Shown here: positions 1-64,000 of the stretch, one piece after another | Layout: every line of letters starts with the position of its first letter | Numbering within the stretch: position 1 is the stretch's first letter | Assembly (NCBI RefSeq): GCF_000255295.1 | Contig: NC_017030.1 | Coordinates: forward strand, 3,348,001 to 3,412,000 | Direction of reading: 5' to 3' | DNA: 64,000 bases | Source of the DNA: Corallococcus coralloides DSM 2259 | GTDB lineage: Bacteria; Myxococcota; Myxococcia; Myxococcales; Myxococcaceae | Position numbers and translations under genes: made by a program | The notes under the pieces: generated by a model | The model's input: only the letters and a program-made list of their open reading frames with translations | The model's database searches: none | What the model was told of the DNA's origin: nothing

Positions 1-459
1 GAGCGCGGCCACGGCCAGCCTCCGCAGCCATTCCTCCCGCGCCCGTCCGGGTGAGTCCGCGTCGGCCTGGGCGGCCTTCTCCAACGCGGCTTCCACTTCG
101 GGCCCCAGGGCCTGCACCCGCCGGCACAGCCAGGCCACGGGCGCGAGCGGCACCGGCACGGGCGCGGTGTCCTTCTCCACGGCCATGGCCAGCATCCGCT
201 CCCAGGCGGTGGCTTCCTCCGGGCTCTCCGGGGGCCTCGCGGGCTGGCCCAGTTGCTGGGCCAGCGCCACCGCCGAACGGAGCAGCAGCACCGAGAAGGC
301 GTCGCTCGAAATCCCGTACCAGGTCGCGCACTCCGCCTGGGGGCGGCGCTCCACGAGCCGGCGGACCAGCACGGCGGCCGTGCGGGGCTCCAGCGCGCGG
401 AGGGCGTCGGAGAGGGCCTCGGGGGACAGGCGGGCGACGTCGGGGACGGAGGCGGTCAC
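1..459 (-). CDS. Hypothetical protein with a sigma-region-4-like helical segment, partial
   Basis: The C-terminal end lies beyond the left edge; 153 codons are visible from a GTG start at 459. Residues about 20-60 have the look of a sigma-70 region 4 helix-turn-helix (a run of LVRRLVERRPQAECATWYGI followed by a Leu/Arg-rich helix), but this is by eye and the similarity is weak. The rest is Ala/Leu/Glu-rich and probably helical. It is transcribed divergently from the SpoIID-type gene at 574, with 114 bases between them. An alternative ATG at 468 is in another frame. I do not assign a function. Confidence 0.55.
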   Translation of the reverse strand, partial: MTASVPDVARLSPEALSDALRALEPRTAAVLVRRLVERRPQAECATWYGISSDAFSVLLLRSAVALAQQLGQPARPPESPEEATAWERMLAMAVEKDTAPVPVPLAPVAWLCRRVQALGPEVEAALEKAAQADADSPGRAREEWLRRLAVAAL

Positions 460-537
460 GGAGCTCCATTCTGCGGCATCCGCCTGGGGTTTTCGCGGGC
501 TCCTACCGGGGACATGTCCTGGCTGCCGGCCGATTTC

Positions 538-565
538 TTGAGGCGGATCGCTCCGCCCCTAGACT
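538..565 (+). promoter_or_regulatory. Candidate sigma-70 promoter of the SpoIID-type gene
   Basis: TTGAGG (538-543), a 16-base spacer and TAGACT (560-565) lie directly before the ATG at 574. The predicted transcription start is about 571, so the transcript would have almost no leader, and no Shine-Dalgarno sequence is visible. Confidence 0.4.
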
Positions 566-573
566 GTTGGACC

Positions 574-1680
574 ATGTTGCAACGTGTGGCACTGCTGCTG
601 CTCCTGCTCGCGTCGTCGCGGGCGTTCGCCGTGGAGACGATGCGCATTGCCATGGACGACCCCGGCGACGAGGTCCGCGTGAGCGGCCGGGGCCTGGGCT
701 TCGGCCCCGATGCCGAGGACGCAACCTTCGTCGCCGTCACCGCGGGGCAGGCCACCGTGCGCCGCCGCAACGGCAAGCTGGAGGTCAACGGCGCTCCCTT
801 CATCGGGGACGCCATCCGCTTCCGTGGCGGCCTGGAGGCCACCGACGCGGGCGGCCCCGGCAACGAACCCCTGAAGGCGGGCAGCGCGCAGGTGCGCGGC
901 GACGTCGTCGTGCGCCTGTTCAAGAACAGCCTCCAGCTCATCAACGTCATCCCCCTGGAGGACTACCTCGCTGCGGTGCTCGGCAGCGAGATGCCCGTGT
1001 CCTTCCCGCTGGAGGCCCTCAAGGCCCAGGCCGTGGCCGCGCGGACGTACGCGCTGCAGAAGAAGCTGGACGCGTATGGCGCCGCCTTCCACATGGGCAG
1101 CAGCGTGCTCCACCAGGTGTACGGCGGCGTGAACCGCGAGGACGCCAAGACGCGCGCCGCCGTGGAGGCCACCCGCGGCGAGGTGCTCACGTACGACCTG
1201 GCCCCCATCGAGGCGTACTTCCATGCCTCCTGCGGCGGGCGCACCGAGTCCGGCCAGGACGCCCTCCAACGGAACCTGCCGTACCTGCAGCCCGTTGACT
1301 GCCCCTGCGGCAAGCTGCCCGCCAGCCGCTGGTCCGCGACCCTCTCCGAGGCGGAGCTGCGCGGCGCGCTGAAGGCCCCGCCGGGCGGCCTGCGCGTCAC
1401 CGGCCGCACGCCCACGCACCGGGTGACCCGCGTGACGATGTCGGATGGCTCCGCGGTGGACGGCGTGTCGTTCCGCCGCAAGCTGGGCTACACGCGCCTC
1501 AAGAGCCTGGACTTCGACGTGGAAGCGTCCGGCAAGAACTACGTGTTCACCGGACGTGGCTTCGGCCACGGGGCGGGGCTGTGCCAGTGGGGCGCCAAGG
1601 CCCTCGCCGACCAGGGCAAGACGTACCGGGAAATCCTTTCCCACTACTACCCGGGCGCCGAGTTCCAGCAGCTCTACTGA
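574..1680 (+). CDS. SpoIID/LytB domain secreted protein
   Basis: 368 residues. The N-terminus (MLQRVALLLLLLASSRAFA) is a Sec signal peptide, so the protein is exported. Residues about 110-360 form a SpoIID/LytB domain. Visible family signatures are PLEDYLAAVLGSEMP near 124, LKAQAVAARTYA, ASCGGRTES, and the C-terminal GRGFGHGAGLCQWGAKALA near 328. In Bacillus, SpoIID is a lytic transglycosylase acting on peptidoglycan; Gram-negative homologues probably act on or bind denuded glycan strands in the periplasm. The gene ends 51 bases before queA. The ATG at 574 was chosen because it gives a clean signal peptide; the frame stays open further upstream without a signal. Confidence 0.88.
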   Translation: MLQRVALLLLLLASSRAFAVETMRIAMDDPGDEVRVSGRGLGFGPDAEDATFVAVTAGQATVRRRNGKLEVNGAPFIGDAIRFRGGLEATDAGGPGNEPLKAGSAQVRGDVVVRLFKNSLQLINVIPLEDYLAAVLGSEMPVSFPLEALKAQAVAARTYALQKKLDAYGAAFHMGSSVLHQVYGGVNREDAKTRAAVEATRGEVLTYDLAPIEAYFHASCGGRTESGQDALQRNLPYLQPVDCPCGKLPASRWSATLSEAELRGALKAPPGGLRVTGRTPTHRVTRVTMSDGSAVDGVSFRRKLGYTRLKSLDFDVEASGKNYVFTGRGFGHGAGLCQWGAKALADQGKTYREILSHYYPGAEFQQLY

Positions 1681-1731
1681 CGCCCTCGCCGGTTCCGTGA
1701 GGGCGCGGGGGCTGCTACAAGCGCCAACCCC

Positions 1732-4022
<2,291 letters not shown>

Positions 4023-4170
4023 GCGGCCAACGGGATTGCCGCGCTTCCGGCGTTCACTTGCTCACATGGGGCGCCCTTGCTAAGAGGCCACCCTTTCGGA
4101 TGTTTTGACCCCACCCGTACGCCGGGTCGGGGCCTTTCCGAGTCCTTCCTCCCAAACGACGAGGCAGTAC

Positions 4171-4524
4171 GTGGCTGACAGTTTCCTGATTCTCGCGCAG
4201 GCCGGGGCTGGCGGTTCCCCCCTGGGGACCTTCGGCTTCCTCGCCGTGCTGGTGGCCATCATGTACTTCGTGATGATCCGCCCCCAGCAGAAGCAGCTCA
4301 AGGAGCACCGCAACCTGCTCGCGGGGCTGAAGAAGGGCGATGACGTCGTGACGTCCGGCGGCATCCTCGGGCGCATCCACCAGGTGGACGACTCCACCGT
4401 GACGCTGGAGATCGCCAGCGGGGTGCGCGTGCGCGTGCTCAAGACGGCTGTCAGTGCGAAGGGAACCGTTCCGGTGGCGGGCGCCCCGGCGGCGGCCCCC
4501 GCTGAGAAGAAGGAGGAGAAGTAA
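4171..4524 (+). CDS. yajC: Sec translocon accessory subunit YajC
   Basis: 117 residues. This is a small inner-membrane protein of the SecDF-YajC complex. One membrane segment (about residues 19-38) is followed by the family signature RPQQKQLKEHRNLL and GDDVVTSGGILGRI, with an Ala/Lys/Glu-rich tail. The start is a GTG at 4171 with GAGG six bases upstream. The stop overlaps the secD ATG by one base (TAATG), so yajC and secD are coupled. The 148 bases before it, after tgt, hold no gene. Confidence 0.95.
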   Translation: MADSFLILAQAGAGGSPLGTFGFLAVLVAIMYFVMIRPQQKQLKEHRNLLAGLKKGDDVVTSGGILGRIHQVDDSTVTLEIASGVRVRVLKTAVSAKGTVPVAGAPAAAPAEKKEEK

Positions 4525-6296
4525 TGGACCGCGGCTGGTGGTGGAAGTTCGGAATGATCGTCGCGGTGACGCTGGGGACGATCTGGTTCCTCGTCCCGAC
4601 GTACTACTCGCTGGTGGTCCTGGACCGCAACGAGCGCAACAACATCGCCGTGCTGGAGCAGCGGCTGCCCGCGTGGGCGCCCCCCGCGAAGTACCGCCTC
4701 AACCTGGGGCTGGACCTTCAGGGCGGCATCCACATGGTGATGCGGGTGGACACCAAGACGGCCCTGCAGAAGCGCACGGAGCGCCGCGGGACGCAGATCG
4801 CCACCTACGTCAACGACAAGAAGCTGGGTGAGGTGACGGCGGACACGGATCCGGAGCGGCTGCAGCTGGTGCTGACCGCGAAGGACCCGGCCACCATGGA
4901 CGCCATCCAGAAGGAAGTGCTCGCCACCTTCACGGACTTCACCGTGGAGTCCCGCAACGGCGGCACGCTGGTGCTCAAGCCGGACGAGGGCCAGGTGAAC
5001 CGCTTCCGCGACGAGGCCGTGGACCAGGCGATGCTCGTCATCCGCCGCCGCATCGACAAGTGGGGCGTGGCGGAAGTGGACGTGCGCAAGCTGGGCACGG
5101 ACTCCATCCAGATTTCGCTGCCCGGCCGCAGCAACCCGGAGCAGGCCAAGGAGCTGGTGGGCACCACCGCGCAGCTGGAGTTCCGGATGGTGGACGACAC
5201 CAACCCGCAGGTGTTCGCGCAGATGTACCAGCAGCACCCGCCCCCGGCGGAGAGCAACATCACCCTGGTGGATGAAGAGGGCTTCCCGCAGCTGTCCTCG
5301 CCCAACCGCGAGGCGCTGCTGGCGTACGCGAAGGACAAGACGCCGGAAGGCCGCGACGTCGTCACCGAGTGCGTGGCGAACCCGGTGAAGAAGAACGACT
5401 GCATCGCGTACCGCAGCTACCTGCTGGACAAGAACGTTCCGCTGACGGGTGAGAGCCTGGCGGGCGCGGACGCGTCCGTCAGCCAGATGAACGAGCCGGA
5501 GGTGAACATCGCGTTCGACCCGGCCGGTTCGCGCGAGTTCGAGAAGCTGACCGAGGCCGCCGTGGGCCGCCGGATGGCCATCGTGCTGGACGACAACGTG
5601 CACACCGCGCCGCGCATCAACGAGAAGATCGGCGGCGGCCGCGCGCGCATCACCATGGGGCGCGCCAGCGGGCGCAGCTTCGAGGAGTGGCTGGGCGAGG
5701 CGCAGACGCTGGCGCTGGTGCTCAAGGCGGGCGCGCTGCCCGCGCCGGTGACGGTGGGCGAAATCCGTCAGGTGGGCGCGACGCTGGGCGACGAGCTCAT
5801 CAAGAAGGGCAGCCTGGCCGCGCTGGTGGGCCTGGCGCTCGTCGTGGTCTTCATGGCGGTCTACTACCGCAAGTCCGGCCTCATCGCGGACGTGGCGCTG
5901 CTGCTCAACGGCCTGCTCATCCTGGCCGGCCTGGCGTTCTTCAACGCCACGCTGACGCTGCCGGGCATCGCGGGCTTCGTGCTGACGCTGGGCATCGCGG
6001 TGGACGCGAACGTGCTCATCAACGAGCGCATCCGCGAGGAGCTGTCCCACGGCAAGTCCGCGCGCGCGGCGGTGGACCAGGGCTACGACCGCGCCTTCTG
6101 GACCATCTTCGACGCGCACGTGACGACGCTCATCGCGGGCTTCATCCTGTTCTTCACGGGAACGGGGCCGGTCCGCGGCTTCGCCACCACGCTCATCGTG
6201 GGCCTGCTGGCGTCGCTGTTCACGTCCATCGTCGTGACGCGCGTCATCACGACCTACTTCGTCCACGGCCGCAACGCGCAGTCGGTGTCCGTCTAA
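4524..6296 (+). CDS. secD: Protein translocase subunit SecD
   Basis: 590 residues. SecD is an RND-family partner of SecYEG that uses the proton gradient to complete export. TM1 (about 8-28) is followed by LGLDLQGGIHM, the large periplasmic P1 head, then five C-terminal membrane segments from about residue 425. The TM4 signature GIAVDANVLINERIREEL carries the conserved Asp used in proton transfer. An insertion of about 70 residues rich in polar and charged residues sits before the SLAGADASVSQMNEPEV segment, as in other myxobacterial and delta-type SecD proteins. It is cotranscribed with secF 30 bases downstream. Confidence 0.97.
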   Translation: MDRGWWWKFGMIVAVTLGTIWFLVPTYYSLVVLDRNERNNIAVLEQRLPAWAPPAKYRLNLGLDLQGGIHMVMRVDTKTALQKRTERRGTQIATYVNDKKLGEVTADTDPERLQLVLTAKDPATMDAIQKEVLATFTDFTVESRNGGTLVLKPDEGQVNRFRDEAVDQAMLVIRRRIDKWGVAEVDVRKLGTDSIQISLPGRSNPEQAKELVGTTAQLEFRMVDDTNPQVFAQMYQQHPPPAESNITLVDEEGFPQLSSPNREALLAYAKDKTPEGRDVVTECVANPVKKNDCIAYRSYLLDKNVPLTGESLAGADASVSQMNEPEVNIAFDPAGSREFEKLTEAAVGRRMAIVLDDNVHTAPRINEKIGGGRARITMGRASGRSFEEWLGEAQTLALVLKAGALPAPVTVGEIRQVGATLGDELIKKGSLAALVGLALVVVFMAVYYRKSGLIADVALLLNGLLILAGLAFFNATLTLPGIAGFVLTLGIAVDANVLINERIREELSHGKSARAAVDQGYDRAFWTIFDAHVTTLIAGFILFFTGTGPVRGFATTLIVGLLASLFTSIVVTRVITTYFVHGRNAQSVSV

Positions 6297-6326
6297 CGGG
6301 CCTCCAGCGCCTTCGGGAAATCCGCC

Positions 6327-7493
6327 ATGCAGATTCTCAAGCACAAGACGAACATCGACTTCATCAGCAAGCGCAAGCCGGCGCTCTTCATCTCCACCCT
6401 CATCAACCTGGCCATCATCGTCGGCATCGCCGCGGTGGGGTTCAACTTCGGCGTGGACTTCGCCGGCGGCACGGTGGTGGAGCTGAAGTACAACACGCCC
6501 ACCACGGCCCAGCAGGTCCGTGAGAAGGCCCAGGCCGGCGGTCTGCACGACGTCAGCGTCCAGGGCGTGGGCGCGGCCGAGGAGAACTCCTTCCTCCTGC
6601 GCATGGGCGGCGTCACGCAGCTCACGGAGGAGAACGCCGAGCACGCGAAGACGGCCATCCAGGGCCTGGGTGAGGTTCGCAACGTCTACGCCGACATGGC
6701 CAACGGCATCGTGAACTTCCGCTCCGTGCAGCCCATGTCCGCGGACGCGGTGAAGAAGGCCGTCGAGGCGGCGGGCATCGGCGTGCAGGAGGTGCGTGAC
6801 CTGGGCGCGAACCAGGGCGGCAACGGCTACGACTACCAGGTCGTCGCGAGCGGCATGGCGGACAAGGTGTTCGCCGCGCTGAGCGCGGGCTCCGACAAGC
6901 CCGACTTCGAGCAGCGCCGCGTGGACTACGTGGGTCCGCAGGTGGGCAAGCAGCTGCGCAACCGCGGCATCATGGCGCTGGTGTACTCGATGGTCGCCAT
7001 CCTCATCTACGTGGCGTTCCGCTTCGACTTCAAGTTCGGCCCGGGCGCGCTGCTCGCCATGCTCCACGACGTCATCATGGTGGCGGGCTACTACCTGGTG
7101 AGCCAGCGCGAGTTCAACCTCACGTCCATCGCCGCGCTGCTCACCATCGTGGGCTACTCGGTGAACGACACCATCGTCATCTACGACCGCATCCGCGAGG
7201 ACATGGTGAAGTACAAGGGCAAGCCGCTGCCGGAGGTCATCAACATCGCCGTCAACGACACGCTGGGCCGCACCATCCTCACCTCCGGCGTGACGGCGCT
7301 GTCGCTCATCGGTCTGCTCATCTTCGGCGTGGGCGAAATCTTCGACTTCGCCATGGCGATGCTGGTGGGCATCCTCGTGGGTACGTACTCGTCCGTGTAC
7401 ATCGCCAGCCCGCTGGTCATCTGGCTGGATGAGCGCGCGCACGCCCGCGAGGGTCACGGCGGCGGCGCCAAGCAGGAGCCGAAGACGGCCTGA
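6327..7493 (+). CDS. secF: Protein translocase subunit SecF
   Basis: 388 residues. SecF is the second RND half of SecDF. TM1 leads into FNFGVDFAGGTVVELKY, the SecF counterpart of the SecD GG motif. The C-terminal five-helix bundle contains GYSVNDTIVIYDRIREDM, the equivalent of the SecD TM4 block. The short tail is charged. This is the last gene of the queA-to-secF cluster and is followed by a strong terminator hairpin. Confidence 0.97.
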   Translation: MQILKHKTNIDFISKRKPALFISTLINLAIIVGIAAVGFNFGVDFAGGTVVELKYNTPTTAQQVREKAQAGGLHDVSVQGVGAAEENSFLLRMGGVTQLTEENAEHAKTAIQGLGEVRNVYADMANGIVNFRSVQPMSADAVKKAVEAAGIGVQEVRDLGANQGGNGYDYQVVASGMADKVFAALSAGSDKPDFEQRRVDYVGPQVGKQLRNRGIMALVYSMVAILIYVAFRFDFKFGPGALLAMLHDVIMVAGYYLVSQREFNLTSIAALLTIVGYSVNDTIVIYDRIREDMVKYKGKPLPEVINIAVNDTLGRTILTSGVTALSLIGLLIFGVGEIFDFAMAMLVGILVGTYSSVYIASPLVIWLDERAHAREGHGGGAKQEPKTA

Positions 7494-7530
7494 GCCGGCC
7501 CCCTGGCTGGTTGACGGCTTGAAGTGACGA

Positions 7531-7571
7531 GGGCCCTCCTTCCCACGTGGAAGCGAGGGCCCTTCGCTTTT
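7531..7571 (+). terminator. Rho-independent terminator after secF
   Basis: Outer arms GGGCCCTC (7531-7538) and GAGGGCCC (7555-7562) plus inner arms CTTCC and GGAAG close a 5-base loop. A T-rich run (TTCGCTTTT) follows. It ends the sec operon and lies just before the stop of the convergent barrel gene. Confidence 0.85.
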
Positions 7572-8156
7572 CTAGAAGCGAGCGCCCAGCGTCAGCGACG
7601 CGTCCATCAGGCCGCCGCCGTTGTCGTCCGTCGAGGTGACGTTCGCGAAGTCCTGGTCGATGAGCAGGCGGTAGGTGCCTCGCACGCCAGCGGTGAGGCC
7701 TCCGGTGTTGAACTCCAGGCCCACCGCGAGCGGGATCTCCTCCATCAAGTCGCTGTCGTAGAGCCCCTCGCCCGCGCCGCGCACGTCCACGTAGGACAGG
7801 CCCAGGCCCACGCCCGCGAAGGGGCGCACCGCGGTGAGGAAGGGCGGCGACACCTTCACCAGCGCGCTGCCGCCGTTGCGCACCAGCGAGGGCGCGTCGA
7901 AGAGGCGGGTGTCACTCACCTTGTTCTGCGAGCCCTCGTAGCCGACTTCAAAGCCGAGGAAGGTGGTGGGCTGGAGGTTGAGCGTCAGGCCCCACAGCGG
8001 ACCGGTGCTGGCCAGGTCGCCCAGGTCGCCCGTGTAGTCCCCAATCCCGCCGCGCAGGAAGACGTTCACGTCCCCCTGCTTCTTCTGCGCGAGCGCGGGC
8101 CCCGCGCCCAACACGACGGCCATCAGGGCACCGCCCTGGAGAAACCTGCGAAGCAT
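7572..8156 (-). CDS. Small outer-membrane beta-barrel protein
   Basis: 194 residues with a clear signal peptide ending near GAGPALA. The mature part has alternating hydrophobic/polar strands (for example FLGFEVGYEG, FAGVGLGLSYVDV, LTAGVRGTYRLL) and ends in an aromatic residue (TLGARF), typical of a porin-like OMP recognised by BAM. The ATG at 8156 has AGGGAGG five bases upstream; an in-frame ATG 18 bases earlier is not preceded by a ribosome site. It is divergent from recJ across a 170-base gap that must carry both promoters. No substrate can be inferred. Confidence 0.85.
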   Translation of the reverse strand: MLRRFLQGGALMAVVLGAGPALAQKKQGDVNVFLRGGIGDYTGDLGDLASTGPLWGLTLNLQPTTFLGFEVGYEGSQNKVSDTRLFDAPSLVRNGGSALVKVSPPFLTAVRPFAGVGLGLSYVDVRGAGEGLYDSDLMEEIPLAVGLEFNTGGLTAGVRGTYRLLIDQDFANVTSTDDNGGGLMDASLTLGARF

Positions 8157-8326
8157 GCGGACCTCCCTGTCCACGGGTGTGCACTCAAGCTGGGCACCGC
8201 GTACCCGCCGTGCAGGTTGGGAGCAGGGAGGCAGCCGAGCGCACGTCTGAACAGGCGTGCAGGAGGGTGGTGTGAGTGGGCGGGTTGGACTGCCTTGGTC
8301 GGACGTCTGAGGTACTGTCCTTCGCC

Positions 8327-10042
8327 ATGCGGTGGTTGCTTCCAGATGTCGTCGAGCAGGAGGTGGGTTCGCTCGCGGGTGAGCTGTCGCTGCACCCGTT
8401 GGCGGCGAGGGTGTTGCTCCACCGTGGCTACCGGACGCCGGAGGCGGCGTCGGCCTTCCTGTCGGACCGGTTGGCGGACCTGCCGGACCCGTTCCGGATG
8501 AAGGGCATGGGCCCCGCGGTGGAGCGCGTGCTGCGCGCGGTGCGGCTCAAGGAGAAGGTGACGCTCTACGGGGACTACGACGTGGACGGCGTGTCCTCCA
8601 CGTCGCTCATGTACCTGTTCCTCAAGGAGCTGGGCGTGGCCCCCGCCACGTACATCCCGCACCGGCTGGACGAGGGCTACGGCCTCAACCTGGGCGCGGT
8701 GGAGCGCATCGCGCAGGACGGCACCCGCCTCCTGGTGACGCTGGACTGCGGCATCACCTCCGTGGCGGAGATTGCCCGCGCGAAGGAGCTGGGCCTGGAC
8801 GTCGTGGTGGTGGACCACCACACGGTGCCGCCCACGCTGCCGCCCGCCACCGCGGTGCTCAACCCGCACCAGCCCGGCTGCGAGTACCCCACCAAGGTGC
8901 TGTGCGCCGCGGGCGTGGCCTTCAACCTGTGCATGGGGCTGCGCAAGCGGCTGCGCGACGACGGCTTCTTCGCCACGCGCAAGGAGCCCAACCTCAAGGC
9001 GCTGATGGACCTGGTGGCGCTGGCCACCGTGGCGGACGTGGTGCCGCTCACCGGCGCCAACCGCATCCTCGTGGCGCACGGCCTCCAGGAGCTGTCCCAG
9101 GGCCGCCGTCCCGGCATCCGCGCGCTGAAGGAGGTGGCCGGCCTGGAGCCGGACGCCACCGTCACCGCGGGGCAGGTGGGCTTCCGCCTGGGGCCCCGCA
9201 TCAACGCCGCGGGCCGCCTGCATGACGCGTCGCTGGGCCTGCAGCTGCTCTGCGCGGACTCCGTGGAGACGGCGCGCTCGCTGGCGCAGGTGTTGGACCG
9301 CGCGAACGCGGAGCGGCAGGGGATTGAGAGCAGCATCCTCACGCAGGCGCTGGCGCAGGCGGAGGAGCACAAGGACTCGCGCGGGCTGGTGCTCTTCGAC
9401 GAGGGCTGGCACCCGGGCGTCATCGGCATCGTCGCGTCGCGCGTGGTGGAGCGCTTCCACCGGCCCACGGTGATGGTGGGCGTGAAGGACGGGGTGGGGA
9501 AGGGCTCGGCGCGCAGCATCGAGGCGTTCCACCTGTACGACGCGCTCACCGGGTGCTCGGACCTGCTCATGCGCTACGGCGGGCACAAGCACGCCGCCGG
9601 CCTCACCATCGACGCGAAGCAGCTGCCCGCCTTCCGCGAGGCCTTCGCCAGGATTGCCCTCCAGCGTCTGACGCCGGAGGACATGATTCCGCGCTGCCGC
9701 GTGGACGCGGTGGTGAACCCGGGCGACCTGGACGCGACGGCGGTGGAGTCGCTGCAGAAGCTGGGGCCCTTCGGTCAGGGCAACCCGGAGCCGGTGCTGG
9801 TGCTGCGCGGCCAGCAGGCCCGGCCTCGCGTGCTGCCCGCGAAGTCCGGGGCGCCCGGCGCGGGGCACCTGAAGCTGGCGCTCGTGGATGCCCCGGAGCT
9901 GGATGCCATTGGCTTCGGCATGGCGGACCGCGTGTCGCTGGTGGAGGGGCCGGTGGACCTGGCCTTCCAGGCCGGCTTCGACACCTTCCGCGGCCAGCGC
10001 AAGCTGTCCCTGCGCCTCAAGGACGTGCGTCAGGCCGCCTGA
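8327..10042 (+). CDS. recJ: Single-stranded-DNA-specific exonuclease RecJ
   Basis: 571 residues, the usual length. RecJ degrades single-stranded DNA 5' to 3' in recombination and base-excision repair. DHH-family motifs are intact: VTLYGDYDVDGVSSTSLMY (Asp motif I), TLDCGIT (II), VVVDHHTVPP (III, the DHH), GPRINAAGRLHDA (IV), and the DHHA1 block MRYGGHKHAAGLTI. The C-terminal 100 residues are the OB-type domain. ATG at 8327 begins directly with family sequence; the frame upstream is open but unrelated. Confidence 0.96.
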   Translation: MRWLLPDVVEQEVGSLAGELSLHPLAARVLLHRGYRTPEAASAFLSDRLADLPDPFRMKGMGPAVERVLRAVRLKEKVTLYGDYDVDGVSSTSLMYLFLKELGVAPATYIPHRLDEGYGLNLGAVERIAQDGTRLLVTLDCGITSVAEIARAKELGLDVVVVDHHTVPPTLPPATAVLNPHQPGCEYPTKVLCAAGVAFNLCMGLRKRLRDDGFFATRKEPNLKALMDLVALATVADVVPLTGANRILVAHGLQELSQGRRPGIRALKEVAGLEPDATVTAGQVGFRLGPRINAAGRLHDASLGLQLLCADSVETARSLAQVLDRANAERQGIESSILTQALAQAEEHKDSRGLVLFDEGWHPGVIGIVASRVVERFHRPTVMVGVKDGVGKGSARSIEAFHLYDALTGCSDLLMRYGGHKHAAGLTIDAKQLPAFREAFARIALQRLTPEDMIPRCRVDAVVNPGDLDATAVESLQKLGPFGQGNPEPVLVLRGQQARPRVLPAKSGAPGAGHLKLALVDAPELDAIGFGMADRVSLVEGPVDLAFQAGFDTFRGQRKLSLRLKDVRQAA

Positions 10043-10068
10043 CCCACGTCCGAGGCCTCAAGCCCGCG

Positions 10069-10308
10069 CTACGCGAGCCCCCAGCGCACCCGGCCCGGCG
10101 ACATCAGCGCGCCGGCCCGCGCCAGCTCGTTGAGGCGGAAGCGCTCCGCCTGCCGCTCGAAGGCGGTGCGGCAGCCCTCCGAGCAGAAGAAGTACCGGCG
10201 CTTCTTGTACTCCGACGAGGGATGGCCCTCCGGGGCCTCCAGGTGCCTGCCGCACACCGGATCCCAGTGCCTGGTGCTGCCCTGCCCGTGTTCCTGTTCG
10301 CCGTTCAT
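10069..10308 (-). CDS. YHS-domain protein (small metal-binding type)
   Basis: 79 residues. The core DPVCGRHLEAPEG followed by YFFCSEGCRTAFERQAERF is a YHS domain: a Cys in the DPVCG motif and a CxxxC pair, as found beside metal ATPases and in mercury/copper-handling proteins. No signal peptide is present. The ATG at 10308 has GGAGG six bases upstream. It is convergent with recJ (26-base gap) and has no obvious partner gene nearby. Metal binding is inferred from the family. Confidence 0.82.
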   Translation of the reverse strand: MNGEQEHGQGSTRHWDPVCGRHLEAPEGHPSSEYKKRRYFFCSEGCRTAFERQAERFRLNELARAGALMSPGRVRWGLA

Positions 10309-10508
10309 CTTCCGCCTCCAGCCCGACGCCCCAGACTGCCCAACCTGGCGCGAATGTAAGCAGGGGGCATGCCAGCGGTCCATCTCCTTGGAAGGCCAAG
10401 GAAGGGGACACGTCCGGGGCGCGGAGGAGGGGAAAAAGTTCAGCCCCCGCCACCGCTTCCCGGGTGGGAAGGGCGCGGGGGCCGAAGGGACGAAACCGGA
10501 GCGGCGCT

Positions 10509-11300
10509 TCAGAAGCCGACGCCGGCGCTGCCACCCAGGAAGAAGTCGTTGGCGTAGCCGCGGCGCAGGCCCATGGCCTCGATGCGGAAGGTGAGGTGCA
10601 GGTTGCGCGACAGGGCGGGCCGGCCGCGGAGGCCCAGGCCGTACTGGACGACGGGCTTGAGGCCGTTCACCTTCGTCTCTTCCTCGCCCACGGTGATGCC
10701 GGTGTTCTGGTACGCGAGTCCGCCACCGGCCTGAAGGAACAGACCGAAGGGCGAGTCGCCGAATTGGAACAGCCAGGCGGGCGCGAGCGTGAAGTAGTGA
10801 AGCCGCGTGTCCCCCTTGATGAATTCCGTGCCGTCACTGAGGCTGCCGTAGAGCCAGCGCAGGTCCGCGAAGAGGCCCTCGCGCAGGGTGGCGTTCTCGG
10901 TGAAGAACGTGCGGCCGAACTCCCAGGTGGCGCGCACGCCCAGGCCGGGCTTGTTGTCGGAGAAGTCGCCGCGGGCGCTGTCGATCAACAGCAGGCCGCC
11001 CACCAGCTCCACCGCGACGCCCAGGTTGGGGTCGTCCAGGCGGGACATGCCGCGGAAGCCGTCGTCGTTGGTGGCCTCGGCGGCCTCGCGGAACTCGTCC
11101 GTTTCGTCCACCAGCTTGCGGCGTCGCTCGTAGGCGTCGTCGTCGTCCTTCTGGGCCTTCTGCTGGGCGCGGTCGGCCTCTTCCTCGGGATAGGCGTAGG
11201 GGTCGTCGTCATCCGCGCTCTGGGCGAACGCGACGGGGGTGAAGAGCAGGCTGCCGGCGAGGCAGGCCTTGAGCCAGGTGTTCAAGGGAGCGGGCCTCAC
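10509..11300 (-). CDS. Outer-membrane beta-barrel protein with acidic N-terminal linker
   Basis: 263 residues from a GTG at 11300. A signal peptide ends near TPVAFA. The mature N-terminus is a very acidic, probably coiled stretch with two DDDD runs (about residues 28-90). The remainder has barrel-like strands and ends in aromatic GSAGVGF. The GTG shares one base with the stop of the upstream metallopeptidase lipoprotein (TAGTG), so the two are translationally coupled and probably work together at the outer membrane. The 200 bases downstream, up to the YHS gene, contain no further gene. Confidence 0.8.
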   Translation of the reverse strand: MRPAPLNTWLKACLAGSLLFTPVAFAQSADDDDPYAYPEEEADRAQQKAQKDDDDAYERRRKLVDETDEFREAAEATNDDGFRGMSRLDDPNLGVAVELVGGLLLIDSARGDFSDNKPGLGVRATWEFGRTFFTENATLREGLFADLRWLYGSLSDGTEFIKGDTRLHYFTLAPAWLFQFGDSPFGLFLQAGGGLAYQNTGITVGEEETKVNGLKPVVQYGLGLRGRPALSRNLHLTFRIEAMGLRRGYANDFFLGGSAGVGF

Positions 11301-12592
11301 TAGAAGATGTTGGGGCAGGTGGTGCCGCCCGCGGCGCTGGCCGGGCAGAGGCTGGGGCCGATGAGCCATTCGCGCGGGATCCGCAGGTGGTCCATGAACT
11401 CGTTGCAGACGGCCTTGCGCAGCTCCAGGTCGGAGATGTGCGAGATGATGGCGGCGGCGGGGACGGCCAGCGAGAACAGGGTCTGATCCCCGATCACCTG
11501 CTGGGTGTACTGGTAGATGCCCGGCTTCTCGGGGTCCGTGTCGTAGTACGCGGAGACGATGTCTCGCTGCAGCTGGGCCTCCTGGCCGGTGGAGCGGCCC
11601 GCCTGGTAGAGCGCGGTCGCGATCAGCGTGCCCACCTGGTACTCGGCGCCGTCGCTGGAGAAGGTGCCCACGTCCTGCTGCTGCAGGCGGTTCCACAGGA
11701 GCGCGCTCATGCAGCGGTCGGCGCGGGACAGGTCGCGCGCGTCCGTCACCCCGGCGTAGGGGCCGCCGTCGAAGGAGGTGGCCATGAAGCGCGGATCACA
11801 CCCGCTGACGCTGCGGCAGGTGGCGCCGTAGGCGTGGTAGTCCGCCAGTCCCTCGTCGAAGGACTTGAGCACGTTGGCGCCCTGGCTGGGGCTCTCCGAG
11901 GACCAGTTGGACAGCGACACGGGCAGGTTCTGACCGGCGTACGCCAGCCGGTTGAACACCAGGTGCGAATACTCGTGCGCCATCACCGCCGCGTTGAGGG
12001 GCAGCGGCGCGCGCTGGATCTTATCGAACGGCAGCACCATGAAGGCCTGGAGCACCGGGTAGAAGATGGCGTTGTCGCGCGCCGGCTCCTTGCTCACCTG
12101 CGTCTGGATGAAGTCCGGGAAGTAGTAGAGCGTCGGCGCGGGGTCGAAGGACGCGCCCTTCACGTTGGCGACGGTGCGGAAGTACTCGTTGGCGCGCTCG
12201 AGGTTGTAATACGAGGTCACCATGTTCCAGGAGTGGAAGTCCGCGGGCCAGAGGACGTCCTCGCCCGTCTTCGCGTCCTTCTGGGTGATGTAGCTGGCCT
12301 TCACGTCGTAGCCGGTGTTCTTGAGCAGCACTTCCGCGACGGTGTCCGCCGTGGCGTTCTGGAGCGCGGGGTCGTTCGCGTCGATGACGATGCGCGCACC
12401 GCCCTGGAGGTCGCCGACGGAGCCCTTCAGGCCGACGACGTCCTCGATGGTGGTGAGTTCGACCTGCGTGGGGACGTACTGGCCGTTGCTGGAGCGGGAC
12501 AGGACGGAGACCTTGACCGGGGCCTCGCTGTCCGGCGCGCAGCCCGCGGCCAGGGTCAGCCCGACGGCGGCGGTGGTGACTGTTCGGAGCAT
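11300..12592 (-). CDS. Lipoprotein zinc metallopeptidase (HExxH gluzincin-like)
   Basis: 430 residues. Signal peptide with lipobox LAAGC (Cys18) gives a lipid-anchored envelope protein. A zinc site is visible: AHEYSHLVFN with H206, E207 and H210, then SFDEGLADYHAYG where E247 and D251 match the third ligand and following Asp of thermolysin-type gluzincins (ExxxD). I cannot place it in a named peptidase family. The ATG at 12592 was chosen because it starts the lipoprotein signal; 27 open codons upstream lack one. It is the first gene of a two-gene operon with the barrel protein. Proteolytic activity is inferred from the motif. Confidence 0.8.
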   Translation of the reverse strand: MLRTVTTAAVGLTLAAGCAPDSEAPVKVSVLSRSSNGQYVPTQVELTTIEDVVGLKGSVGDLQGGARIVIDANDPALQNATADTVAEVLLKNTGYDVKASYITQKDAKTGEDVLWPADFHSWNMVTSYYNLERANEYFRTVANVKGASFDPAPTLYYFPDFIQTQVSKEPARDNAIFYPVLQAFMVLPFDKIQRAPLPLNAAVMAHEYSHLVFNRLAYAGQNLPVSLSNWSSESPSQGANVLKSFDEGLADYHAYGATCRSVSGCDPRFMATSFDGGPYAGVTDARDLSRADRCMSALLWNRLQQQDVGTFSSDGAEYQVGTLIATALYQAGRSTGQEAQLQRDIVSAYYDTDPEKPGIYQYTQQVIGDQTLFSLAVPAAAIISHISDLELRKAVCNEFMDHLRIPREWLIGPSLCPASAAGGTTCPNIF

Positions 12593-12703
12593 GACGCCCG
12601 TTTTACTCCGGACCGCTCGGAACGTGTATTCCCCCTCGATTCCCTCTGCGAACGGGACCGGGCGGGCGGGCAAACGTGAGGGGGCGTTCCGGCCTTGGAT
12701 TCC

Positions 12704-12734
12704 TTGACGCGTCGTTTCCTCGATCCGCTATGGT
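12704..12734 (+). promoter_or_regulatory. Candidate sigma-70 promoter of aspS
   Basis: TTGACG (12704-12709) and TATGGT (12729-12734) are separated by 19 bases, slightly longer than ideal, about 40 bases before the ATG of aspS. The strength is uncertain. Confidence 0.35.
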
Positions 12735-12774
12735 GCCCGGCCTTCCCTTCCCGAACCAAACGCAGGCGGTCTCC

Positions 12775-14592
12775 ATGGCGGTCCCGTTCATTTCCGAGGT
12801 CAAGCGTACCCACACGTGCGGTCAGCTCACGGCCGCGAACGTTGGCGAAGAAGTGGTCCTCTTCGGCTGGGTGCACAACCGGCGCGACCACGGCGGCGCG
12901 GTGTTCATCGACCTGCGGGACCGCGAAGGGCTCACCCAGGTGGTGTTCGAGCCGGACAGCAAGGAGGCCCATGAGACGGCCGGCCACCTGCGCCTGGAGT
13001 ACTGCGTGGGCATCAAGGGCAAGGTGCTGTCGCGCGGGAAGAACGTGAACCCGAAGATGAAGACGGGGGAGATCGAGGTGAAGGCCTCGGACCTGACCAT
13101 CTTCAACCGCTCGGAGCCCACGCCGTTCCTCATCGAGGACAACGTGGAGACGTCCGAGGAGAAGCGCCTGGCGCACCGCTACCTGGACCTGCGCCGCGGG
13201 CCGCTCCAGAAGACGCTGATGACGCGCTCGAAGATGAACACGCTCGCGCGCTCGTACATGGCGGGCAACGGCTTCCTGGAGCTGGAGACGCCCTTCATGG
13301 GCAAGTACACGCCGGGCGGCGCGCGCAACTTCCTGGTCCCCAGCCGCCTGAACCCGGGCAAGTTCTACGCGCTGGCGGAGAGCCCGCAGCTGTACAAGCA
13401 GCTGTTCATGGTCGCGGGCTTCGACCGGTACTTCCAGATCGTGAAGTGCTTCCGCGACGAAGACCTGCGCCTGGACCGGCAGCCGGAGTTCACGCAGATC
13501 GACGTGGAGATGAGCTTCGTCACCCAGGACGACATCTTCACCATCATCGAAGGCCTGCTGAAGAAGCTGTGGGGCGAGGTGCTGGGCATCGACATCCCGA
13601 CGCCCTTCATGCGCATGGACTTCTACGAGTCCATGGCGAAGTACGGCAACGACAAGCCGGACCTGCGCTTCGGGCTGGAGCACGTGGTGCTCACGGACGT
13701 CATCCGCGAGCACGGCGCCGCGGGCGGCGTGCCCATGATGTGGGAGGCGGTGCAGGACAAGGGCATCGTCAAGGCGATGGTCGTCCCGGCGGAGAAGGCG
13801 CTGTCCCGCGCGGAGAGCGACAAGCTGGAGGACTTCGCGAAGCAGGCGGGCGCCAAGGGCCTGGCGCGCGCGAAGGTGGGCGAGGGCGGTGAGTGGACCC
13901 AGTCCCCGCTGTCCAAGACGATCACTCCTGCGCTGCGGCAGGCCATCAACCAGGCCGTGAACGCGAAGACGGGCGACCTCATCCTGTTCCAGTTCGGCCG
14001 CGAGTCGCTGGTGCACACGGTGATGGCGAACCTGCGCGTGCACGTGGCGAAGAAGCTGGGGCTCATCCCCGAGTACGGCAGCGGCGGCCAGTGGAAGTTC
14101 CTCTGGGTGGTGAACCCGCCCCTCTTCGAGTTCGACGAGGAGACGAACACCTGGGCGGCGGCGCACCACGCCTTCACCCGTCCGCACGACGAGGACGTGC
14201 AGTACCTGGGGACCGACCCGGGCCGCGTGAAGTGCCACCGCTACGACGTGGTGCTCAACGGCTTCGAGATTGGTGGCGGCTCCATCCGCCTGCATGACCC
14301 GAAGGTGCAGAGCGAGGTGTTCAAGGCGCTGGGCATCCAGGAGGAGGAGGCGCGCGTGAAGTTCGGCTTCCTGCTGGACGCGCTCAAGTTCGGCGCGCCC
14401 CCGCACGGTGGCATCGCGCTGGGCATGGACCGCCTGGTGATGCTGCTGACCGGCGCGGAGTCCCTGCGCGACGTGATTCCGTTCCCCAAGACGAAGACGG
14501 GCACGGACACGATGACGGGCGCTCCCGGCGACGTGGACGAGAAGCAGCTGCGCGAGCTGCACGTGCGCCCGGTGCCGCTGCCGCAGAAGTAG
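12775..14592 (+). CDS. aspS: Aspartate--tRNA ligase AspRS
   Basis: 605 residues, bacterial-type class IIb synthetase. The N-terminal OB anticodon-binding domain contains GWVHNRRDHGG. Class II motif 2 (FRDEDLRLDRQPEFTQID) and motif 3 (GIALGMDRLVMLLTG) are intact, and the bacterial GAD insertion lies between. It charges tRNA-Asp. His39 in RRDHGG occupies the position where discriminating enzymes such as E. coli AspRS have Leu. A His here is associated with non-discriminating AspRS that also charges tRNA-Asn for the GatCAB pathway, so dual specificity is possible. The start ATG lies after a 182-base gap from the divergent lipoprotein gene. Confidence 0.97.
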   Translation: MAVPFISEVKRTHTCGQLTAANVGEEVVLFGWVHNRRDHGGAVFIDLRDREGLTQVVFEPDSKEAHETAGHLRLEYCVGIKGKVLSRGKNVNPKMKTGEIEVKASDLTIFNRSEPTPFLIEDNVETSEEKRLAHRYLDLRRGPLQKTLMTRSKMNTLARSYMAGNGFLELETPFMGKYTPGGARNFLVPSRLNPGKFYALAESPQLYKQLFMVAGFDRYFQIVKCFRDEDLRLDRQPEFTQIDVEMSFVTQDDIFTIIEGLLKKLWGEVLGIDIPTPFMRMDFYESMAKYGNDKPDLRFGLEHVVLTDVIREHGAAGGVPMMWEAVQDKGIVKAMVVPAEKALSRAESDKLEDFAKQAGAKGLARAKVGEGGEWTQSPLSKTITPALRQAINQAVNAKTGDLILFQFGRESLVHTVMANLRVHVAKKLGLIPEYGSGGQWKFLWVVNPPLFEFDEETNTWAAAHHAFTRPHDEDVQYLGTDPGRVKCHRYDVVLNGFEIGGGSIRLHDPKVQSEVFKALGIQEEEARVKFGFLLDALKFGAPPHGGIALGMDRLVMLLTGAESLRDVIPFPKTKTGTDTMTGAPGDVDEKQLRELHVRPVPLPQK

Positions 14593-14605
14593 TCCGTCAC
14601 GTCCC

Positions 14606-14628
14606 GCCGGGAGGAGGACACTCCCGGC
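14606..14628 (+). terminator. Hairpin after aspS, weak terminator
   Basis: GCCGGGAG and CTCCCGGC arms of 8 bp close a 7-base loop 14 bases after the aspS stop. Only a short T run (CTTTCG) follows, so termination is uncertain. Confidence 0.4.
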
Positions 14629-14774
14629 GCGCCGCTTTCGTTGCTCGCCGCACCCCGGGCCCTGCGAAAGGCCTGGGGGAGTGGCTGGAAGCCGACGGAC
14701 GGCCCCTCGGAACGGCTGGACACCCCGGTGGCCGTGGCCATTGGGGACCCGTGGCGTGCGAGGGGGCGGGCGCG

Positions 14775-16028
14775 ATGCGGGGACGGGCGTTCGGGGCGTG
14801 GGTGCTGGCGTGGGCCCTGCTGTGCGCGGGGCCGGCCTCCGCGGCCGAGACGAAGATGCCCCCGGGCCTCAGTGGTGGCTGGGGCGGGATGCGCGGGTTT
14901 CTCTACGAGCTCGGTGTGGCAATCCAGGTCCGCTACGTGACGGAGCTCGCCTTCAACGCGCGCGGTGGCAAGGGACACGCGCTGCGGCAGGCGGGACAGC
15001 TCGACGTGGGGCTGGGCCTGGACATGGAGAAGCTGGCCGGGCTCGAGGGCGGCACCTTCCAGTTCACGTTCACGCACCGCAACGGCAACAACCTGAACGC
15101 GGACATGGCGCTGGGGAACCTCCAATTGGTGCAGGAGGTGTACGGGCGCGGCAACGTGGGGCGCCTCACACAGCTCTGGTGGGATCAGCTCTTCTGGGGC
15201 GAGCGGGTGCACCTGAAGCTGGGGCGCATGACGGTGGGCGAGGACTCGGCGGACTTCCCCTGCGACTTCCAGAACCTGTCCTTCTGCGGCGCGCAGCCCG
15301 GCAACATCGTGGGCAACTACTGGTTCAACTGGCCGGTGAGCCAGTGGTCCACGCGGCTGCGCGTGGACCTGGCGAAGGTGGCCTACGTGCAGCTGGCCGC
15401 GTACGAGATGAACCCTCGCAACCTGGAGGAGGGCTTCTATCTGGGGCGCTTCAGCGGGGCGACGGGCGTGATGCTGCCCCTGGAGCTGGGCTGGAACCCG
15501 AAGTTCCACGGCGACCGGCTGGAGGGGCTCTACAAGGTGGGCGTCTGGTACGACACGTCCAATGCGCCGGACGTGTTGCTGGCCGGCGTGGAGCGCGACG
15601 GGCGCTACGGCATCTACTTCGTCGCGCGTCAGCAGCTCACGCACGTGGCGGGCGTGGAGAACAAGGCGCAGGGCCTCAACGTCTTCGCCCGCCTGACGCA
15701 CACGGACCAGGACACCTCCACGCAGGATGGCCAGTACACGCTGGGCCTGGGCTACACGGGCGTGTTCGGCCGGGCGGATGACGACGTGGGCTTCGCGCTG
15801 GGCGCCACGCACACCAATGGGCGCTACGTCACCGCGCAGCGGCAGAAGCAGGCGGAAGGCTCCGACACGCCCATCCCCCGCACGGAGTACCTGGGCGAGC
15901 TGTACTACAGCCTCCATGCGACGCCGTGGCTCGTGCTGCGGCCCAACCTCCAATACATCCGCCCCGGCGGTGACGAGGACGCGCGCAACATCCTCGTCCT
16001 GGGCCTCAAGGGGGCGCTCACCCTGTAG
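14775..16028 (+). CDS. OprB-like carbohydrate-selective porin
   Basis: 417 residues. A signal peptide ends at GPASA. The mature protein is a large beta-barrel with alternating strands and C-terminal GLKGALTL. Features shared with OprB/carbohydrate porins are the early GLSGGWGGMRG segment, a strand pair around WWDQLFWGERVHLKLGRMTVGED, and the NYWFNWPVSQW region. It probably lets sugars or similar small solutes across the outer membrane. The ATG at 14775 follows a G-rich ribosome site; a GTG 24 bases upstream in frame is a less likely start. It stands alone between aspS and the cupin array. Confidence 0.72.
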   Translation: MRGRAFGAWVLAWALLCAGPASAAETKMPPGLSGGWGGMRGFLYELGVAIQVRYVTELAFNARGGKGHALRQAGQLDVGLGLDMEKLAGLEGGTFQFTFTHRNGNNLNADMALGNLQLVQEVYGRGNVGRLTQLWWDQLFWGERVHLKLGRMTVGEDSADFPCDFQNLSFCGAQPGNIVGNYWFNWPVSQWSTRLRVDLAKVAYVQLAAYEMNPRNLEEGFYLGRFSGATGVMLPLELGWNPKFHGDRLEGLYKVGVWYDTSNAPDVLLAGVERDGRYGIYFVARQQLTHVAGVENKAQGLNVFARLTHTDQDTSTQDGQYTLGLGYTGVFGRADDDVGFALGATHTNGRYVTAQRQKQAEGSDTPIPRTEYLGELYYSLHATPWLVLRPNLQYIRPGGDEDARNILVLGLKGALTL

Positions 16029-16087
16029 GGCATGTGGGGAGAGGGCCCCCTTTCCGTGCCGCTTCGTGGGTGGCCTAGAGTGGGGCC

Positions 16088-17077
16088 ATGGCCCTGTCAC
16101 CCTCGTGGGATGCGTGGCTGTCGGAGAACCTGCTGCGGGGCGTGCCAGAGGAGGCGCTGGCCCGGGCACTGGTCGCCGGAGGGGTGGCTCCGGAAGAGGC
16201 TCGCTCGGAGGTGGCTCGCGCGCGGCGGCATCCGGCGGTGGAGGCCGGTGGCTCGCGCGGGACGCTGGGGGCGGAGGTGGTGTCGCTGCTGGACGTGCGC
16301 GCGGCGCTGCATGCGCAGTCCCGCCGGACGGTGGAGCGGCGGCGGGGCGTGTCCGCGGAGGAGTTCCAGGCCCGCTACTACCGCGCGCACCGGCCCGTCG
16401 TCCTGGAGGACTTCCTGGAGGGCTGGCCGCTGATGGAGCGCTGGCGGCCGGAAGCGCTGGCGCGGGACTACGGCGACGTGGAGGTGGAGGTCATGGCGGG
16501 CCGCGAAGCCCGCGCGGACCATGACATGTCACCGGATGCGTGCCGCACGGTGATGAAGCTTTCGGACTTCCTCCACCGGCTGGAGCACGGCGGGCCCACC
16601 AACGACCTGTACCTCACCGCGCGCAACTTCGCGCTGGAGCGGCCGGAGCTGCGGGGGCTGCTGGAGGACCTGCGGCCGGCTCCGGGCTTCGTGTACCCGA
16701 AGCGGCAGCACGGGAGCCTCAAGCTGTGGGTGGGGCCAGCGGGCACGCACACGGCGCTGCACCATGACGTGGACTCGGTGCTGTTCTGCCAGGTCCACGG
16801 GCGCAAGCGCTTCTGGTTGGTGCCGTCTTTCGAGACGCCTCGCCTGTACAACCGCGAGCACGTGTGGAGCCCGGTGGACGCGGCGGCGCCGGACCTGGAG
16901 CGCTTCCCGGACTTCGCCCGCGCGCACGTGCACGAGGTGGTGGTGGGCCCGGGGGAGATGCTCTTCATCCCCGTGGGCTGGTGGCACCAGGTGCTCGCGC
17001 TGGATGTCAGCGTGTCGCTGACGTTCCAGTCGCTGGAGGTTCCGGGCGGAAACGCGCGGTGGCACACCTTCGGCTGA
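16088..17077 (+). CDS. JmjC/cupin_8-domain protein 1 (2-oxoglutarate Fe(II) oxygenase-like)
   Basis: 329 residues. An N-terminal helical module (WDAWLSENLLRGVPEEAL to HPAV, about 1-55) precedes a cupin_8/JmjC domain (about 100-325) of the FIH/JMJD5 type. The iron facial triad is complete: H225-H-D227 in LHHDVDSVLFCQ and H300 in IPVGWWHQV. Such enzymes hydroxylate protein side chains using 2-oxoglutarate. It is the first of three tandem paralogues (16,088-19,253) sharing the N-terminal module. The substrate is unknown. A 263-base gap with a probable small antisense gene separates it from paralogue 2. Confidence 0.87.
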   Translation: MALSPSWDAWLSENLLRGVPEEALARALVAGGVAPEEARSEVARARRHPAVEAGGSRGTLGAEVVSLLDVRAALHAQSRRTVERRRGVSAEEFQARYYRAHRPVVLEDFLEGWPLMERWRPEALARDYGDVEVEVMAGREARADHDMSPDACRTVMKLSDFLHRLEHGGPTNDLYLTARNFALERPELRGLLEDLRPAPGFVYPKRQHGSLKLWVGPAGTHTALHHDVDSVLFCQVHGRKRFWLVPSFETPRLYNREHVWSPVDAAAPDLERFPDFARAHVHEVVVGPGEMLFIPVGWWHQVLALDVSVSLTFQSLEVPGGNARWHTFG

Positions 17078-17106
17078 GGTGTGCCCGCCGCTTCAATGGC
17101 TTCAGG

Positions 17107-17277
17107 TCAGCCGTTGAGGTTTTCGTCCTTCGGCGTTTCAGGAAGGGGCGGTGTGGACGGCGGCGGCGTGGGCGGCGGGACTTCAGGCGTCCGCTTCCGG
17201 CTGAGGTCCTCCTGCGCGGGGTCAGACGGGGGATTGGGGTTCGGGACGATTTTGTATGAGTTCTCGGGAGGCGTCAT
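17107..17277 (-). CDS. Small proline-rich protein
   Basis: 56 codons on the strand opposite the flanking cupin genes, starting ATG at 17277. The sequence is soluble, mixed charged and Pro-rich (YKIVPNPNPPSDPAQEDL, then a PPPTPPPSTPP run), and ends DENLNG. Most codons end in G or C, as in neighbouring genes, and the composition looks like a real protein. No clear Shine-Dalgarno is visible and I do not recognise the family. It could be a chance frame. Confidence 0.4.
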   Translation of the reverse strand: MTPPENSYKIVPNPNPPSDPAQEDLSRKRTPEVPPPTPPPSTPPLPETPKDENLNG

Positions 17278-17340
17278 GGAGTCCGCTCGGGGTGGATGTG
17301 GACGACCCAAAAGGTTCAGCCCGATTCAAGGGGTCTGGAG

Positions 17341-18375
17341 ATGACGTCTTCCTTTCCCCCTGTATGGAGAACGTGGCTCGCGGAGAACCTTGCGCGTGGG
17401 GTGTCTTCCGAGCGCCTCGCGGCCCGTCTGGAGGCGGTGGGACTGGCGCCAGAGGTTGTCTGGGAAACGATTCGGGCCGCGGAGACACACCCGGCGGTGA
17501 GACGGGCGCGTGAATTCACGGCACGTCTGGGATTGCTTGAATCACTGCTGGAGACACGGTCGGTGTCTCGCCGACAGGCATTGCCCGCGCCGCGCGTGGA
17601 GCGGCGGTCGCGGCTGGAACCCGCGGAATTCTTCACGGATTACTACCGGCGCAACCGGCCGGTTGTCATTGAAGGCTTGATGGAGGACTGGCCGGCGCGG
17701 ACGCGGTGGACGCCCGCGTGGATGGCCGAGCGTTTCGGTGACGAGACGGTGGAGGTGATGGCGGGGCGCGACGCCCAGGAGATGCCGGACCTGCACGCGG
17801 ACCGCCTGCGCCGGGACGTGCCGCTGCGGGAACTGCTGGCACGGTTCGAGGGTGCGCCCGCGAACGACATGTATCTGGTGGCGCGAAATAGCCTGCTCTT
17901 GCGTGACGCGTTCCGGCCGCTCCTGGAGGACCTGCGTGCGCCGGAGGGATACATCCAGCCGGACCTGCGCGAGCCCGACCGCGTTCACCTGTGGCTGGGG
18001 CCGGCGGGGACGCTGTCCAACCTGCATCATGATCACCTCAACGTCCTGTTCTGCCAGGTGTGGGGACGCAAGCAGGTGTGGCTGGCGCCGTCGTGGGAGA
18101 CGCCATGGATGTCCAACGTGCGCGGCTTCTACAGCGCGGTGGACGTGCTGGCGCCGGACCTGGAGCGCTTCCCGGACTTCGCCCGGGTGGCGTTGCACAC
18201 AGTGGAGGTGGGGCCGGGGGACACGCTCTTCATCCCGGTGGGGTGGTGGCATGCGCTGCGGGCCTTGGAGCCGAGCCTGTCGGTGACGTTCGTGAGCTTC
18301 GAAGAGACACCTGGGATGAACACCTGCTGGCGGGAGGGCTGGCTGGGCGCCACGCCTCCGGAGGAGCACCGATGA
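17341..18375 (+). CDS. JmjC/cupin_8-domain protein 2 (2-oxoglutarate Fe(II) oxygenase-like)
   Basis: 344 residues, paralogue of the preceding cupin gene with the same layout: an N-terminal module (VWRTWLAENLARGVSSERLA), then the oxygenase domain. The iron ligands are intact: H229 and D231 in LHHDHLNVLFCQ, H304 in IPVGWWHAL. The ATG at 17341 has AAGGGG seven bases upstream. Its TGA overlaps the ATG of paralogue 3 (ATGA), so 2 and 3 are translationally coupled and should be made in fixed ratio. Confidence 0.87.
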   Translation: MTSSFPPVWRTWLAENLARGVSSERLAARLEAVGLAPEVVWETIRAAETHPAVRRAREFTARLGLLESLLETRSVSRRQALPAPRVERRSRLEPAEFFTDYYRRNRPVVIEGLMEDWPARTRWTPAWMAERFGDETVEVMAGRDAQEMPDLHADRLRRDVPLRELLARFEGAPANDMYLVARNSLLLRDAFRPLLEDLRAPEGYIQPDLREPDRVHLWLGPAGTLSNLHHDHLNVLFCQVWGRKQVWLAPSWETPWMSNVRGFYSAVDVLAPDLERFPDFARVALHTVEVGPGDTLFIPVGWWHALRALEPSLSVTFVSFEETPGMNTCWREGWLGATPPEEHR

Positions 18376-19253
18376 GAGCTTCGCGCGATGTGGAGGCGGG
18401 GACCTCTCCGCTGACACCCGAGTGGCGGCGGTGGCTGGTGGAGAACCTGGTGCGCGGTGCGTCGCCGAAGGAGCTGGTGGCGTCGCTGGAGAAGGCCGGG
18501 GTGCCGGCGGAGCAGGCGCGGCGGGCGGTGGAGGTGGAGCAGCAGGAGCCCTTCGTCGCGGGCGCGCTGCGAGCGGTGGGCATGCAGCGAAAGCTGGAGG
18601 GGTTGCTGGACGTGTACGCGGAGCTGTTCCAGCAGACGGAAGGCCCGCCGCGCGTGGACCGGCATGACGCGCTGACGCCCGCCGCGTTCTTCGAGCGCTA
18701 CTACTTCGACAACCTGCCCGTGGTGCTGCGCGCGGACTGGAGCGCGTCGTTGGAGCCGGAGGTCTGGAGCCCCGGGAACGTGGCCGCGCTGTTGGGCGAG
18801 CGTGAGGCGAGACACGCGTGCTGCGTGCCCCTGTTCGAGGACTCGCGGCTGGAACCCCTGGCCCGGGGGCTGAGGCCGCTTCGGGGCTTCACGGCGGAGG
18901 ACGCGCGTGCGTGCGAGCCCCGCCTGTGGTGGGAGCCGACCGGCGCGGAGGTTCCCCTGCGCGCGGCGCGGCGCAACGTGCTGCTGGCGCAGGTGCACGG
19001 GGAGCGGCGGCTCCAGCTCGTTCCGGCGTTCGAGTTGCGGCGCGTGACGGGGGCTGGCGATGCCCCCTTGCGCCTGGACGTGACGTTGTCTCCGGGAGAG
19101 TGCGTGCTGCTGCCGGTGGGCTGGTGGTACGGCTTCAGCGCGCCAGACGGCGGTGTCGCCGTCTCGTTCGAGGCCTTCGCGCTGCCTGAAGCCAACGTGA
19201 CGTGGGACGCCGACGCGGAGCCCCAGCCTTCGCCGCTGCCACCGCGTGACTGA
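18372..19253 (+). CDS. JmjC/cupin_8-like paralogue 3, predicted pseudoenzyme
   Basis: 293 residues, coupled to paralogue 2 by a 4-nt overlap. It keeps the N-terminal module (WRRWLVENLVRGASPKELV) and the fold landmarks NVLLAQVHGERRLQLVP and LLPVGWWYGF. All three iron ligands are replaced: aligned to LHHDHLNVLFCQ it reads LRAARRNVLLAQ (R197 for His, A199 for Asp), and the distal His is Y253. It is also about 50 residues shorter in the middle. It cannot bind iron in the usual way and is probably a regulatory or structural partner of the active paralogues. Low similarity in the centre means some drift beyond the active site. Confidence 0.8.
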   Translation: MRASRDVEAGTSPLTPEWRRWLVENLVRGASPKELVASLEKAGVPAEQARRAVEVEQQEPFVAGALRAVGMQRKLEGLLDVYAELFQQTEGPPRVDRHDALTPAAFFERYYFDNLPVVLRADWSASLEPEVWSPGNVAALLGEREARHACCVPLFEDSRLEPLARGLRPLRGFTAEDARACEPRLWWEPTGAEVPLRAARRNVLLAQVHGERRLQLVPAFELRRVTGAGDAPLRLDVTLSPGECVLLPVGWWYGFSAPDGGVAVSFEAFALPEANVTWDADAEPQPSPLPPRD

Positions 19254-19265
19254 GGGACGCGGGCG

Positions 19266-22046
19266 CTACTGATACAGCAGCACCTTGTCCACCCAGCGCA
19301 TGTGGGGTTGCTTCTTGTGCCAGTCGAGGCGCTCGGCTCGCAGCGCCTGGGAGGGCTCCTCGCCGGACTGGATGCGCTCGCGCACCGAGCGGAAGAAGGC
19401 GCCCGCGTCGTTGGGGATCTCCGCCGTGGCGGCGAAGACGGCCCGCGCTCCGGAGGTCACGAACGCCTGCGGCAGCGATGACGTCTCATGCAGGATGGGC
19501 GGAAGGCGGGCCGCGCTGCACGCGCCCAGCACCACCAGGGGGGCGCCGTGCAGATGCCGGCGGCGCAGCTGCTCCGCGGTGAGGGCATAGAGGCCGTCCG
19601 GCTGCGGCGACAGCGCGATGACCGTGGCGTCCGACAGCGCGCGGTCCACCACGCCGTGCGCGTGGATGTCGATGTCCGTGGCCTGCTCCATCGCCTCCAG
19701 CACGCGCTCGGGCGTGGCCTGCGCGCCCTTGAGCCGCAGGAGCCGCTGCGCGCCCGCCAGGTCCACTTCCGCCGCCGAGGGCAGCCGCGCCAGCTTCAGC
19801 GTCTGGGGCGGCTCCACGTCCGACACCACCACGTGCAGGGGCGGCTTCGCGGGGGACGTCGCGGGGACGCCCGTGCTGACCCGGTAGCTCCAGGCCAGGT
19901 CCGCCGGCAGGATGCCCGCGCGGCTGTCCAGGGGCGCCGCGGCCAGCACCGCCACTCGGGGACAGTCGCGCAGCAGCTCCACCAGCTCGCCGGGCACCAG
20001 CCCCGTCAGGTCATCGCGCAGGGGCACCGTGCGCGAGGCGTCATAGTGCCCCTGCACCTGTCCCTGTGGACCGCGCACCACCGTCACGGTGCGCTCCGCC
20101 TCCACCGCCGCCGCCAGCACGCAGCCCTCCGGCACGGGCACCTGGAGGCTTTCGGCCACCACGTCCATGGCCTCCCGGAAGGCCCCGGCGTGGCCCGCGC
20201 TCACCGCGAGCGTCTGGAAGGCCACCGCCCTGGCGTCGCGCGCATCCGCGTTCACCCGCAGGAGCGGCTCCGCCTCCGCGATGGCCTGCCGCAGCACCCG
20301 CTGGCCCTCGCGCCAGTCGCGGTCCACGGCGAAGCGTCCCCGGATGAGCGTGGCCAGCACGCGCCGCCCCGCGTTCTCCCGAAGTGGACTCACGCGTGCC
20401 AGCTCCTCCATCAGGAGCGCTTCGTCGGACGGACGGGGCGCCAGCCGCGCCAGGTCCGCGAGGATCCACGCGCCCTGGAGCCCGGGCGTCTGGCCGCACG
20501 CCAGCGACGCCTCCAGCTCCTGCCGCGCCTCCTGCGGACGGAAGCGCATCAGCGCCAGCGAGGCCAGGTTGCGGTGCGCCAGGGTGCGCGCCACGCAGTC
20601 GTCGGGCTGACGGGCCAGGGACTCGGTGAGATAGGCGCGCGAGAGCGCCACCCGCACCTGGAAGCGGGTCGCGTTGGCCAGCATCACCAGCGCCTGGCCC
20701 TCGCGTTCCCATTCGCCCAGCGCGGCGGCCTCCTGCCACGCGGCCCTCGCGGACTCCTCTCCCTCCACCAGCCGGTTCGACGCGGTCGCGCGGCTGCTCA
20801 ACCGGATGAGCAGATCCACGCAGCGCAGGGGCAGCTTCTTCGCGCGGCACTCGCCCAGCGCCTCCCGCAGCCGGTCCCCGGCCTGGGTCCCCTGTCCCGA
20901 CAGGTCGTCCAGCCGCGCGCCTTCCTGCGCCACGCGCGAGAGGATCCAGGGATCCGTCTCGCCCGTCGTCAGGGCGCGAAGCTCCTCGTGCGTGCGCGCC
21001 ACGCCCGGCGTGCGCAAGAGCGCGCCCAGCAGCAGGTCCTTCGCCGTGGGCTCCTGGCGCAGCCGTTCGATGAGGCTCGCGGGGGTGGGGTGCGCGTCCT
21101 GAACCAGCTTCGCGTACTCGCGCGCGAGCGGCGCCCGGCGCGCGAAGTCCTGCGCCGCCATCCGCCGCACGGTGTCCTCCAGCACGGTGCCTCCGCCGGC
21201 CGCGTGGTCCAGCACCCCCGCGAGCGGCAGCAGGGCCTCCACCTGCTCGGAGCTCTCCGAGGTCGCCAGCAGCTCGTAGAACGACTCGCGCGCCATGCCC
21301 GGGAAGCGGGCCGCGCCCTCCACCGGCACGGGCGCCTGGGGCGAGCGCAGCCGGGCATGGAAGGCCTCTCGCGTGGCCTTCCATGCGTCCGCCCGGGCCT
21401 GGAACCGGGCGCGCAGCGTCCGCGCCTGCTCGCGCGCCTCGTCGCTCCAGCCGGGCTCGCCCTTCGCGGCCACCGCCTCGAACGCCGTGGCGGAGAGGAG
21501 CGTCAGCCCCAGCTCGCGCGCCACCACGGCGCGGTTCCAGCGCGCCTGCGGGTGCTCGGGCATGGCCTCCAGCGTGGCGTCCAGCAGGGTCAGGGCTTCG
21601 TCGGAGTGGCCGCGCAGGATGGCGACGGCGGCCAGGTCACTGTCGCGGTCCAACGACGGCGACGCGCGCCTGAGGTACGCGAGCCCCTGCTCCGTGTCGC
21701 CATGCAGGAGGTAGCTGACGCCCACCCCGTGCGCGTCGCCGCGCTCCTCCAGGCGGGACAGCGCGCCCAGGGGCACCGGCGGGGCCAGCGCATCCCGTCG
21801 GGGGGGCGCATGGGGGCGGTATACGTCCGCGGCGGGGAGGCTCAGCCGCACCTCCAGGGGACGGTGGGTCGCGTCCGCGAGCCACAGCGCGGGCGTCTCC
21901 GGCCCGGCGCCCTGCTGCTTCCAGACGCGCACGGCGCCGAAGCCCAGGGCCATGCAGAGCGCCAGGGCCACGAGTCCCCAGACGCGCGCCACGCCTGTGC
22001 GCCCCGGCAGGCGTGTGCCTCGGGGCGTTTGCCACATGCCAGCCAT
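19266..22046 (-). CDS. Membrane-anchored TPR-CHAT protein (caspase-like peptidase family)
   Basis: 926 residues. A single membrane segment (about 19-42) is followed by a long helical, TPR-like region (about 90-640) and a C-terminal CHAT domain (about 690-926). The catalytic dyad is visible: H797 in DIHAHGVVD and C843 in VVLGACSAAR. CHAT proteases belong to the caspase/separase clan and often act as effectors in bacterial stress or cell-death pathways. The large domain would face the periplasm or the cytoplasm depending on anchor orientation; basic residues before the segment favour a periplasmic C-terminus. ATG at 22046 has GGGAGG six bases upstream. No sigma factor or gasdermin-like partner adjoins it. 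Confidence 0.85.
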   Translation of the reverse strand: MAGMWQTPRGTRLPGRTGVARVWGLVALALCMALGFGAVRVWKQQGAGPETPALWLADATHRPLEVRLSLPAADVYRPHAPPRRDALAPPVPLGALSRLEERGDAHGVGVSYLLHGDTEQGLAYLRRASPSLDRDSDLAAVAILRGHSDEALTLLDATLEAMPEHPQARWNRAVVARELGLTLLSATAFEAVAAKGEPGWSDEAREQARTLRARFQARADAWKATREAFHARLRSPQAPVPVEGAARFPGMARESFYELLATSESSEQVEALLPLAGVLDHAAGGGTVLEDTVRRMAAQDFARRAPLAREYAKLVQDAHPTPASLIERLRQEPTAKDLLLGALLRTPGVARTHEELRALTTGETDPWILSRVAQEGARLDDLSGQGTQAGDRLREALGECRAKKLPLRCVDLLIRLSSRATASNRLVEGEESARAAWQEAAALGEWEREGQALVMLANATRFQVRVALSRAYLTESLARQPDDCVARTLAHRNLASLALMRFRPQEARQELEASLACGQTPGLQGAWILADLARLAPRPSDEALLMEELARVSPLRENAGRRVLATLIRGRFAVDRDWREGQRVLRQAIAEAEPLLRVNADARDARAVAFQTLAVSAGHAGAFREAMDVVAESLQVPVPEGCVLAAAVEAERTVTVVRGPQGQVQGHYDASRTVPLRDDLTGLVPGELVELLRDCPRVAVLAAAPLDSRAGILPADLAWSYRVSTGVPATSPAKPPLHVVVSDVEPPQTLKLARLPSAAEVDLAGAQRLLRLKGAQATPERVLEAMEQATDIDIHAHGVVDRALSDATVIALSPQPDGLYALTAEQLRRRHLHGAPLVVLGACSAARLPPILHETSSLPQAFVTSGARAVFAATAEIPNDAGAFFRSVRERIQSGEEPSQALRAERLDWHKKQPHMRWVDKVLLYQ

Positions 22047-22111
22047 CCGGGGCCTCCCGCGTGCCCCCGCACCATCTCCGCGGGTCCTGCGGGCTCCAGT
22101 CTAGGGCCAAT

Positions 22112-22138
22112 GCCCCCGGGGCTGACAAACCCGGGGGC
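22112..22138 (-). terminator. Terminator-like hairpin between the M14 and CHAT genes
   Basis: Perfect 9-bp arms GCCCCCGGG and CCCGGGGGC around a 9-base loop lie 26 bases beyond the start of the downstream M14 gene's stop region, in the 117-base gap. Seen from the minus strand, it follows the CHAT gene's start side, so it can insulate neither gene fully. No T run is present. Confidence 0.3.
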
Positions 22139-22163
22139 GAGGAGGCGTCCGGAGGTGTACTGC

Positions 22164-23828
22164 CTACTCCACCTTCAGGGGGGGGCGCGTGGCCTCCACG
22201 ACGCGGTGGATGGGGTACAGCTCGCCCACGGTGAGGCTGTCATCCAGGAACTGCCAGCGGCAGAAGCCGTCGTCCGAGTGCGGCTCCAGCAGGTAGGTGA
22301 TGAGCGTGCCCGTGCGCTGGTCGGTGGGGACCTTGAGGGTGCCGGCGGGGAACTCGCGCTCGGAGCGCTCGGGGGCCACGGTGAGGATGGTCTCGAAGCG
22401 CACCGGCTTGGGCTTCTGGCTCAAGGGGACTTCGTCCTGGCCGGGGGGCGGCACGTTGGCGGCGACGTCCGGGCTGAAGGTCTGCTCGCGGCGGGCGATG
22501 CGGTAGCTGTCCACCTGGAAGCGCTGCGCCTTGGCGAGCTTCTCGAAGCGGATGCCGTGGCCTTCCAGCCGGGACGCGAGCGACGCGGGCACCAGGTACG
22601 CGGACGGCGTGCTCACCGACTGCGTGGGCACGAAGGTGCGGTAGTGCGGCGTCTTGTAGACCTTCTTGCGCTTGCCCGGGTAGCGGCGCGCCTGGATGCT
22701 GGCCTCGTCGAAGGAGTTGATGGCGGCGATGTCCTTGCCCAGCACGTAGGCCGGGTAGTCGAACACCAGCGCCCCTTCCGCGTCGCGCTGGGCGACGCCG
22801 AAGTTGATGCCCACCCACTCCTTCGCGTCAGGGGACTTGCCGCGCGCGATGATGGCGGCCTCCTCGAACTCGGTGACCCGGCGGTAGTCCTTGGCGTAGC
22901 GGGCGGCGTCGCGGATGAGCTCCAGCACCCACGCGCGGATGACGGCGCAGCGGCGGGGGAAGTCGATGTAGCTGTACGTCTCCAGCAGCACGTCCAGCCG
23001 GCCCAGGAGGCCGCGGAAGTGGCTGCCGAAGCGGGGCAGCGCGGGGTAGGTGTGCCAGCCGGAGGTCGGGTCGCCTTCCTTGAGGAAGTTGCCGTACCAG
23101 AAGCTGTCGAAGCCGTGCTTCTTCTTCACGGCGGCGGACACGCGCTCGGCCAGCTCGCGGTTGTAGTCGCGCGAGGTGTGGAGGAGCTCCGCGTTGCCGT
23201 GCGGGATGTCGAAGGTGAGGTCGAACCCGTGGATGCTGCCGTCGGTGGTGTGGCAGTCCACGAAGAGGTGCGGCCACCACGCCTGGTACAGCTTCGCCAG
23301 GGCGCGCGTCTCCGGCGCCTCCTGCTTCATGTTGTCGCGGTTGAGGTTCCAGCCCTCGCCCGTGTAGCGCATGCCCACGCCACCGGGCGGGTTGACCTGG
23401 CCCTCCAGGTTCTTCAGGTCCAGCGCGCGGTTGCCCTTGCTGATGCGATCATTGCCGTCTGGGTTGAAGTTGGGGACGAACACGAGGCACAGCCGGTCCA
23501 GGATCTTCTTGCCCAGCGACGTGAGCGTGAGGTCGCGCGCGAGCGCCTGGAGGGTCTCCTTGCCCTCCACCTCACCGGCGTGGATGTTGGCCTCCACCAT
23601 CACGACGATCTTCTTCTGCTTCTTCGCCAGCTCCGGCGTGAAGCAGTTGCGGTCGCTGAGGATGAGCGCCATGAGCGGCTGACCTTCACCGCTCTGGCCA
23701 AAGTCCACGCGCTTCGCGAGCTTCGTCTGGGCACAGAGGGCGTCGACGAAGGCAACCACGTCGGCGCTGCGGGACGTTTCCTGGTAGTCGGTGGCTTCCG
23801 CGCGGGTGAGCAGCTTGGGAGTGGGCAT
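22164..23828 (-). CDS. M14-family zinc carboxypeptidase
   Basis: 554 residues. The zinc motif HxxE is H83-E86 in EANIHAGEVEGKE, the third ligand is H193 in DCHTTDG, and the catalytic Glu lies in LLETYSYID. NPDGNDR and GWNLNRD match the substrate-binding Asn/Arg motifs of M14. A C-terminal extension of about 200 residues (from about 350) has no motif I can name. No signal peptide is obvious, so it may be cytoplasmic or exported by another route. It shares a 123-base divergent promoter region with the first lipoprotein of the tandem array. Confidence 0.9.
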   Translation of the reverse strand: MPTPKLLTRAEATDYQETSRSADVVAFVDALCAQTKLAKRVDFGQSGEGQPLMALILSDRNCFTPELAKKQKKIVVMVEANIHAGEVEGKETLQALARDLTLTSLGKKILDRLCLVFVPNFNPDGNDRISKGNRALDLKNLEGQVNPPGGVGMRYTGEGWNLNRDNMKQEAPETRALAKLYQAWWPHLFVDCHTTDGSIHGFDLTFDIPHGNAELLHTSRDYNRELAERVSAAVKKKHGFDSFWYGNFLKEGDPTSGWHTYPALPRFGSHFRGLLGRLDVLLETYSYIDFPRRCAVIRAWVLELIRDAARYAKDYRRVTEFEEAAIIARGKSPDAKEWVGINFGVAQRDAEGALVFDYPAYVLGKDIAAINSFDEASIQARRYPGKRKKVYKTPHYRTFVPTQSVSTPSAYLVPASLASRLEGHGIRFEKLAKAQRFQVDSYRIARREQTFSPDVAANVPPPGQDEVPLSQKPKPVRFETILTVAPERSEREFPAGTLKVPTDQRTGTLITYLLEPHSDDGFCRWQFLDDSLTVGELYPIHRVVEATRPPLKVE

Positions 23829-23951
23829 AGGTGCCGCGCATCCGAGCGCTCCGGACCTGCGGCGTCAAGCACGCGCGGTGGGGGCCGTCTTGCCGCGCCG
23901 TGGCGGTGTCCCATATGAAACCCCGACAGAGAGTGGAGTCGAGGGGGCTTC

Positions 23952-24998
23952 ATGACGCGGAGTGATCAGCGGCGAGGGCACGCGTGGGGCGTGCTGCTCC
24001 TGGGCTGCGCGGCGGTGTGGGGGGCGGGGTGCAAGAAGGAACAGCCCCAGCCCAGAGCGTCCGTATATGCGGGGGCGGTGGCCGTCGCCGTGGCCGACGC
24101 GGGCGTTCCCGACGCGGGGCCGGTGGCGAAGGTGGCGAAGCCGCTGCGCTTCTCGGACGTGGTGTTCAAGCGGGACGGGAGGCGCCTGGACGTGACGTAC
24201 AGGCTCACCAACCCGGGGACGGCGCAGGGGCGTGGGGATGCGTGCCTGGCGCTGCTCGACGAGAAGGGCGTCCTCGCCCACGTGCGGAGGCTGGGCCACA
24301 TCGCCGTGAAGGGCGGCACGGACGACGTGTTCGAGGACTTCGTCTACCTGCCCGAGGAAGGCTGGCCGCAGGCCTGGACCGTGCTGCTGTACACGGCCGC
24401 CGAACGTCTCTGTGAGAATGACGACTTCGGGGCGACCAGCGAGCCCCTGCGCCTGCTCTCCACGGGAGAGCCCGCGCCCGCGGGAGCACCCGCGCCCAGT
24501 CGGACGCAACCGTTGACAGCGGGGGAACTCCAGCTGTCCGGCGTCACGCTGGCGCAGCCCGGTGGGGGCACACGCTACGAGCTTACGTACACGGTGAAGA
24601 ACGTGAGCGCCCGGCGCATCAATGGCCGGGTCTGCCTCCGGGGGTACGAAGGGGAGCAGGACGACTTCCTGCTCTTCGCCTCGATGGGTGAGCTCAGCGT
24701 GGCGCCCGGCGCGGAGGAGACGCGCACCGACGAGGTCGACGCCTCGGACGCCAAGGCCTGGGACCGGGTTTCCACGCTGGACCTCTTCGTGGCTGAGCAG
24801 ATGTGCTTGCTGGCCGATTCGAAGCTGGCTCCCTCCCGCATCGAGTTCAGGAAGCCTGACCACGTCCATTCTCCCGATGAGGACGCGACCGGGACGGACT
24901 GGAGTGATGCCGTCGAACCCGAACCGGCGTTCCCACAGGAGCCTCCTTCATCGGACGATGACGATGATGACGCGTCGTCAGAGTCCCCGGGGAACTGA
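23952..24998 (+). CDS. Tandem-array lipoprotein A
   Basis: 348 residues. The lipobox ends at VWGAGC (Cys27) and a KKEQPQ stretch follows. Two beta-sandwich-like repeats are visible, one starting PLRFSDVVFKRDGRRLDVTY and the other LQLSGVTLAQPGGGTRYELTY, each with a Cys. The tail is acidic (DDDDDD). First of three neighbouring paralogues sharing the lipobox and both repeats. I do not recognise a named domain or a function. Position suggests an outer-envelope lipoprotein; Lys at +2 and +3 does not settle inner versus outer membrane. Confidence 0.8.
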   Translation: MTRSDQRRGHAWGVLLLGCAAVWGAGCKKEQPQPRASVYAGAVAVAVADAGVPDAGPVAKVAKPLRFSDVVFKRDGRRLDVTYRLTNPGTAQGRGDACLALLDEKGVLAHVRRLGHIAVKGGTDDVFEDFVYLPEEGWPQAWTVLLYTAAERLCENDDFGATSEPLRLLSTGEPAPAGAPAPSRTQPLTAGELQLSGVTLAQPGGGTRYELTYTVKNVSARRINGRVCLRGYEGEQDDFLLFASMGELSVAPGAEETRTDEVDASDAKAWDRVSTLDLFVAEQMCLLADSKLAPSRIEFRKPDHVHSPDEDATGTDWSDAVEPEPAFPQEPPSSDDDDDDASSESPGN

Positions 24999-25029
24999 CG
25001 CCGGAGTGTCGTCACCAAGGAAAGACATC

Positions 25030-25968
25030 ATGATGCGGTACGGGGCGTTGTTGTTGGGATGCGCGGCGGTCTGGGGCACGGGGTGCAAGAAGGAGCAGCC
25101 GCAGGCGAGCGCGCCCGTGGACGCGGGCGTGGTGGCCGCGGGTGTGCCAGATGCGGGGTCCGTGGCGAAGGGGCCGAGGCCCCTGCGGTTCTCGAACGTG
25201 GTGCTCAAACGCCAGGACGACACCGTGAACGTGAGCTACACGCTCACCAACCCGGGGACGGCGCAGGGTCGAGGGGACGCGTGCCTGATGCTGGTCGATG
25301 ATCAGAACCGGGCCATCGCCGTGTCGCGGCTGGGGGGCATCACCGTGAAGGGCGGGTTGGAGGACGCGTTCGAGGACACGGTGAAGGTGGCCGACCTGCA
25401 ATGGAAACAGGCCCGCTCCGTGATGCTCTACTCGACGGAGTATGGCTCCTACTGCTCCACCAGCGACCTCAAGCCGATCAGTGAGTTCCTCCGGTTGCTC
25501 CCGACGGGAGCGCCCGCGCCAGCGGGCCTGCCCGTGCCCGCGCAGCCGCAGGACGTGACGTCAGGGGACTTCGCGGTGTCCGGCATCCGGGTGAACCAGG
25601 CCGGGAGCTCCGCGGGCGCTTCCGTCACCTACACGGTGAAGAACGTGAGCGACCACCGGGCCGCGGGGACGGGGTGCCTGCGGGCCTATGCGCAGGAGGG
25701 CACCCGTGCCCTGGAAGAGCTCGAGGCAGGGGAGTTCGACCTGGCTCCGAACGCTTCAGAGACCCGGACGGCGACCCTCAAGTTCGCTGACGCCACGCAC
25801 TGGGCCGCGGTGAAGGTGCTGCGCTTCTTCGCGAGCCCCTATGGCTGCGTGGACACGGAGGGGCCGGAGAACCCGGGCTTCCCGCTCAGCGGTCCATCGG
25901 AGGTCCAGCCAGGTGACGCGGCGCCGGGCGGAACTGGCAGTGGGGAGGCTCACCATGACGAGGAATGA
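25030..25968 (+). CDS. Tandem-array lipoprotein B
   Basis: 312 residues. Lipobox at VWGTGC (Cys19), then KKEQPQAS as in paralogue A, and the same two repeats (PLRFSNVVLKRQDDTVNVSY, then FAVSGIRVNQAGS). The acidic tail of A and C is reduced to a short Gly/Ser/Asp end. ATG at 25030 has AAGGAAAG five bases upstream. Its 3' end overlaps the start of paralogue C by 14 nt. It is the most diverged of the three. Confidence 0.8.
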   Translation: MMRYGALLLGCAAVWGTGCKKEQPQASAPVDAGVVAAGVPDAGSVAKGPRPLRFSNVVLKRQDDTVNVSYTLTNPGTAQGRGDACLMLVDDQNRAIAVSRLGGITVKGGLEDAFEDTVKVADLQWKQARSVMLYSTEYGSYCSTSDLKPISEFLRLLPTGAPAPAGLPVPAQPQDVTSGDFAVSGIRVNQAGSSAGASVTYTVKNVSDHRAAGTGCLRAYAQEGTRALEELEAGEFDLAPNASETRTATLKFADATHWAAVKVLRFFASPYGCVDTEGPENPGFPLSGPSEVQPGDAAPGGTGSGEAHHDEE

Positions 25969-27067
25969 CTGGCGAAGGAGGACCCTGGGCGTGCTGCTCG
26001 TCGGGGGCGCGGCGGTGTGGGGGGCGGGGTGCCAGAAGGAACAGCCCCAGGCGAGCGCCCTGCCCGACGCTGGCGTGGTGGCGGTGGCCCAGGCGGGGGG
26101 CCAGGACGCGAAGCCGGTGGCGAAGCCGCTGAAGTTCTCCGGCGTGCGGCTCAAGCGCGACAGGTATTACCTGGACGTCACGTACACGCTCACCAACCCG
26201 GGGACGGCGCAGGGGCGGGGAGAGGCGTGCCTGTCGTTGCTGGATGAGAAGGGCTTCGTCGTCCGGACGCTGCGCCTGGGGCACGTCACCGTGAAGGGCG
26301 GCACGGACGACGTCTTCATGGATCGCGTGTTTCTTCCGGAGGAGTTCTGGCCGCAGACCCGGACGGTGCTGCTGTACACGGCCCGGGAGTACCACTGTGA
26401 AAACGACGCCTTCAGCGAGGCCAGCGAGCCGTTGCGGCTGCTCCCCACGGGAAGCCCCGCCCCCGCGGACGCGCCGGCACCCGGGCGGCCGGAGAAGCCG
26501 AAGCCGGGGGAACTCACGCTGTCCGACGTCGAGCTGACGCAACAAGGCAGGAGCGACGAGTATCGCCTCCGGTACACGGTGAAGAACGTGAGCGCCCGGC
26601 GCATCAATGGTCAGGCCTGTCTCCAGGGGTACGGAGCGGTCCCGGAGCCGGACGAGGACAGGGCCACCCTGGTGGCGAGCACCCTGGACACGTTCAGCGT
26701 GCCCGCCGGCGCGACGGTGACCTTCACCGACCCCGTCAACTTCCCCGACCCCCGGCGCTGGGACGAAGTGGCCACGCTGGACCTGTTCCTCGATGCGCGG
26801 GGGTGCGCGTCGAAGCCAGAGGCGGCGCCGGCCCGTCTGCGGTTCGACAAGCCCGAGAACGTCCGTGCTCCCGGCGAGGGCGGGCCCGAACTGGACGAGA
26901 GCGACGCCTTCGAGCCCGACGAGGATACGGAGACGGCGCTGGACGAGGGTGACGCCAGGGACCCCGACGAAGAGGAGACGGGAATGGACGAGAGCGACGC
27001 CTACGACCCTGAAGTGGAGTTTCCGCAGGAGCCGTCTTCTCCGGCGGATGAAGAGACGGCGGACTGA
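25955..27067 (+). CDS. Tandem-array lipoprotein C with acidic tail repeats
   Basis: 370 residues. Lipobox at VWGAGC (Cys26), QKEQPQAS, and the two repeats shared with A and B; it resembles A more than B (for example VKNVSARRINGQACL). A strong GGGGAGG precedes the ATG by six bases, inside the end of gene B. The C-terminal 70 residues contain three degenerate copies of a unit beginning LDESDAFEPDEDTE, giving a strongly negative tail that ends in FPQEPSSP like A. The tail may bind cations or a basic partner. Function is unknown. Confidence 0.8.
   Translation: MTRNDWRRRTLGVLLVGGAAVWGAGCQKEQPQASALPDAGVVAVAQAGGQDAKPVAKPLKFSGVRLKRDRYYLDVTYTLTNPGTAQGRGEACLSLLDEKGFVVRTLRLGHVTVKGGTDDVFMDRVFLPEEFWPQTRTVLLYTAREYHCENDAFSEASEPLRLLPTGSPAPADAPAPGRPEKPKPGELTLSDVELTQQGRSDEYRLRYTVKNVSARRINGQACLQGYGAVPEPDEDRATLVASTLDTFSVPAGATVTFTDPVNFPDPRRWDEVATLDLFLDARGCASKPEAAPARLRFDKPENVRAPGEGGPELDESDAFEPDEDTETALDEGDARDPDEEETGMDESDAYDPEVEFPQEPSSPADEETAD
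26891..27016 (+). repeat. Three degenerate 45-48 bp repeats encoding an acidic tail
   Basis: Units begin near 26891, 26939 and 26984, each with a (C/A)TGGACGAG..GACGCC core and coding an SDA/GDA-type acidic unit. The first step is 48 bp and the second 45 bp, so the frame is kept. Paralogue A carries a single such unit. Confidence 0.65.
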
Positions 27068-27080
27068 AGAGGGCGTTCCC

Positions 27081-28031
27081 ATGGACCTGGCGACATCCCC
27101 ACTATTCGAACGGCTCCAGCGCGCGGACCATGTGCTCCTCGCGGGCGCGGGAGGCGGCTTCGACATCTACTGCGGCCTGCCGCTGTATTTCCGGCTGCGC
27201 GAGATGGGCAAGCGCGTGTCGCTGGCGAACCTGAGCTTCACGGTCCTGGACCGTGTGGACGGACGCGTCGTGGCCCCGGGGCTGATGGAGGTCCGCGCGG
27301 AGACGCAGGGGCCGGCGCACTACTTCCCGGAAGGCGTGCTCGCCCGGTGGTTCCAGGCGCGAGGCGAGTCCGTCTCCATCTACTGCTTCGACAAGGTCGG
27401 GGTCGCGCCGTTGAGCGCGGCCTGGGCGGCACTGCAAACGGAGCTGGGCTTCGACACGGTGGTGCTGGTGGACGGCGGCACGGACATCCTCATGCGCGGC
27501 GACGAGGCCGGGCTGGGCACACCCGAGGAGGACGTCTCGAGCCTGGCTGCGGTGGATTCACTGACGCTGCGGGACAAGCTGATCGTCTGCCTGGGTTTCG
27601 GCGTGGATGCGTTCCACGGCATCTGTCACGCGCACTACCTGGAGGCGGTCGCGGACCTGAGCCGGCGCGGGGCCTACCTGGGCGTCACCGCGCTGCTGCC
27701 GGGGATGCCGGAGGTGGACCGCTACCGCGAGGCGGTCATGTTCTCTTCCGAGGAGATGGCCCGGCGCCCGAGCATCGTGTCGCTGTCGGTGGTGGGCGCC
27801 ATCGACGGCGACTACGGCGACCAGCACCGCACGTCGCGCACGCAGGGCAGCAAGCTGTTCATCAACCCGCTGATGAGCATGTACTGGGCCTTCGACCTGG
27901 ACGCGGTCGCCCGGCGCTGCCTGTACCTGGAGCCGCTGCGGGACACGACCACGAGCTGGGAGGTGAGCGCGCGCATCGAGACCTTCCGCGCCCGGCACCC
28001 CACGAAGCCGTGGGAGGACATCCCCGTCTAG
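27081..28031 (+). CDS. DUF1152-family protein
   Basis: 316 residues. The N-terminal glycine-rich motif VLLAGAGGGFDIYCGLPLYF and the later VLVDGGTDILMRGDE match DUF1152 proteins, a family of unknown function with a Rossmann-like N-terminus. There is no signal peptide, so it is cytoplasmic. It follows the lipoprotein array by 13 bases with GAGG upstream of the ATG and may be cotranscribed. Its TAG sits in a CTAG that also holds the stop of the convergent methyltransferase gene. Confidence 0.8.
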   Translation: MDLATSPLFERLQRADHVLLAGAGGGFDIYCGLPLYFRLREMGKRVSLANLSFTVLDRVDGRVVAPGLMEVRAETQGPAHYFPEGVLARWFQARGESVSIYCFDKVGVAPLSAAWAALQTELGFDTVVLVDGGTDILMRGDEAGLGTPEEDVSSLAAVDSLTLRDKLIVCLGFGVDAFHGICHAHYLEAVADLSRRGAYLGVTALLPGMPEVDRYREAVMFSSEEMARRPSIVSLSVVGAIDGDYGDQHRTSRTQGSKLFINPLMSMYWAFDLDAVARRCLYLEPLRDTTTSWEVSARIETFRARHPTKPWEDIPV

Positions 28032-28831
28032 CGCACGGGCATCCCGAGCACGTAGGTGACGGCGCCCTTGCCCTTCTCGCGCACCTCGCCCACCTCCCAC
28101 GTGTAACCGGGGCGCTGGAGGCTTTGGGTCAGGGCCTTCAGCTCCTCCGGCCGGTGTGCCCTGAGCGTGGACACCAGCCCGTCCCACGCGAGCGCCAACG
28201 GCGCCACGGGCACCGCGTAGGTGAACAGCAGGCGCAGGGGTGTCAGCGGCCGGATGAACGGCGTGAAGAGCAGCACCAGCAGCGGCACGAACAGCGTGCC
28301 CAGCACCCCGCCCGGTGTGCGGTGCACGACCTCGAAGGCCGCGAACGCTTCGCCCCGCCGCTGTGCGTCCTCCATCACCTCGCGCACCTCCTCCGGCCGG
28401 AAGTGGTGCAGGGCGTTGAAGAGCGTCCGCATGCCGCGCAGGTCCTCGGGTACCTGCCGCGCATCCACGGGCCGGGGCAGGTACGTGGCGCCTTCCGCGC
28501 GTGCCCGCTCGGCGGCCTCCGCGTTGGGGTACAGGTCCGTGAGCACGGCCCGTGTCTTCAATCCGTGGCGGGCCTCCAGCAGCCGTTGCAGGCGGGGCAC
28601 GGGCCCCTGGCCGCCGGAACCCAGGTCCACCAGGGTGTCCGTGCCGGACGCCTGGAGCCCCTTCGCGAGCACGTCCGCCGCCGCGTCGAACAACCCCATC
28701 CTCGTGGACACCGCGTGCAGGTAGTCCGTGGACAGGTTGCGCGCCGCGCGCGGATACCAGGGCTGATCAATCAGCTCGAAGAGGTGCAGGCGGGGCAGCA
28801 GGGTGGGGTGCTCGGTGGCGGTGGAATCCAT
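28028..28831 (-). CDS. SAM-dependent methyltransferase-like protein
   Basis: 267 residues. TLVDLGSGGQGPVPRLQRLL is a class I methyltransferase motif I, and the following TDLYPN and NALHHFRPEEV fit motifs II and post-motif positions. A hydrophobic stretch (VLGTLFVPLLVLLFTPF and TYAVPVAPLALAWDG, about residues 180-225) suggests membrane association or a lipidic substrate. ATG at 28831 was preferred over a start 36 bases upstream. Divergent from the AraC regulator, with only about 96 bases between, which may be a regulatory target. Confidence 0.72.
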   Translation of the reverse strand: MDSTATEHPTLLPRLHLFELIDQPWYPRAARNLSTDYLHAVSTRMGLFDAAADVLAKGLQASGTDTLVDLGSGGQGPVPRLQRLLEARHGLKTRAVLTDLYPNAEAAERARAEGATYLPRPVDARQVPEDLRGMRTLFNALHHFRPEEVREVMEDAQRRGEAFAAFEVVHRTPGGVLGTLFVPLLVLLFTPFIRPLTPLRLLFTYAVPVAPLALAWDGLVSTLRAHRPEELKALTQSLQRPGYTWEVGEVREKGKGAVTYVLGMPVR

Positions 28832-28927
28832 GCGGGACAAGGTGCCGCCCGCGTGCGGGCGATGCACTGACCGCTGGCGCCAGAACGGCTTGCCGCCCGC
28901 GCCAGACGGTCGCTAGCGTCCCTGCCC

Positions 28928-29953
28928 GTGGCGTCCTCCGCTCCCCCTTCGCTCTCCGCCCGCCTGGCACGGCAGGGGCTGCTCGCGGCGGCGAAGCGCG
29001 GCGTGCCCGCGGAACGGCTCTGCGAGGAGGTGGGACTGCGGTGGGCGGACCTGGGCGACCCGGAAGCGCGCATCCCCTATGCCGTGCTGGACGACATCCT
29101 GGAGCGGGCCGTGTCGCTCACCGGGGATGACAACCTGGGGCTGCACATGGCGGGCATGGACGTGATGGACGCGGATGACCCCGCGTCGCTCGTCATCCTC
29201 ACCAGCGCCAACCTCCGCGAGGCCATGGTTCGCGGCTGCCGCTACCAGCGCGTCTGGGGCGACGGCGAGCGCTTCGTCGTGGAGGACACGCCGCGCGGCG
29301 TGCGCATGCGCTTCACCCCCGTGGGGCCCTCGTGGCGACCCGCGCACCGGCACCTGGCGGAGGTGGCGCTGGTGCAGCTGGCCACGGGCATCCGCGTCTT
29401 CACTGGCGCGGACGTGCGGCCCCTGCGCGCGCGCTTCGTCCACGCGGCGCCCATGGACCTGCGCGAACACGAGGCCCTCTTCGGCTGTCCACTGGAGTTC
29501 AAAGCTCCGGCGAACGACCTGGAGTTCTCCGCCGGAGACGCGGACCGGCCCTTCGTCCACGCGGACGCGCTGCTCAACGCCGTGTTCGAGCATCACGCCC
29601 GCCGCGCCCTGGAGCGGCTGCCCGTCGCGGACACCCTGTCGGATCGCGTACGGGAACAGGTGCGGCGGACGCTGGCGGGAGGCGACTTCTCCTTCGCCGC
29701 GGTGGCGAGGGCCCTGCGCGTTCCATCCCGCACGTTGCAGCGCCAGCTGGCGGCGGAGGGCCGCACCTACGCGGGCATCGTGGAGGCGCTGCGGCGCGAG
29801 CTGTCCCAGGGCTACCTCCAGCGGCGCATGTCCATCGCGGAGGTGTCCTTCCTGCTGGGGTACGCGGATCCGGTCGCCTTCCACCGCGCTTTCAAGCGCT
29901 GGTGGGGCACGTCCCCGGAAGCCTTCCGCAAGGCCCGGGCGGCCGGGGGCTGA
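28928..29953 (+). CDS. AraC-family transcriptional regulator
   Basis: 341 residues from GTG. The N-terminal two-thirds match the arabinose-binding-like domain of OruR/ArgR-type AraC proteins (GDDNLGLHMAG, then CRYQRVWGDGERF). The C-terminal HTH_18 pair (about 245-335) ends with the typical SFLLGYADPVAFHRAFKRWWGTSPEAFR. The likely target is the divergent methyltransferase promoter, by position only. The inducer is unknown. Confidence 0.9.
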   Translation: MASSAPPSLSARLARQGLLAAAKRGVPAERLCEEVGLRWADLGDPEARIPYAVLDDILERAVSLTGDDNLGLHMAGMDVMDADDPASLVILTSANLREAMVRGCRYQRVWGDGERFVVEDTPRGVRMRFTPVGPSWRPAHRHLAEVALVQLATGIRVFTGADVRPLRARFVHAAPMDLREHEALFGCPLEFKAPANDLEFSAGDADRPFVHADALLNAVFEHHARRALERLPVADTLSDRVREQVRRTLAGGDFSFAAVARALRVPSRTLQRQLAAEGRTYAGIVEALRRELSQGYLQRRMSIAEVSFLLGYADPVAFHRAFKRWWGTSPEAFRKARAAGG

Positions 29954-30063
29954 CAGGCAAGCGGCGCCCCGAGCCCTTCCGGGAGGGTCGCCAGGCCTTC
30001 GTTGGAGAGCAGGCGTGCCTACGTTTCACCCCAGAGGGCCGGGACCCTCGGGGAGACACCACC

Positions 30064-30414
30064 ATGTGGACACGCACCTTCAACGGGCTCGTCGTGCTGG
30101 GTGTGATTGGGACCGTGAGCTTTACGGCCGGCTGCAATGAGCGCCAACAGCAGGCCGTCAACGAGAACGCCCGGCAGGTCGGGCAAGAGGTAGGCGAGGC
30201 CGCCAAGGACGTCCAGCACGGCGCCAGCCGGGCCGCGGAGAGCCTCAGCGAGTCCAGCCGCGAAGCCGCCGACGGTTTCCGGGAAGGCGTGGGCGGCTCG
30301 GGTGACTCGACCTCCGAGGAGCAGAAGGCCGACGAGCGCAGCGGGGACGGGCCGGACATCGGCCGCAACCCGGGCGTCATCCACGACGGGGAAGGGCCGC
30401 TGGAAGAACGCTGA
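30064..30414 (+). CDS. Small lipoprotein with amphipathic helix
   Basis: 116 residues. Lipobox TAGC at Cys24. Residues about 30-80 form a long amphipathic helix (NARQVGQEVGEAAKDVQHGA then AAESLSESSREAADGFREG) reminiscent of apolipoprotein-like or YtxH-type envelope proteins. The tail is acidic. GGGGAGA precedes the ATG. Its role is not known. Confidence 0.72.
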   Translation: MWTRTFNGLVVLGVIGTVSFTAGCNERQQQAVNENARQVGQEVGEAAKDVQHGASRAAESLSESSREAADGFREGVGGSGDSTSEEQKADERSGDGPDIGRNPGVIHDGEGPLEER

Positions 30415-30459
30415 AAGACGCAATGCGCCGGACACGCCGCGGCCCGGCGGTGTGTTTGA

Positions 30460-31314
30460 ATGTGGACCATGGTTGCGGCCCCAGCCCTCCGTGGTCCTCT
30501 TCAGTCCCTCCTCCGTGTGTCGTGCCTGTTGCCGTGCCTGCTGACGGTGGCGTGCGTGACGACGAGCGAGGCGACGCGCGCCCCTTCGCTGGAGGAGAAG
30601 TGCAACGGCGGGAGCGCCTGGGCCTGCGAGACCTGGGCGAAGCAGCTCCAGGTGGACAACCGGATGGAGGAGGCGGACCGGGCCTTGGGGCTCGCGTGCG
30701 CGATGGGCTCCACGTCCGCCTGCCTGTCGCAGGGCAAGGACCGGCTGTCGCGGGGCGACCTGGACGGCGCGGAGCCGCCGCTGCTCAAGGCGTATGACGA
30801 GGAGTCGGAGGAGGCCACGCTGGCGCTCGCGGACCTCGAGGCCGCGCGCGGGGACGTGGCGGGCGCGGCGCTCTTCCGTTACGAGGCGCTGTCCATCGAC
30901 AAGTCGACGACGGAGTTCGCGCTGGGTTGGCGCGTCCCGTTCGACGGCGGCATGGGCATGGCGCTGGATGTGAACGTGCAGCCCATGGGGCTCAAGGCCC
31001 GGCGGCTGACGCTGGGCGCCAACCTGGGCCTGGGCCCGAACCAGTTGTCGCTGAACGCCACCGTGGGCTACCAGCACTTCGTGACGAACTGGTTCGCGCC
31101 CTATGGGCGGGCGCTGGTGGGCCCGTACCTGGACAACTCGCCCTCTCGGCGCATCCCCATCAACGTGGGGGCCGAGCTGGGCATGAAGTTCTTCGCGGGG
31201 CCCATCGGCCACCTGGGCACCGGCTTTGGTACCTCGCTGGACGGCTCCACGTACTACTTCCTCGAAGCCGGGCTGGACTGGCTGCTGACGCTGGCGGTGC
31301 TCGCGCACCTGTGA
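30460..31314 (+). CDS. Probable lipoprotein with Sel1/TPR-like N-terminus and barrel-like C-terminus
   Basis: 284 residues. A hydrophobic start ends in LLTVAC (Cys32), a possible but non-ideal lipobox. Residues 45-120 resemble a Sel1/TPR repeat pair with ACETWAK and ACAMGSTSACLSQG. From about 150 on, alternating strands (FALGWRVPF, LTLGANLGLG, GKFVTNWFAPYGRALVG-like) suggest an outer-membrane barrel or beta-sheet domain. ATG at 30460 or 30469 could start it. I do not recognise the family. Confidence 0.65.
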   Translation: MWTMVAAPALRGPLQSLLRVSCLLPCLLTVACVTTSEATRAPSLEEKCNGGSAWACETWAKQLQVDNRMEEADRALGLACAMGSTSACLSQGKDRLSRGDLDGAEPPLLKAYDEESEEATLALADLEAARGDVAGAALFRYEALSIDKSTTEFALGWRVPFDGGMGMALDVNVQPMGLKARRLTLGANLGLGPNQLSLNATVGYQHFVTNWFAPYGRALVGPYLDNSPSRRIPINVGAELGMKFFAGPIGHLGTGFGTSLDGSTYYFLEAGLDWLLTLAVLAHL

Positions 31315-31318
31315 CGGC

Positions 31319-31954
<636 letters not shown>

Positions 31955-31964
31955 GGGTAGGTCC

Positions 31965-33131
31965 TCACATCGACCGTTCGACGAGCGCCGTCAACTCCGC
32001 GTCCGTGAGCGGAAGCGGATTGCCCTTCATGCTGCTGGCGGCGCGGGCCTTGGTGACGAGCTCCGGGATGGCAGTGTCGGTGAGGCCCATGTCGCGCAGG
32101 CCCCGGATGCGCACGGCGTGGACCAGGTCCTTCACCCAGGTGATGCCGTCCTCGGCGCGGGCGTTGGATTGGCCGGTGAGCAGCACCGCCAGCTCGCGGA
32201 AGCGGGGCAGGGCGGGGTGGTCCGGAGCGCGCGAGCGCAGCGCCTCCAGGTTCAGTTCCAGCGTGGCCCCGAGCAGCGCGGCGCACAGCGCGCCATGGGC
32301 CGCACCGAGCATCCCGCCCAAAGGTGCCGCGAAGCCATGCACCGCGCCCAGGCCTGAGTTGGCGAGGCACAGGCCGCCAAAGAGGCTGGCGATGGCCAGG
32401 TCCTCGCGCTCCGCCGGGCCGGGGCCGTGCAGCACCGCCTTGCGCAGGGAGCGAGCTGAGCGCTGCATGCCTTCGCGCGCGAGCGCATCCGTGAGCGGCT
32501 GGGCGCGGATGGACAGGAACGGTTCGATGAGCTGCGACAGCGCGTCCAGGCCGCCGGCCGCGAGCACGTCCGCGGGTGCGTGCTCCAGCAGGTCCGGATC
32601 CACCAGGGCGACGCGGGGGAGCATCATCGGGCTGCGCAGGCTGGCCTTCACGCCGGCCTCCTTCGAGCCCAGCACCGCGTTGCGAGTCACCTCCGAGCCG
32701 GTGCCCGCCGTGGTCGGCACGGCCACGAACGGCAGTGACGGCTTCGTCAGCGCCTGTCCCCGGCCGATGACCTCCAGGTAGTCCAGCGGGTCGCCCCCGT
32801 TGGCGGCGAGCGCGGCGATGGCCTTGCCCGCGTCGAGCGCGCTGCCTCCGCCGATGGCGACCACGGCGTCACAGCCTGAGTCCACGGCGGCGGCGGTGCC
32901 TTCGCGCGCGAGCTCGACGGTGGGCTCGCCCGGGACGCGGAAGGAGACGGAAGGGATGCCCAGCCGTTCGAGCCCCGCGCGGACGGGTTCGGCGCGGGTG
33001 GGGTTGGTGCCGGTGACGAGCAGGACCTTTCGCCCGCCGAGGCCTCGCACGAGGTCGGGGACTTCCTGCACGCGGCCCGGGCCGAAGAGGACGCGGGTGG
33101 CGGTGGCGAACTCGAAGGGGGCGGTGGGCAT
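31965..33131 (-). CDS. Iron-containing alcohol dehydrogenase family protein
   Basis: 388 residues. The nucleotide-binding GGGSALDAGKAIA (about 94-106) and PTTAGTGSEVTR motifs are typical of group III (FucO-like) dehydrogenases. Metal ligands by alignment to FucO are D196, H265 (AVHGFAAP) and H279 (AAHGAL), but the second ligand is Q200 in DALSQLIEP instead of His. It starts one base after the stop of the ABM gene (TGA-CATG), so the two are an operon. Substrate unknown; an aldehyde/alcohol interconversion using NAD(P)H is expected. Confidence 0.9.
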   Translation of the reverse strand: MPTAPFEFATATRVLFGPGRVQEVPDLVRGLGGRKVLLVTGTNPTRAEPVRAGLERLGIPSVSFRVPGEPTVELAREGTAAAVDSGCDAVVAIGGGSALDAGKAIAALAANGGDPLDYLEVIGRGQALTKPSLPFVAVPTTAGTGSEVTRNAVLGSKEAGVKASLRSPMMLPRVALVDPDLLEHAPADVLAAGGLDALSQLIEPFLSIRAQPLTDALAREGMQRSARSLRKAVLHGPGPAEREDLAIASLFGGLCLANSGLGAVHGFAAPLGGMLGAAHGALCAALLGATLELNLEALRSRAPDHPALPRFRELAVLLTGQSNARAEDGITWVKDLVHAVRIRGLRDMGLTDTAIPELVTKARAASSMKGNPLPLTDAELTALVERSM

Positions 33132-33132
33132 G

Positions 33133-33450
33133 TCACCAGGCCGCGTCGTCAGGGAAGCGGTTGGAGTAGCGGCGCGCGGCGCGGGGCTCGGCCATCATGG
33201 GGGTGACGGTGTCACGCCACGTGAGGTAGTGGGCGGTCTCCTTGTGCGCGGCGGGGGCTTCGGCCGTGCGGTAGGCCTCCACGAGGACGAAGCGGGTGGG
33301 GTCTTCGTTGTCCTGGCAGACATCGAAGCGGGCGATGCCGGGCTCCTTCACGCTCTCGCGGGCATTGGCGAGGGTGGCCTGGAGGAAGGCGTCGACGTGC
33401 TGGGGAAGCACGTGCACGTGGACATGGACGACGAGCAGGCTCGTGGGCAT
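33133..33450 (-). CDS. Antibiotic biosynthesis monooxygenase (ABM) domain protein
   Basis: 105 residues, a single dimeric ferredoxin-like ABM domain ([19 protein letters not shown], then [19 protein letters not shown] and FVLVEAYRT, ending with [10 protein letters not shown]). Family members include LsrG-like isomerases and small quinone monooxygenases. It is the first gene of the ABM-ADH-nth run. ATG at 33450 chosen over an in-frame ATG three codons upstream. A detoxification or small-molecule role with the ADH is inferred from position. Confidence 0.87.
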
Positions 33451-33537
33451 GGCACGCACGGTAGCGCGGGCGTCTCCGAGCGGAAACCGCTAGGGTTCCG
33501 GGCCGTTCACTCTCCCCAATTCGGAGCAAGACAGCGC

Positions 33538-34431
33538 ATGGTCTCGGACCTCTTTGACGCGTCCCGCTGGCAGCCGGTGGAAGGCCACAAGTTCAAGGAC
33601 ATCACGTTCCACCGCGCGGTGGATCAGGGCACGGTGCGCATCGCGTTCAACCGGCCGGAGGTGCGCAACGCGTTCCGTCCGAAGACGGTGGACGAGCTGG
33701 CCCGGGCGCTGGAGGCCACGCGCTTCATGACGGACGTGGGCGTGGTGCTGCTCACGGGCAACGGGCCGTCGCCGAAGGACGGCGGGTGGGCGTTCTGCTC
33801 GGGAGGCGACCAGCGCATCCGCGGCAAGGACGGCTACAAGTACGAGCCCGGAGAGGACGCGGCGGACCCGGCGCGGCTGGGACGGCTGCACATCCTGGAG
33901 GTCCAGCGGCAGATCCGCTTCCTGCCGAAGGTGGTCATCGCGGTGGTGCCGGGCTGGACGGCGGGTGGCGGGCACAGCCTGCACGTCGTGTGTGACATGA
34001 CCATCGCGAGCAAGGAACACGGGATGTTCAAGCAGACGGACGCGGACGTGGCCAGCTACGACGCGGGCTACGGCAGCGCGCTGCTGGCACGGCAGGTGGG
34101 GCAGAAGCGGGCGCGCGAAATCTTCTTCCTGGGCCAGGCCTACACGGCGGACGAGGCGTTCCAGATGAACGCCATCAACAAGGCCGTGCCGCACAAGGAC
34201 CTGGAGAAGGTGGCGCTGGAGTGGGCGGCGGAGATCAACACCAAGAGCCCCACGGCCATCAAGATGTTGAAGTACGCCTTCAACCTCCCGGACGACGGGC
34301 TCGTGGGCCAGCAGCTCTTCGCCGGTGAGGCCACGCGTCTGGGCTACGGCACGGAAGAGGCACAGGAAGGCCGCGACGCGTTCGTGCAGAAGCGCAAGCG
34401 CGACTTCAAGCGCTTCCCCTGGACGTACTGA
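33538..34431 (+). CDS. menB: 1,4-dihydroxy-2-naphthoyl-CoA synthase (crotonase fold)
   Basis: 297 residues. MenB closes the naphthoquinone ring in menaquinone synthesis. Motifs seen are SGGDQRIRG, PGWTAGGGHSLHVVCDMTIAS (oxyanion hole Gly-Gly) and SYDAGYGSALLARQVGQKRAREIFFLG, typical of MenB. The ATG at 33538 has GGAG upstream; no other men gene is in the window. Divergent from the ABM-ADH-nth operon. Confidence 0.95.
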   Translation: MVSDLFDASRWQPVEGHKFKDITFHRAVDQGTVRIAFNRPEVRNAFRPKTVDELARALEATRFMTDVGVVLLTGNGPSPKDGGWAFCSGGDQRIRGKDGYKYEPGEDAADPARLGRLHILEVQRQIRFLPKVVIAVVPGWTAGGGHSLHVVCDMTIASKEHGMFKQTDADVASYDAGYGSALLARQVGQKRAREIFFLGQAYTADEAFQMNAINKAVPHKDLEKVALEWAAEINTKSPTAIKMLKYAFNLPDDGLVGQQLFAGEATRLGYGTEEAQEGRDAFVQKRKRDFKRFPWTY

Positions 34432-34437
34432 AGCCGC

Positions 34438-36501
34438 CTAGATGTTGATGCGGGAGCTGACCGTCCTGACGTCCAGGCCCAGCGCCGCGAAGTCCGCGGC
34501 ATGGGCCCGGAGCAGCTCCAGCAGCCGGGGATGCACGTCTTCCTCTTCGTTGGACAGGATGAAGCCGTAGTTCGTCTTGGACAGCATCCAGGAGATCCAC
34601 AGCATCTCCGTCGCCTCATCCGGTGTCGGCGCGACGTCCAGGTCTTCCTCCGGGGACAGCGCGCCGCCCTTGCCCCAGCGCAATCCCAGACACGAGTACA
34701 GGACCTCGCCCGCGTCCTCCCACTGGAGGTTGTTCGCCCAGGCGTGCCGGAACGTCGCGAAGAAGATGACGTAGCGGCAGAGGTGCTTCAGCGCCTCCAT
34801 CTCACCGGGCTGGGGCGTCTCCGTCCGCGTCACCGCGCTCACGGCCCTGGCTGCCGGCGCCGCGACCTTCGCGTCCAGGTCCATTCGCTCCGAGCGCACG
34901 AACCACGGCGCGTCCTTGCCCGGCACCTTCGCCCGCAGATAGCGGCACACGAACGCTGGCGCTGAGTGCGCGACGAGGTCATCCGAGAACCTGCGCACCT
35001 CCTGCCATTGCGCCTCCACCGCCGCGCCGTGCTCCGCGAAGAATGCGTCGATGTGTTCCCCGAGCAGCTTCCAGAAGAGCTGGCCCGCGTGCGCGTAGCG
35101 GTGCCCCGCGCAGACTGGCGCCGCGGGCGCGAAGCCCTTCCAGTCATAGCTGCCCATCAGGTGCTCCAGCCGCTGGTGGATGCCCCCTTCCGTCAGCGCA
35201 CTGGCCCGCGTGATGTACCCCGTGGGCCCCACCAGGAACCCATTGGCGGCGTGGTTGATCAACACCACCTCGCGCAGGTGCGGCATGAGCAGCCAGCGCA
35301 AGGGATTGCGCCGCAGGTTGCGGTGCGCGGCGATGGCGTACTGCTCCACGTTGAAGTGGCACTGCCCCAGGTGATTGCCCAGCTCCACGTCCAGCGTCGC
35401 GCTCACCCGCGCCATCCGCTTCGCAGCCTCCCAGGCCGCGCCATCCGCGGGCGTGTACGTCCGCCGCGTCACCGGTGAGCCGGGCGCCGTCGCTCCGGGT
35501 TCCCGCATCCCCAGGATGATCCGCTGGGGCATCAGCTTCCCGTCCACCAGCCGCAGCCGGAGGTCCACGTCCGGCAGGCAATGCACGCCGTCCTGCTCAT
35601 AGGCATTCCACGGCAGGTACAGCCGGAAGGCCTGGTCATCCCCAGGCACCTCCGGGTCGCGGTCCAGGAGGGTGGAGAACATCCCGTTGAGCAGCCGCTC
35701 TCCGAACCACGCGTCGCTCCGAGTGGAGCCCGGGGACTCGCGCTCCATCCGGACCGTCATCGTCTCCGGGTAGTCCGCCTGGATCTTCGCGAGGCTCGGC
35801 GCCTGGCCCAGCCGGATCTGCAGCTGGTGCTGCCGCTTCACCAGCTCGATGGGCGCGACGGCCTTGAGCATCGCCAGCGCGCGTCCAGGCGCATACGCCG
35901 TGGGCGGGGTGCCTTCCTCCACCACCAGCAACCGCGCCAGTGGTGTCGACGGGTCGTATTCCCAGTAGGGCAGCCGCAGCGTCCCGAAGTCGTGCACCAG
36001 TCCAGCGTGGTCGTCCGGCCCGCGCTCCGAACCGATGCGCCGCCACGTCTCCACCACGCGGCCGTCCTGGCGGAACGTGTGCTGCGGCTCGAAGAAGCGC
36101 AGCTCCAGGTCCGGCAGGTCTCCTTCCCCCGCGTCCGCCGGGTCGTAGCGGATCTCGAACGAACCATCCGCGGCCGTGAAGCCCTCGCCCAGGAAGTCGT
36201 CCGGCGTGCCGAAGTCCCGGTCCCACAGCTCGATCTTGATGTGATGCAAGGGAATGGGTCCCTGGGGCCCGTCCTGCTCGAACATCAACCTGCCGGTGAC
36301 GACGGCGGGGAGGGCCGACGAAGCCCGGAGCGCTCGTGGCGCACGCACCTGCTTGACCAGGTTGCGGCTGACCGCCAGCCGCTCCTTCAGCCCCAGCCCC
36401 GCGTACCACCGGGCCAGCTCCTCCGCCTCCAGGAGGGGCGGTTCCACGGCCTTCGACGAGAACCCCAGCGAGGTCAACAGCCGGCGCCACGCGGTCCGCA
36501 T
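34438..36501 (-). CDS. Lipoxygenase 1, with a transthyretin-like N-terminal segment instead of PLAT
   Basis: 687 residues. Lipoxygenases add O2 to polyunsaturated fatty acids. The iron ligands are present: H377 and H382 (NHLGQCHF), H586 and N590 (FRHAWANN), and a C-terminal Ile687. RNLRRNPLRWLLMPH aligns with the conserved RxLxxxHPxxxLLxPH block. The N-terminus lacks a PLAT/LH2 domain; residues about 65-180 look like a beta-sandwich (VTGRLMFEQD, IKIELWDRDFGTPDDFLGEG) of transthyretin-like type. No signal peptide is seen. It is divergent from lipoxygenase 2, with 223 bases between. Confidence 0.88.
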   Translation of the reverse strand: MRTAWRRLLTSLGFSSKAVEPPLLEAEELARWYAGLGLKERLAVSRNLVKQVRAPRALRASSALPAVVTGRLMFEQDGPQGPIPLHHIKIELWDRDFGTPDDFLGEGFTAADGSFEIRYDPADAGEGDLPDLELRFFEPQHTFRQDGRVVETWRRIGSERGPDDHAGLVHDFGTLRLPYWEYDPSTPLARLLVVEEGTPPTAYAPGRALAMLKAVAPIELVKRQHQLQIRLGQAPSLAKIQADYPETMTVRMERESPGSTRSDAWFGERLLNGMFSTLLDRDPEVPGDDQAFRLYLPWNAYEQDGVHCLPDVDLRLRLVDGKLMPQRIILGMREPGATAPGSPVTRRTYTPADGAAWEAAKRMARVSATLDVELGNHLGQCHFNVEQYAIAAHRNLRRNPLRWLLMPHLREVVLINHAANGFLVGPTGYITRASALTEGGIHQRLEHLMGSYDWKGFAPAAPVCAGHRYAHAGQLFWKLLGEHIDAFFAEHGAAVEAQWQEVRRFSDDLVAHSAPAFVCRYLRAKVPGKDAPWFVRSERMDLDAKVAAPAARAVSAVTRTETPQPGEMEALKHLCRYVIFFATFRHAWANNLQWEDAGEVLYSCLGLRWGKGGALSPEEDLDVAPTPDEATEMLWISWMLSKTNYGFILSNEEEDVHPRLLELLRAHAADFAALGLDVRTVSSRINI

Positions 36502-36724
36502 CAGCGCCGGGCCTCAATCCCAGTGCGAGAGGCCTTGCTGGAACCACCAACCCACAGGGAACGACCGGAAGCGTGCTTCATCGCGCCGGAAGGTACCACC
36601 CTCGGGGGGATCCACGATTGGATCCAAAGCCCAAGCCTGCGATCACCTGTCCCCGCGAGCCAGGGCTTGTCCGCCGCGCCTTTCAGCGGCGTACCTTGGA
36701 TTTGACGTGCTAGTGGGGAAAGCC

Positions 36725-38755
36725 ATGACTGTCGAATACACGCTGACGATTCGCACGAGCTCGAAGCTCGGTGCCGGAACGAACGCGGCCATCTCCGTGG
36801 TCCTGGTGGGCACCAAAGGTGAGAGTCAGCCGCACCTGTTGGACAAGCGCTTCCACAACGACTTCGAGGCCGGGGCGGTGGATGCCTATCCCATCAAGGC
36901 CGAGGATCTGGGCGACCTGCTGCTCTTGCGCTTCACCAACGCGGGGGGCGGGGTGGGGGGCGACTGGTTGCTGGACTCGGTGACCGTCACCGCGACGGGG
37001 AAGCACTGGTTCTTCCCCTACTACCGCTGGGTGCTGGCCAGGACGACGGCGGACGTCCTGGAGGGCACCGCCCGGCTGCCCCAGCAGGTCCAGCACGAGC
37101 GGGAGAGGGCCGCCCGGAGCGAGCTGCTCCAGGCCCGGCAGCGCATGTATCCGTGGCGCCCCGCGGAGGCGACCGCCGGGCTGCCCGGTGCGCTCGACAT
37201 CACGGAGGCGCGCCCGCTGCCGAAGGACGAGCTCTACCGGGGGCTCGTGGATGGCAGCTACGAGGTCGTCATCGCGAAGACGCTCGCGGCCATCAAGCTG
37301 CACATGCCCGTGTTGAGCAAGGCGTGGAACGGCCTCGTCGACATCTTCGACTTCTTCAAGGGCATCGAGCTGCCCACGATCGCCCGGCGCTGGCAGGACG
37401 ACTTCGAGTTCGCCCGGCAGGCGGTGCAGGGCATCAGCCCCGTCCACATCCAGTCCATCACCGCGCTGCCGGAGGGCATGCCCGTGACGGATGACGCGCT
37501 GAAGGGGCAGCTGTCGCCGGGCATGACGCTCCAGCAGGCGCTCGCGGCCAGACGCGTGTTCCTCCTCGACTTCGAGATCCTGGGCGACGTGCCCATGTTC
37601 AAGAAGACCGACAAGGCGGGCGTCGAGGAGCGCCGGTGGGCGCCCGCGTCCAGGTGCCTGCTGTACCTGGACGACACGCAGCAGCTGCGGCCCATCGCCA
37701 TCCAGCTCGGCCGTGACCCGGAGCAGGATCCGGTGTTCACGCCCAATGACAGTCCGCACGACTGGCTGGCCGCGAAGATCTACCTGCGGTGCAGCGAGGG
37801 CAACACGCACCAGATGGTGGGCCACGCGCTGCGCACCCACTTCGTGGCGGAGCCGTTCGTCATGGCGACGATGCGCAACCTCCCGGACCCGCACCCTGTC
37901 TACAAGCTGCTGCGCCGCCACTTCCGCTACACGCTCGCCATCAACGAGGGCGCGCGGAAGGGCCTGCTCGCCGAAGGCGGCGTGTTCGACGACCTCATCG
38001 CCACCGGCGGCCCCGACCAGGGCCATGTGTTCCTGGGCAAGAAGGGGTACCGGGCCTGGACGCTCGCGGACAACAAGCCGCGGCTGGACATCGAGCGGCG
38101 TGGGGTGCTCGACCCGTCGGTGCTTCCGCACTACCCGTACCGCGACGACGCGCTGCTCCTGTGGGACGCGATCGAGGAGTACGTCGGAGGGGTGCTGGGG
38201 CACTTCTACAAGTCCGACGAGGACCTGGTGCACGACGCCGACATGCAGCGCTGGTGGAAGGACCTCACCGAGCACGGCCTGCCTGTGGACAAGCTCCCGT
38301 GCGCGGAGCTGAAGCGCGTGGCCGACCTCACGGACATCCTCACGACGGTGCTCTTCACGGTCAGCGTCCAGCACGCGGCGGTGAACTACCTTCAGTACGA
38401 GCACTACGCCTTCGTGCCCAACGCACCGCTCTGCATGCGCCAGCCTCCGCCGCGCAAGAAGGGCGTCCTGGGGGAGAAGGACATCGACGCGATGATTCCC
38501 TCCAAGACGCAGATGCTCTGGCAGGTGGCCGTGGGCCGCGCGCTGTCCAGCTTCGGGGACGACGAGGAGTACCTGCTCCACGACGGCGGCTGGCGCGAGG
38601 ACTACTTCCAGGAGCCGGAGCTCATTGCCATCCGCGACCGCTTCCACTCCCGCCTGCGCGCGCAGAGCGAGGCCGTGAAGGCACGCAACGCGAAGCTCGC
38701 GGTGCCCTACACCGTCCTGCAGGCCGACCGCATCCCCTGCGGCATCACCGTCTAG
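36725..38755 (+). CDS. Lipoxygenase 2, PLAT plus catalytic domain
   Basis: 676 residues. A PLAT/LH2-like N-terminal domain (about 1-95) precedes the lipoxygenase domain. Ligands are H367 and H372 (HALRTH), H550 and N554 (VQHAAVNYLQY). The last residue is Val676 rather than the usual Ile, which supplies the fifth iron ligand through its carboxylate. EPFVMATMRNLPDPHPVYKLL matches the core helix of animal and plant enzymes closely. Followed 21 bases later by the P450, with AGGAGA before that gene, so the two are probably one transcript: a fatty acid hydroperoxide producer and a likely consumer. Confidence 0.93.
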   Translation: MTVEYTLTIRTSSKLGAGTNAAISVVLVGTKGESQPHLLDKRFHNDFEAGAVDAYPIKAEDLGDLLLLRFTNAGGGVGGDWLLDSVTVTATGKHWFFPYYRWVLARTTADVLEGTARLPQQVQHERERAARSELLQARQRMYPWRPAEATAGLPGALDITEARPLPKDELYRGLVDGSYEVVIAKTLAAIKLHMPVLSKAWNGLVDIFDFFKGIELPTIARRWQDDFEFARQAVQGISPVHIQSITALPEGMPVTDDALKGQLSPGMTLQQALAARRVFLLDFEILGDVPMFKKTDKAGVEERRWAPASRCLLYLDDTQQLRPIAIQLGRDPEQDPVFTPNDSPHDWLAAKIYLRCSEGNTHQMVGHALRTHFVAEPFVMATMRNLPDPHPVYKLLRRHFRYTLAINEGARKGLLAEGGVFDDLIATGGPDQGHVFLGKKGYRAWTLADNKPRLDIERRGVLDPSVLPHYPYRDDALLLWDAIEEYVGGVLGHFYKSDEDLVHDADMQRWWKDLTEHGLPVDKLPCAELKRVADLTDILTTVLFTVSVQHAAVNYLQYEHYAFVPNAPLCMRQPPPRKKGVLGEKDIDAMIPSKTQMLWQVAVGRALSSFGDDEEYLLHDGGWREDYFQEPELIAIRDRFHSRLRAQSEAVKARNAKLAVPYTVLQADRIPCGITV

Positions 38756-38776
38756 CGCCGTCAGGAGACATCACCC

Positions 38777-40189
38777 GTGCCCAACGCCCTCTCTCGCGGC
38801 CTCTTCAACCTGTTCTTCGGCGCGAAGCGAAAGCCGTTCGCGTCACTGCCCGGTCCCCAGCCGGGGATCCTTGGTACGGCCGGGGACTTCCTGGGGGCTT
38901 CGCCCTGGGACGTCTGCGCCCGCTATGGCCGCGAGTACGGCGGCGTCACGCTCATCTGGATGGGGCCCAATCCCGGACTGGTGCTCAACGACCCGGCGCT
39001 CATCGCGGAGGTCTACGAGTCCCCGCGCCGGATGGAGTTCGAGAAGGGGAACATCAGCGAGCAGATCCGCCCCTCCACGACGGACGACACGGCCTTCACG
39101 GCGGAGCTGCGCGGGGACTGGGTCCAGAAGCGCGCACTGGAGCCCTCCGCGCAGCCGTGGGCCCCGGAGGCGCTGGCGGACCTGGTAGGCCCCATGCAGG
39201 CGGCCATCTCCGAGTTCGTGGACGCGCTGCTGAAGCAGGAGCGCATCGACTTCGCGCCCGCGCTGCGCCGGCTGACGTTCGACGCGTTCTCGGTGGCTCA
39301 GGTGGGGGAGAAGCTGCCGGATCAGGTGTTCGAGGACTTCATGCTGCTCGCGAGGGCGGCGGACGCGCGCATCCAGGCGAAGCTGCCGCTGAAGTTCGTG
39401 AAGCCGCCCAAGGACTTCGAGGCGGTGAAGGCGCGCTTCTACGGGCACTTCGTGGACCGCATCCGCGAGGCCCGCAAGCGGCAGGACCCGGGGGCCGTGG
39501 ACCTCATGTCCCGCTACCTGCGGGAGACACCGGGCATTGATGATCAGGTGCTGGCCCACATGCTCGGGGGCACGTACTTCGGCGGGGCGTTCTCCTCCAG
39601 CGTCACGCTGGTGGGGGCGTTCCACCAGCTCAACAAGTACCCCGGTGCGGACGCGCGCCTCGCCGCCGAGGCCGCTTCGCTGGTGGCGGACGGGCCGCTG
39701 ACGTTCCAGAAGGTGGAGTCCGCGAAGTGGGCGGAGGCGGTGGCGTATGAGGCGCTGCGCATCCTGCCGGCGGTCCGGGTGATGACGCGCACGCCGCCGA
39801 AGGACGCGCAGTTGGCCGGGGTCACGTTGCCGGCGGGTTCGATGATCATGATCTCGAACCAGCACCTGCACCGGGATCCGGCGCACTGGCCGGACCCGGA
39901 CACGTTCAAGCCGGAGCGCTGGCTGGACGGGGGCACGACGCGAGACCCGCTGGGGAGCGGCCACTTCTTCCCCTTCGGCCGGGGCCCGCGCGCGTGCGTG
40001 GGCGCGGACTTCGCGATGGTGTTTCTGAAGACGGCACTGACGACGATTGCCTCCCGCGTGAAGGTCCAGCTCGACTCGACGGAGCCCTTCGAGGAGGGCT
40101 TCTTCTTCGGAGTGGTGCTCCCGAAGGGAGTCACCGGGAAGCTCGTCGCGCGGACGGCTCAGGCGTCACTCAAGGCAAAGGTTGGATGA
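38777..40189 (+). CDS. Cytochrome P450 with atypical I-helix, candidate hydroperoxide-processing P450
   Basis: 470 residues from GTG. The heme-thiolate motif FPFGRGPRACVG (C407) and ExxR (E325-A-L-R328) are intact. The I-helix, LGGTYFGGAFSSSVTL (about 263-278), lacks the acid-Thr pair used to activate O2: in the A/G-G-x-D/E-T alignment, F272 replaces the acid and S273 the Thr. P450s lacking this pair include fatty acid hydroperoxide enzymes (CYP74) and prostaglandin isomerases. Placed directly after a lipoxygenase, it is a good candidate to act on hydroperoxides without needing NADPH. No redox partner gene is nearby. Confidence 0.9.
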   Translation: MPNALSRGLFNLFFGAKRKPFASLPGPQPGILGTAGDFLGASPWDVCARYGREYGGVTLIWMGPNPGLVLNDPALIAEVYESPRRMEFEKGNISEQIRPSTTDDTAFTAELRGDWVQKRALEPSAQPWAPEALADLVGPMQAAISEFVDALLKQERIDFAPALRRLTFDAFSVAQVGEKLPDQVFEDFMLLARAADARIQAKLPLKFVKPPKDFEAVKARFYGHFVDRIREARKRQDPGAVDLMSRYLRETPGIDDQVLAHMLGGTYFGGAFSSSVTLVGAFHQLNKYPGADARLAAEAASLVADGPLTFQKVESAKWAEAVAYEALRILPAVRVMTRTPPKDAQLAGVTLPAGSMIMISNQHLHRDPAHWPDPDTFKPERWLDGGTTRDPLGSGHFFPFGRGPRACVGADFAMVFLKTALTTIASRVKVQLDSTEPFEEGFFFGVVLPKGVTGKLVARTAQASLKAKVG

Positions 40190-40219
40190 GCTGTACCTGC
40201 CCTGGTAGGTTGGTACTCC

Positions 40220-41152
40220 ATGCGCGTCCTCCCTCTTCTCAGGTATGGCCTCCTGCTTGTCCTGGTTGCCTCGCCGTCCCTGGCGAGGGAGGTGTCAGAC
40301 AGGCTGACAATCCGGACGCTCAAGGTCCCAGCCCATCCAGCCCAGGAGTCGTCGTCCATCTATGTCTCCTGGCAGGTGGTGACAGCGCTTCGATTCGAGG
40401 CGGAAGTTGATCCCGCCCGGACGAAGTTCCTGGGATGGGAAGGACGTTTCGAGGCGCCGCTGATCGGCGGCAAGAAGGTCATCCTCGAACCGCTGCGTGA
40501 ACTCGATAGCGGCGAAGCGTTACCCCTGCTGGTGACACTCGTTGATGGAACAGAGTTCACGTTCCTCGTGAGGGCCAAGAGCCGGGAGGATTGGGGCTGG
40601 ATCGACTATCAGGTCAACGTGTTCAAGGACCCAGACAGTTACAATGCGGTCCTCTCGTCGCTCTATGACTCGCTCAGCCGCGAGCGCAGGCTGAGTGAGG
40701 AGAATGAGCGCTTCAAGAAGGAAGAGAACTCGGTTGACCACGCCTATGCGACGCTTCTCGCGAATGGACAGGTCAAGAAGACGCCGTTTCGGCGCGCGAA
40801 GTTCTGGCGCTCGAAGAACGAAGACATGGACGTGGTCGTTGAAGTCTTCTCGGGGCCGGAAAAGGCGGCGGCCGTGATTCACCTGACGAACACCTACCAT
40901 GGCCAGACATGGAGATTCGACGGGGCCTATCTCACTCGCGACTTCTCCAGTGACACCGCTCGCCCGTTCGCGCTTCGCATGAATCGCTCCGTCCTCGTTT
41001 CGGGACAGTCGGGAAGGATCGCCGTCGTTGTCGACAAGAGCGCCTTCGAGGACAAGGACGGGCAGTTGGCCGATCTGGCCCTCCAGATATTCCGGGACGA
41101 TGGACTCCTCCAGGTGTTTGTCGCGATGGATCACACCCTGCTTCGGCAGTAG
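40220..41152 (+). CDS. DUF2381 family protein (myxobacterial paralogous family)
   Basis: 310 residues with a signal peptide ending near SPSLA. Pattern and length match DUF2381, a family expanded in Myxococcaceae and often found beside a Ser/Thr kinase. Visible landmarks are IYVSWQVVTALRFEAEVD, a central coiled stretch SLSRERRLSEENERFKKEE, and SGQSGRIAVVVDKS near the end. Third positions are clearly richer in A/T than in neighbouring genes. It is followed closely by the small lipoprotein gene. Function unknown. Confidence 0.82.
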   Translation: MRVLPLLRYGLLLVLVASPSLAREVSDRLTIRTLKVPAHPAQESSSIYVSWQVVTALRFEAEVDPARTKFLGWEGRFEAPLIGGKKVILEPLRELDSGEALPLLVTLVDGTEFTFLVRAKSREDWGWIDYQVNVFKDPDSYNAVLSSLYDSLSRERRLSEENERFKKEENSVDHAYATLLANGQVKKTPFRRAKFWRSKNEDMDVVVEVFSGPEKAAAVIHLTNTYHGQTWRFDGAYLTRDFSSDTARPFALRMNRSVLVSGQSGRIAVVVDKSAFEDKDGQLADLALQIFRDDGLLQVFVAMDHTLLRQ

Positions 41153-41163
41153 AAGTGGCGCTC

Positions 41164-41655
41164 ATGCGCATGCCCAAGGTCCTGTTGCTCGGCTCCGTTC
41201 TCCTGCTTGGCGTCCCTTCCGGCTGCACTACGGCGGGGGGTGTAGCGCTGCGCCCGGATGGCACTCCAGGACCGCAGGAGTGCCCGGCGAAGGCGCTCGA
41301 AGTCATGCGGTACCTGCGGCTGCGTGTCGGGGATGCAGCGCTGGCGGATCTCGATGCCAACCAGATCGACGCAAGGCGCATCTCGCTCTACGACGGGCCC
41401 ATTGAGAGCATCCTCAAGGACGATATTGGCACCCTTGAGGCGACGACACGCTTGTATGGGCAGGTCTGGACGAGCGGGCCACAGGTCGTCATTCGTTGGT
41501 ACGAGGCCCACCCGCCAGACGGCGACAAGGTTCCCATCTGCGCCGTGGCTCGGCTCAGCCGGGATCAGATGCGGAAGCTGCCTGAGTCAAAGCCTGGAAT
41601 GGCGATTCTCGACGGCTCCGTTGCGGCTGCCTACATCGTCGATTCATTCCGCTGA
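41164..41655 (+). CDS. Small lipoprotein downstream of DUF2381
   Basis: 163 residues from ATG 41164 (a GTG at 41155 is also possible). Lipobox near VPSGC (Cys about 20). The mature part contains CPAKALEVMRYLRLRVGDAAL and ends near IVDSFR. I do not recognise the domain. It starts 11 bases after the DUF2381 stop and is probably cotranscribed; in other myxobacterial loci a kinase gene takes part in such units, but none is here. Confidence 0.68.
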   Translation: MRMPKVLLLGSVLLLGVPSGCTTAGGVALRPDGTPGPQECPAKALEVMRYLRLRVGDAALADLDANQIDARRISLYDGPIESILKDDIGTLEATTRLYGQVWTSGPQVVIRWYEAHPPDGDKVPICAVARLSRDQMRKLPESKPGMAILDGSVAAAYIVDSFR

Positions 41656-41717
41656 CCTCTGGCCATGGGGGCCGCTGGAGCTTTGATCCTGGCTCTGTTT
41701 TCGATGTCGATGCCGTG

Positions 41718-42059
41718 ATGGGCGTCCTTGGGACGATCGGAGAGCGGTTCCAGGATGGAACTTCCGAAGACGAAGCGCTGAGAATCGCCGCGGTGGCGCT
41801 GCTCTACGTTCGCGAGAACGGGAAGTTGGAGGACTACCGCGAGTACTTCCGGAAGTTCTTCATCCCTGCCTCGAAGTCCATTGTCGTGGCCCAGTCGTTC
41901 TCCACGACGGAAGAAGCTGACGCGTGGCTTGCGCAGGGACTGGGACAGGAAGGCGACATGGTTCGCGTCGCGGGGAAGGGCTTTCGGGTCATTCCTCGTA
42001 GGAAGGGCGGCGGGCTGATGTTTCTCCGCACGCCACTTCCCGAAGAAATGGAGCCCTGA
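41718..42059 (+). CDS. Small hypothetical protein
   Basis: 113 residues, starting at ATG 41718 (GTG at 41715 is equally placed). Mostly helical, with ALLYVRENGKLEDYREYFRKF and a Gly/Arg-rich stretch RVIPRRKGGG near the end. No signal or membrane segment. It follows the lipoprotein by 62 bases and shares its AT-richer composition. It may be an immunity or toxin-like accessory, but nothing shows this. Confidence 0.6.
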   Translation: MGVLGTIGERFQDGTSEDEALRIAAVALLYVRENGKLEDYREYFRKFFIPASKSIVVAQSFSTTEEADAWLAQGLGQEGDMVRVAGKGFRVIPRRKGGGLMFLRTPLPEEMEP

Positions 42060-42113
42060 GTCCGGTCCCCGCTGACCAGGTGAGCCGATATGACTCTCGG
42101 TGCCTACCGGCTG

Positions 42114-43250
42114 CTACTGGCCCACGAGCTCGTACGGTTTGAGAGACACCACCGCGTTGCCGCGTGCTCCGCTGTAGTTGGTGTACGTGTGGTTCTTCTC
42201 CAGGGTGTAGAACGAATCGACATAGTCGTCGTCGTTGGTGAACCATTCACCCGGCATGCGATCCACCAGCCCGCTGCCCAGGGCCACCAGGGCGCCGATC
42301 TCCGGCTGGCCGATGGCGGTCAGGATCTGGCTCGCGACATTGAACAGGTAGCTCACCAGTTCCTGGTAGCTGGTGTTGTCGTCGTGCTCCATGAGGATGA
42401 CGTTCGCCGCCGCCCAACGGTAACGCTCCCAGAAGATCAGGACCTGGTTCGGGAAGTAGGTCCTCCCATCCGTGTCCAGATAGGGCATGTCGACGATGTC
42501 CAACTGCGGTGCGTCACGGCTGGGGTCAACACCATTGACGATGGCATAGACCTCCGCGTTACCGGAGATCCAGGGCTCCTCGTCGTCGTTCAGGTAGATG
42601 CGATCGAGGATCGTCACCGGCGTGCTGGTCGCCGCGGCGGCCGTGTCCAGGACGGGCAGGGGACGTTGCCCGAGGGCCACGAGGTGCTCGCGCATCAGCT
42701 TGATGCCGGCGGCCAGGTCTCTGCGCGCGTCGATGTCCACCACCAACACCGGCTGTTCGGGCATGCGGTGCACGTCGAGGCGGTGCACACGGCCAAGGCC
42801 ATCGAAGGCCTCGATGAATCGCCACTGGGAGTCATTGCCATCCGGTTCGTACGCGTAGAGGGGCTCAACGCCTTGCTGCAATGCCGCCAGCATGGACGCG
42901 CTGGCCAGACGAAGCTGCAACAGGCTGTCGAGCTCACGATCGAGGCCCTTGAGCCGGCGGATGTTCAGGTCCGCTCGCTCCGCCACGCCCGTGACGGAGG
43001 ACGGGGCCGACACGGTGCTCAGCCACTGCTTCAGATCCACCGCGAGCTGCTCGCCGCTCAAGCGGGAAGCGAGAGCCTTTCGCAGCACCGGGTCCTGCTT
43101 CGCCAGGGTCAGCGCCACCTCTCGCTTGTCGGCGGCCAGCGACACGCTGATGCGTTCGCGCAGCGCCGCTGGCTTCATGGCGGCGGCGCGAGCTTGGGGG
43201 GCTGCGTTCACGCAAATGAACAGCGCGATGACCATCCCTATCCGCTTCAT
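42114..43250 (-). CDS. DUF3103-type secreted protein
   Basis: 378 residues. A signal peptide ends near APQARA. The middle and C-terminus (PVTILDRIYLNDDEEPWISG, EVYAIVNGV, LDTDGRTYFPNQVLIFWERY, EHDDNTSYQELVSYLFNVA) match what I recall of DUF3103 proteins, a family of unknown role. The ATG at 43250 has GGAG six bases upstream; the longer frame to 43331 lacks one. Convergent with the small hypothetical gene across 54 bases. Confidence 0.7.
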   Translation of the reverse strand: MKRIGMVIALFICVNAAPQARAAAMKPAALRERISVSLAADKREVALTLAKQDPVLRKALASRLSGEQLAVDLKQWLSTVSAPSSVTGVAERADLNIRRLKGLDRELDSLLQLRLASASMLAALQQGVEPLYAYEPDGNDSQWRFIEAFDGLGRVHRLDVHRMPEQPVLVVDIDARRDLAAGIKLMREHLVALGQRPLPVLDTAAAATSTPVTILDRIYLNDDEEPWISGNAEVYAIVNGVDPSRDAPQLDIVDMPYLDTDGRTYFPNQVLIFWERYRWAAANVILMEHDDNTSYQELVSYLFNVASQILTAIGQPEIGALVALGSGLVDRMPGEWFTNDDDYVDSFYTLEKNHTYTNYSGARGNAVVSLKPYELVGQ

Positions 43251-43404
43251 TGGATTCTCCGGTGGGTGAGAGAGGGTGCTGGGCCAGCAGCCGCAGGTGC
43301 ACGGCAACGCTGACCTGCCATTATTCATCACGGCCTGTGTTCCTGGATATACAAGAAAATCAGGATTGCGTGATCCACTCCCAGTGAGGCCACCTCTCGT
43401 TGCA

Positions 43405-43432
43405 GGGACCCGGGCCGGATGAGCCCGGTCCC
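43405..43432 (-). terminator. Hairpin downstream of the CARDB-like gene
   Basis: GGGACC-CGGGC and GCCCGGTCCC arms form a stem with one bulged C around an 8-base loop. It lies 18 bases after the stop of the minus-strand CARDB-like gene. No T run is seen, so confidence is modest. Confidence 0.35.
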
Positions 43433-43450
43433 CGCGGCTGGCTCACTCCA

Positions 43451-44380
43451 TCAGCGCGACATCGAAGCGAAGCCGTCCACGTACCCAATCGTCGGGGTGT
43501 ACTGATCCAGGTGCTCGCGGACCGGGCCGGGCAGGTCGGAATCCAGAGCGCTGGCCGAGTCCTGCACCGTCAACGGCTGGCTCGCGACGACCGTCAAGGT
43601 GAAGGCACCCTGGTTGTTGCTCTCGTTGGTCTCCGCGACGTCTCCATCCACGTCCGCCACGAGGACCAGGTAGTAGGTTCCCGGCGCAATGGCCGTCGAG
43701 AAGGTGATGGCCGTGGGCGCAACGGAGAACGTCCCCGCGCCCGCGCTCACGGGAATCCCGCCGATGTAGCTGAGCACGTTGTAGTTGGCGTCCGTCAAGA
43801 AGACCCCCAGCGTGGACGCGGAAGGCGCGGTGCAGGCGGTGTAGAGGTCCGCCGTGAAGCTGACGGTCCCCCCCGGCGTGATGGTCGCGGGCGTCAGCGT
43901 TCCGGCCGTGAAGTAGAAGTCCGGGAGCTTGGTGGTGCCAATCAGCGTGTCGTCGCCCCACGGCAGCCCAAAGTCCGCTTCGACCTGGATGTAAACGCTT
44001 TGCGGAACGCAGGCCGCCGCTGCCGCCGCCAGCACGGTCTGCGCGCTGGCCTGGACCGTGGCGTAGGAAAAGGACGCCGACAGGGTGCCCGTGGGCGGAA
44101 GGTAGACCCCTGTTCCGGCCCGTCCGAGCAGGATCTGCTGCGAGCTCATCAAGACCCGGTTGGCGGTCCCCTGCGGGGAGCTCGCCAGGTAGAACCGGAT
44201 CTGCGATGACGCCATGATGCTGCTTCCAGTCAGACCATAACTGACCGTGAAGATGGAGTAGGGATTGGAAATCGTCGAGGGGGCGGTCACCGTCGTGACC
44301 CCGATTGCCGCCTGGGCTGGAACCGAGGCAATGCAAACCAGTGCGAAGGCCGCCAGCAGGAGATGCCTGAGTTTTGTCAT
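43451..44380 (-). CDS. Secreted protein with two CARDB-like domains
   Basis: 309 residues. A signal peptide ends at VPAQA. Two Ig-like repeats resemble CARDB adhesion/structural domains: about 27-140 (SYGLTGSSIMASSQIRFYLA) and about 160-270 (ITPGGTVSFTADLYT, then PGTYYLVLVADVDGDVAETN and ESNNQGAFTLTV). It probably acts at the cell surface. Composition is AT-richer than the core. The 130 bases upstream, before the 2OG oxygenase gene's end, hold its promoter. Confidence 0.75.
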   Translation of the reverse strand: MTKLRHLLLAAFALVCIASVPAQAAIGVTTVTAPSTISNPYSIFTVSYGLTGSSIMASSQIRFYLASSPQGTANRVLMSSQQILLGRAGTGVYLPPTGTLSASFSYATVQASAQTVLAAAAAACVPQSVYIQVEADFGLPWGDDTLIGTTKLPDFYFTAGTLTPATITPGGTVSFTADLYTACTAPSASTLGVFLTDANYNVLSYIGGIPVSAGAGTFSVAPTAITFSTAIAPGTYYLVLVADVDGDVAETNESNNQGAFTLTVVASQPLTVQDSASALDSDLPGPVREHLDQYTPTIGYVDGFASMSR

Positions 44381-44510
44381 TTTCTCAGAATGGACAATCT
44401 CAGGCGTTCAAATCAAGGGCTCTCTGTGTGGGTAGGATTGGCCCCGTCAGGGTGATGTCTGCCCATGGGGGAATCCACTATGTCTTTGATGTGTGCCTGA
44501 TGCCCGGGCG

Positions 44511-45194
44511 CTACGCCGCATCATGGAAAATGATGCCCGCCGTGTGCCTCATGCCGGAGCGCACGCGGCTGACACCGTGCCGCAGATTGACGCGGTAGGT
44601 GCCTCGCGTTCCTTGGACCGGGCGATGATGCACCGCGAAGACGACCGCGTCTCCCTGACGCAACGGGACGACCTCCGCTCGTGACTGCATCCGGGGACGC
44701 TGCTCCGTCAGCACGAACTCGCCGCCCGTGAAGTCCCGTCCAGGTTCTGAGAGGAGGATGGCCACCTGGAGAGGGAAGACGTGCTCCCCATACAGGTCCT
44801 GATGCAAGCAGTTGTAGTCGTCCGCGCCGTAGCGCAGGAGCAGGGGCGTGGGCCGCACCTGCCCGGCTTCATGGCAGCGCGCCAGGAAGTCCGCGTGCGA
44901 GTCCGGATACCTCACGTCAATGCCCATCGCCGTGTTCCAGCGGTTCGCGATGGGCGCCAGACACGGGTACAGCGCCGTGCGCAGCTCCGTCACGAGCTCC
45001 GGCAGCGGGTGGTCGAAGTATTTGTATTCGCCCCGGCCAAACCCGTGCCGCGCCATCACCACACGGCTGCGAAAGGCATCGTCCACGTCGTAGAGCATTG
45101 CCAATGCTTCGCAGTCGTCAGGCGTGAGCAGTTGCTCCAGCACCGCGCACCCACGGGTATCCAGCTCCCGGCCCGTTTCTTCCCAGTTCCTCAC
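44511..45194 (-). CDS. 2OG-Fe(II) oxygenase coupled to ada
   Basis: 227 residues from GTG 45194. The iron/2-oxoglutarate site is visible: H131-Q-D133 in CLHQDLYG, the distal His at 189 or 190 in FAVHHRPV, and an Arg (201 or 205) for 2OG in TYRVNLRHGVS. The start overlaps the ada stop by 4 nt (GTGA), so it is translationally coupled. A role in oxidative dealkylation of DNA or RNA, as for AlkB, fits this position, but the sequence is closer to prolyl-hydroxylase-like enzymes than to AlkB itself. Confidence 0.83.
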   Translation of the reverse strand: MRNWEETGRELDTRGCAVLEQLLTPDDCEALAMLYDVDDAFRSRVVMARHGFGRGEYKYFDHPLPELVTELRTALYPCLAPIANRWNTAMGIDVRYPDSHADFLARCHEAGQVRPTPLLLRYGADDYNCLHQDLYGEHVFPLQVAILLSEPGRDFTGGEFVLTEQRPRMQSRAEVVPLRQGDAVVFAVHHRPVQGTRGTYRVNLRHGVSRVRSGMRHTAGIIFHDAA

Positions 45195-46264
45195 CGCTGC
45201 GCCTCCCGCTCCAGCAGTGCGCGCTTGCGCTCCACGCCCCACCGGTAGCCAGACAGCGCGCCGTCATTCCGCACCACGCGGTGGCACGGAATCACCACGG
45301 CCAGCGCGTTCGCGCCACAGGCCTGCGCCACGGCCCGCACGGACTTCGGTGAACCAATCCGCTCAGCGATGTCCGTGTAGCTCGCCGTCTCCCCAGCCGG
45401 GATCTCCCGCAGCGCCTGCCACACGCGCTGCTGGAAGGCCGTGCCCCGCACGTCCAGCGGCAGGTCCAGCCCCACTCTCGGCGCCTCCACGAAGCCCACG
45501 ACCTTCGCCACCAGCTGCTCGAACTTCGCGTCCCCGCCCACCAGCGTCGCCTGCGGGAAGCGGTCCTGGAGGTCCTTCGCCAGCGCGTCCGGATCATCTC
45601 CCATCAGGATGGCGCACACGCCCCGGTCGCTCGTGGCCACCAGGATGGGACCCAGCGAGCACTCCGCGATGGCGAAGCGGATCTCCGTGTTCGCGCCCCC
45701 GGCGCGGAAGTTCGTCGGTGTCATACCCAGGACCTGGCTGGAGGTTTCGTAGAAGCGGCCGCTCGAATTGAAGCCGGCGTCGTAGATGGCTTCAGTGACG
45801 GAGCCGCGCTTCGTCAGCCCCGTGCGGATCCGCTCCGCCCGTTGCGCCGCCGCGTAGCCCTTCGGCGTCAGCCCCGTGACGGCCTTGAACACCCGGTGCA
45901 GGTGATACGGCGACAGCCCCGCGCGCTCCGCCAGCTGCTCCAGGGTCGGCATCTCCTCGGAGGCCTGGATGAAGCGGCACAGCTCGGCCACCCGGTCCGC
46001 GTGCTTCACGGCGAGCGACGGCTCCCCCGGCTTGCACCGCTTGCACGCCCGGTATCCCGCCTGCTCCGCCGCCGCCACCGTCATGTGGAACCCCACATTC
46101 TCCGGCCGCGGCGTCCTCGCGCCACAGGACGGACGGCAGTACACCCCCGTCGTCCGCACGGAATAGAAGAAGCGCCCATCCGCCGCCGCATCCCGAGCGA
46201 CGACCGCCGCCCAGCGCGGGTCGCCCACCGTCGCCGCCGCGAGGGCCTCCGTCTTCGTCGCCAT
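45191..46264 (-). CDS. ada: Bifunctional transcriptional activator / O6-methylguanine-DNA methyltransferase Ada
   Basis: 357 residues, usual Ada length. The N-terminal phosphotriester-repair zinc site is C43, C47, C74 and C77 (VYCRPSC and CKRC). An AraC HTH pair follows (about 90-185). The C-terminal methyltransferase has the acceptor Cys327 in VVIPCHRV. Methylation of Cys43 should turn Ada into an activator of its own operon with the coupled oxygenase. AAGGGAGG precedes the ATG at 46264. The 230-base gap to the divergent C45 gene would hold the Ada-responsive promoter. Confidence 0.95.
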   Translation of the reverse strand: MATKTEALAAATVGDPRWAAVVARDAAADGRFFYSVRTTGVYCRPSCGARTPRPENVGFHMTVAAAEQAGYRACKRCKPGEPSLAVKHADRVAELCRFIQASEEMPTLEQLAERAGLSPYHLHRVFKAVTGLTPKGYAAAQRAERIRTGLTKRGSVTEAIYDAGFNSSGRFYETSSQVLGMTPTNFRAGGANTEIRFAIAECSLGPILVATSDRGVCAILMGDDPDALAKDLQDRFPQATLVGGDAKFEQLVAKVVGFVEAPRVGLDLPLDVRGTAFQQRVWQALREIPAGETASYTDIAERIGSPKSVRAVAQACGANALAVVIPCHRVVRNDGALSGYRWGVERKRALLEREAQR

Positions 46265-46494
46265 GCTCCGCCTCCCTTCGATGTCCACGAGGCGAAACCT
46301 AACTCCCGGTTCCCGGGCCAGCACTCCGCGCCTTGCGGTCGAATTCGGACCGTCATGGAACGGGGCGTCATGCCGTGACGCGGTCCAATCGCGCCAGGAG
46401 TGAACCCCCAGCCACATCCACGCAATGCGTGCCAGCACGCCCGCGTACGACGTGACAGGATGCCGCACCTTTTCCTCCTTCCCATGAGCAAGCC

Positions 46495-49400
46495 ATGTCC
46501 CACCTGCGTCTGATGTGGAAACGCTCCCGTCTGCTCTGGCCCACGCTGGCCGCATGCGCCTCCGCCTCCGCCTGGGCGGCCCCCGCGTCCATCGCCGTCC
46601 CCAACGCCGGCTTCGAAACCGCCGCCGCCACCGGCCTTCCCCAGGGCTGGACGGCGTCGGGCCAGGGCAAGGTGTCCGCCCGCACCGACGCGAAGTCGGA
46701 GGGCAGCCGCAGCCTCGTCATTGAAAGCCCCCAGGGCGGCGCGGAGACCACCGTCGTCTCCGAGCCCGTGAAGCTCCAGGTGGGCCGCCTCTACCGGCTC
46801 TCCGCCTGGGTGCGCACCCAGGGCGTGCAGGCGGACGCACAGGCCCGCTACCCCACGGCGCTGGGCGCGTGTCTGTCCATGCAGAGCTTCCCCTTCACCA
46901 ACTGCTCTCCGCCACAGGGCGCGGACCAGAGCGGCCGGGTGCAGGTGCTGTTCTTCGCCACCCAGTCCAATGACCGCGTGCGCGCGCACCTGGGCCACAA
47001 CGGCAAGGCCACCGGCACCGCCTGGTTCGACGACGTGAAGCTGGAGCCGGTGGACGACATCACCCAGTACATCCCCATGGAGAGCGTGCGGTGGGCCGGC
47101 AAGGGCTTCCGCTACGACGACGGCGGCTGGGTGTACGTCCACATCGAGGGCGAGCCCTACGAGCGCGGCCGGCAGTACGGCGAGCTCGTGTCCCAGGAGA
47201 TCGTCCGCTACATCGAGAAGCTGGGCATCCAGAAGGACAAGGCGGACGCCGCGAAGGGCTGGGCGCAGGTGCGCCTGCTCGCGGACTCGCTGTTCCTGCG
47301 CCGCTTCGACCCCGAGTACCTGGAGGAGATGAAGGGCATCGCCGACGGCGCCAACGTGGGCGGCGCGAAGTTCAAGGGCCCGGATGGCAAGGAGCGCGAC
47401 CTGGACGTGCTCGACGTCGTCGCCATCAACTCCGCCGTGGACCTGGGCCAGCTGGAGGACGCCAACCGCGTCACCGCGTCCCCGCTCTCCGGCCGCACCT
47501 TCCTCAAGGGCGAGGACGAGAACGGCCGGGCAGGGGCGGGCGACCACTGCTCGTCCTTCGTGGCCACGAAGTCCGCGACGAAGGATGGCCGCGTCGTCAT
47601 GGGCCAGATCTTCATGTGGAACGGCTACACCGGCGTCCACTGGGACGTGATGCTGGACGTGCAACCCACCAAGGGCCACCGCTTCGTGATGCAGACCTTC
47701 CCGGGCGGCATCCACAGCGGCTCCGACTGGATGCTCAACGACGCAGGCATCGTCATTGGCGAGACGACGGTGGGCCAGACGCCCTTCAACATCGACGGCA
47801 CCCCGCAGAGCAACCGCATCCGCAAGGCCGTGCAGTACGCGAACTCCATCGACGACGTGGAGCGCATCCTCAAGGACCGCAACAACGGCCTCTACACCAA
47901 CGACTGGACGCTCGCGGACACCAAGACGGATGAGGGCGCGTGCCTCCTGCTGGGCACCGCGAAGACGCGCCTGTGGCGCACCGGCAGCAAGGGCAAGGCC
48001 GCGGACACGCCCGGAAACCTCAAGGACTTCATCTGGGCCAACAACAACAACCGCGACCCGGAGGTCCGCAAGGAGTCCGTGCCCAACGCGAGCAACGCCC
48101 CGGTGGACCTGGCCTTCAACACCTGGAACCGCGACATCGCCTTCCAGGAGGCCTACGCGAAGTACGGCAAGGGCGGCTTCGACGTGGACAGCGCCACGCG
48201 CATGATGGCGTCCAGCCCCATCAACCGTCCGCACGCGTGTGATGGGAAGATCACCACCTCGGAGATGACCGAGAAGCTGATGTTCCTGGCCCACTACGGC
48301 AAGACGACCCTGCGCGAGAAGATGGTCGGCAGCCGCTGGATTCCGGACCTGCCCGGCGCCACGCCGCACCTGTCCCTGGGCTACACCGCCTTCAGCCCTA
48401 TCTACGTGGCGGATCAGCTGAAGGCCGCCAAGGCCAAGCAGAAGCCGGAGCCCAAGGCGGACAAGCCCAAGCGCGACTTCGCTCGCGTGAAGGACGCGCT
48501 GTCCTTCGACGAGAAGAAGCTCTGGGCCAACACGGTGTTCCCCGCGACGGACGCGGACAACTGGTTCGGCAGCGGCTCCGCCGCGTACTGGACCCAGCTC
48601 AGGGATCTGCCGGAAGGGGATGACCTCTCCAAGGCCTTCGACGCCCAGCGTGACGCGCTCGCGGACCTCAACGCCCGCTACCTGTACGTCACGGCCCGCG
48701 AGGGCGACGTGGTGCCCACCGCCGCGCGCACGGACTACGGCCGTTATGGCCAGTACGCGGTGCCGCGCATCAAGGGCACGTACCTGCTGCACCAGCTGCG
48801 GCTGACCCTGGGCAACGCGAAGTTCGCCAAGGTGATGGGCGCGGTGCACTCGAAGTTCGCGAACAAGAAGCTCACCACCCAGGACTTCATCCGCACCGCG
48901 TCGGAAGCCGCGGGCCAGGACGTGGGCCCGTGGGTGAAGCAGTGGGTGGAGCGCGGAGGCCTGCCCGCGCCGCGCCTCACCTCCCGCGCCCAGAAGGCGA
49001 AGGAGGGCTACGAGGTGACGCTGAAGGTGGACCAGTCCGGTGCGCCCTGGCGCTTCGCCACGCTGGTGGAGGTGCAGACGGAGAAGGGAAGCGTGCTGGA
49101 GCGCGTGGAGGTGAAGAGCGGCAGCGACACCTTCACAGTGAAGGTCGCGGACCGGCCGGTGCGCGTGGTGTTCAACGTGGGCAACGACATCCCCGTGGCC
49201 CGCGAGCGCTACCAGACCCTGGCCAACACGCTGGATGACTGGGACAAGCTCCTCTTCGTGTACGGCTCCGCGCGCCAGGTGGAGTCCATGCGCACGCTGG
49301 CGACGAACTACCGCGAGCAGCTGGCGGACGCGTCTCCGGAGCGCCTGGCCCCGCTCAAGCCGGACGCCGAGGTGACGGACGCGGAGCTGGCGGACCGCGA

Positions 49401-49767
49401 CCTGGTCGTCTTCGGAGGCCTGGAGGACAACGGGCTGATGGCGCGCCTGGCGGCGGAGAAGAAGCTGCCGGTGGAGCTGGGCCGGCGCTACTTCCGCTGG
49501 CAGGGCAAGACGTACGGCCGCGCGGATGACGGCCTGGCCCTGGCGCTGCCCAACCCCTGGAACCCGAAGCGCACGCTGTATCTCTTCGTCGCCAACAGCG
49601 GCCTGGAGCTGTGGCACATGACGCGCTCCTTCCAGCGCGGCCTCCAGAGCTGGGCGCTGTTCCGCGCGGGCGAGGTGAGCGGCAAGGGCTTCCACGCCAC
49701 GGAAGGCTTCACCCAGGACCTGTCCGTGGACCTGCCCGCGCCGAAGCTGGGCATGCTCACGCCCTGA
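46495..49767 (+). CDS. Secreted CBM-C45 acyltransferase-like Ntn hydrolase with M1-like C-terminal region
   Basis: 1090 residues. A signal peptide ends at WAAP. Residues about 30-185 are a carbohydrate-binding-like beta-sandwich (VPNAGFE, LPQGWTASG). Then a peptidase C45/acyl-CoA:6-APA acyltransferase-like domain: GEPYERGRQYGEL motif (about 219) and GDHC-SSF with Cys352, the expected autoproteolytic nucleophile. From about 755 to 830, KGTYLLHQLRLTLGNAKFAK and TASEAAGQDVGPWVKQWVER resemble the C-terminal part of M1 aminopeptidases, but no HExxH zinc motif is present. A further domain follows. The order is unusual; substrate (amide or ester) unknown. Confidence 0.78.
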   Translation: MSHLRLMWKRSRLLWPTLAACASASAWAAPASIAVPNAGFETAAATGLPQGWTASGQGKVSARTDAKSEGSRSLVIESPQGGAETTVVSEPVKLQVGRLYRLSAWVRTQGVQADAQARYPTALGACLSMQSFPFTNCSPPQGADQSGRVQVLFFATQSNDRVRAHLGHNGKATGTAWFDDVKLEPVDDITQYIPMESVRWAGKGFRYDDGGWVYVHIEGEPYERGRQYGELVSQEIVRYIEKLGIQKDKADAAKGWAQVRLLADSLFLRRFDPEYLEEMKGIADGANVGGAKFKGPDGKERDLDVLDVVAINSAVDLGQLEDANRVTASPLSGRTFLKGEDENGRAGAGDHCSSFVATKSATKDGRVVMGQIFMWNGYTGVHWDVMLDVQPTKGHRFVMQTFPGGIHSGSDWMLNDAGIVIGETTVGQTPFNIDGTPQSNRIRKAVQYANSIDDVERILKDRNNGLYTNDWTLADTKTDEGACLLLGTAKTRLWRTGSKGKAADTPGNLKDFIWANNNNRDPEVRKESVPNASNAPVDLAFNTWNRDIAFQEAYAKYGKGGFDVDSATRMMASSPINRPHACDGKITTSEMTEKLMFLAHYGKTTLREKMVGSRWIPDLPGATPHLSLGYTAFSPIYVADQLKAAKAKQKPEPKADKPKRDFARVKDALSFDEKKLWANTVFPATDADNWFGSGSAAYWTQLRDLPEGDDLSKAFDAQRDALADLNARYLYVTAREGDVVPTAARTDYGRYGQYAVPRIKGTYLLHQLRLTLGNAKFAKVMGAVHSKFANKKLTTQDFIRTASEAAGQDVGPWVKQWVERGGLPAPRLTSRAQKAKEGYEVTLKVDQSGAPWRFATLVEVQTEKGSVLERVEVKSGSDTFTVKVADRPVRVVFNVGNDIPVARERYQTLANTLDDWDKLLFVYGSARQVESMRTLATNYREQLADASPERLAPLKPDAEVTDAELADRDLVVFGGLEDNGLMARLAAEKKLPVELGRRYFRWQGKTYGRADDGLALALPNPWNPKRTLYLFVANSGLELWHMTRSFQRGLQSWALFRAGEVSGKGFHATEGFTQDLSVDLPAPKLGMLTP

Positions 49768-49800
49768 GCCGCCGTCGCTGAAAATCCAGAAGCGCCTGGG

Positions 49801-49833
49801 AAGGGCCGGCGGAGTGCGCTCCCACCGGCCCTT
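49801..49833 (+). terminator. Terminator after the C45-type gene
   Basis: AAGGGCCGG and CCGGCCCTT arms (9 bp) with inner GGAG/CTCC pairs around TGCG, then CTTGCGTCT. It lies 33 bases after the stop. Near-perfect stem; moderate T content. Confidence 0.6.
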
Positions 49834-49875
49834 CTTGCGTCTGGCCGCTTCCTCCCTCTGAGAGTCCCGGTCGAT

Positions 49876-49903
49876 TTGACTCCGGCGCGGAGAGGGTTAA
49901 ATC
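49876..49903 (+). promoter_or_regulatory. Candidate promoter of the TetR-efflux operon
   Basis: TTGACT (49876-49881) and TAAATC (49898-49903) with 16 bases between. The start codon lies 12 bases further on, so the transcript may be nearly leaderless; no Shine-Dalgarno is seen. Confidence 0.45.
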
Positions 49904-49915
49904 TCCCTTCAGAAA

Positions 49916-50536
49916 ATGAATCGAGATTCAAAATCTGAGGCGCCCGTCAAAAAGCTGCGTTCTCGTCTGAAGGAGGCCACCGCTGACGCCATCCTGGCGG
50001 CGGCAGCGGCGGTGTTCGCTCGCGACGGCCTGCATGCGGCGAAGATGGAGTCCATCGCCGAGCAGGCAGGCGTGTCGGTGGGGACGCTCTACAACCACTT
50101 CACCGACCGCGCGGCCCTGCTGGACGCGCTGCGCGCGAAGCGGCGGCAGTTGATGCTGGACCGGCTGGACGCGGCCCTGGCCCCCGTGGAGGGGCGGCCC
50201 GCGCGCGAACAGCTGCGCGCCTTCGTGACGGCGCTGTTCGCCCATGCGGCGGAGCGCGACGCGTTCGTGCGGGTGCTGGTGCAGCTGCCGGAGGATCCGG
50301 CGCGCAAGAGCCGCATCCTGGCGGAGCTCAGCCGGCGCGTGGCGGTCATCCTCGACCGGGGCATCCAGGCTGGTGAGGTCCGCGCGGAAGGGCGCGCGTT
50401 CCATCCGAATCTCCTGATGGGAATGGTGCGCGGCGCATTGGACCGCCTGCGCGAGGACGACGCCGCGAACCCTCCGGCAGCCGCCTGGGCGGAGGAGATC
50501 CTCCGCGTCTTCTTGAAGGGCATCGAGGTCGACTGA
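49916..50536 (+). CDS. TetR-family transcriptional regulator
   Basis: 206 residues. A TetR_N helix-turn-helix (about 20-66, ADAILAAAAAVFARDGLHAA then AEQAGVSVGTLYNHFTDRA) precedes a helical ligand domain. It probably represses the efflux pump genes behind it, which start 2 bases after its stop. A TGAATC-GA-GATTCA palindrome overlaps its own start codon and is a candidate operator (49917-49930). The inducer would be a pump substrate. Confidence 0.92.
   Translation: MNRDSKSEAPVKKLRSRLKEATADAILAAAAAVFARDGLHAAKMESIAEQAGVSVGTLYNHFTDRAALLDALRAKRRQLMLDRLDAALAPVEGRPAREQLRAFVTALFAHAAERDAFVRVLVQLPEDPARKSRILAELSRRVAVILDRGIQAGEVRAEGRAFHPNLLMGMVRGALDRLREDDAANPPAAAWAEEILRVFLKGIEVD
49917..49930. promoter_or_regulatory. 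Candidate TetR operator over the tetR start
   Basis: TGAATC and GATTCA (arms 6 bp, 2-base centre) begin one base inside the ATG. It is downstream of the predicted promoter, so binding would block transcription. Its place within coding sequence means some of it may be chance. Confidence 0.4.
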
Positions 50537-50537
50537 C

Positions 50538-52169
50538 ATGGCGACAGCCGTCGCAACACCGGAGGTCCTGGCGCAAGTTGCGCCCAAGGCCCCCGTGAAC
50601 AAGTGGCTCGTCACCTTGTCGGTGACGTTCGGCACGCTGATGGGCGCCATCGACTCGTCCATCGTGAACGTGGCGCTGCCGCAGATTCGCGGCGCGGTCG
50701 GCGCCACGGTGCAGGAGATCACCTGGGCCACCACCGGCTTCGTCATCGCCACGGTGATGGTGATGCCGCTCACGGGCTTCCTGGGCCGCATGTTCGGCCA
50801 GAAGCGCGTGTACCTGGCGTGCCTGGTGCTCTTCGTCGCGGGCTCGTTCCTGTGCGGGCTCGCGTGGAACCTGCCCACGCTGGTGCTCTTCCGCTTCCTG
50901 CAAGGGTTGGGGGCCGGCGCGTTGCAACCCACCGAGCAGGCCATCCTCCGTCAGACGTTCCCGCCCAAGGAGCAGGGCACCGCGATGGCCATCTTCGGCA
51001 TGGCCGTGATGGTGGGCCCGGCCATTGGCCCCACGCTGGGCGGCTACATCGTGGACAACTGGCACTGGTCCTGGATCTTCTTCATCAACGTGCCCGTGGG
51101 CATCCTGGGCTTCTTCATGGTGGCCCGCTTCGTCCAGGAGGACGAACAGCTGCGCGCCACCGCGCGCCAGGAGGCCGAGAAGCAGCGCAAGCACATGGAC
51201 TGGTCCGGCATCACGCTGCTCTGCATGGGCCTGGCCACGCTCCAGTACTTCCTGGAAGAGGGACAGGCGGATGACTGGTTCGAGTCCCCCATCATCGTCA
51301 TCTGCGCGCTGCTCTCCGCCACGTGCCTCATCGCCTTCGTCATCCGCGAGCTGACCGCGGAGGCCCCCGCGGTGAACCTGCGCCTGTTCAAGGACCCGGT
51401 GTTCGCGTCCGGCACGCTCCTGGGCGCGCTGGTGTTCGCGGTGCTCATGGCCAGCATGTTCCTCTTGCCGGTGTTCATGCAGGAGCTCTTGGGCTTCACC
51501 GCGACGCAGTCCGGCTTCTCGCTGATGCCGCGCACGCTGGTGATGATGCTGATGATGCCCATCGTCGGGCGGCTGTACGGCAAGGTGCCGGCGCGCATCC
51601 TGGTGGGGGTGGGCATCGTGTTCGCGGGCTTTGGCGCCTACGAGATGAGCCACTTCTCGCTCGCGACCGGCTCCAACAACATCATCGCGGCCATCGCGCT
51701 GCAGGGCGTGGGCTTCAGCCTGATGTTCGTGCCGCTCAGCGCCACGGCGCTCGGCAGCATCCCGCGTGAGCGGATGGCGGACGCGACGGGCCTCAACTCC
51801 CTCTTGCGCCAGATTGGCGGGTCCGTGGGGCTGGCCATCTTCACCACGCTGCTGTCGCGCTACACCGTGCTGTCCAAGGCCTCCATCGCGGCGCACCTGA
51901 ACCCGGAGCGGTGGGAGGTGGCCAGCCGCATGGCCTCCACGCAGAAGGGGCTCATGCAGCACGGTCTGGACGCCGCGAGCGCCAGCATGGCCAGCCTCCA
52001 GCTGATGGTGGGCAACGTGTCGCGGCAGGCCATGGTGCTCGCGTTCGACAAGCTCTTCGTTCTGGCGGCGCTGATGTTCGTGGTGGTGCTGCCGCTCATC
52101 TACTTCCTCAAGGACCCCCCGAGCGTCGGGGGCTCCCACGAGAAACCGCACATCGACGTGGAGATTTAA
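50538..52169 (+). CDS. DHA2-family MFS efflux transporter (EmrB type)
   Basis: 543 residues with 14 predicted membrane segments. The MFS motif GPAIGPTLGGYIVDNWHWSW and FFINVPVG are characteristic of EmrB/QacA drug:proton antiporters. It sits between the TetR regulator and the EmrA-type fusion protein with gaps of 1 and 3 bases, so it is one operon. It would export drugs across the inner membrane and work with the fusion protein and a TolC encoded elsewhere. Confidence 0.94.
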   Translation: MATAVATPEVLAQVAPKAPVNKWLVTLSVTFGTLMGAIDSSIVNVALPQIRGAVGATVQEITWATTGFVIATVMVMPLTGFLGRMFGQKRVYLACLVLFVAGSFLCGLAWNLPTLVLFRFLQGLGAGALQPTEQAILRQTFPPKEQGTAMAIFGMAVMVGPAIGPTLGGYIVDNWHWSWIFFINVPVGILGFFMVARFVQEDEQLRATARQEAEKQRKHMDWSGITLLCMGLATLQYFLEEGQADDWFESPIIVICALLSATCLIAFVIRELTAEAPAVNLRLFKDPVFASGTLLGALVFAVLMASMFLLPVFMQELLGFTATQSGFSLMPRTLVMMLMMPIVGRLYGKVPARILVGVGIVFAGFGAYEMSHFSLATGSNNIIAAIALQGVGFSLMFVPLSATALGSIPRERMADATGLNSLLRQIGGSVGLAIFTTLLSRYTVLSKASIAAHLNPERWEVASRMASTQKGLMQHGLDAASASMASLQLMVGNVSRQAMVLAFDKLFVLAALMFVVVLPLIYFLKDPPSVGGSHEKPHIDVEI

Positions 52170-52172
52170 GAC

Positions 52173-53405
52173 ATGGCAACGACAACGACAGCTCCCCAAC
52201 TCGTCCCCGAAGCGGCGCCCGCGCCCGCCTCCGCGGCGCAGGCGAAGCGCGGCAAGCGGGGCTTCCTCATCCTCGGCGGTGTCGTGGCGGCCATCCTGCT
52301 GGCCATTGGCGGCTTCAAGATCGTCACGGCCGGACAGGAGACCACCGACGACGCGCAGGTGGAGGCGGACGTGGTGCCCCTGGCCGCGCGCGTGTCCGGC
52401 CCCGTGGTGAAGGTGGCCGTGCTGGACAACGCCACCGTGCACCAGGGCGACGTGCTCCTTCAGATCGACCCGCGTCCGTATGAGGCGCGCGTGAAGCAGG
52501 CGGAAGCCGAGCTGGAGTCCGCGCGTGCCCAGGCGGCCGCGGCGGACGCGCAGGCCACGGTGGCGGAGGCCGGCGCGAAGGGTGGCCTGTCCAGCGCGAA
52601 GGCGCTCGTGTCCACGAGCACGTCCGCGGTGAGCGGCGCCCAGGCGCAGGTGGCGGCGGCCCGCGCGGCGCTGACCCGCGCGGAGGCCCAGGCCCGAAAG
52701 GCAACGCTGGATCTGGATCGGACCCGGAGCCTGCGTCAGCAGAACGTGGTGGCGCAGAGCGCGCTGGATGACGCGCAGACGGCCAATGAGACGGCGCAGG
52801 CCGCGCTCGAAGGTGCTCGCGCGCAGCTCTCCCTGGCGGAGGAGGGCCGGCGCACCGCGGAGAGCAAGGTGGCGGAGGCCCGGGGCCAGCTGGACGTGAG
52901 CGCCCCCATCGACGAGAAGATCGCCGCCGCCCAGGCCAACGCGTCGCTGGCGCACGCGCGGGTGAAGGGCGCGGAGGCCGCGCTCGACCAGGCGAAGCTC
53001 CAGCTGGAGGACACGCGCATCGTGGCTCTGGCGGACGGCCAGGTGTCCAAGCTGTCCGTGCACGCGGGCCAGCTGCTCACCCCCGGGCAGGCCGTGGCGG
53101 AGCTGGTGCCCACGACGACCTACGTGGTGGCCAACTTCAAGGAGACGCAGGTGGGCCACATGCAGCCCGGCCAGCGCGTGGAGGTGGAGCTGGACGCCTT
53201 CTCCGGTGAGAAGCTGGAGGGCAGGGTGGAGAGCCTGTCCGGCGGCACTGGCGCCCGCTTCTCCCTGCTGCCGCCCGACAACGCGTCCGGCAACTTCGTG
53301 AAGGTGGTGCAGCGCGTGCCCGTGCGCATCTCCTGGGTGCACCCGCCGCAAGGAATGGCCCTGCGCGCCGGCCTCTCCGCCGACGTGACGGTGCACACGA
53401 AGTAG
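52173..53405 (+). CDS. HlyD/EmrA-family membrane fusion protein
   Basis: 410 residues. One N-terminal membrane segment (about 30-52, GFLILGGVVAAILLAIGG) is followed by the lipoyl-like half GDVLLQIDPRPYEARVKQAEAEL, a long coiled-coil hairpin (about 105-290, Ala/Gln/Glu-rich) and the second half near VADGQVSKLSVHAGQLL. Such proteins bridge EmrB to a TolC channel. No TolC gene is adjacent. A classic terminator follows. Confidence 0.93.
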   Translation: MATTTTAPQLVPEAAPAPASAAQAKRGKRGFLILGGVVAAILLAIGGFKIVTAGQETTDDAQVEADVVPLAARVSGPVVKVAVLDNATVHQGDVLLQIDPRPYEARVKQAEAELESARAQAAAADAQATVAEAGAKGGLSSAKALVSTSTSAVSGAQAQVAAARAALTRAEAQARKATLDLDRTRSLRQQNVVAQSALDDAQTANETAQAALEGARAQLSLAEEGRRTAESKVAEARGQLDVSAPIDEKIAAAQANASLAHARVKGAEAALDQAKLQLEDTRIVALADGQVSKLSVHAGQLLTPGQAVAELVPTTTYVVANFKETQVGHMQPGQRVEVELDAFSGEKLEGRVESLSGGTGARFSLLPPDNASGNFVKVVQRVPVRISWVHPPQGMALRAGLSADVTVHTK

Positions 53406-53431
53406 GTCCCAGGCCGAAAGCCCACACCCCG

Positions 53432-53468
53432 GCGCCGCGCCCCACACAGGGACGCGGCGCTTCTTTTT
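53432..53468 (+). terminator. Rho-independent terminator after the efflux operon
   Basis: GCGCCGCG and CGCGGCGC arms around a 13-base loop, then TTCTTTTT. The stem is perfect. It isolates the efflux operon from the lodA promoter region that begins 5 bases later. Confidence 0.9.
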
Positions 53469-53472
53469 GGGG

Positions 53473-53505
53473 CTGACACGTCATGGCCAATCCTTGACGC
53501 GTCAA
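53473..53505 (+). promoter_or_regulatory. Paired palindromic sites upstream of lodA
   Basis: TGACACGTCA (53474-53483) and TGACGCGTCA (53495-53504), both palindromic in the outer four bases, start exactly 21 bp apart (two helical turns), so both face the same side. They lie 130-160 bases before the lodA ATG. The same core and spacing recur at 61131-61163. They look like a binding site pair for an activator or repressor dimer. Confidence 0.6.
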
Positions 53506-53586
53506 GCGCCACCTCTGGCACTGCCGGGACAGGGTCCCTGTCTGTAAAAGACCGCTATTCCTGGAGTTGCTGCGATTCCATCGAGA

Positions 53587-53600
53587 GGAGTGTGTCTTGC
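53587..53600 (+). promoter_or_regulatory. Possible sigma-54 promoter of lodA (weak)
   Basis: GG-N10-GC with TTGCA at the -12 position, 34 bases before the lodA ATG and 82 bases after the paired sites. The -24 side is a poor match, and such a pattern is easy to find by chance at this GC. Confidence 0.2.
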
Positions 53601-53633
53601 ATCAGCTCCTCCTCCACCGCGAGGAGCAAAGGC

Positions 53634-55643
53634 ATGAGCACGACCTACAAGATTCACCCGGCCATCGGCGTGGCCCGCGTCGGAGACAGCGAGGACTACT
53701 ACCTGGGGCCTGAGGAGGCAGGAGGGCTTCCGCTGGAGGTGGCGGGCGGCAGCGTGACCCGGTTCCGCGATGCCAGCATGGCGGTGCGCAGGCAGGCGGC
53801 GCGCTTCCAGATCCACGCCTACGACTCGCCCGGCTCCAACGGGCGCAGGGTCCAGCCGGGTGAAGGCGGAATCAAAGACATCCGCTGGACGGTCCACCTG
53901 GCCAACAAGAAGTCCGCCTGGTACGAGTTCCGGCAGCAACAGGGCGCGGACGGCACCTACGCCGTCAACCACCCGCTGCGAAATCCTCGCACCGTGGGGA
54001 ATGACCGCAACGCGCTCATCCTCGACGCGGGGCCGCGCACCGTCACCTGCCTGGGGAGCGCGGGCGGTCCCACCACCGTGGAGTGCGCGCTGCTCCCGGC
54101 GTCGGCCCGCCCTTCGGGGCTTCTCCCCGAAGGCAGCGACATCACCACCCTGGGGAAGCTCGTCACGGATGCCCGGGGCTACCTCCACGCGGTGGGCGGC
54201 TACGGCAGGTCCGGCGTGTCGGTCCGCTACGACATCACGAGTGGACTGCTGGAGAACTGGGCGCGGTACCACACGCTGGAAGACGTCAAATGCCTGCACG
54301 ATAAGGCGCCGGACATCCTCGTCGCGCTGAAGGCCATCGCGGACATCGGCTACGACACCCAGGAGGCGTTCGATGCCGCCGTCGACTCCGTCCTCGCGGA
54401 GCCGGGTCTGGGGCTCGTGTCCGAACAGAAGGCCGCCGCGAAGGAGTTCATCGACAAGATGGCCTACCCCCAGCCCCGGCTGGACACGTACGCCAACAAC
54501 ACCTTCTGGTGGGATGACATCTCGGACGGGCCCGTCACCGCGACGCTCGTCATGGATGACGACTCCGAGCACGAGGTGGAGTTCCCCGCGTGGGTGGTGG
54601 TGGGACCGCCCGGGTACGCGCCGCAGATCCTCAACGTCATCACGCTCTACGACACGCTCTTCGACACCTTCGTCACCCAGCGGGGGCTGGTCCCCGGGCT
54701 CTACCAGAACGGGCAGTTCCAGCAGGACTACACGCCCAACTTCCAGGGGGAGCTCCTTCCCATCCTCAGCCGCCCCGCCGCTTACCAGTGGGTCGCGGAC
54801 GTGGGCCCGCAGGGCAATGGCAGGCACGACGCAATCCAGGGCGGCAACCTGGGCCCCCGTTTCCTTCAGAGAATCCGGAACCCCGAGGACGTCAACGCGC
54901 CGACGCCGGACCTCATGCCGAAGATGGCGGGCGACAACCCCATCTCCGAAACCATCCCCCGGAAGTTCCTGAGCCTCACGCGGACCCAGTACTTCCTCCT
55001 CCAGCAATACAGCGCCGGCAAGGTCGACCACTCGTCTCCCAAGGCTCCCGCGTCGGAGGGAGCGCGGTTGGACCGCGCCGTGCTGGAGAACTGCGTAGGC
55101 GGCGCGTTCTGCCCGGGCATCGAGATGACGTGGATTGCCCGGGACGCGAACTTCTTCCAGGAGGACCCGGCCGCAGGCTTCCGCTTCAAGCACCGCGCCA
55201 GGCCCCAGGGCCAGCCGCTTCAATGGAACATCAATCCGCACGACGGGCTGGGCCTGGAGCCGGGGGATGCCAGCAAGTACATGGCGCTGCCCTGGCAGGC
55301 CGACTTCAACGAGTGCTCCAACCAGACCGTCCAGGGGACATCGCTCTGGTGGTGGCCCGCGCAGCGGCCCTACTTCGTGAGCTACCTGGGCGACGACCAG
55401 CAGTGGCACCAGGACTATTGGACGCGTCCGACGGACATCAACTTCGAAACGGACGAGGACATGGTCTTCCATTGGAAGGAATTGGGCTTCGTCCTCAAGC
55501 GGTCGGATGCGCCCCCCTCCCAGCAGGGCCCTGAGGCCGCGCCAGGACTGCCGCCCGCGCCCACGTTCATCGAGGTGGAGCGGACGTACGCGCCCGCCAC
55601 GGGCCAAGAGGAACCGGCCCTCGCCAAGGTGGCCAACTCGTGA
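53634..55643 (+). CDS. lodA: LodA-like cysteine tryptophylquinone (CTQ) amino acid oxidase
   Basis: 669 residues. LodA family enzymes oxidise amino acids using a CTQ cofactor made from their own Cys and Trp. The N-terminal YKIHPAIGVARVGDS and C-terminal LPWQADFNE...LWWWPAQRPYF are family hallmarks. Candidate CTQ residues are C487 (LENCVGGAFCPGIE) and W554 (LPWQADF), 67 apart, close to 65 in Marinomonas LodA; C493 and W572-574 are alternatives. No signal peptide, as in known LodA. ATG at 53634 with GAGGAG upstream. Its TGA overlaps the lodB GTG by 4 nt. Substrate (Lys, Gly or other) is not determinable here. Confidence 0.9.
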   Translation: MSTTYKIHPAIGVARVGDSEDYYLGPEEAGGLPLEVAGGSVTRFRDASMAVRRQAARFQIHAYDSPGSNGRRVQPGEGGIKDIRWTVHLANKKSAWYEFRQQQGADGTYAVNHPLRNPRTVGNDRNALILDAGPRTVTCLGSAGGPTTVECALLPASARPSGLLPEGSDITTLGKLVTDARGYLHAVGGYGRSGVSVRYDITSGLLENWARYHTLEDVKCLHDKAPDILVALKAIADIGYDTQEAFDAAVDSVLAEPGLGLVSEQKAAAKEFIDKMAYPQPRLDTYANNTFWWDDISDGPVTATLVMDDDSEHEVEFPAWVVVGPPGYAPQILNVITLYDTLFDTFVTQRGLVPGLYQNGQFQQDYTPNFQGELLPILSRPAAYQWVADVGPQGNGRHDAIQGGNLGPRFLQRIRNPEDVNAPTPDLMPKMAGDNPISETIPRKFLSLTRTQYFLLQQYSAGKVDHSSPKAPASEGARLDRAVLENCVGGAFCPGIEMTWIARDANFFQEDPAAGFRFKHRARPQGQPLQWNINPHDGLGLEPGDASKYMALPWQADFNECSNQTVQGTSLWWWPAQRPYFVSYLGDDQQWHQDYWTRPTDINFETDEDMVFHWKELGFVLKRSDAPPSQQGPEAAPGLPPAPTFIEVERTYAPATGQEEPALAKVANS

Positions 55644-56812
55644 GCGAGGACTCCTGCGACGTGGCCATCATCGGGGGCGGCCCCGCGGGCGCGGCAATGG
55701 CCGTGGCCTTGCGGAGGAAGGCGCCGTCGCTCTCCGTCACCCTGGTCGAACGAACCACCTATGACGCCCCCCGACTGGGAGAGACCCTGCCTCCGGACGT
55801 CCGCCTGCCGCTGTCACGGCTGGGCGTCTGGGAAGGCTTCCTGCGCGACGGACACCTCGCCTCCCGCGGCACGGCGTCATGCTGGGGCAGGGCGGAGCCG
55901 GGCTTCCATGACACGATGATGTCCCCCTGGGGCTCCGCGTGGCACCTGGACCGGACGCGCTTCGACGAACGGCTGAGCGTCGAAGCCGCCCAGCAGGGCG
56001 CTCGGGTGCTTCGCGCGACGACCCTGTTGGATTCGGAGTCACTGGGACGCGACGGCTACCGGCTCCGCCTGGCCCATGAGGCAGCAGACCCCAGCACGCT
56101 GCGGGCGCGCTTCGTCGTGGACGCGACGGGAAGCAAGGCAACCTTCGCCTCCGCACGAGGCGCGCGGCGGCTGGTGAGCGACCGCTGCTTCGCCGTGTAT
56201 GGCGCCTTCCAGCTTCAGGGCGGCGCGGCCTTCCCCACCCACGCGCTGGTGGATGCCTGCCCGGAGGGCTGGTGGTACTCGGCGTTGCTGCCGAGGGGGC
56301 GGGTCGTCGTCGCGCTCGTCGGCGATGGCGACTCCCTGCGCGGCTTGCGCTGGGCCACGCCCGCTTCCTGGATGAACCTGCTGAGGCAGGCGCCGGCGAC
56401 CTGGGCGCGGCTGGACGTCTGTGACTTCGCCGGCGAGGCGCTTGTCGCGGTGCCCGTGCTCGTCGGTCAGTTGGACCGGCCGTGGGGGGAACAGTGGCTC
56501 GCCGTGGGCGACGCGGCCTGCACCTATGATCCGCTGTCCTCCCAGGGCATCACCAAGGCGTTGGACTCCGCGCTCCTGGCCGCCGACGCGCTGGAGCGCT
56601 GCCTGCGCGGCGACGCGGAGGCGCTCCAGGCCTACGCGTCCACGCTGAACGCGCGGTTCCAGGACCATCAACGCACCCGCGCGGCCTACTACCGCCAGGA
56701 ACAGCGGTGGCCCCAGGCCCCCTTCTGGAAGAACCGGTGGGAGTCGCTGCCCGCTCCCGCCGCACCCCCAGCGCAGCTCCGCCGCCCCCACTCCACCGAG
56801 GTGAACCCATGA
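55640..56812 (+). CDS. lodB: LodB-like flavoprotein required for CTQ formation
   Basis: 390 residues from GTG, overlapping lodA by 4 nt (GTGA). FAD-binding GxGxxG is VAIIGGGPAGAAMAVAL at the N-terminus; LGETLPP and the C-terminal VGDAACTYDPLSSQGITKAL are tryptophan-halogenase-like. LodB proteins hydroxylate or otherwise modify the LodA Trp to allow CTQ formation. The stop overlaps the ATG of the cytochrome (ATGA), coupling all three genes. Confidence 0.9.
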   Translation: MSEDSCDVAIIGGGPAGAAMAVALRRKAPSLSVTLVERTTYDAPRLGETLPPDVRLPLSRLGVWEGFLRDGHLASRGTASCWGRAEPGFHDTMMSPWGSAWHLDRTRFDERLSVEAAQQGARVLRATTLLDSESLGRDGYRLRLAHEAADPSTLRARFVVDATGSKATFASARGARRLVSDRCFAVYGAFQLQGGAAFPTHALVDACPEGWWYSALLPRGRVVVALVGDGDSLRGLRWATPASWMNLLRQAPATWARLDVCDFAGEALVAVPVLVGQLDRPWGEQWLAVGDAACTYDPLSSQGITKALDSALLAADALERCLRGDAEALQAYASTLNARFQDHQRTRAAYYRQEQRWPQAPFWKNRWESLPAPAAPPAQLRRPHSTEVNP

Positions 56813-59800
56813 AGACGAGGTATCAGCGTCATGTGATTGTCGCGGCGGGCGCCATGCTCGCCATCACGGCCGCGGTGGTCGTGCGGAGCAGGGAGCCCAG
56901 GCCCGCGGTCCTGGCCACGAGCGGCAGTGGAGGGGATGGCCTCGTCCCGCCTCCCTATCCCGTGTTCCCGCGAGGCAATGCCCTGCTCACGCCCCTCGCC
57001 GAGTCCAGCGACGAGGCCCAGGCCTTCCTGAACTTCTACACGAAGCAGTTGGGCGTTCAGCTGCCCAGGATCCAGAGCGGCGACCTGGTCAAGCTGCCGC
57101 CCCGGAACCTGGACATCGCGCACAACGGACTGAACCTCGGCAGCCAGGACTTCAACTCCTCCCTGGTGTGCCAGTCCTGCCATGACTCGGATTGGAAGGC
57201 CCAGGGCAGCGACCTGCCGGAGATGGCGTTCTGGCAACAGCCCACGGTCAACAGCCTCTGGCCGAGCGGTGGCGCGGGCCCCAAGAACCTGTCCGCCAAC
57301 TGGTCCCCGTTCGGAGACTGGAGCGCGTCCATCAAGGCCCTGGCGGGCAGGGACCCTGTCTTCCTCGCCCAGGTGGAGACGACCCGTTCACTGTCTCCGC
57401 ACCAGCCCTATCAGGTGGACCAGCTCTGTCTGCGATGCCATTCCCCCCTGGCGGAGCGCCAGGCCCTGGCCAACAACGCCCCGTTCGACCACTTCACCCT
57501 CTACGCGACGCCCGAGGGAGCCCCCTACAAGAACCCGTTCCCCTCGGAGTCCGCGGCGGCTTCGCAATACGCGACCTACGGCGCGCTGGCCCGGGACGGA
57601 CTCTCCTGCGCCGTCTGTCATTCCATGGCGCCGAAGGAGGGCCAGCCCTGGAGTGGCGCCGACTACAGCTTCTTCTATGGCTCCGACGGAGACCTCTTCG
57701 GCGCAACCGTGTCGGACCGGCTGGTCAGCGCGGAGGAAAAGAAGACGCTCACGCCGCCGTCCTTCCCCTTCACCTCGTCCATGAACCTGCACCCCGGCGC
57801 CATCCTCGGGCCTGACTTCGGCCTCAACGCGAAGCCCATGGCCGCGGCGGGGGTGAGCCTGGAGACCGCGGCGCACGTGGACGGACACAGCTACCTGCGC
57901 GACTCCATGGTCTGCGGCGCCTGCCACGTCGTCATCCTGCCCAAGGTGCCCACCAACTACCGGCCGGGCATGCCCATCTCCGAAGCGAGCGAAGGCTACG
58001 AGCGCCCCGCGAGCTGCGACTCCAGCAGGACGACCTTCGACGCCAAAGGCGACTTCACGAAGGACCCCTGTGTCGCGCTCGCCTATGAGCAGACCACCTA
58101 TTTCGAGTGGCTCAACAGCGGCTACCCCGACTCCAAGACGACGTGCCAGGGCTGCCACATGCCGCTCACCTCGCCGTCATCCCCCCACGACAACCGCGTG
58201 TACGTGGCGCAGTACAACGATGACCTGGATCCCTTCTACAAAGGCAGCCCGCCCCCGGTGGCGCGCGAGTACAACCGGCACACGCTGCTGGGCATCAACC
58301 TGTTCGTCCACGAGATGTTCCAGCAGTTCCCGGACGTGCTCGGGCTGGACTTCTACCTGTCGAAGGACTCACGCATCCCGCCCTATCTCCAATCCCCAGA
58401 CATCCTGAACCGCACGCCCAACCTGGTCCCCAATCCGGGCGCCGAGGATGGCAATACGGCGGGCTGGAGCGACCACAGCGCCATCGCCGCCGTCCAGAAG
58501 CTCCCGGCAGAGCAGGGACGCTCCATCCACCCGAGCCACGGCCGCTACTTCTTCCAGCTCAGTGAGGGCAGCGCGACGCTGAGCATCGACCTCAGCCGCT
58601 ACCAGGCCGCCCTCCAGAAGGCCGGCGACAAGACGACCCTCCTCTGGGGCGCCACCGCCTGGTGCGACAAGCTCTCCTGCGGAGAGCTCGTCGTGCGCAC
58701 CTTCAACGCGCAAGGCACCCTGGCGTCCACGACGTCTCCGCTCGCGGTCGACCCGGGACAGTCGAGGTGGCAGGCGCGTCAGGCGACCACGGCCCTGGGC
58801 GCGGGCATCCAGCGGCTGGAGCTTGGCTTCACCGGCCGGAGTGGCGAGGTGCTTCTCCTGGATGACCTCTTCCTCGCCCTGCGCTTCCCGGATGGCACCG
58901 TCGCACCGCTGACGGATGCCAGCCGCAACTACGTGGTCGCGCAGAACCTGCTCAACGCCGAGCAGTCCATCCTGGACCTCGCGTACAGCACGGCCCAGGG
59001 CTCCTACAATCCACAGCTCCCCGCCGTGCAGATCTCCCTGGGAAACCTGTCCACCGACAACGGCACGCTGAGCGTCCCCGTCACGCTCATCAACAACGCG
59101 GGTCACAAGTTCCCCAGCGGCGCGGGCTTCCGCCGGGCGTTCATCCAGTTCGAGGTCCTGGATCCGTCCGGCAACGTGCTCTGGGCTTCGGGACAACCGA
59201 ACGCGCAAGGCGCCATCTGCAATGGCCGCTGCAATGCCAATGGCGACAACATCCTTGTCAGCGAGTTCTCGGCCGCCCCCGGTCAACTCCAGCCGCACTA
59301 CCAGAGCCTCCAGCGGCAGGACCAGGTTCAAATCTACGAGGTCCGCGTCATGGACGACACGAAGAAGGTCACCAGCCTGGAGCTCCAGCAGTTCAAGGAC
59401 CTGAAGGACAACCGGATCCTCCCCGCGGGCTGGAAGCCGCCGAGCCTGCGCAAGTCCGGCGAGCTTCAGCTGGGGCTGGACCTCCACCAGTTGGCGCAGA
59501 TCACCATGCCCCTGAGTGAGGTGCAGGGAACCCTCCCCAGCATTGAGAGTGATCCGGACTACCCCAGCGACAGCCATCCCCGGGAGGCCGAGGGCGAAGA
59601 CACGCTCGTGTACCAGGTCCCCCTGGCGGAGATTTCTTCCTGGGCCTCCATCCGGGTCCGGCTGAACTACCAGAGCATCCCTCCGGGCTATCTGGGCGCG
59701 CGGTTCAAGGACGCGCTCCAGGGAGGCCAGAAGCCGGGGCCCGCCATGAGCCGGCTCATCTACATGAGCAGCCACCTCAACACGAAGACGTCCATTCAGG

Positions 59801-59886
59801 GCCAGACCTACGGCGCAACCCAACCCACGGAGGTCATGAACAACTGGTCCATGGTCCTGGGTGAGGCCCGGGTGACGAAGCGCTGA
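56809..59886 (+). CDS. Pentaheme cytochrome c family protein in the lod operon
   Basis: 1025 residues. An N-terminal membrane segment (about 9-26) can act as signal or anchor. Five CxxCH heme sites are seen: Cys121-His125 (CQSCH), 207-211 (CLRCH), 267-271 (CAVCH), 369-373 (CGACH) and 446-450 (CQGCH). The C-terminal half contains NNAGHKFPSGAGFRRAFIQF, a motif seen in large multiheme cytochromes, plus a CBM-like sandwich (about 540-700, PNPGAEDGNTAGWSDHS). Start ATG overlaps lodB by 4 nt, so it is in the same operon. I infer it accepts electrons from LodA or its product side in the periplasm; this is not established for LodA proteins. Confidence 0.9.
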   Translation: MKTRYQRHVIVAAGAMLAITAAVVVRSREPRPAVLATSGSGGDGLVPPPYPVFPRGNALLTPLAESSDEAQAFLNFYTKQLGVQLPRIQSGDLVKLPPRNLDIAHNGLNLGSQDFNSSLVCQSCHDSDWKAQGSDLPEMAFWQQPTVNSLWPSGGAGPKNLSANWSPFGDWSASIKALAGRDPVFLAQVETTRSLSPHQPYQVDQLCLRCHSPLAERQALANNAPFDHFTLYATPEGAPYKNPFPSESAAASQYATYGALARDGLSCAVCHSMAPKEGQPWSGADYSFFYGSDGDLFGATVSDRLVSAEEKKTLTPPSFPFTSSMNLHPGAILGPDFGLNAKPMAAAGVSLETAAHVDGHSYLRDSMVCGACHVVILPKVPTNYRPGMPISEASEGYERPASCDSSRTTFDAKGDFTKDPCVALAYEQTTYFEWLNSGYPDSKTTCQGCHMPLTSPSSPHDNRVYVAQYNDDLDPFYKGSPPPVAREYNRHTLLGINLFVHEMFQQFPDVLGLDFYLSKDSRIPPYLQSPDILNRTPNLVPNPGAEDGNTAGWSDHSAIAAVQKLPAEQGRSIHPSHGRYFFQLSEGSATLSIDLSRYQAALQKAGDKTTLLWGATAWCDKLSCGELVVRTFNAQGTLASTTSPLAVDPGQSRWQARQATTALGAGIQRLELGFTGRSGEVLLLDDLFLALRFPDGTVAPLTDASRNYVVAQNLLNAEQSILDLAYSTAQGSYNPQLPAVQISLGNLSTDNGTLSVPVTLINNAGHKFPSGAGFRRAFIQFEVLDPSGNVLWASGQPNAQGAICNGRCNANGDNILVSEFSAAPGQLQPHYQSLQRQDQVQIYEVRVMDDTKKVTSLELQQFKDLKDNRILPAGWKPPSLRKSGELQLGLDLHQLAQITMPLSEVQGTLPSIESDPDYPSDSHPREAEGEDTLVYQVPLAEISSWASIRVRLNYQSIPPGYLGARFKDALQGGQKPGPAMSRLIYMSSHLNTKTSIQGQTYGATQPTEVMNNWSMVLGEARVTKR

Positions 59887-59891
59887 AACAC

Positions 59892-59923
59892 AGCGGCCAC
59901 CGGCTCAAGAGCCGGTGGCCGCT
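59892..59923. terminator. Bidirectional terminator between the lod operon and the convergent gene
   Basis: Perfect 14-bp arms AGCGGCCACCGGCT and AGCCGGTGGCCGCT around CAAG. It lies between the stops of the two convergent genes and can end both; the minus-strand side has the better T run (GTGTTTC). Confidence 0.8.
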
Positions 59924-59938
59924 TTCACTCCTCAAGGC

Positions 59939-60976
59939 TTAGCGGAAGACGGTGGTGTGGGAGCCCAGCACGATGCCGCGCTTGCCCGCCAGCGCCTTGC
60001 TCCGCTCGGGAGTCATCCCCAGCTGCTCCGGCGTGAAGAGCCGGCCGTAGAGCCGGTGGTCGGAAGAGACGAACGGGAGGACCCGGACCGTGATGGACAT
60101 CCCCGGAAGCGGGGCGTGGTTGTTGGACCAATACGAATAGTCGATGGTCGTCTTGTAGTTGGCCGGTACGAGGCAGTCGATCCCCGTGTGCCAGTTGCGG
60201 TTGCCATCCTGGTCCGGAAGCGTCTCGGGCACCGTGGTCTTCCCCAGGCTGATGAGCGGCGAAGGCCCCGGAGTCCCCGCCGAGAAGGCGACGCTCGCCC
60301 CCGCGGGGACGTTCACGCACTTGATGTCGAAGGTCACCATCGCGGTGGAGGAGCCCTGATCGAAGTTGATGCCCTTGGTGGTGTAGTCCGGCTTGTTGGC
60401 ATCCACGATGGTGACGTTCCGCCAGCCGAACCCCGGGTTGTCCAGGACGAACTCCGTCAGCTGGTCCATGTTGCCCACGGCCGTGGTGGGAACGGGGTTC
60501 GGGTGCGCCGTGGTGGAGACCCGGGAGATGAGGCAGTAGTGGTCAGGGGTGGGGGCTCTCCAGACGAACGGGTTGTCCGTCACGGCGATCTTGCCGCTGT
60601 CGGCCTTGATGATGTTCTTGTTCCCGTTGTCGACGTTCTTGTCGCTGGTCTGCAACTCATTGTTCGCCCACAGGTAGGGGTACAAGAGCAGACTCGCCGG
60701 CACGGCATACAGCGACACGCTTCCGGACTGGGCGGCTCCCGCCAGGTTCTTGGCGCGCAGGTAGATGTAGTTGTCGCCGTCGTGGATCAGGTTCTGCCCC
60801 ACGTCCGAGCTGTAGTTCCCGGCGAAGAAATCCGCAGGATTGAGCGTGGGGCTGAGGCCCTGGGGGATGATGTCTGGCGATTGATAGGCAATGGTGTTCT
60901 TCGGCTCGTTCCCGAAGGTGCGCTCACCGGTGTCACCGGTGTTCACACGGAAGAACAAGTCATTGTACTGGGTCAT
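59939..60976 (-). CDS. Hypothetical protein, likely co-regulated with the lod operon
   Basis: 345 residues, no signal peptide. It has beta-rich character with motifs FAGNYSSDVGQNLIHDGDNY, YLRAKNLAGAAQSGSVSLYA, PDHYCLISRVST and GFGWRNVTIVD. The end is PERSKALAGKRGIVLGSHTT. I do not recognise the family. It converges on the lod operon terminator. Its upstream region holds the same 21-bp-spaced palindrome pair as lodA and a good sigma-54-like promoter, so it is probably switched on with lodA. It could be a secreted or structural partner, but this is inference. Confidence 0.8.
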   Translation of the reverse strand: MTQYNDLFFRVNTGDTGERTFGNEPKNTIAYQSPDIIPQGLSPTLNPADFFAGNYSSDVGQNLIHDGDNYIYLRAKNLAGAAQSGSVSLYAVPASLLLYPYLWANNELQTSDKNVDNGNKNIIKADSGKIAVTDNPFVWRAPTPDHYCLISRVSTTAHPNPVPTTAVGNMDQLTEFVLDNPGFGWRNVTIVDANKPDYTTKGINFDQGSSTAMVTFDIKCVNVPAGASVAFSAGTPGPSPLISLGKTTVPETLPDQDGNRNWHTGIDCLVPANYKTTIDYSYWSNNHAPLPGMSITVRVLPFVSSDHRLYGRLFTPEQLGMTPERSKALAGKRGIVLGSHTTVFR

Positions 60977-61043
60977 GGGTGTCTACCTTGGCTTGGGGGA
61001 CGTTCCCCGTGCGGCGTGGCTCGCAGGGGTGTGGCCCTGCAAG

Positions 61044-61060
61044 TGCAGCCTCAATGCCAA
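61044..61060 (-). promoter_or_regulatory. Candidate sigma-54 promoter of the hypothetical gene
   Basis: Read on the minus strand, TTGGCATTGAGGCTGCA matches the sigma-54 pattern (GG-N10-GC) at all but about three positions. It lies 68 bases before the ATG at 60976 and about 73 bases downstream of the paired sites, a typical distance for enhancer-type sites. Confidence 0.45.
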
Positions 61061-61130
61061 GGATGTTCGGGCCCCAACTGGCTGGAACCATTCGGGCGGC
61101 CCGGCGAAGCGGTGGGCCCTCCCCATGACC

Positions 61131-61163
61131 CTGACGTGGCAGGCCCGGTGTCTGACGTGTCAG
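61131..61163 (-). promoter_or_regulatory. Paired palindromic sites matching those upstream of lodA
   Basis: On the minus strand the far site reads CTGACACGTCAG (61152-61163), the same core as at lodA; the near site reads CTGCCACGTCAG (61131-61142), one base off. Starts are 21 bp apart, as at lodA. The 2-base centre makes a hairpin unlikely, so it is a binding site rather than a terminator for the GNAT gene that ends at 61175. Confidence 0.6.
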
Positions 61164-61174
61164 ACCGCATGCCG

Positions 61175-61666
61175 TCAGAGCGTGACGGCCATCTCCACGT
61201 CCGCGCGCGAGTAGCCCGTCTCCCGGGCAATCTCCGGACCCTCGCGCGTGGTGACGAAGCCGTGCTTGCGGTACAGCCCCAGCGCGGGCCCCAACGCGCT
61301 GTTGGTGACGAGGTACATCCGCTTCGCTCCGCGCTCACGGGCCGTGGCCAGCGCGGCCCGCATCAGCGCGTCACCCAGGTCGCGGCCCCTCGCCTCCGGG
61401 GCCACCGCCATCTTGCACAGCTCGAACGTGTCCGCGTCCTCGCGCCTCAGCGCGCACGTGCCCAGCACCTGTCCGTCCACGAGCGCGAAGAACACCTCGC
61501 CCCCTGGCGCCACGAACATCCCGTGCGGGTCCGCGAACGAGGCCTCGTCCGAGCCCTCGATGCGGAAGTCCTTCTCAATCCATTGCCGGTTGAGCCGCGC
61601 GAAGTGCTCGCGCAGCTCCGGCCGGTAGGGGACGACCTGGACGGAAGCAGGGGCCATGGCGCTCAC
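61175..61666 (-). CDS. GNAT-family N-acetyltransferase
   Basis: 163 residues. Motif A is seen as CKMAVAPEARGRDLGDALMRAAL and motif B as GLYRKHGFVTT. GTG at 61666 overlaps the MFS stop by 4 nt (GTGA); an in-frame ATG at 61657 is also possible. It is probably translated with the transporter. Substrate unknown. Confidence 0.85.
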   Translation of the reverse strand: MSAMAPASVQVVPYRPELREHFARLNRQWIEKDFRIEGSDEASFADPHGMFVAPGGEVFFALVDGQVLGTCALRREDADTFELCKMAVAPEARGRDLGDALMRAALATARERGAKRMYLVTNSALGPALGLYRKHGFVTTREGPEIARETGYSRADVEMAVTL

Positions 61667-62958
61667 GCGGTGGCGGCGGTCGCGGCGGGCTTCTTGCGCA
61701 GGAAGAGCACGAAGATGAGCGCCACGATGCTGATGCCCACCAGCGTAATCAGCCCGTCCGCCGCGATGGTGGCGCGCGTGCCGATGCCGCGGAACTCCGA
61801 CGCGTGCCCGTCCAGCGCCGTCGTGTAGCTGATGGCGAAGTTGGAGGCCGCGACGAAGAGCGAGTACTTCGTCGTCACCGCCGCGCCGTCGCTCACCATC
61901 TCCAGCACCATGCCGGCGAAGGCCGCGAAGCCCGCGCCATTCGCGAAGCTGTACGCGAGCGAACCCCAGATGTACGTGTCCGTCGTCATGGGCCCCGCCG
62001 CCATGGCGAACGCGGCCATCGCCGTGGCCCCGCCCATCAGCGCGTACGCGAGCTTGCGGTTCATCCGGTCCGACATCCAGCCGCCCAGCAGCGAGCCCAC
62101 CGCGCCGGTGACGGCCATGCCCGGACCGTTCACCATCTCCACCGTGTGCTCCGGCACCTGGTACGCGCCCGCCATCGCGCTGAAGAGGTTGGTGAGCGCG
62201 CCGCAGCTCACCGGCGCCAGGCAGAGCACCAGCATGATGAGCCCGTCCCGGCTGAAGGCCGTCCTCACCAGGTCCATCACGATGCTCTTCACCCGGTCCA
62301 CCGCCGCCTTGAACAGCGGCCCGGTGGGCGTGGTGGCGGGGTCATGCCGCTCGGTGATCCAGAAGATGCCCGCGCCGCTCGCCAGCACCAGCGTGGCCAG
62401 CACGATGCCCGCCACCTGCCGGGAGAACTGGGTCGCCAGGAAGATGGCCAGCGCGCCCATCATCGCGGTGGAGCCCACGTTGCCCGCCATCTGCCAGCCG
62501 CCCGTGCGCCCCTTGTCGGACGGCTTGGACGTCGTGGCCATCAGCCCGTTGAGCGCCGCGTGCGCCGTCGTCGCCGCGGCCTGCAGCGCGGTGAGCATCA
62601 GCGTGAAGACGCCCAGGTGCTGCGCGGGCTCCGGGAACATCGCGCACGCCAGGAGCAGCAGCGCGGTGAGCAGCGTGCTCACGCCGTACCAGACGCGGCG
62701 CCACGGCCCCAGGTCGATGAGCGGCACCCACAACAGCTTCCACGCGTGCGGCGAGAACGCCGTGCCGGACAGCACGCCAATCTCCGCCAGCGGCATTCCG
62801 TCCTTCGCCAGCCAGTAAGGCACCGCCGTCTGCAGGTAGCCCACCGCTGCGCCGAACTGCACCTCCAAGAGGCCGAACAGCGGGGGCCAGGCCCAGCGCG
62901 GTTCCTCGGCGGGAGCGGTGGCCGGAAGAGCGGTCTCTTGTTCAATCAAGGGCGACAC
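61663..62958 (-). CDS. MFS permease (AmpG-like)
   Basis: 431 residues with about 12 predicted membrane segments. Features such as LPLAEIGVLSGTAFSPHAWK-type loops (GMPLAEIGVLSGTAFSPHAW), WVPLIDLGPWRRVWYG and DRMNRKLAYALMGG recall AmpG-type muropeptide permeases and related sugar-phosphate MFS proteins. Start GTG at 62958; the ribosome site is weak. It is the first gene of a two-gene unit with the GNAT. Transport of a cell-wall fragment is a guess from likeness only. Confidence 0.78.
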   Translation of the reverse strand: MSPLIEQETALPATAPAEEPRWAWPPLFGLLEVQFGAAVGYLQTAVPYWLAKDGMPLAEIGVLSGTAFSPHAWKLLWVPLIDLGPWRRVWYGVSTLLTALLLLACAMFPEPAQHLGVFTLMLTALQAAATTAHAALNGLMATTSKPSDKGRTGGWQMAGNVGSTAMMGALAIFLATQFSRQVAGIVLATLVLASGAGIFWITERHDPATTPTGPLFKAAVDRVKSIVMDLVRTAFSRDGLIMLVLCLAPVSCGALTNLFSAMAGAYQVPEHTVEMVNGPGMAVTGAVGSLLGGWMSDRMNRKLAYALMGGATAMAAFAMAAGPMTTDTYIWGSLAYSFANGAGFAAFAGMVLEMVSDGAAVTTKYSLFVAASNFAISYTTALDGHASEFRGIGTRATIAADGLITLVGISIVALIFVLFLRKKPAATAATA

Positions 62959-63143
62959 CTACAGGGGAGGACAGGGGAGGGTGGGATTCTAGACACCTCC
63001 TGCGTCCTGCACAGCCCAACGCAACGCGCCGTCCCCTCGGAAGCACGGGGTGGGAGAGTCCCCTTCAACGGGGAGTCCTGGTCCGTGTCGGAAGCCGGGA
63101 CTAGCTTGCCCGCGCTTTTCCCCCACAACCCCGAGGTCCCCCG

Positions 63144-64000
63144 ATGACGTTGAAGACCCGACTGCTGGTCGTCTCCACGGCTGGCCTGTTCGCCGCCGCG
63201 CCCGCCGTGGCCAAGCCGCTGGATGGCGCCAGCACCGACGTGATGATCCAGGGCTTCCACTGGAACTCCGCCAGCGCGGGCGGGTGGTGGAACACGGTGA
63301 AGAACAACGCGGCCGCGGTGAAGGCCGCGGGCTTCACGATGATCTGGCTGCCGCCGCCGTCCGACGCGGCGTCCACGGAGGGCTACCTGCCCCGGCAGCT
63401 CAACGTGCTCAACTCCAGCTACGGCACGGAAGCGGAGCTCACCCAGGCGCTGGCCGCGCTCAACGCGCAGGGCGTGAAGCCCATCGCGGACATCGTGGTG
63501 AACCACCGCGTGGGCACCGCCAACTGGGCGGACTTCACCAACCCCACCTGGAGCGGCTGCAGCGCGGTGGCCGCGGGTGACGAATGGCCGAGCGCCTGCG
63601 GCAACGCGGACAGCGGCGAGGGCTACGCCGCGGCGCGCGACCTGGACCACTCGCAGGCGAACGTGCGCGCGGACCTGAAGACGTGGATGAACACCCGCCT
63701 GAAGGGCGTGGGCTTCACGGGCTGGCGGTTCGACTTCGTGAAGGGCTTCGCGGGCAGCTACGTGAAGGAGTACGTCACCGCGACGGACCCGTGGTTCTGC
63801 GTGGGTGAGTTCTGGCCCACGAACTACTTCGACGCGAACAACCCCAACAACTGGAAGCAGCAGATCACCAACTGGGTGGATGCCACGACGGGCTCCTGCG
63901 CCGCGTTCGACTTCGCCACCAAGGGTCTGCTCAACGACGCGCTCACCAACAACAACTACTCGCGCCTGAAGGCGTCCGACGGCAAGCCCGCGGGCGGCAT
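63144..64000 (+). CDS. Secreted alpha-amylase (GH13), partial
   Basis: 285 residues visible; the 3' end lies beyond the window. A signal peptide ends near APAVA. GH13 regions seen are VVNHRVG (region I), GWRFDFVKGF with the catalytic nucleophile Asp (region II) and VGEFWPTNYF with the acid/base Glu (region III). Layout is like plant/bacterial alpha-amylases (GH13_6/7 type). It hydrolyses starch outside the cell. ATG at 63144 has GAGG upstream. Confidence 0.92.
   Translation, partial: MTLKTRLLVVSTAGLFAAAPAVAKPLDGASTDVMIQGFHWNSASAGGWWNTVKNNAAAVKAAGFTMIWLPPPSDAASTEGYLPRQLNVLNSSYGTEAELTQALAALNAQGVKPIADIVVNHRVGTANWADFTNPTWSGCSAVAAGDEWPSACGNADSGEGYAAARDLDHSQANVRADLKTWMNTRLKGVGFTGWRFDFVKGFAGSYVKEYVTATDPWFCVGEFWPTNYFDANNPNNWKQQITNWVDATTGSCAAFDFATKGLLNDALTNNNYSRLKASDGKPAGG

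Follow-up and report, generated by a model that had tools for sequence, protein, structure and literature searches.

In genome annotation, LodA-like enzymes figure as oxidases that form H2O2, with antimicrobial peroxide and the dispersal of biofilms offered as the explanation of their activity, and to our knowledge all characterised LodA/GoxA enzymes are oxidases. A locus in Corallococcus coralloides DSM 2259 raises the question of whether this holds throughout the family: here, a lodA-like gene and its lodB-like neighbour are followed by a gene for a pentaheme c-type cytochrome (together, the trio). The locus lies in a stretch of 64,000 nucleotides (positions 3,348,001 to 3,412,000 of NC_017030.1), referred to below as the window, and all coordinates given are those of the window.

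Organisation of the locus

The three open reading frames lie on the + strand in the order lodA–lodB–cytochrome gene and neighbours share 4 nt at both junctions, GTGA at 55640-55643 and ATGA at 56809-56812. Both overlaps had been proposed in an initial annotation of this DNA and are confirmed to the base. That annotation also described the products as a LodA-like CTQ (cysteine tryptophylquinone) protein, a flavoprotein maturase and a 1025-residue protein with five CxxCH sites, a description with which the domain matches, CTQ residues and haem motifs reported below agree. Directly 3' of the cytochrome gene, between convergent genes, lies a hairpin resembling a terminator. A consensus scan for promoters gave nothing above chance.

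53634..55643, + strand: lodA-like gene; product of 669 aa, a CTQ quinoprotein in the LodA/GoxA family (start ATG; LodA_N and LodA_C above cut-off)
55640..56812, + strand: lodB-like gene for a 390-aa flavoprotein, the expected CTQ maturase (start GTG; NF038171 match, overlap with lodA)
56809..59886, + strand: gene for a pentaheme c-type cytochrome of 1025 aa (start ATG; five CxxCH, match to T. tepidum c552, 5ze8)
59884..59927, + strand: terminator-like hairpin with a 14-bp G+C-rich stem and without a U-run (RNA fold -32.1 kcal/mol, z -4.65)

The quinoprotein and its putative maturase

The presence of both family domains, of the Cys and Trp expected to form CTQ and of an adjoining lodB-like gene identifies the Corallococcus LodA as a member of the LodA/GoxA family. 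The Pfam matches are to LodA_N (E 3e-55, 188 bits, cut-off 26.3) and LodA_C (E 1e-40, 139 bits, cut-off 25), and the best solved relative is LodA itself (3weu/2ymw, E about 7e-71). Scores on the two equivalog models fall below their cut-offs: 333.7 bits against 600 for NF038172 (LodA, lysine 6-oxidase) and 175.2 bits against 750 for NF038173 (GoxA, glycine oxidase). Judged by alignment, the two CTQ residues are intact:

55314..55316, + strand: codon of Cys561, equivalent to LodA C516 and expected to supply the cysteine of CTQ (alignment to 3weu; Cys in 87/87 LodA rows)
55353..55355, + strand: codon of Trp574, equivalent to LodA W581 and expected to supply the tryptophan of CTQ (alignment; Trp in 87/87 LodA rows)

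The LodA_N/LodA_C architecture, the CTQ Cys and Trp and the position of lodB directly downstream are common to the Marinomonas mediterranea LodA/LodB system (lysine epsilon-oxidase and its maturase) and to GoxA/GoxB, and Marinomonas LodA C448 is kept as Cys493. The Corallococcus LodA differs from that of Marinomonas, however, in the spacing between the CTQ Cys and Trp (13 residues rather than 65) and in having additional sequence between about residues 195 and 283, and its operon differs from both known systems in possessing a third gene, that of the pentaheme cytochrome. We read no feature in the sequence that excludes O2 reactivity. A structure prediction for this LodA was set aside (pLDDT 46). 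The protein has no recognisable signal peptide and its N-terminus is not hydrophobic; nor was an export signal found in the LodA of any other trio.

The best-scoring model for the LodB-like flavoprotein is NF038171 (maturase_LodB), matched over its whole length with E 2e-75 and 254.2 bits, below the equivalog cut-off of 400. It also scores 176.2 bits, below the cut-off of 240, on NF049967, which describes QhpG, the maturase of quinohemoprotein amine dehydrogenase (QHNDH).

The pentaheme cytochrome

No Pfam or NCBIfam family matches the third protein at E 0.001. Its CxxCH motifs hold 10 of its 16 Cys residues and all five are invariant in an alignment of 38 relatives whose identity goes as low as about 30%. 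Outside the motifs, H491, H766, M344 and M503 are invariant or nearly so among the relatives and could be distal haem ligands. A profile search matches the protein to the pentaheme c552 of T. tepidum (5ze8, E 4e-9), and the predicted model (pLDDT 73) superimposes on the same structure with Z 15.0 and rmsd 3.2 over 352 of 385 residues, so that a c552-type fold is predicted.

56833..56883, + strand: hydrophobic export or anchor segment, residues 9-25 (hydropathy, N-termini compared)
57169..57183, + strand: haem motif 1, CQSCH, starting at residue 121 (invariant in alignment)
57427..57441, + strand: haem motif 2, CLRCH, starting at residue 207 (invariant in alignment)
57607..57621, + strand: haem motif 3, CAVCH, starting at residue 267 (invariant in alignment)
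57913..57927, + strand: haem motif 4, CGACH, starting at residue 369 (invariant in alignment)
58144..58158, + strand: haem motif 5, CQGCH, starting at residue 446 (invariant in alignment)
58402..58902, + strand: inserted beta-sandwich resembling carbohydrate-binding modules (CBMs), residues about 532-698 (VIA-align against CBM16 and further chains of CBM-like type, Z 12-13)

At the N-terminus, some relatives have a lipobox-like Cys in place of the hydrophobic segment. The CBM-like insert is found, among the aligned sequences, in the myxobacterial members only, with a gap at this position in loci L038 and L039 (see below). Five CxxCH motifs and the predicted fold are shared with T. tepidum c552 and with the ExtKL/Gsu2801 pentaheme family, but the Corallococcus cytochrome is 22% identical to T. 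tepidum c552 and differs from it in the CBM-like insert, in a longer N-terminus and in having a constant partner in its operon. No clear role has been assigned to T. tepidum c552; for ExtKL, a member of the same family, a part in extracellular electron transfer has been proposed (PMC11976967).

Conservation and phylogeny of the trio

A cytochrome gene unlinked to lodAB in relatives had been named at the outset as the observation that would count against a coupled system. What we find is constant linkage: the order lodA–lodB–cyt, with short gaps or none, is kept in 18 of 18 Myxococcota genomes with a full-length cytochrome (in one, G146, the pairing is inferred across a contig break), and the same trio recurs in two Rhodobacteraceae genomes (L038 and L188). 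Chance adjacency is rejected on the strength of this constancy, of the recurrence of the gene order in two phyla and of the invariance of the haem motifs in the 38 aligned relatives. A trio-type cytochrome away from lodAB was never found, and a search for further trios on plasmids gave no full-length second example.

In the cytochrome tree, the proteins linked to LodA group as a single clade (SH-aLRT 92). A single LodA clade, and hence a single origin, for all the pentaheme pairings is rejected (AU p 0.0004, on a LodA tree in which a long branch leads to those of Rhodobacteraceae). Taken together, these results indicate that one type of cytochrome has been paired with two separate LodA lineages.

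The initial annotation further held that a cytochrome link is unusual for the LodA family. At most of the LodA-like loci examined, lodB is present and a cytochrome gene is not. The statement needs qualifying in that another LodA clade has a gene for a diheme protein directly upstream, in 17 myxobacterial loci and one acidobacterial locus. In the open-access literature found, no LodA-like protein joined with a multihaem cytochrome was described. A hexaheme gene in genome G018 (L155) was rejected as another LodA–cytochrome operon because an opposite-strand gene lies between it and lodB.

Beyond the trios, the nearest relatives of the cytochrome are found at two loci (L039 and L040), where the operon also encodes a GMC-family flavoprotein, a dehydrogenase of the gluconate or sorbitol dehydrogenase type, and its small subunit (FAD-SLDH in L039). 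The cytochrome relative is encoded directly upstream of the dehydrogenase and is apparently its electron acceptor; such a pairing favours an electron-acceptor role for the Corallococcus cytochrome also, although the GMC dehydrogenase is a flavin enzyme whilst LodA is a quinoprotein. GMC pairing is not a rule for all relatives. The more distant ones are hexaheme proteins with an extra N-terminal haem, whose domain is P460-like in several, and are mostly solitary (in Acidobacteriota, Bacteroidota, Alphaproteobacteria and two more genomes of the Gallionellaceae order). The addition of an N-terminal haem domain is consistent with a portable electron-transfer core.

A proposed redox unit

On this sequence evidence, we consider it probable (roughly 0.6) that the three genes form one redox unit in which the cytochrome accepts electrons from LodA, with LodA working as a dehydrogenase rather than, or besides, an H2O2-forming oxidase. 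The initial annotation had suggested such a dehydrogenase with a cytochrome acceptor, by which the oxidation of amino acids or peptides would be linked to respiration, and the results lend this reading partial support. LodB would mature the LodA-type protein in the cytoplasm by forming CTQ, and the mature quinoprotein would then reach the cell envelope or exterior, there to meet the cytochrome; in Marinomonas, LodA is extracellular and LodB intracellular (PMC2855505). The quinoprotein may deaminate an amino acid, an amine or a peptide side chain. The reduced CTQ would then give up its two electrons to the exported cytochrome, which would in turn pass them on, either to an outside acceptor or to the respiratory chain. 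Attachment of haem c requires export of the cytochrome whilst the trio LodAs lack a recognisable export signal, so the meeting of the two proteins is assumed.

Coupling of CTQ to haem c is known from QHNDH (PMC7876137). The likeness to that system extends to a flavoprotein for Trp hydroxylation, the Corallococcus LodB also scoring on the QhpG model. In contrast to QHNDH, however, the quinoprotein here is LodA-type rather than the small cross-linked QhpC and the cytochrome is a pentaheme c552-type protein rather than a diheme alpha subunit, and no radical-SAM, ABC-export, QhpC or diheme QhpA genes were noticed beside the operon.

Alternative explanations

LodA might instead remain an H2O2-producing oxidase, with the pentaheme protein a peroxidase or peroxide reductase that protects the cell from its product. 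Peroxide handling beside LodA has precedent, since catalase-like domains occur in fusion with many LodA-like proteins and ferritin-like domains with others (PMC4417212, Table 3), and a LodA of Azospirillum (44% identity) is encoded beside a ferritin-like gene, near which a gene for a di-heme oxidoreductase lies on the other strand. We nevertheless regard this explanation as unlikely: the predicted fold is of the c552/ExtKL type, discussed mainly as electron-transfer proteins (PMC11976967), the nearest cytochrome relatives share operons with a GMC dehydrogenase and its small subunit, and the conserved His and Met residues suffice for every haem site, so that an open catalytic haem is not evident.

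Less likely still is an independent extracellular electron-transfer protein, encoded beside lodAB for shared regulation and taking no electrons directly from LodA. The usually solitary hexaheme relatives would fit such a role, as would the CBM-like insert, which suggests surface binding of its own, but the trio-type cytochrome is never seen apart from lodAB, and two lineages of LodA have come to be paired with it.

MauG performs the final oxidation in TTQ formation. That the cytochrome comparably serves maturation, drawing off electrons in the last oxidation that forms CTQ, as proposed for the alpha-subunit haems of QHNDH after export (PMC7876137), would accord with the invariable linkage of cytochrome and LodA seen here but is the least probable of these alternatives, given that lodAB is sufficient for active LodA in Marinomonas and that lodB occurs without the cytochrome at most LodA-like loci examined.

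Implications for the LodA family

A wider proposal we offer tentatively and at somewhat less than even odds: part of the LodA family, currently the 'CTQ-dependent oxidases', would be true quinoprotein dehydrogenases feeding exported multihaem cytochromes. Such an arrangement would have arisen two or more times with the pentaheme protein and, independently, with a diheme protein unrelated to it; in predatory myxobacteria, it would provide a path for electrons, at the surface or outside the cell, that is supplied by the oxidation of amines or peptides. That the pairing recurs in a second bacterial phylum suggests a haem wire as the electron acceptor of some members of this 'oxidase' family. Were a LodA branch to use such an acceptor, the oxidase annotation would be mistaken in many genomes. 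The coupling of amine or amino-acid oxidation to haem would then have evolved in protein-derived tryptophylquinones on a second occasion, separate from QHNDH and MADH, and myxobacteria would gain an unexpected route to energy from prey proteins, or to extracellular electron transfer. LodAs with and without the cytochrome also offer a clean natural comparison for what determines whether a quinoprotein is an oxidase or a dehydrogenase.

The convergent gene

One further gene lies beyond the hairpin:

59939..60976, - strand: convergent gene for a 345-aa protein of unknown family (gene neighbourhood in trio genomes)

Searches with its product gave no Pfam or NCBIfam match and no PDB match at E < 0.05. 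The gene adjoins the trio in 13 of the 18 trio genomes and full-strength matches to it are found in trio genomes only; its product is a possible fourth partner of the trio.

The lodA–lodB–cytochrome operon

The host genome (10.08 Mb, single contig, myxobacterial), for which Corallococcus is the nearest named relative at this locus, encodes the three genes of the operon as follows:

53634-55643, + strand, lodA, first gene of the trio
55640-56812, + strand, lodB, GTGA overlap with lodA
56809-59886, + strand, pentaheme cytochrome gene, ATGA overlap with lodB

Both the genes and their short overlaps are as described in the initial annotation. A G+C-rich hairpin (14-bp stem, z -4.65) lies directly 3' of the cytochrome stop codon and sets off the convergent gene beyond it, so that lodA, lodB and the cytochrome gene look like a single transcription unit; a scan for a consensus promoter for this operon found none. 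The convergent gene (59939-60976, minus strand) encodes a 345-residue protein of unknown family, full-strength homologues of which occur only in genomes with the trio (13 of 18). Just upstream of lodA (49916-53405) are genes for a TetR-like regulator, then an EmrB-type MFS transporter and a HlyD/EmrA-type protein. This block is kept only in the nearest Corallococcus relatives and is thus not part of the module.

Full-length cytochrome homologues (51-100% identity) are found in 18 of 189 Myxococcota genomes. The cytochrome directly follows lodA–lodB in 17 of the 18, and in the other (G146) the two halves of the trio are cut off by contig ends where a break would be expected. Around 40 of the 58 Myxococcota LodA loci lack it. 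Outside the phylum, two Alphaproteobacteria samples (296 and 385 genomes) and one Acidobacteriota sample (297) yielded the trio in just two genomes, both of Rhodobacteraceae (loci L038 and L188). One record titled 'Comamonas sp. KCTC 72670' (locus L034, genome G138) is clearly myxobacterial in sequence, is placed among the Myxococcota of the genome set and is probably misnamed.

The two redox proteins

The window LodA possesses both LodA_N and LodA_C domains. Alignment to the solved LodA (3weu) identifies Cys561 as the CTQ cysteine and, together with alignment of relatives, Trp574 as the CTQ tryptophan; both positions are conserved in all 87 LodA-family rows examined. Its substrate is not assignable, as it scores below both the LodA and GoxA equivalog cut-offs. 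A published family survey, which does not mention cytochromes, places in no group-I cluster a C. coralloides protein that we take to be this LodA or a close relative (PMC4417212).

The cytochrome has a hydrophobic segment at its N-terminus (residues 9-25), and three relatives (L033, L036 and L010) have a lipobox-like cysteine at the corresponding place. Attachment of haem c requires protein export, with which these N-termini are consistent. The AlphaFold model (pLDDT 73, pTM 0.74) resembles the Thermochromatium tepidum pentaheme cytochrome c552 (5ze8; Z 15.0, rmsd 3.2 Å, 352 of 385 residues), a fold match backed by a profile match to the same protein (E 4e-9). Of the aligned sequences, myxobacterial members alone carry a beta-sandwich insert, like carbohydrate-binding modules, at about 532-698. 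Among aligned relatives the non-motif H491 and H766 are invariant and M344 and M503 nearly so, and we infer these to be distal haem ligands. T. tepidum c552 has been placed in one group with Geobacter ExtKL, for which a role in extracellular electron transfer is proposed (PMC11976967).

Partners of the pentaheme core

A LodA tree of 88 rows unites the 16 pentaheme-linked LodAs of myxobacteria in a single clade (99), outside which the two Rhodobacteraceae LodAs fall; forcing all pentaheme-linked LodAs into one group was rejected (p-AU 0.0004), with a long branch leading to the Rhodobacteraceae pair. The cytochrome tree gathers all 20 LodA-linked cytochromes into one clade (SH-aLRT 92), which a Gallionellaceae cytochrome (L039) and an acidobacterial one (L040) join at support 100. 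Each of these two is encoded in an operon that also contains genes for a GMC flavoprotein dehydrogenase and a small subunit (L039: FAD-SLDH and GMC_oxred; L040: GMC_oxred). In hexaheme relatives, which are more distant, the sixth haem lies in an N-terminal domain; of 38 members scanned, 12 match Cytochrome P460 there, and these P460–pentaheme fusion genes are mostly solitary and spread over several phyla. Taken together, the three sets of cases indicate that the pentaheme core has partners of three kinds. One is a haem domain fused to it; the other two, a flavin dehydrogenase and a LodA quinoprotein, are encoded next to it. The fusion proteins (L049, L052, L054 and other hexaheme relatives) are ~1000 residues long, with the P460-like domain preceding the pentaheme core; a hexaheme paralogue is also encoded in the C. 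coralloides genome itself, ~260 kb upstream of the operon (G000:C1:3142755-3144389).

On the simplest reading, the core would accept electrons from whichever redox enzyme is its partner; in the LodA pairs, CTQ would oxidise the substrate and then pass electrons in one-electron steps into the haem chain. The proposed LodA–cytochrome coupling is well supported by the comparative evidence, whilst dehydrogenase activity of this LodA variant is a prediction. The weakest link is that LodA would have to be exported although it has no recognisable signal peptide, but in Marinomonas LodA is extracellular and LodB intracellular (PMC2855505). There are two real rivals to electron coupling. The cytochrome might remove peroxide made by LodA, in line with published LodA fusions to catalase-like domains (PMC4417212), or might act in CTQ maturation, a role proposed for the haems of QHNDH (PMC7876137).

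A second LodA–haem arrangement

A protein with two CxxCH motifs (of GCDTCHG and YCYRCHG types) is encoded directly 5' of LodA at 17 myxobacterial loci (L140-L154, L159 and L160) and one acidobacterial locus (L193), the LodAs belonging to a different clade from the pentaheme-linked one. The gap is roughly 15 nt at the myxobacterial junctions read, and some copies of the diheme protein carry a fascin-like domain. Diheme and pentaheme proteins have no recognisable sequence relation, and this separate LodA–haem pairing points in the same direction as the pentaheme case. At two further loci, L183 and L253 (Azospirillum brasilense plasmid p3, 5995-9043), a ferritin-like gene precedes a LodA-like gene, whose product in L253 is 44% identical to the window LodA. 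Both loci also have a di-heme oxidoreductase gene close by, which in L253 is encoded on the opposite strand.
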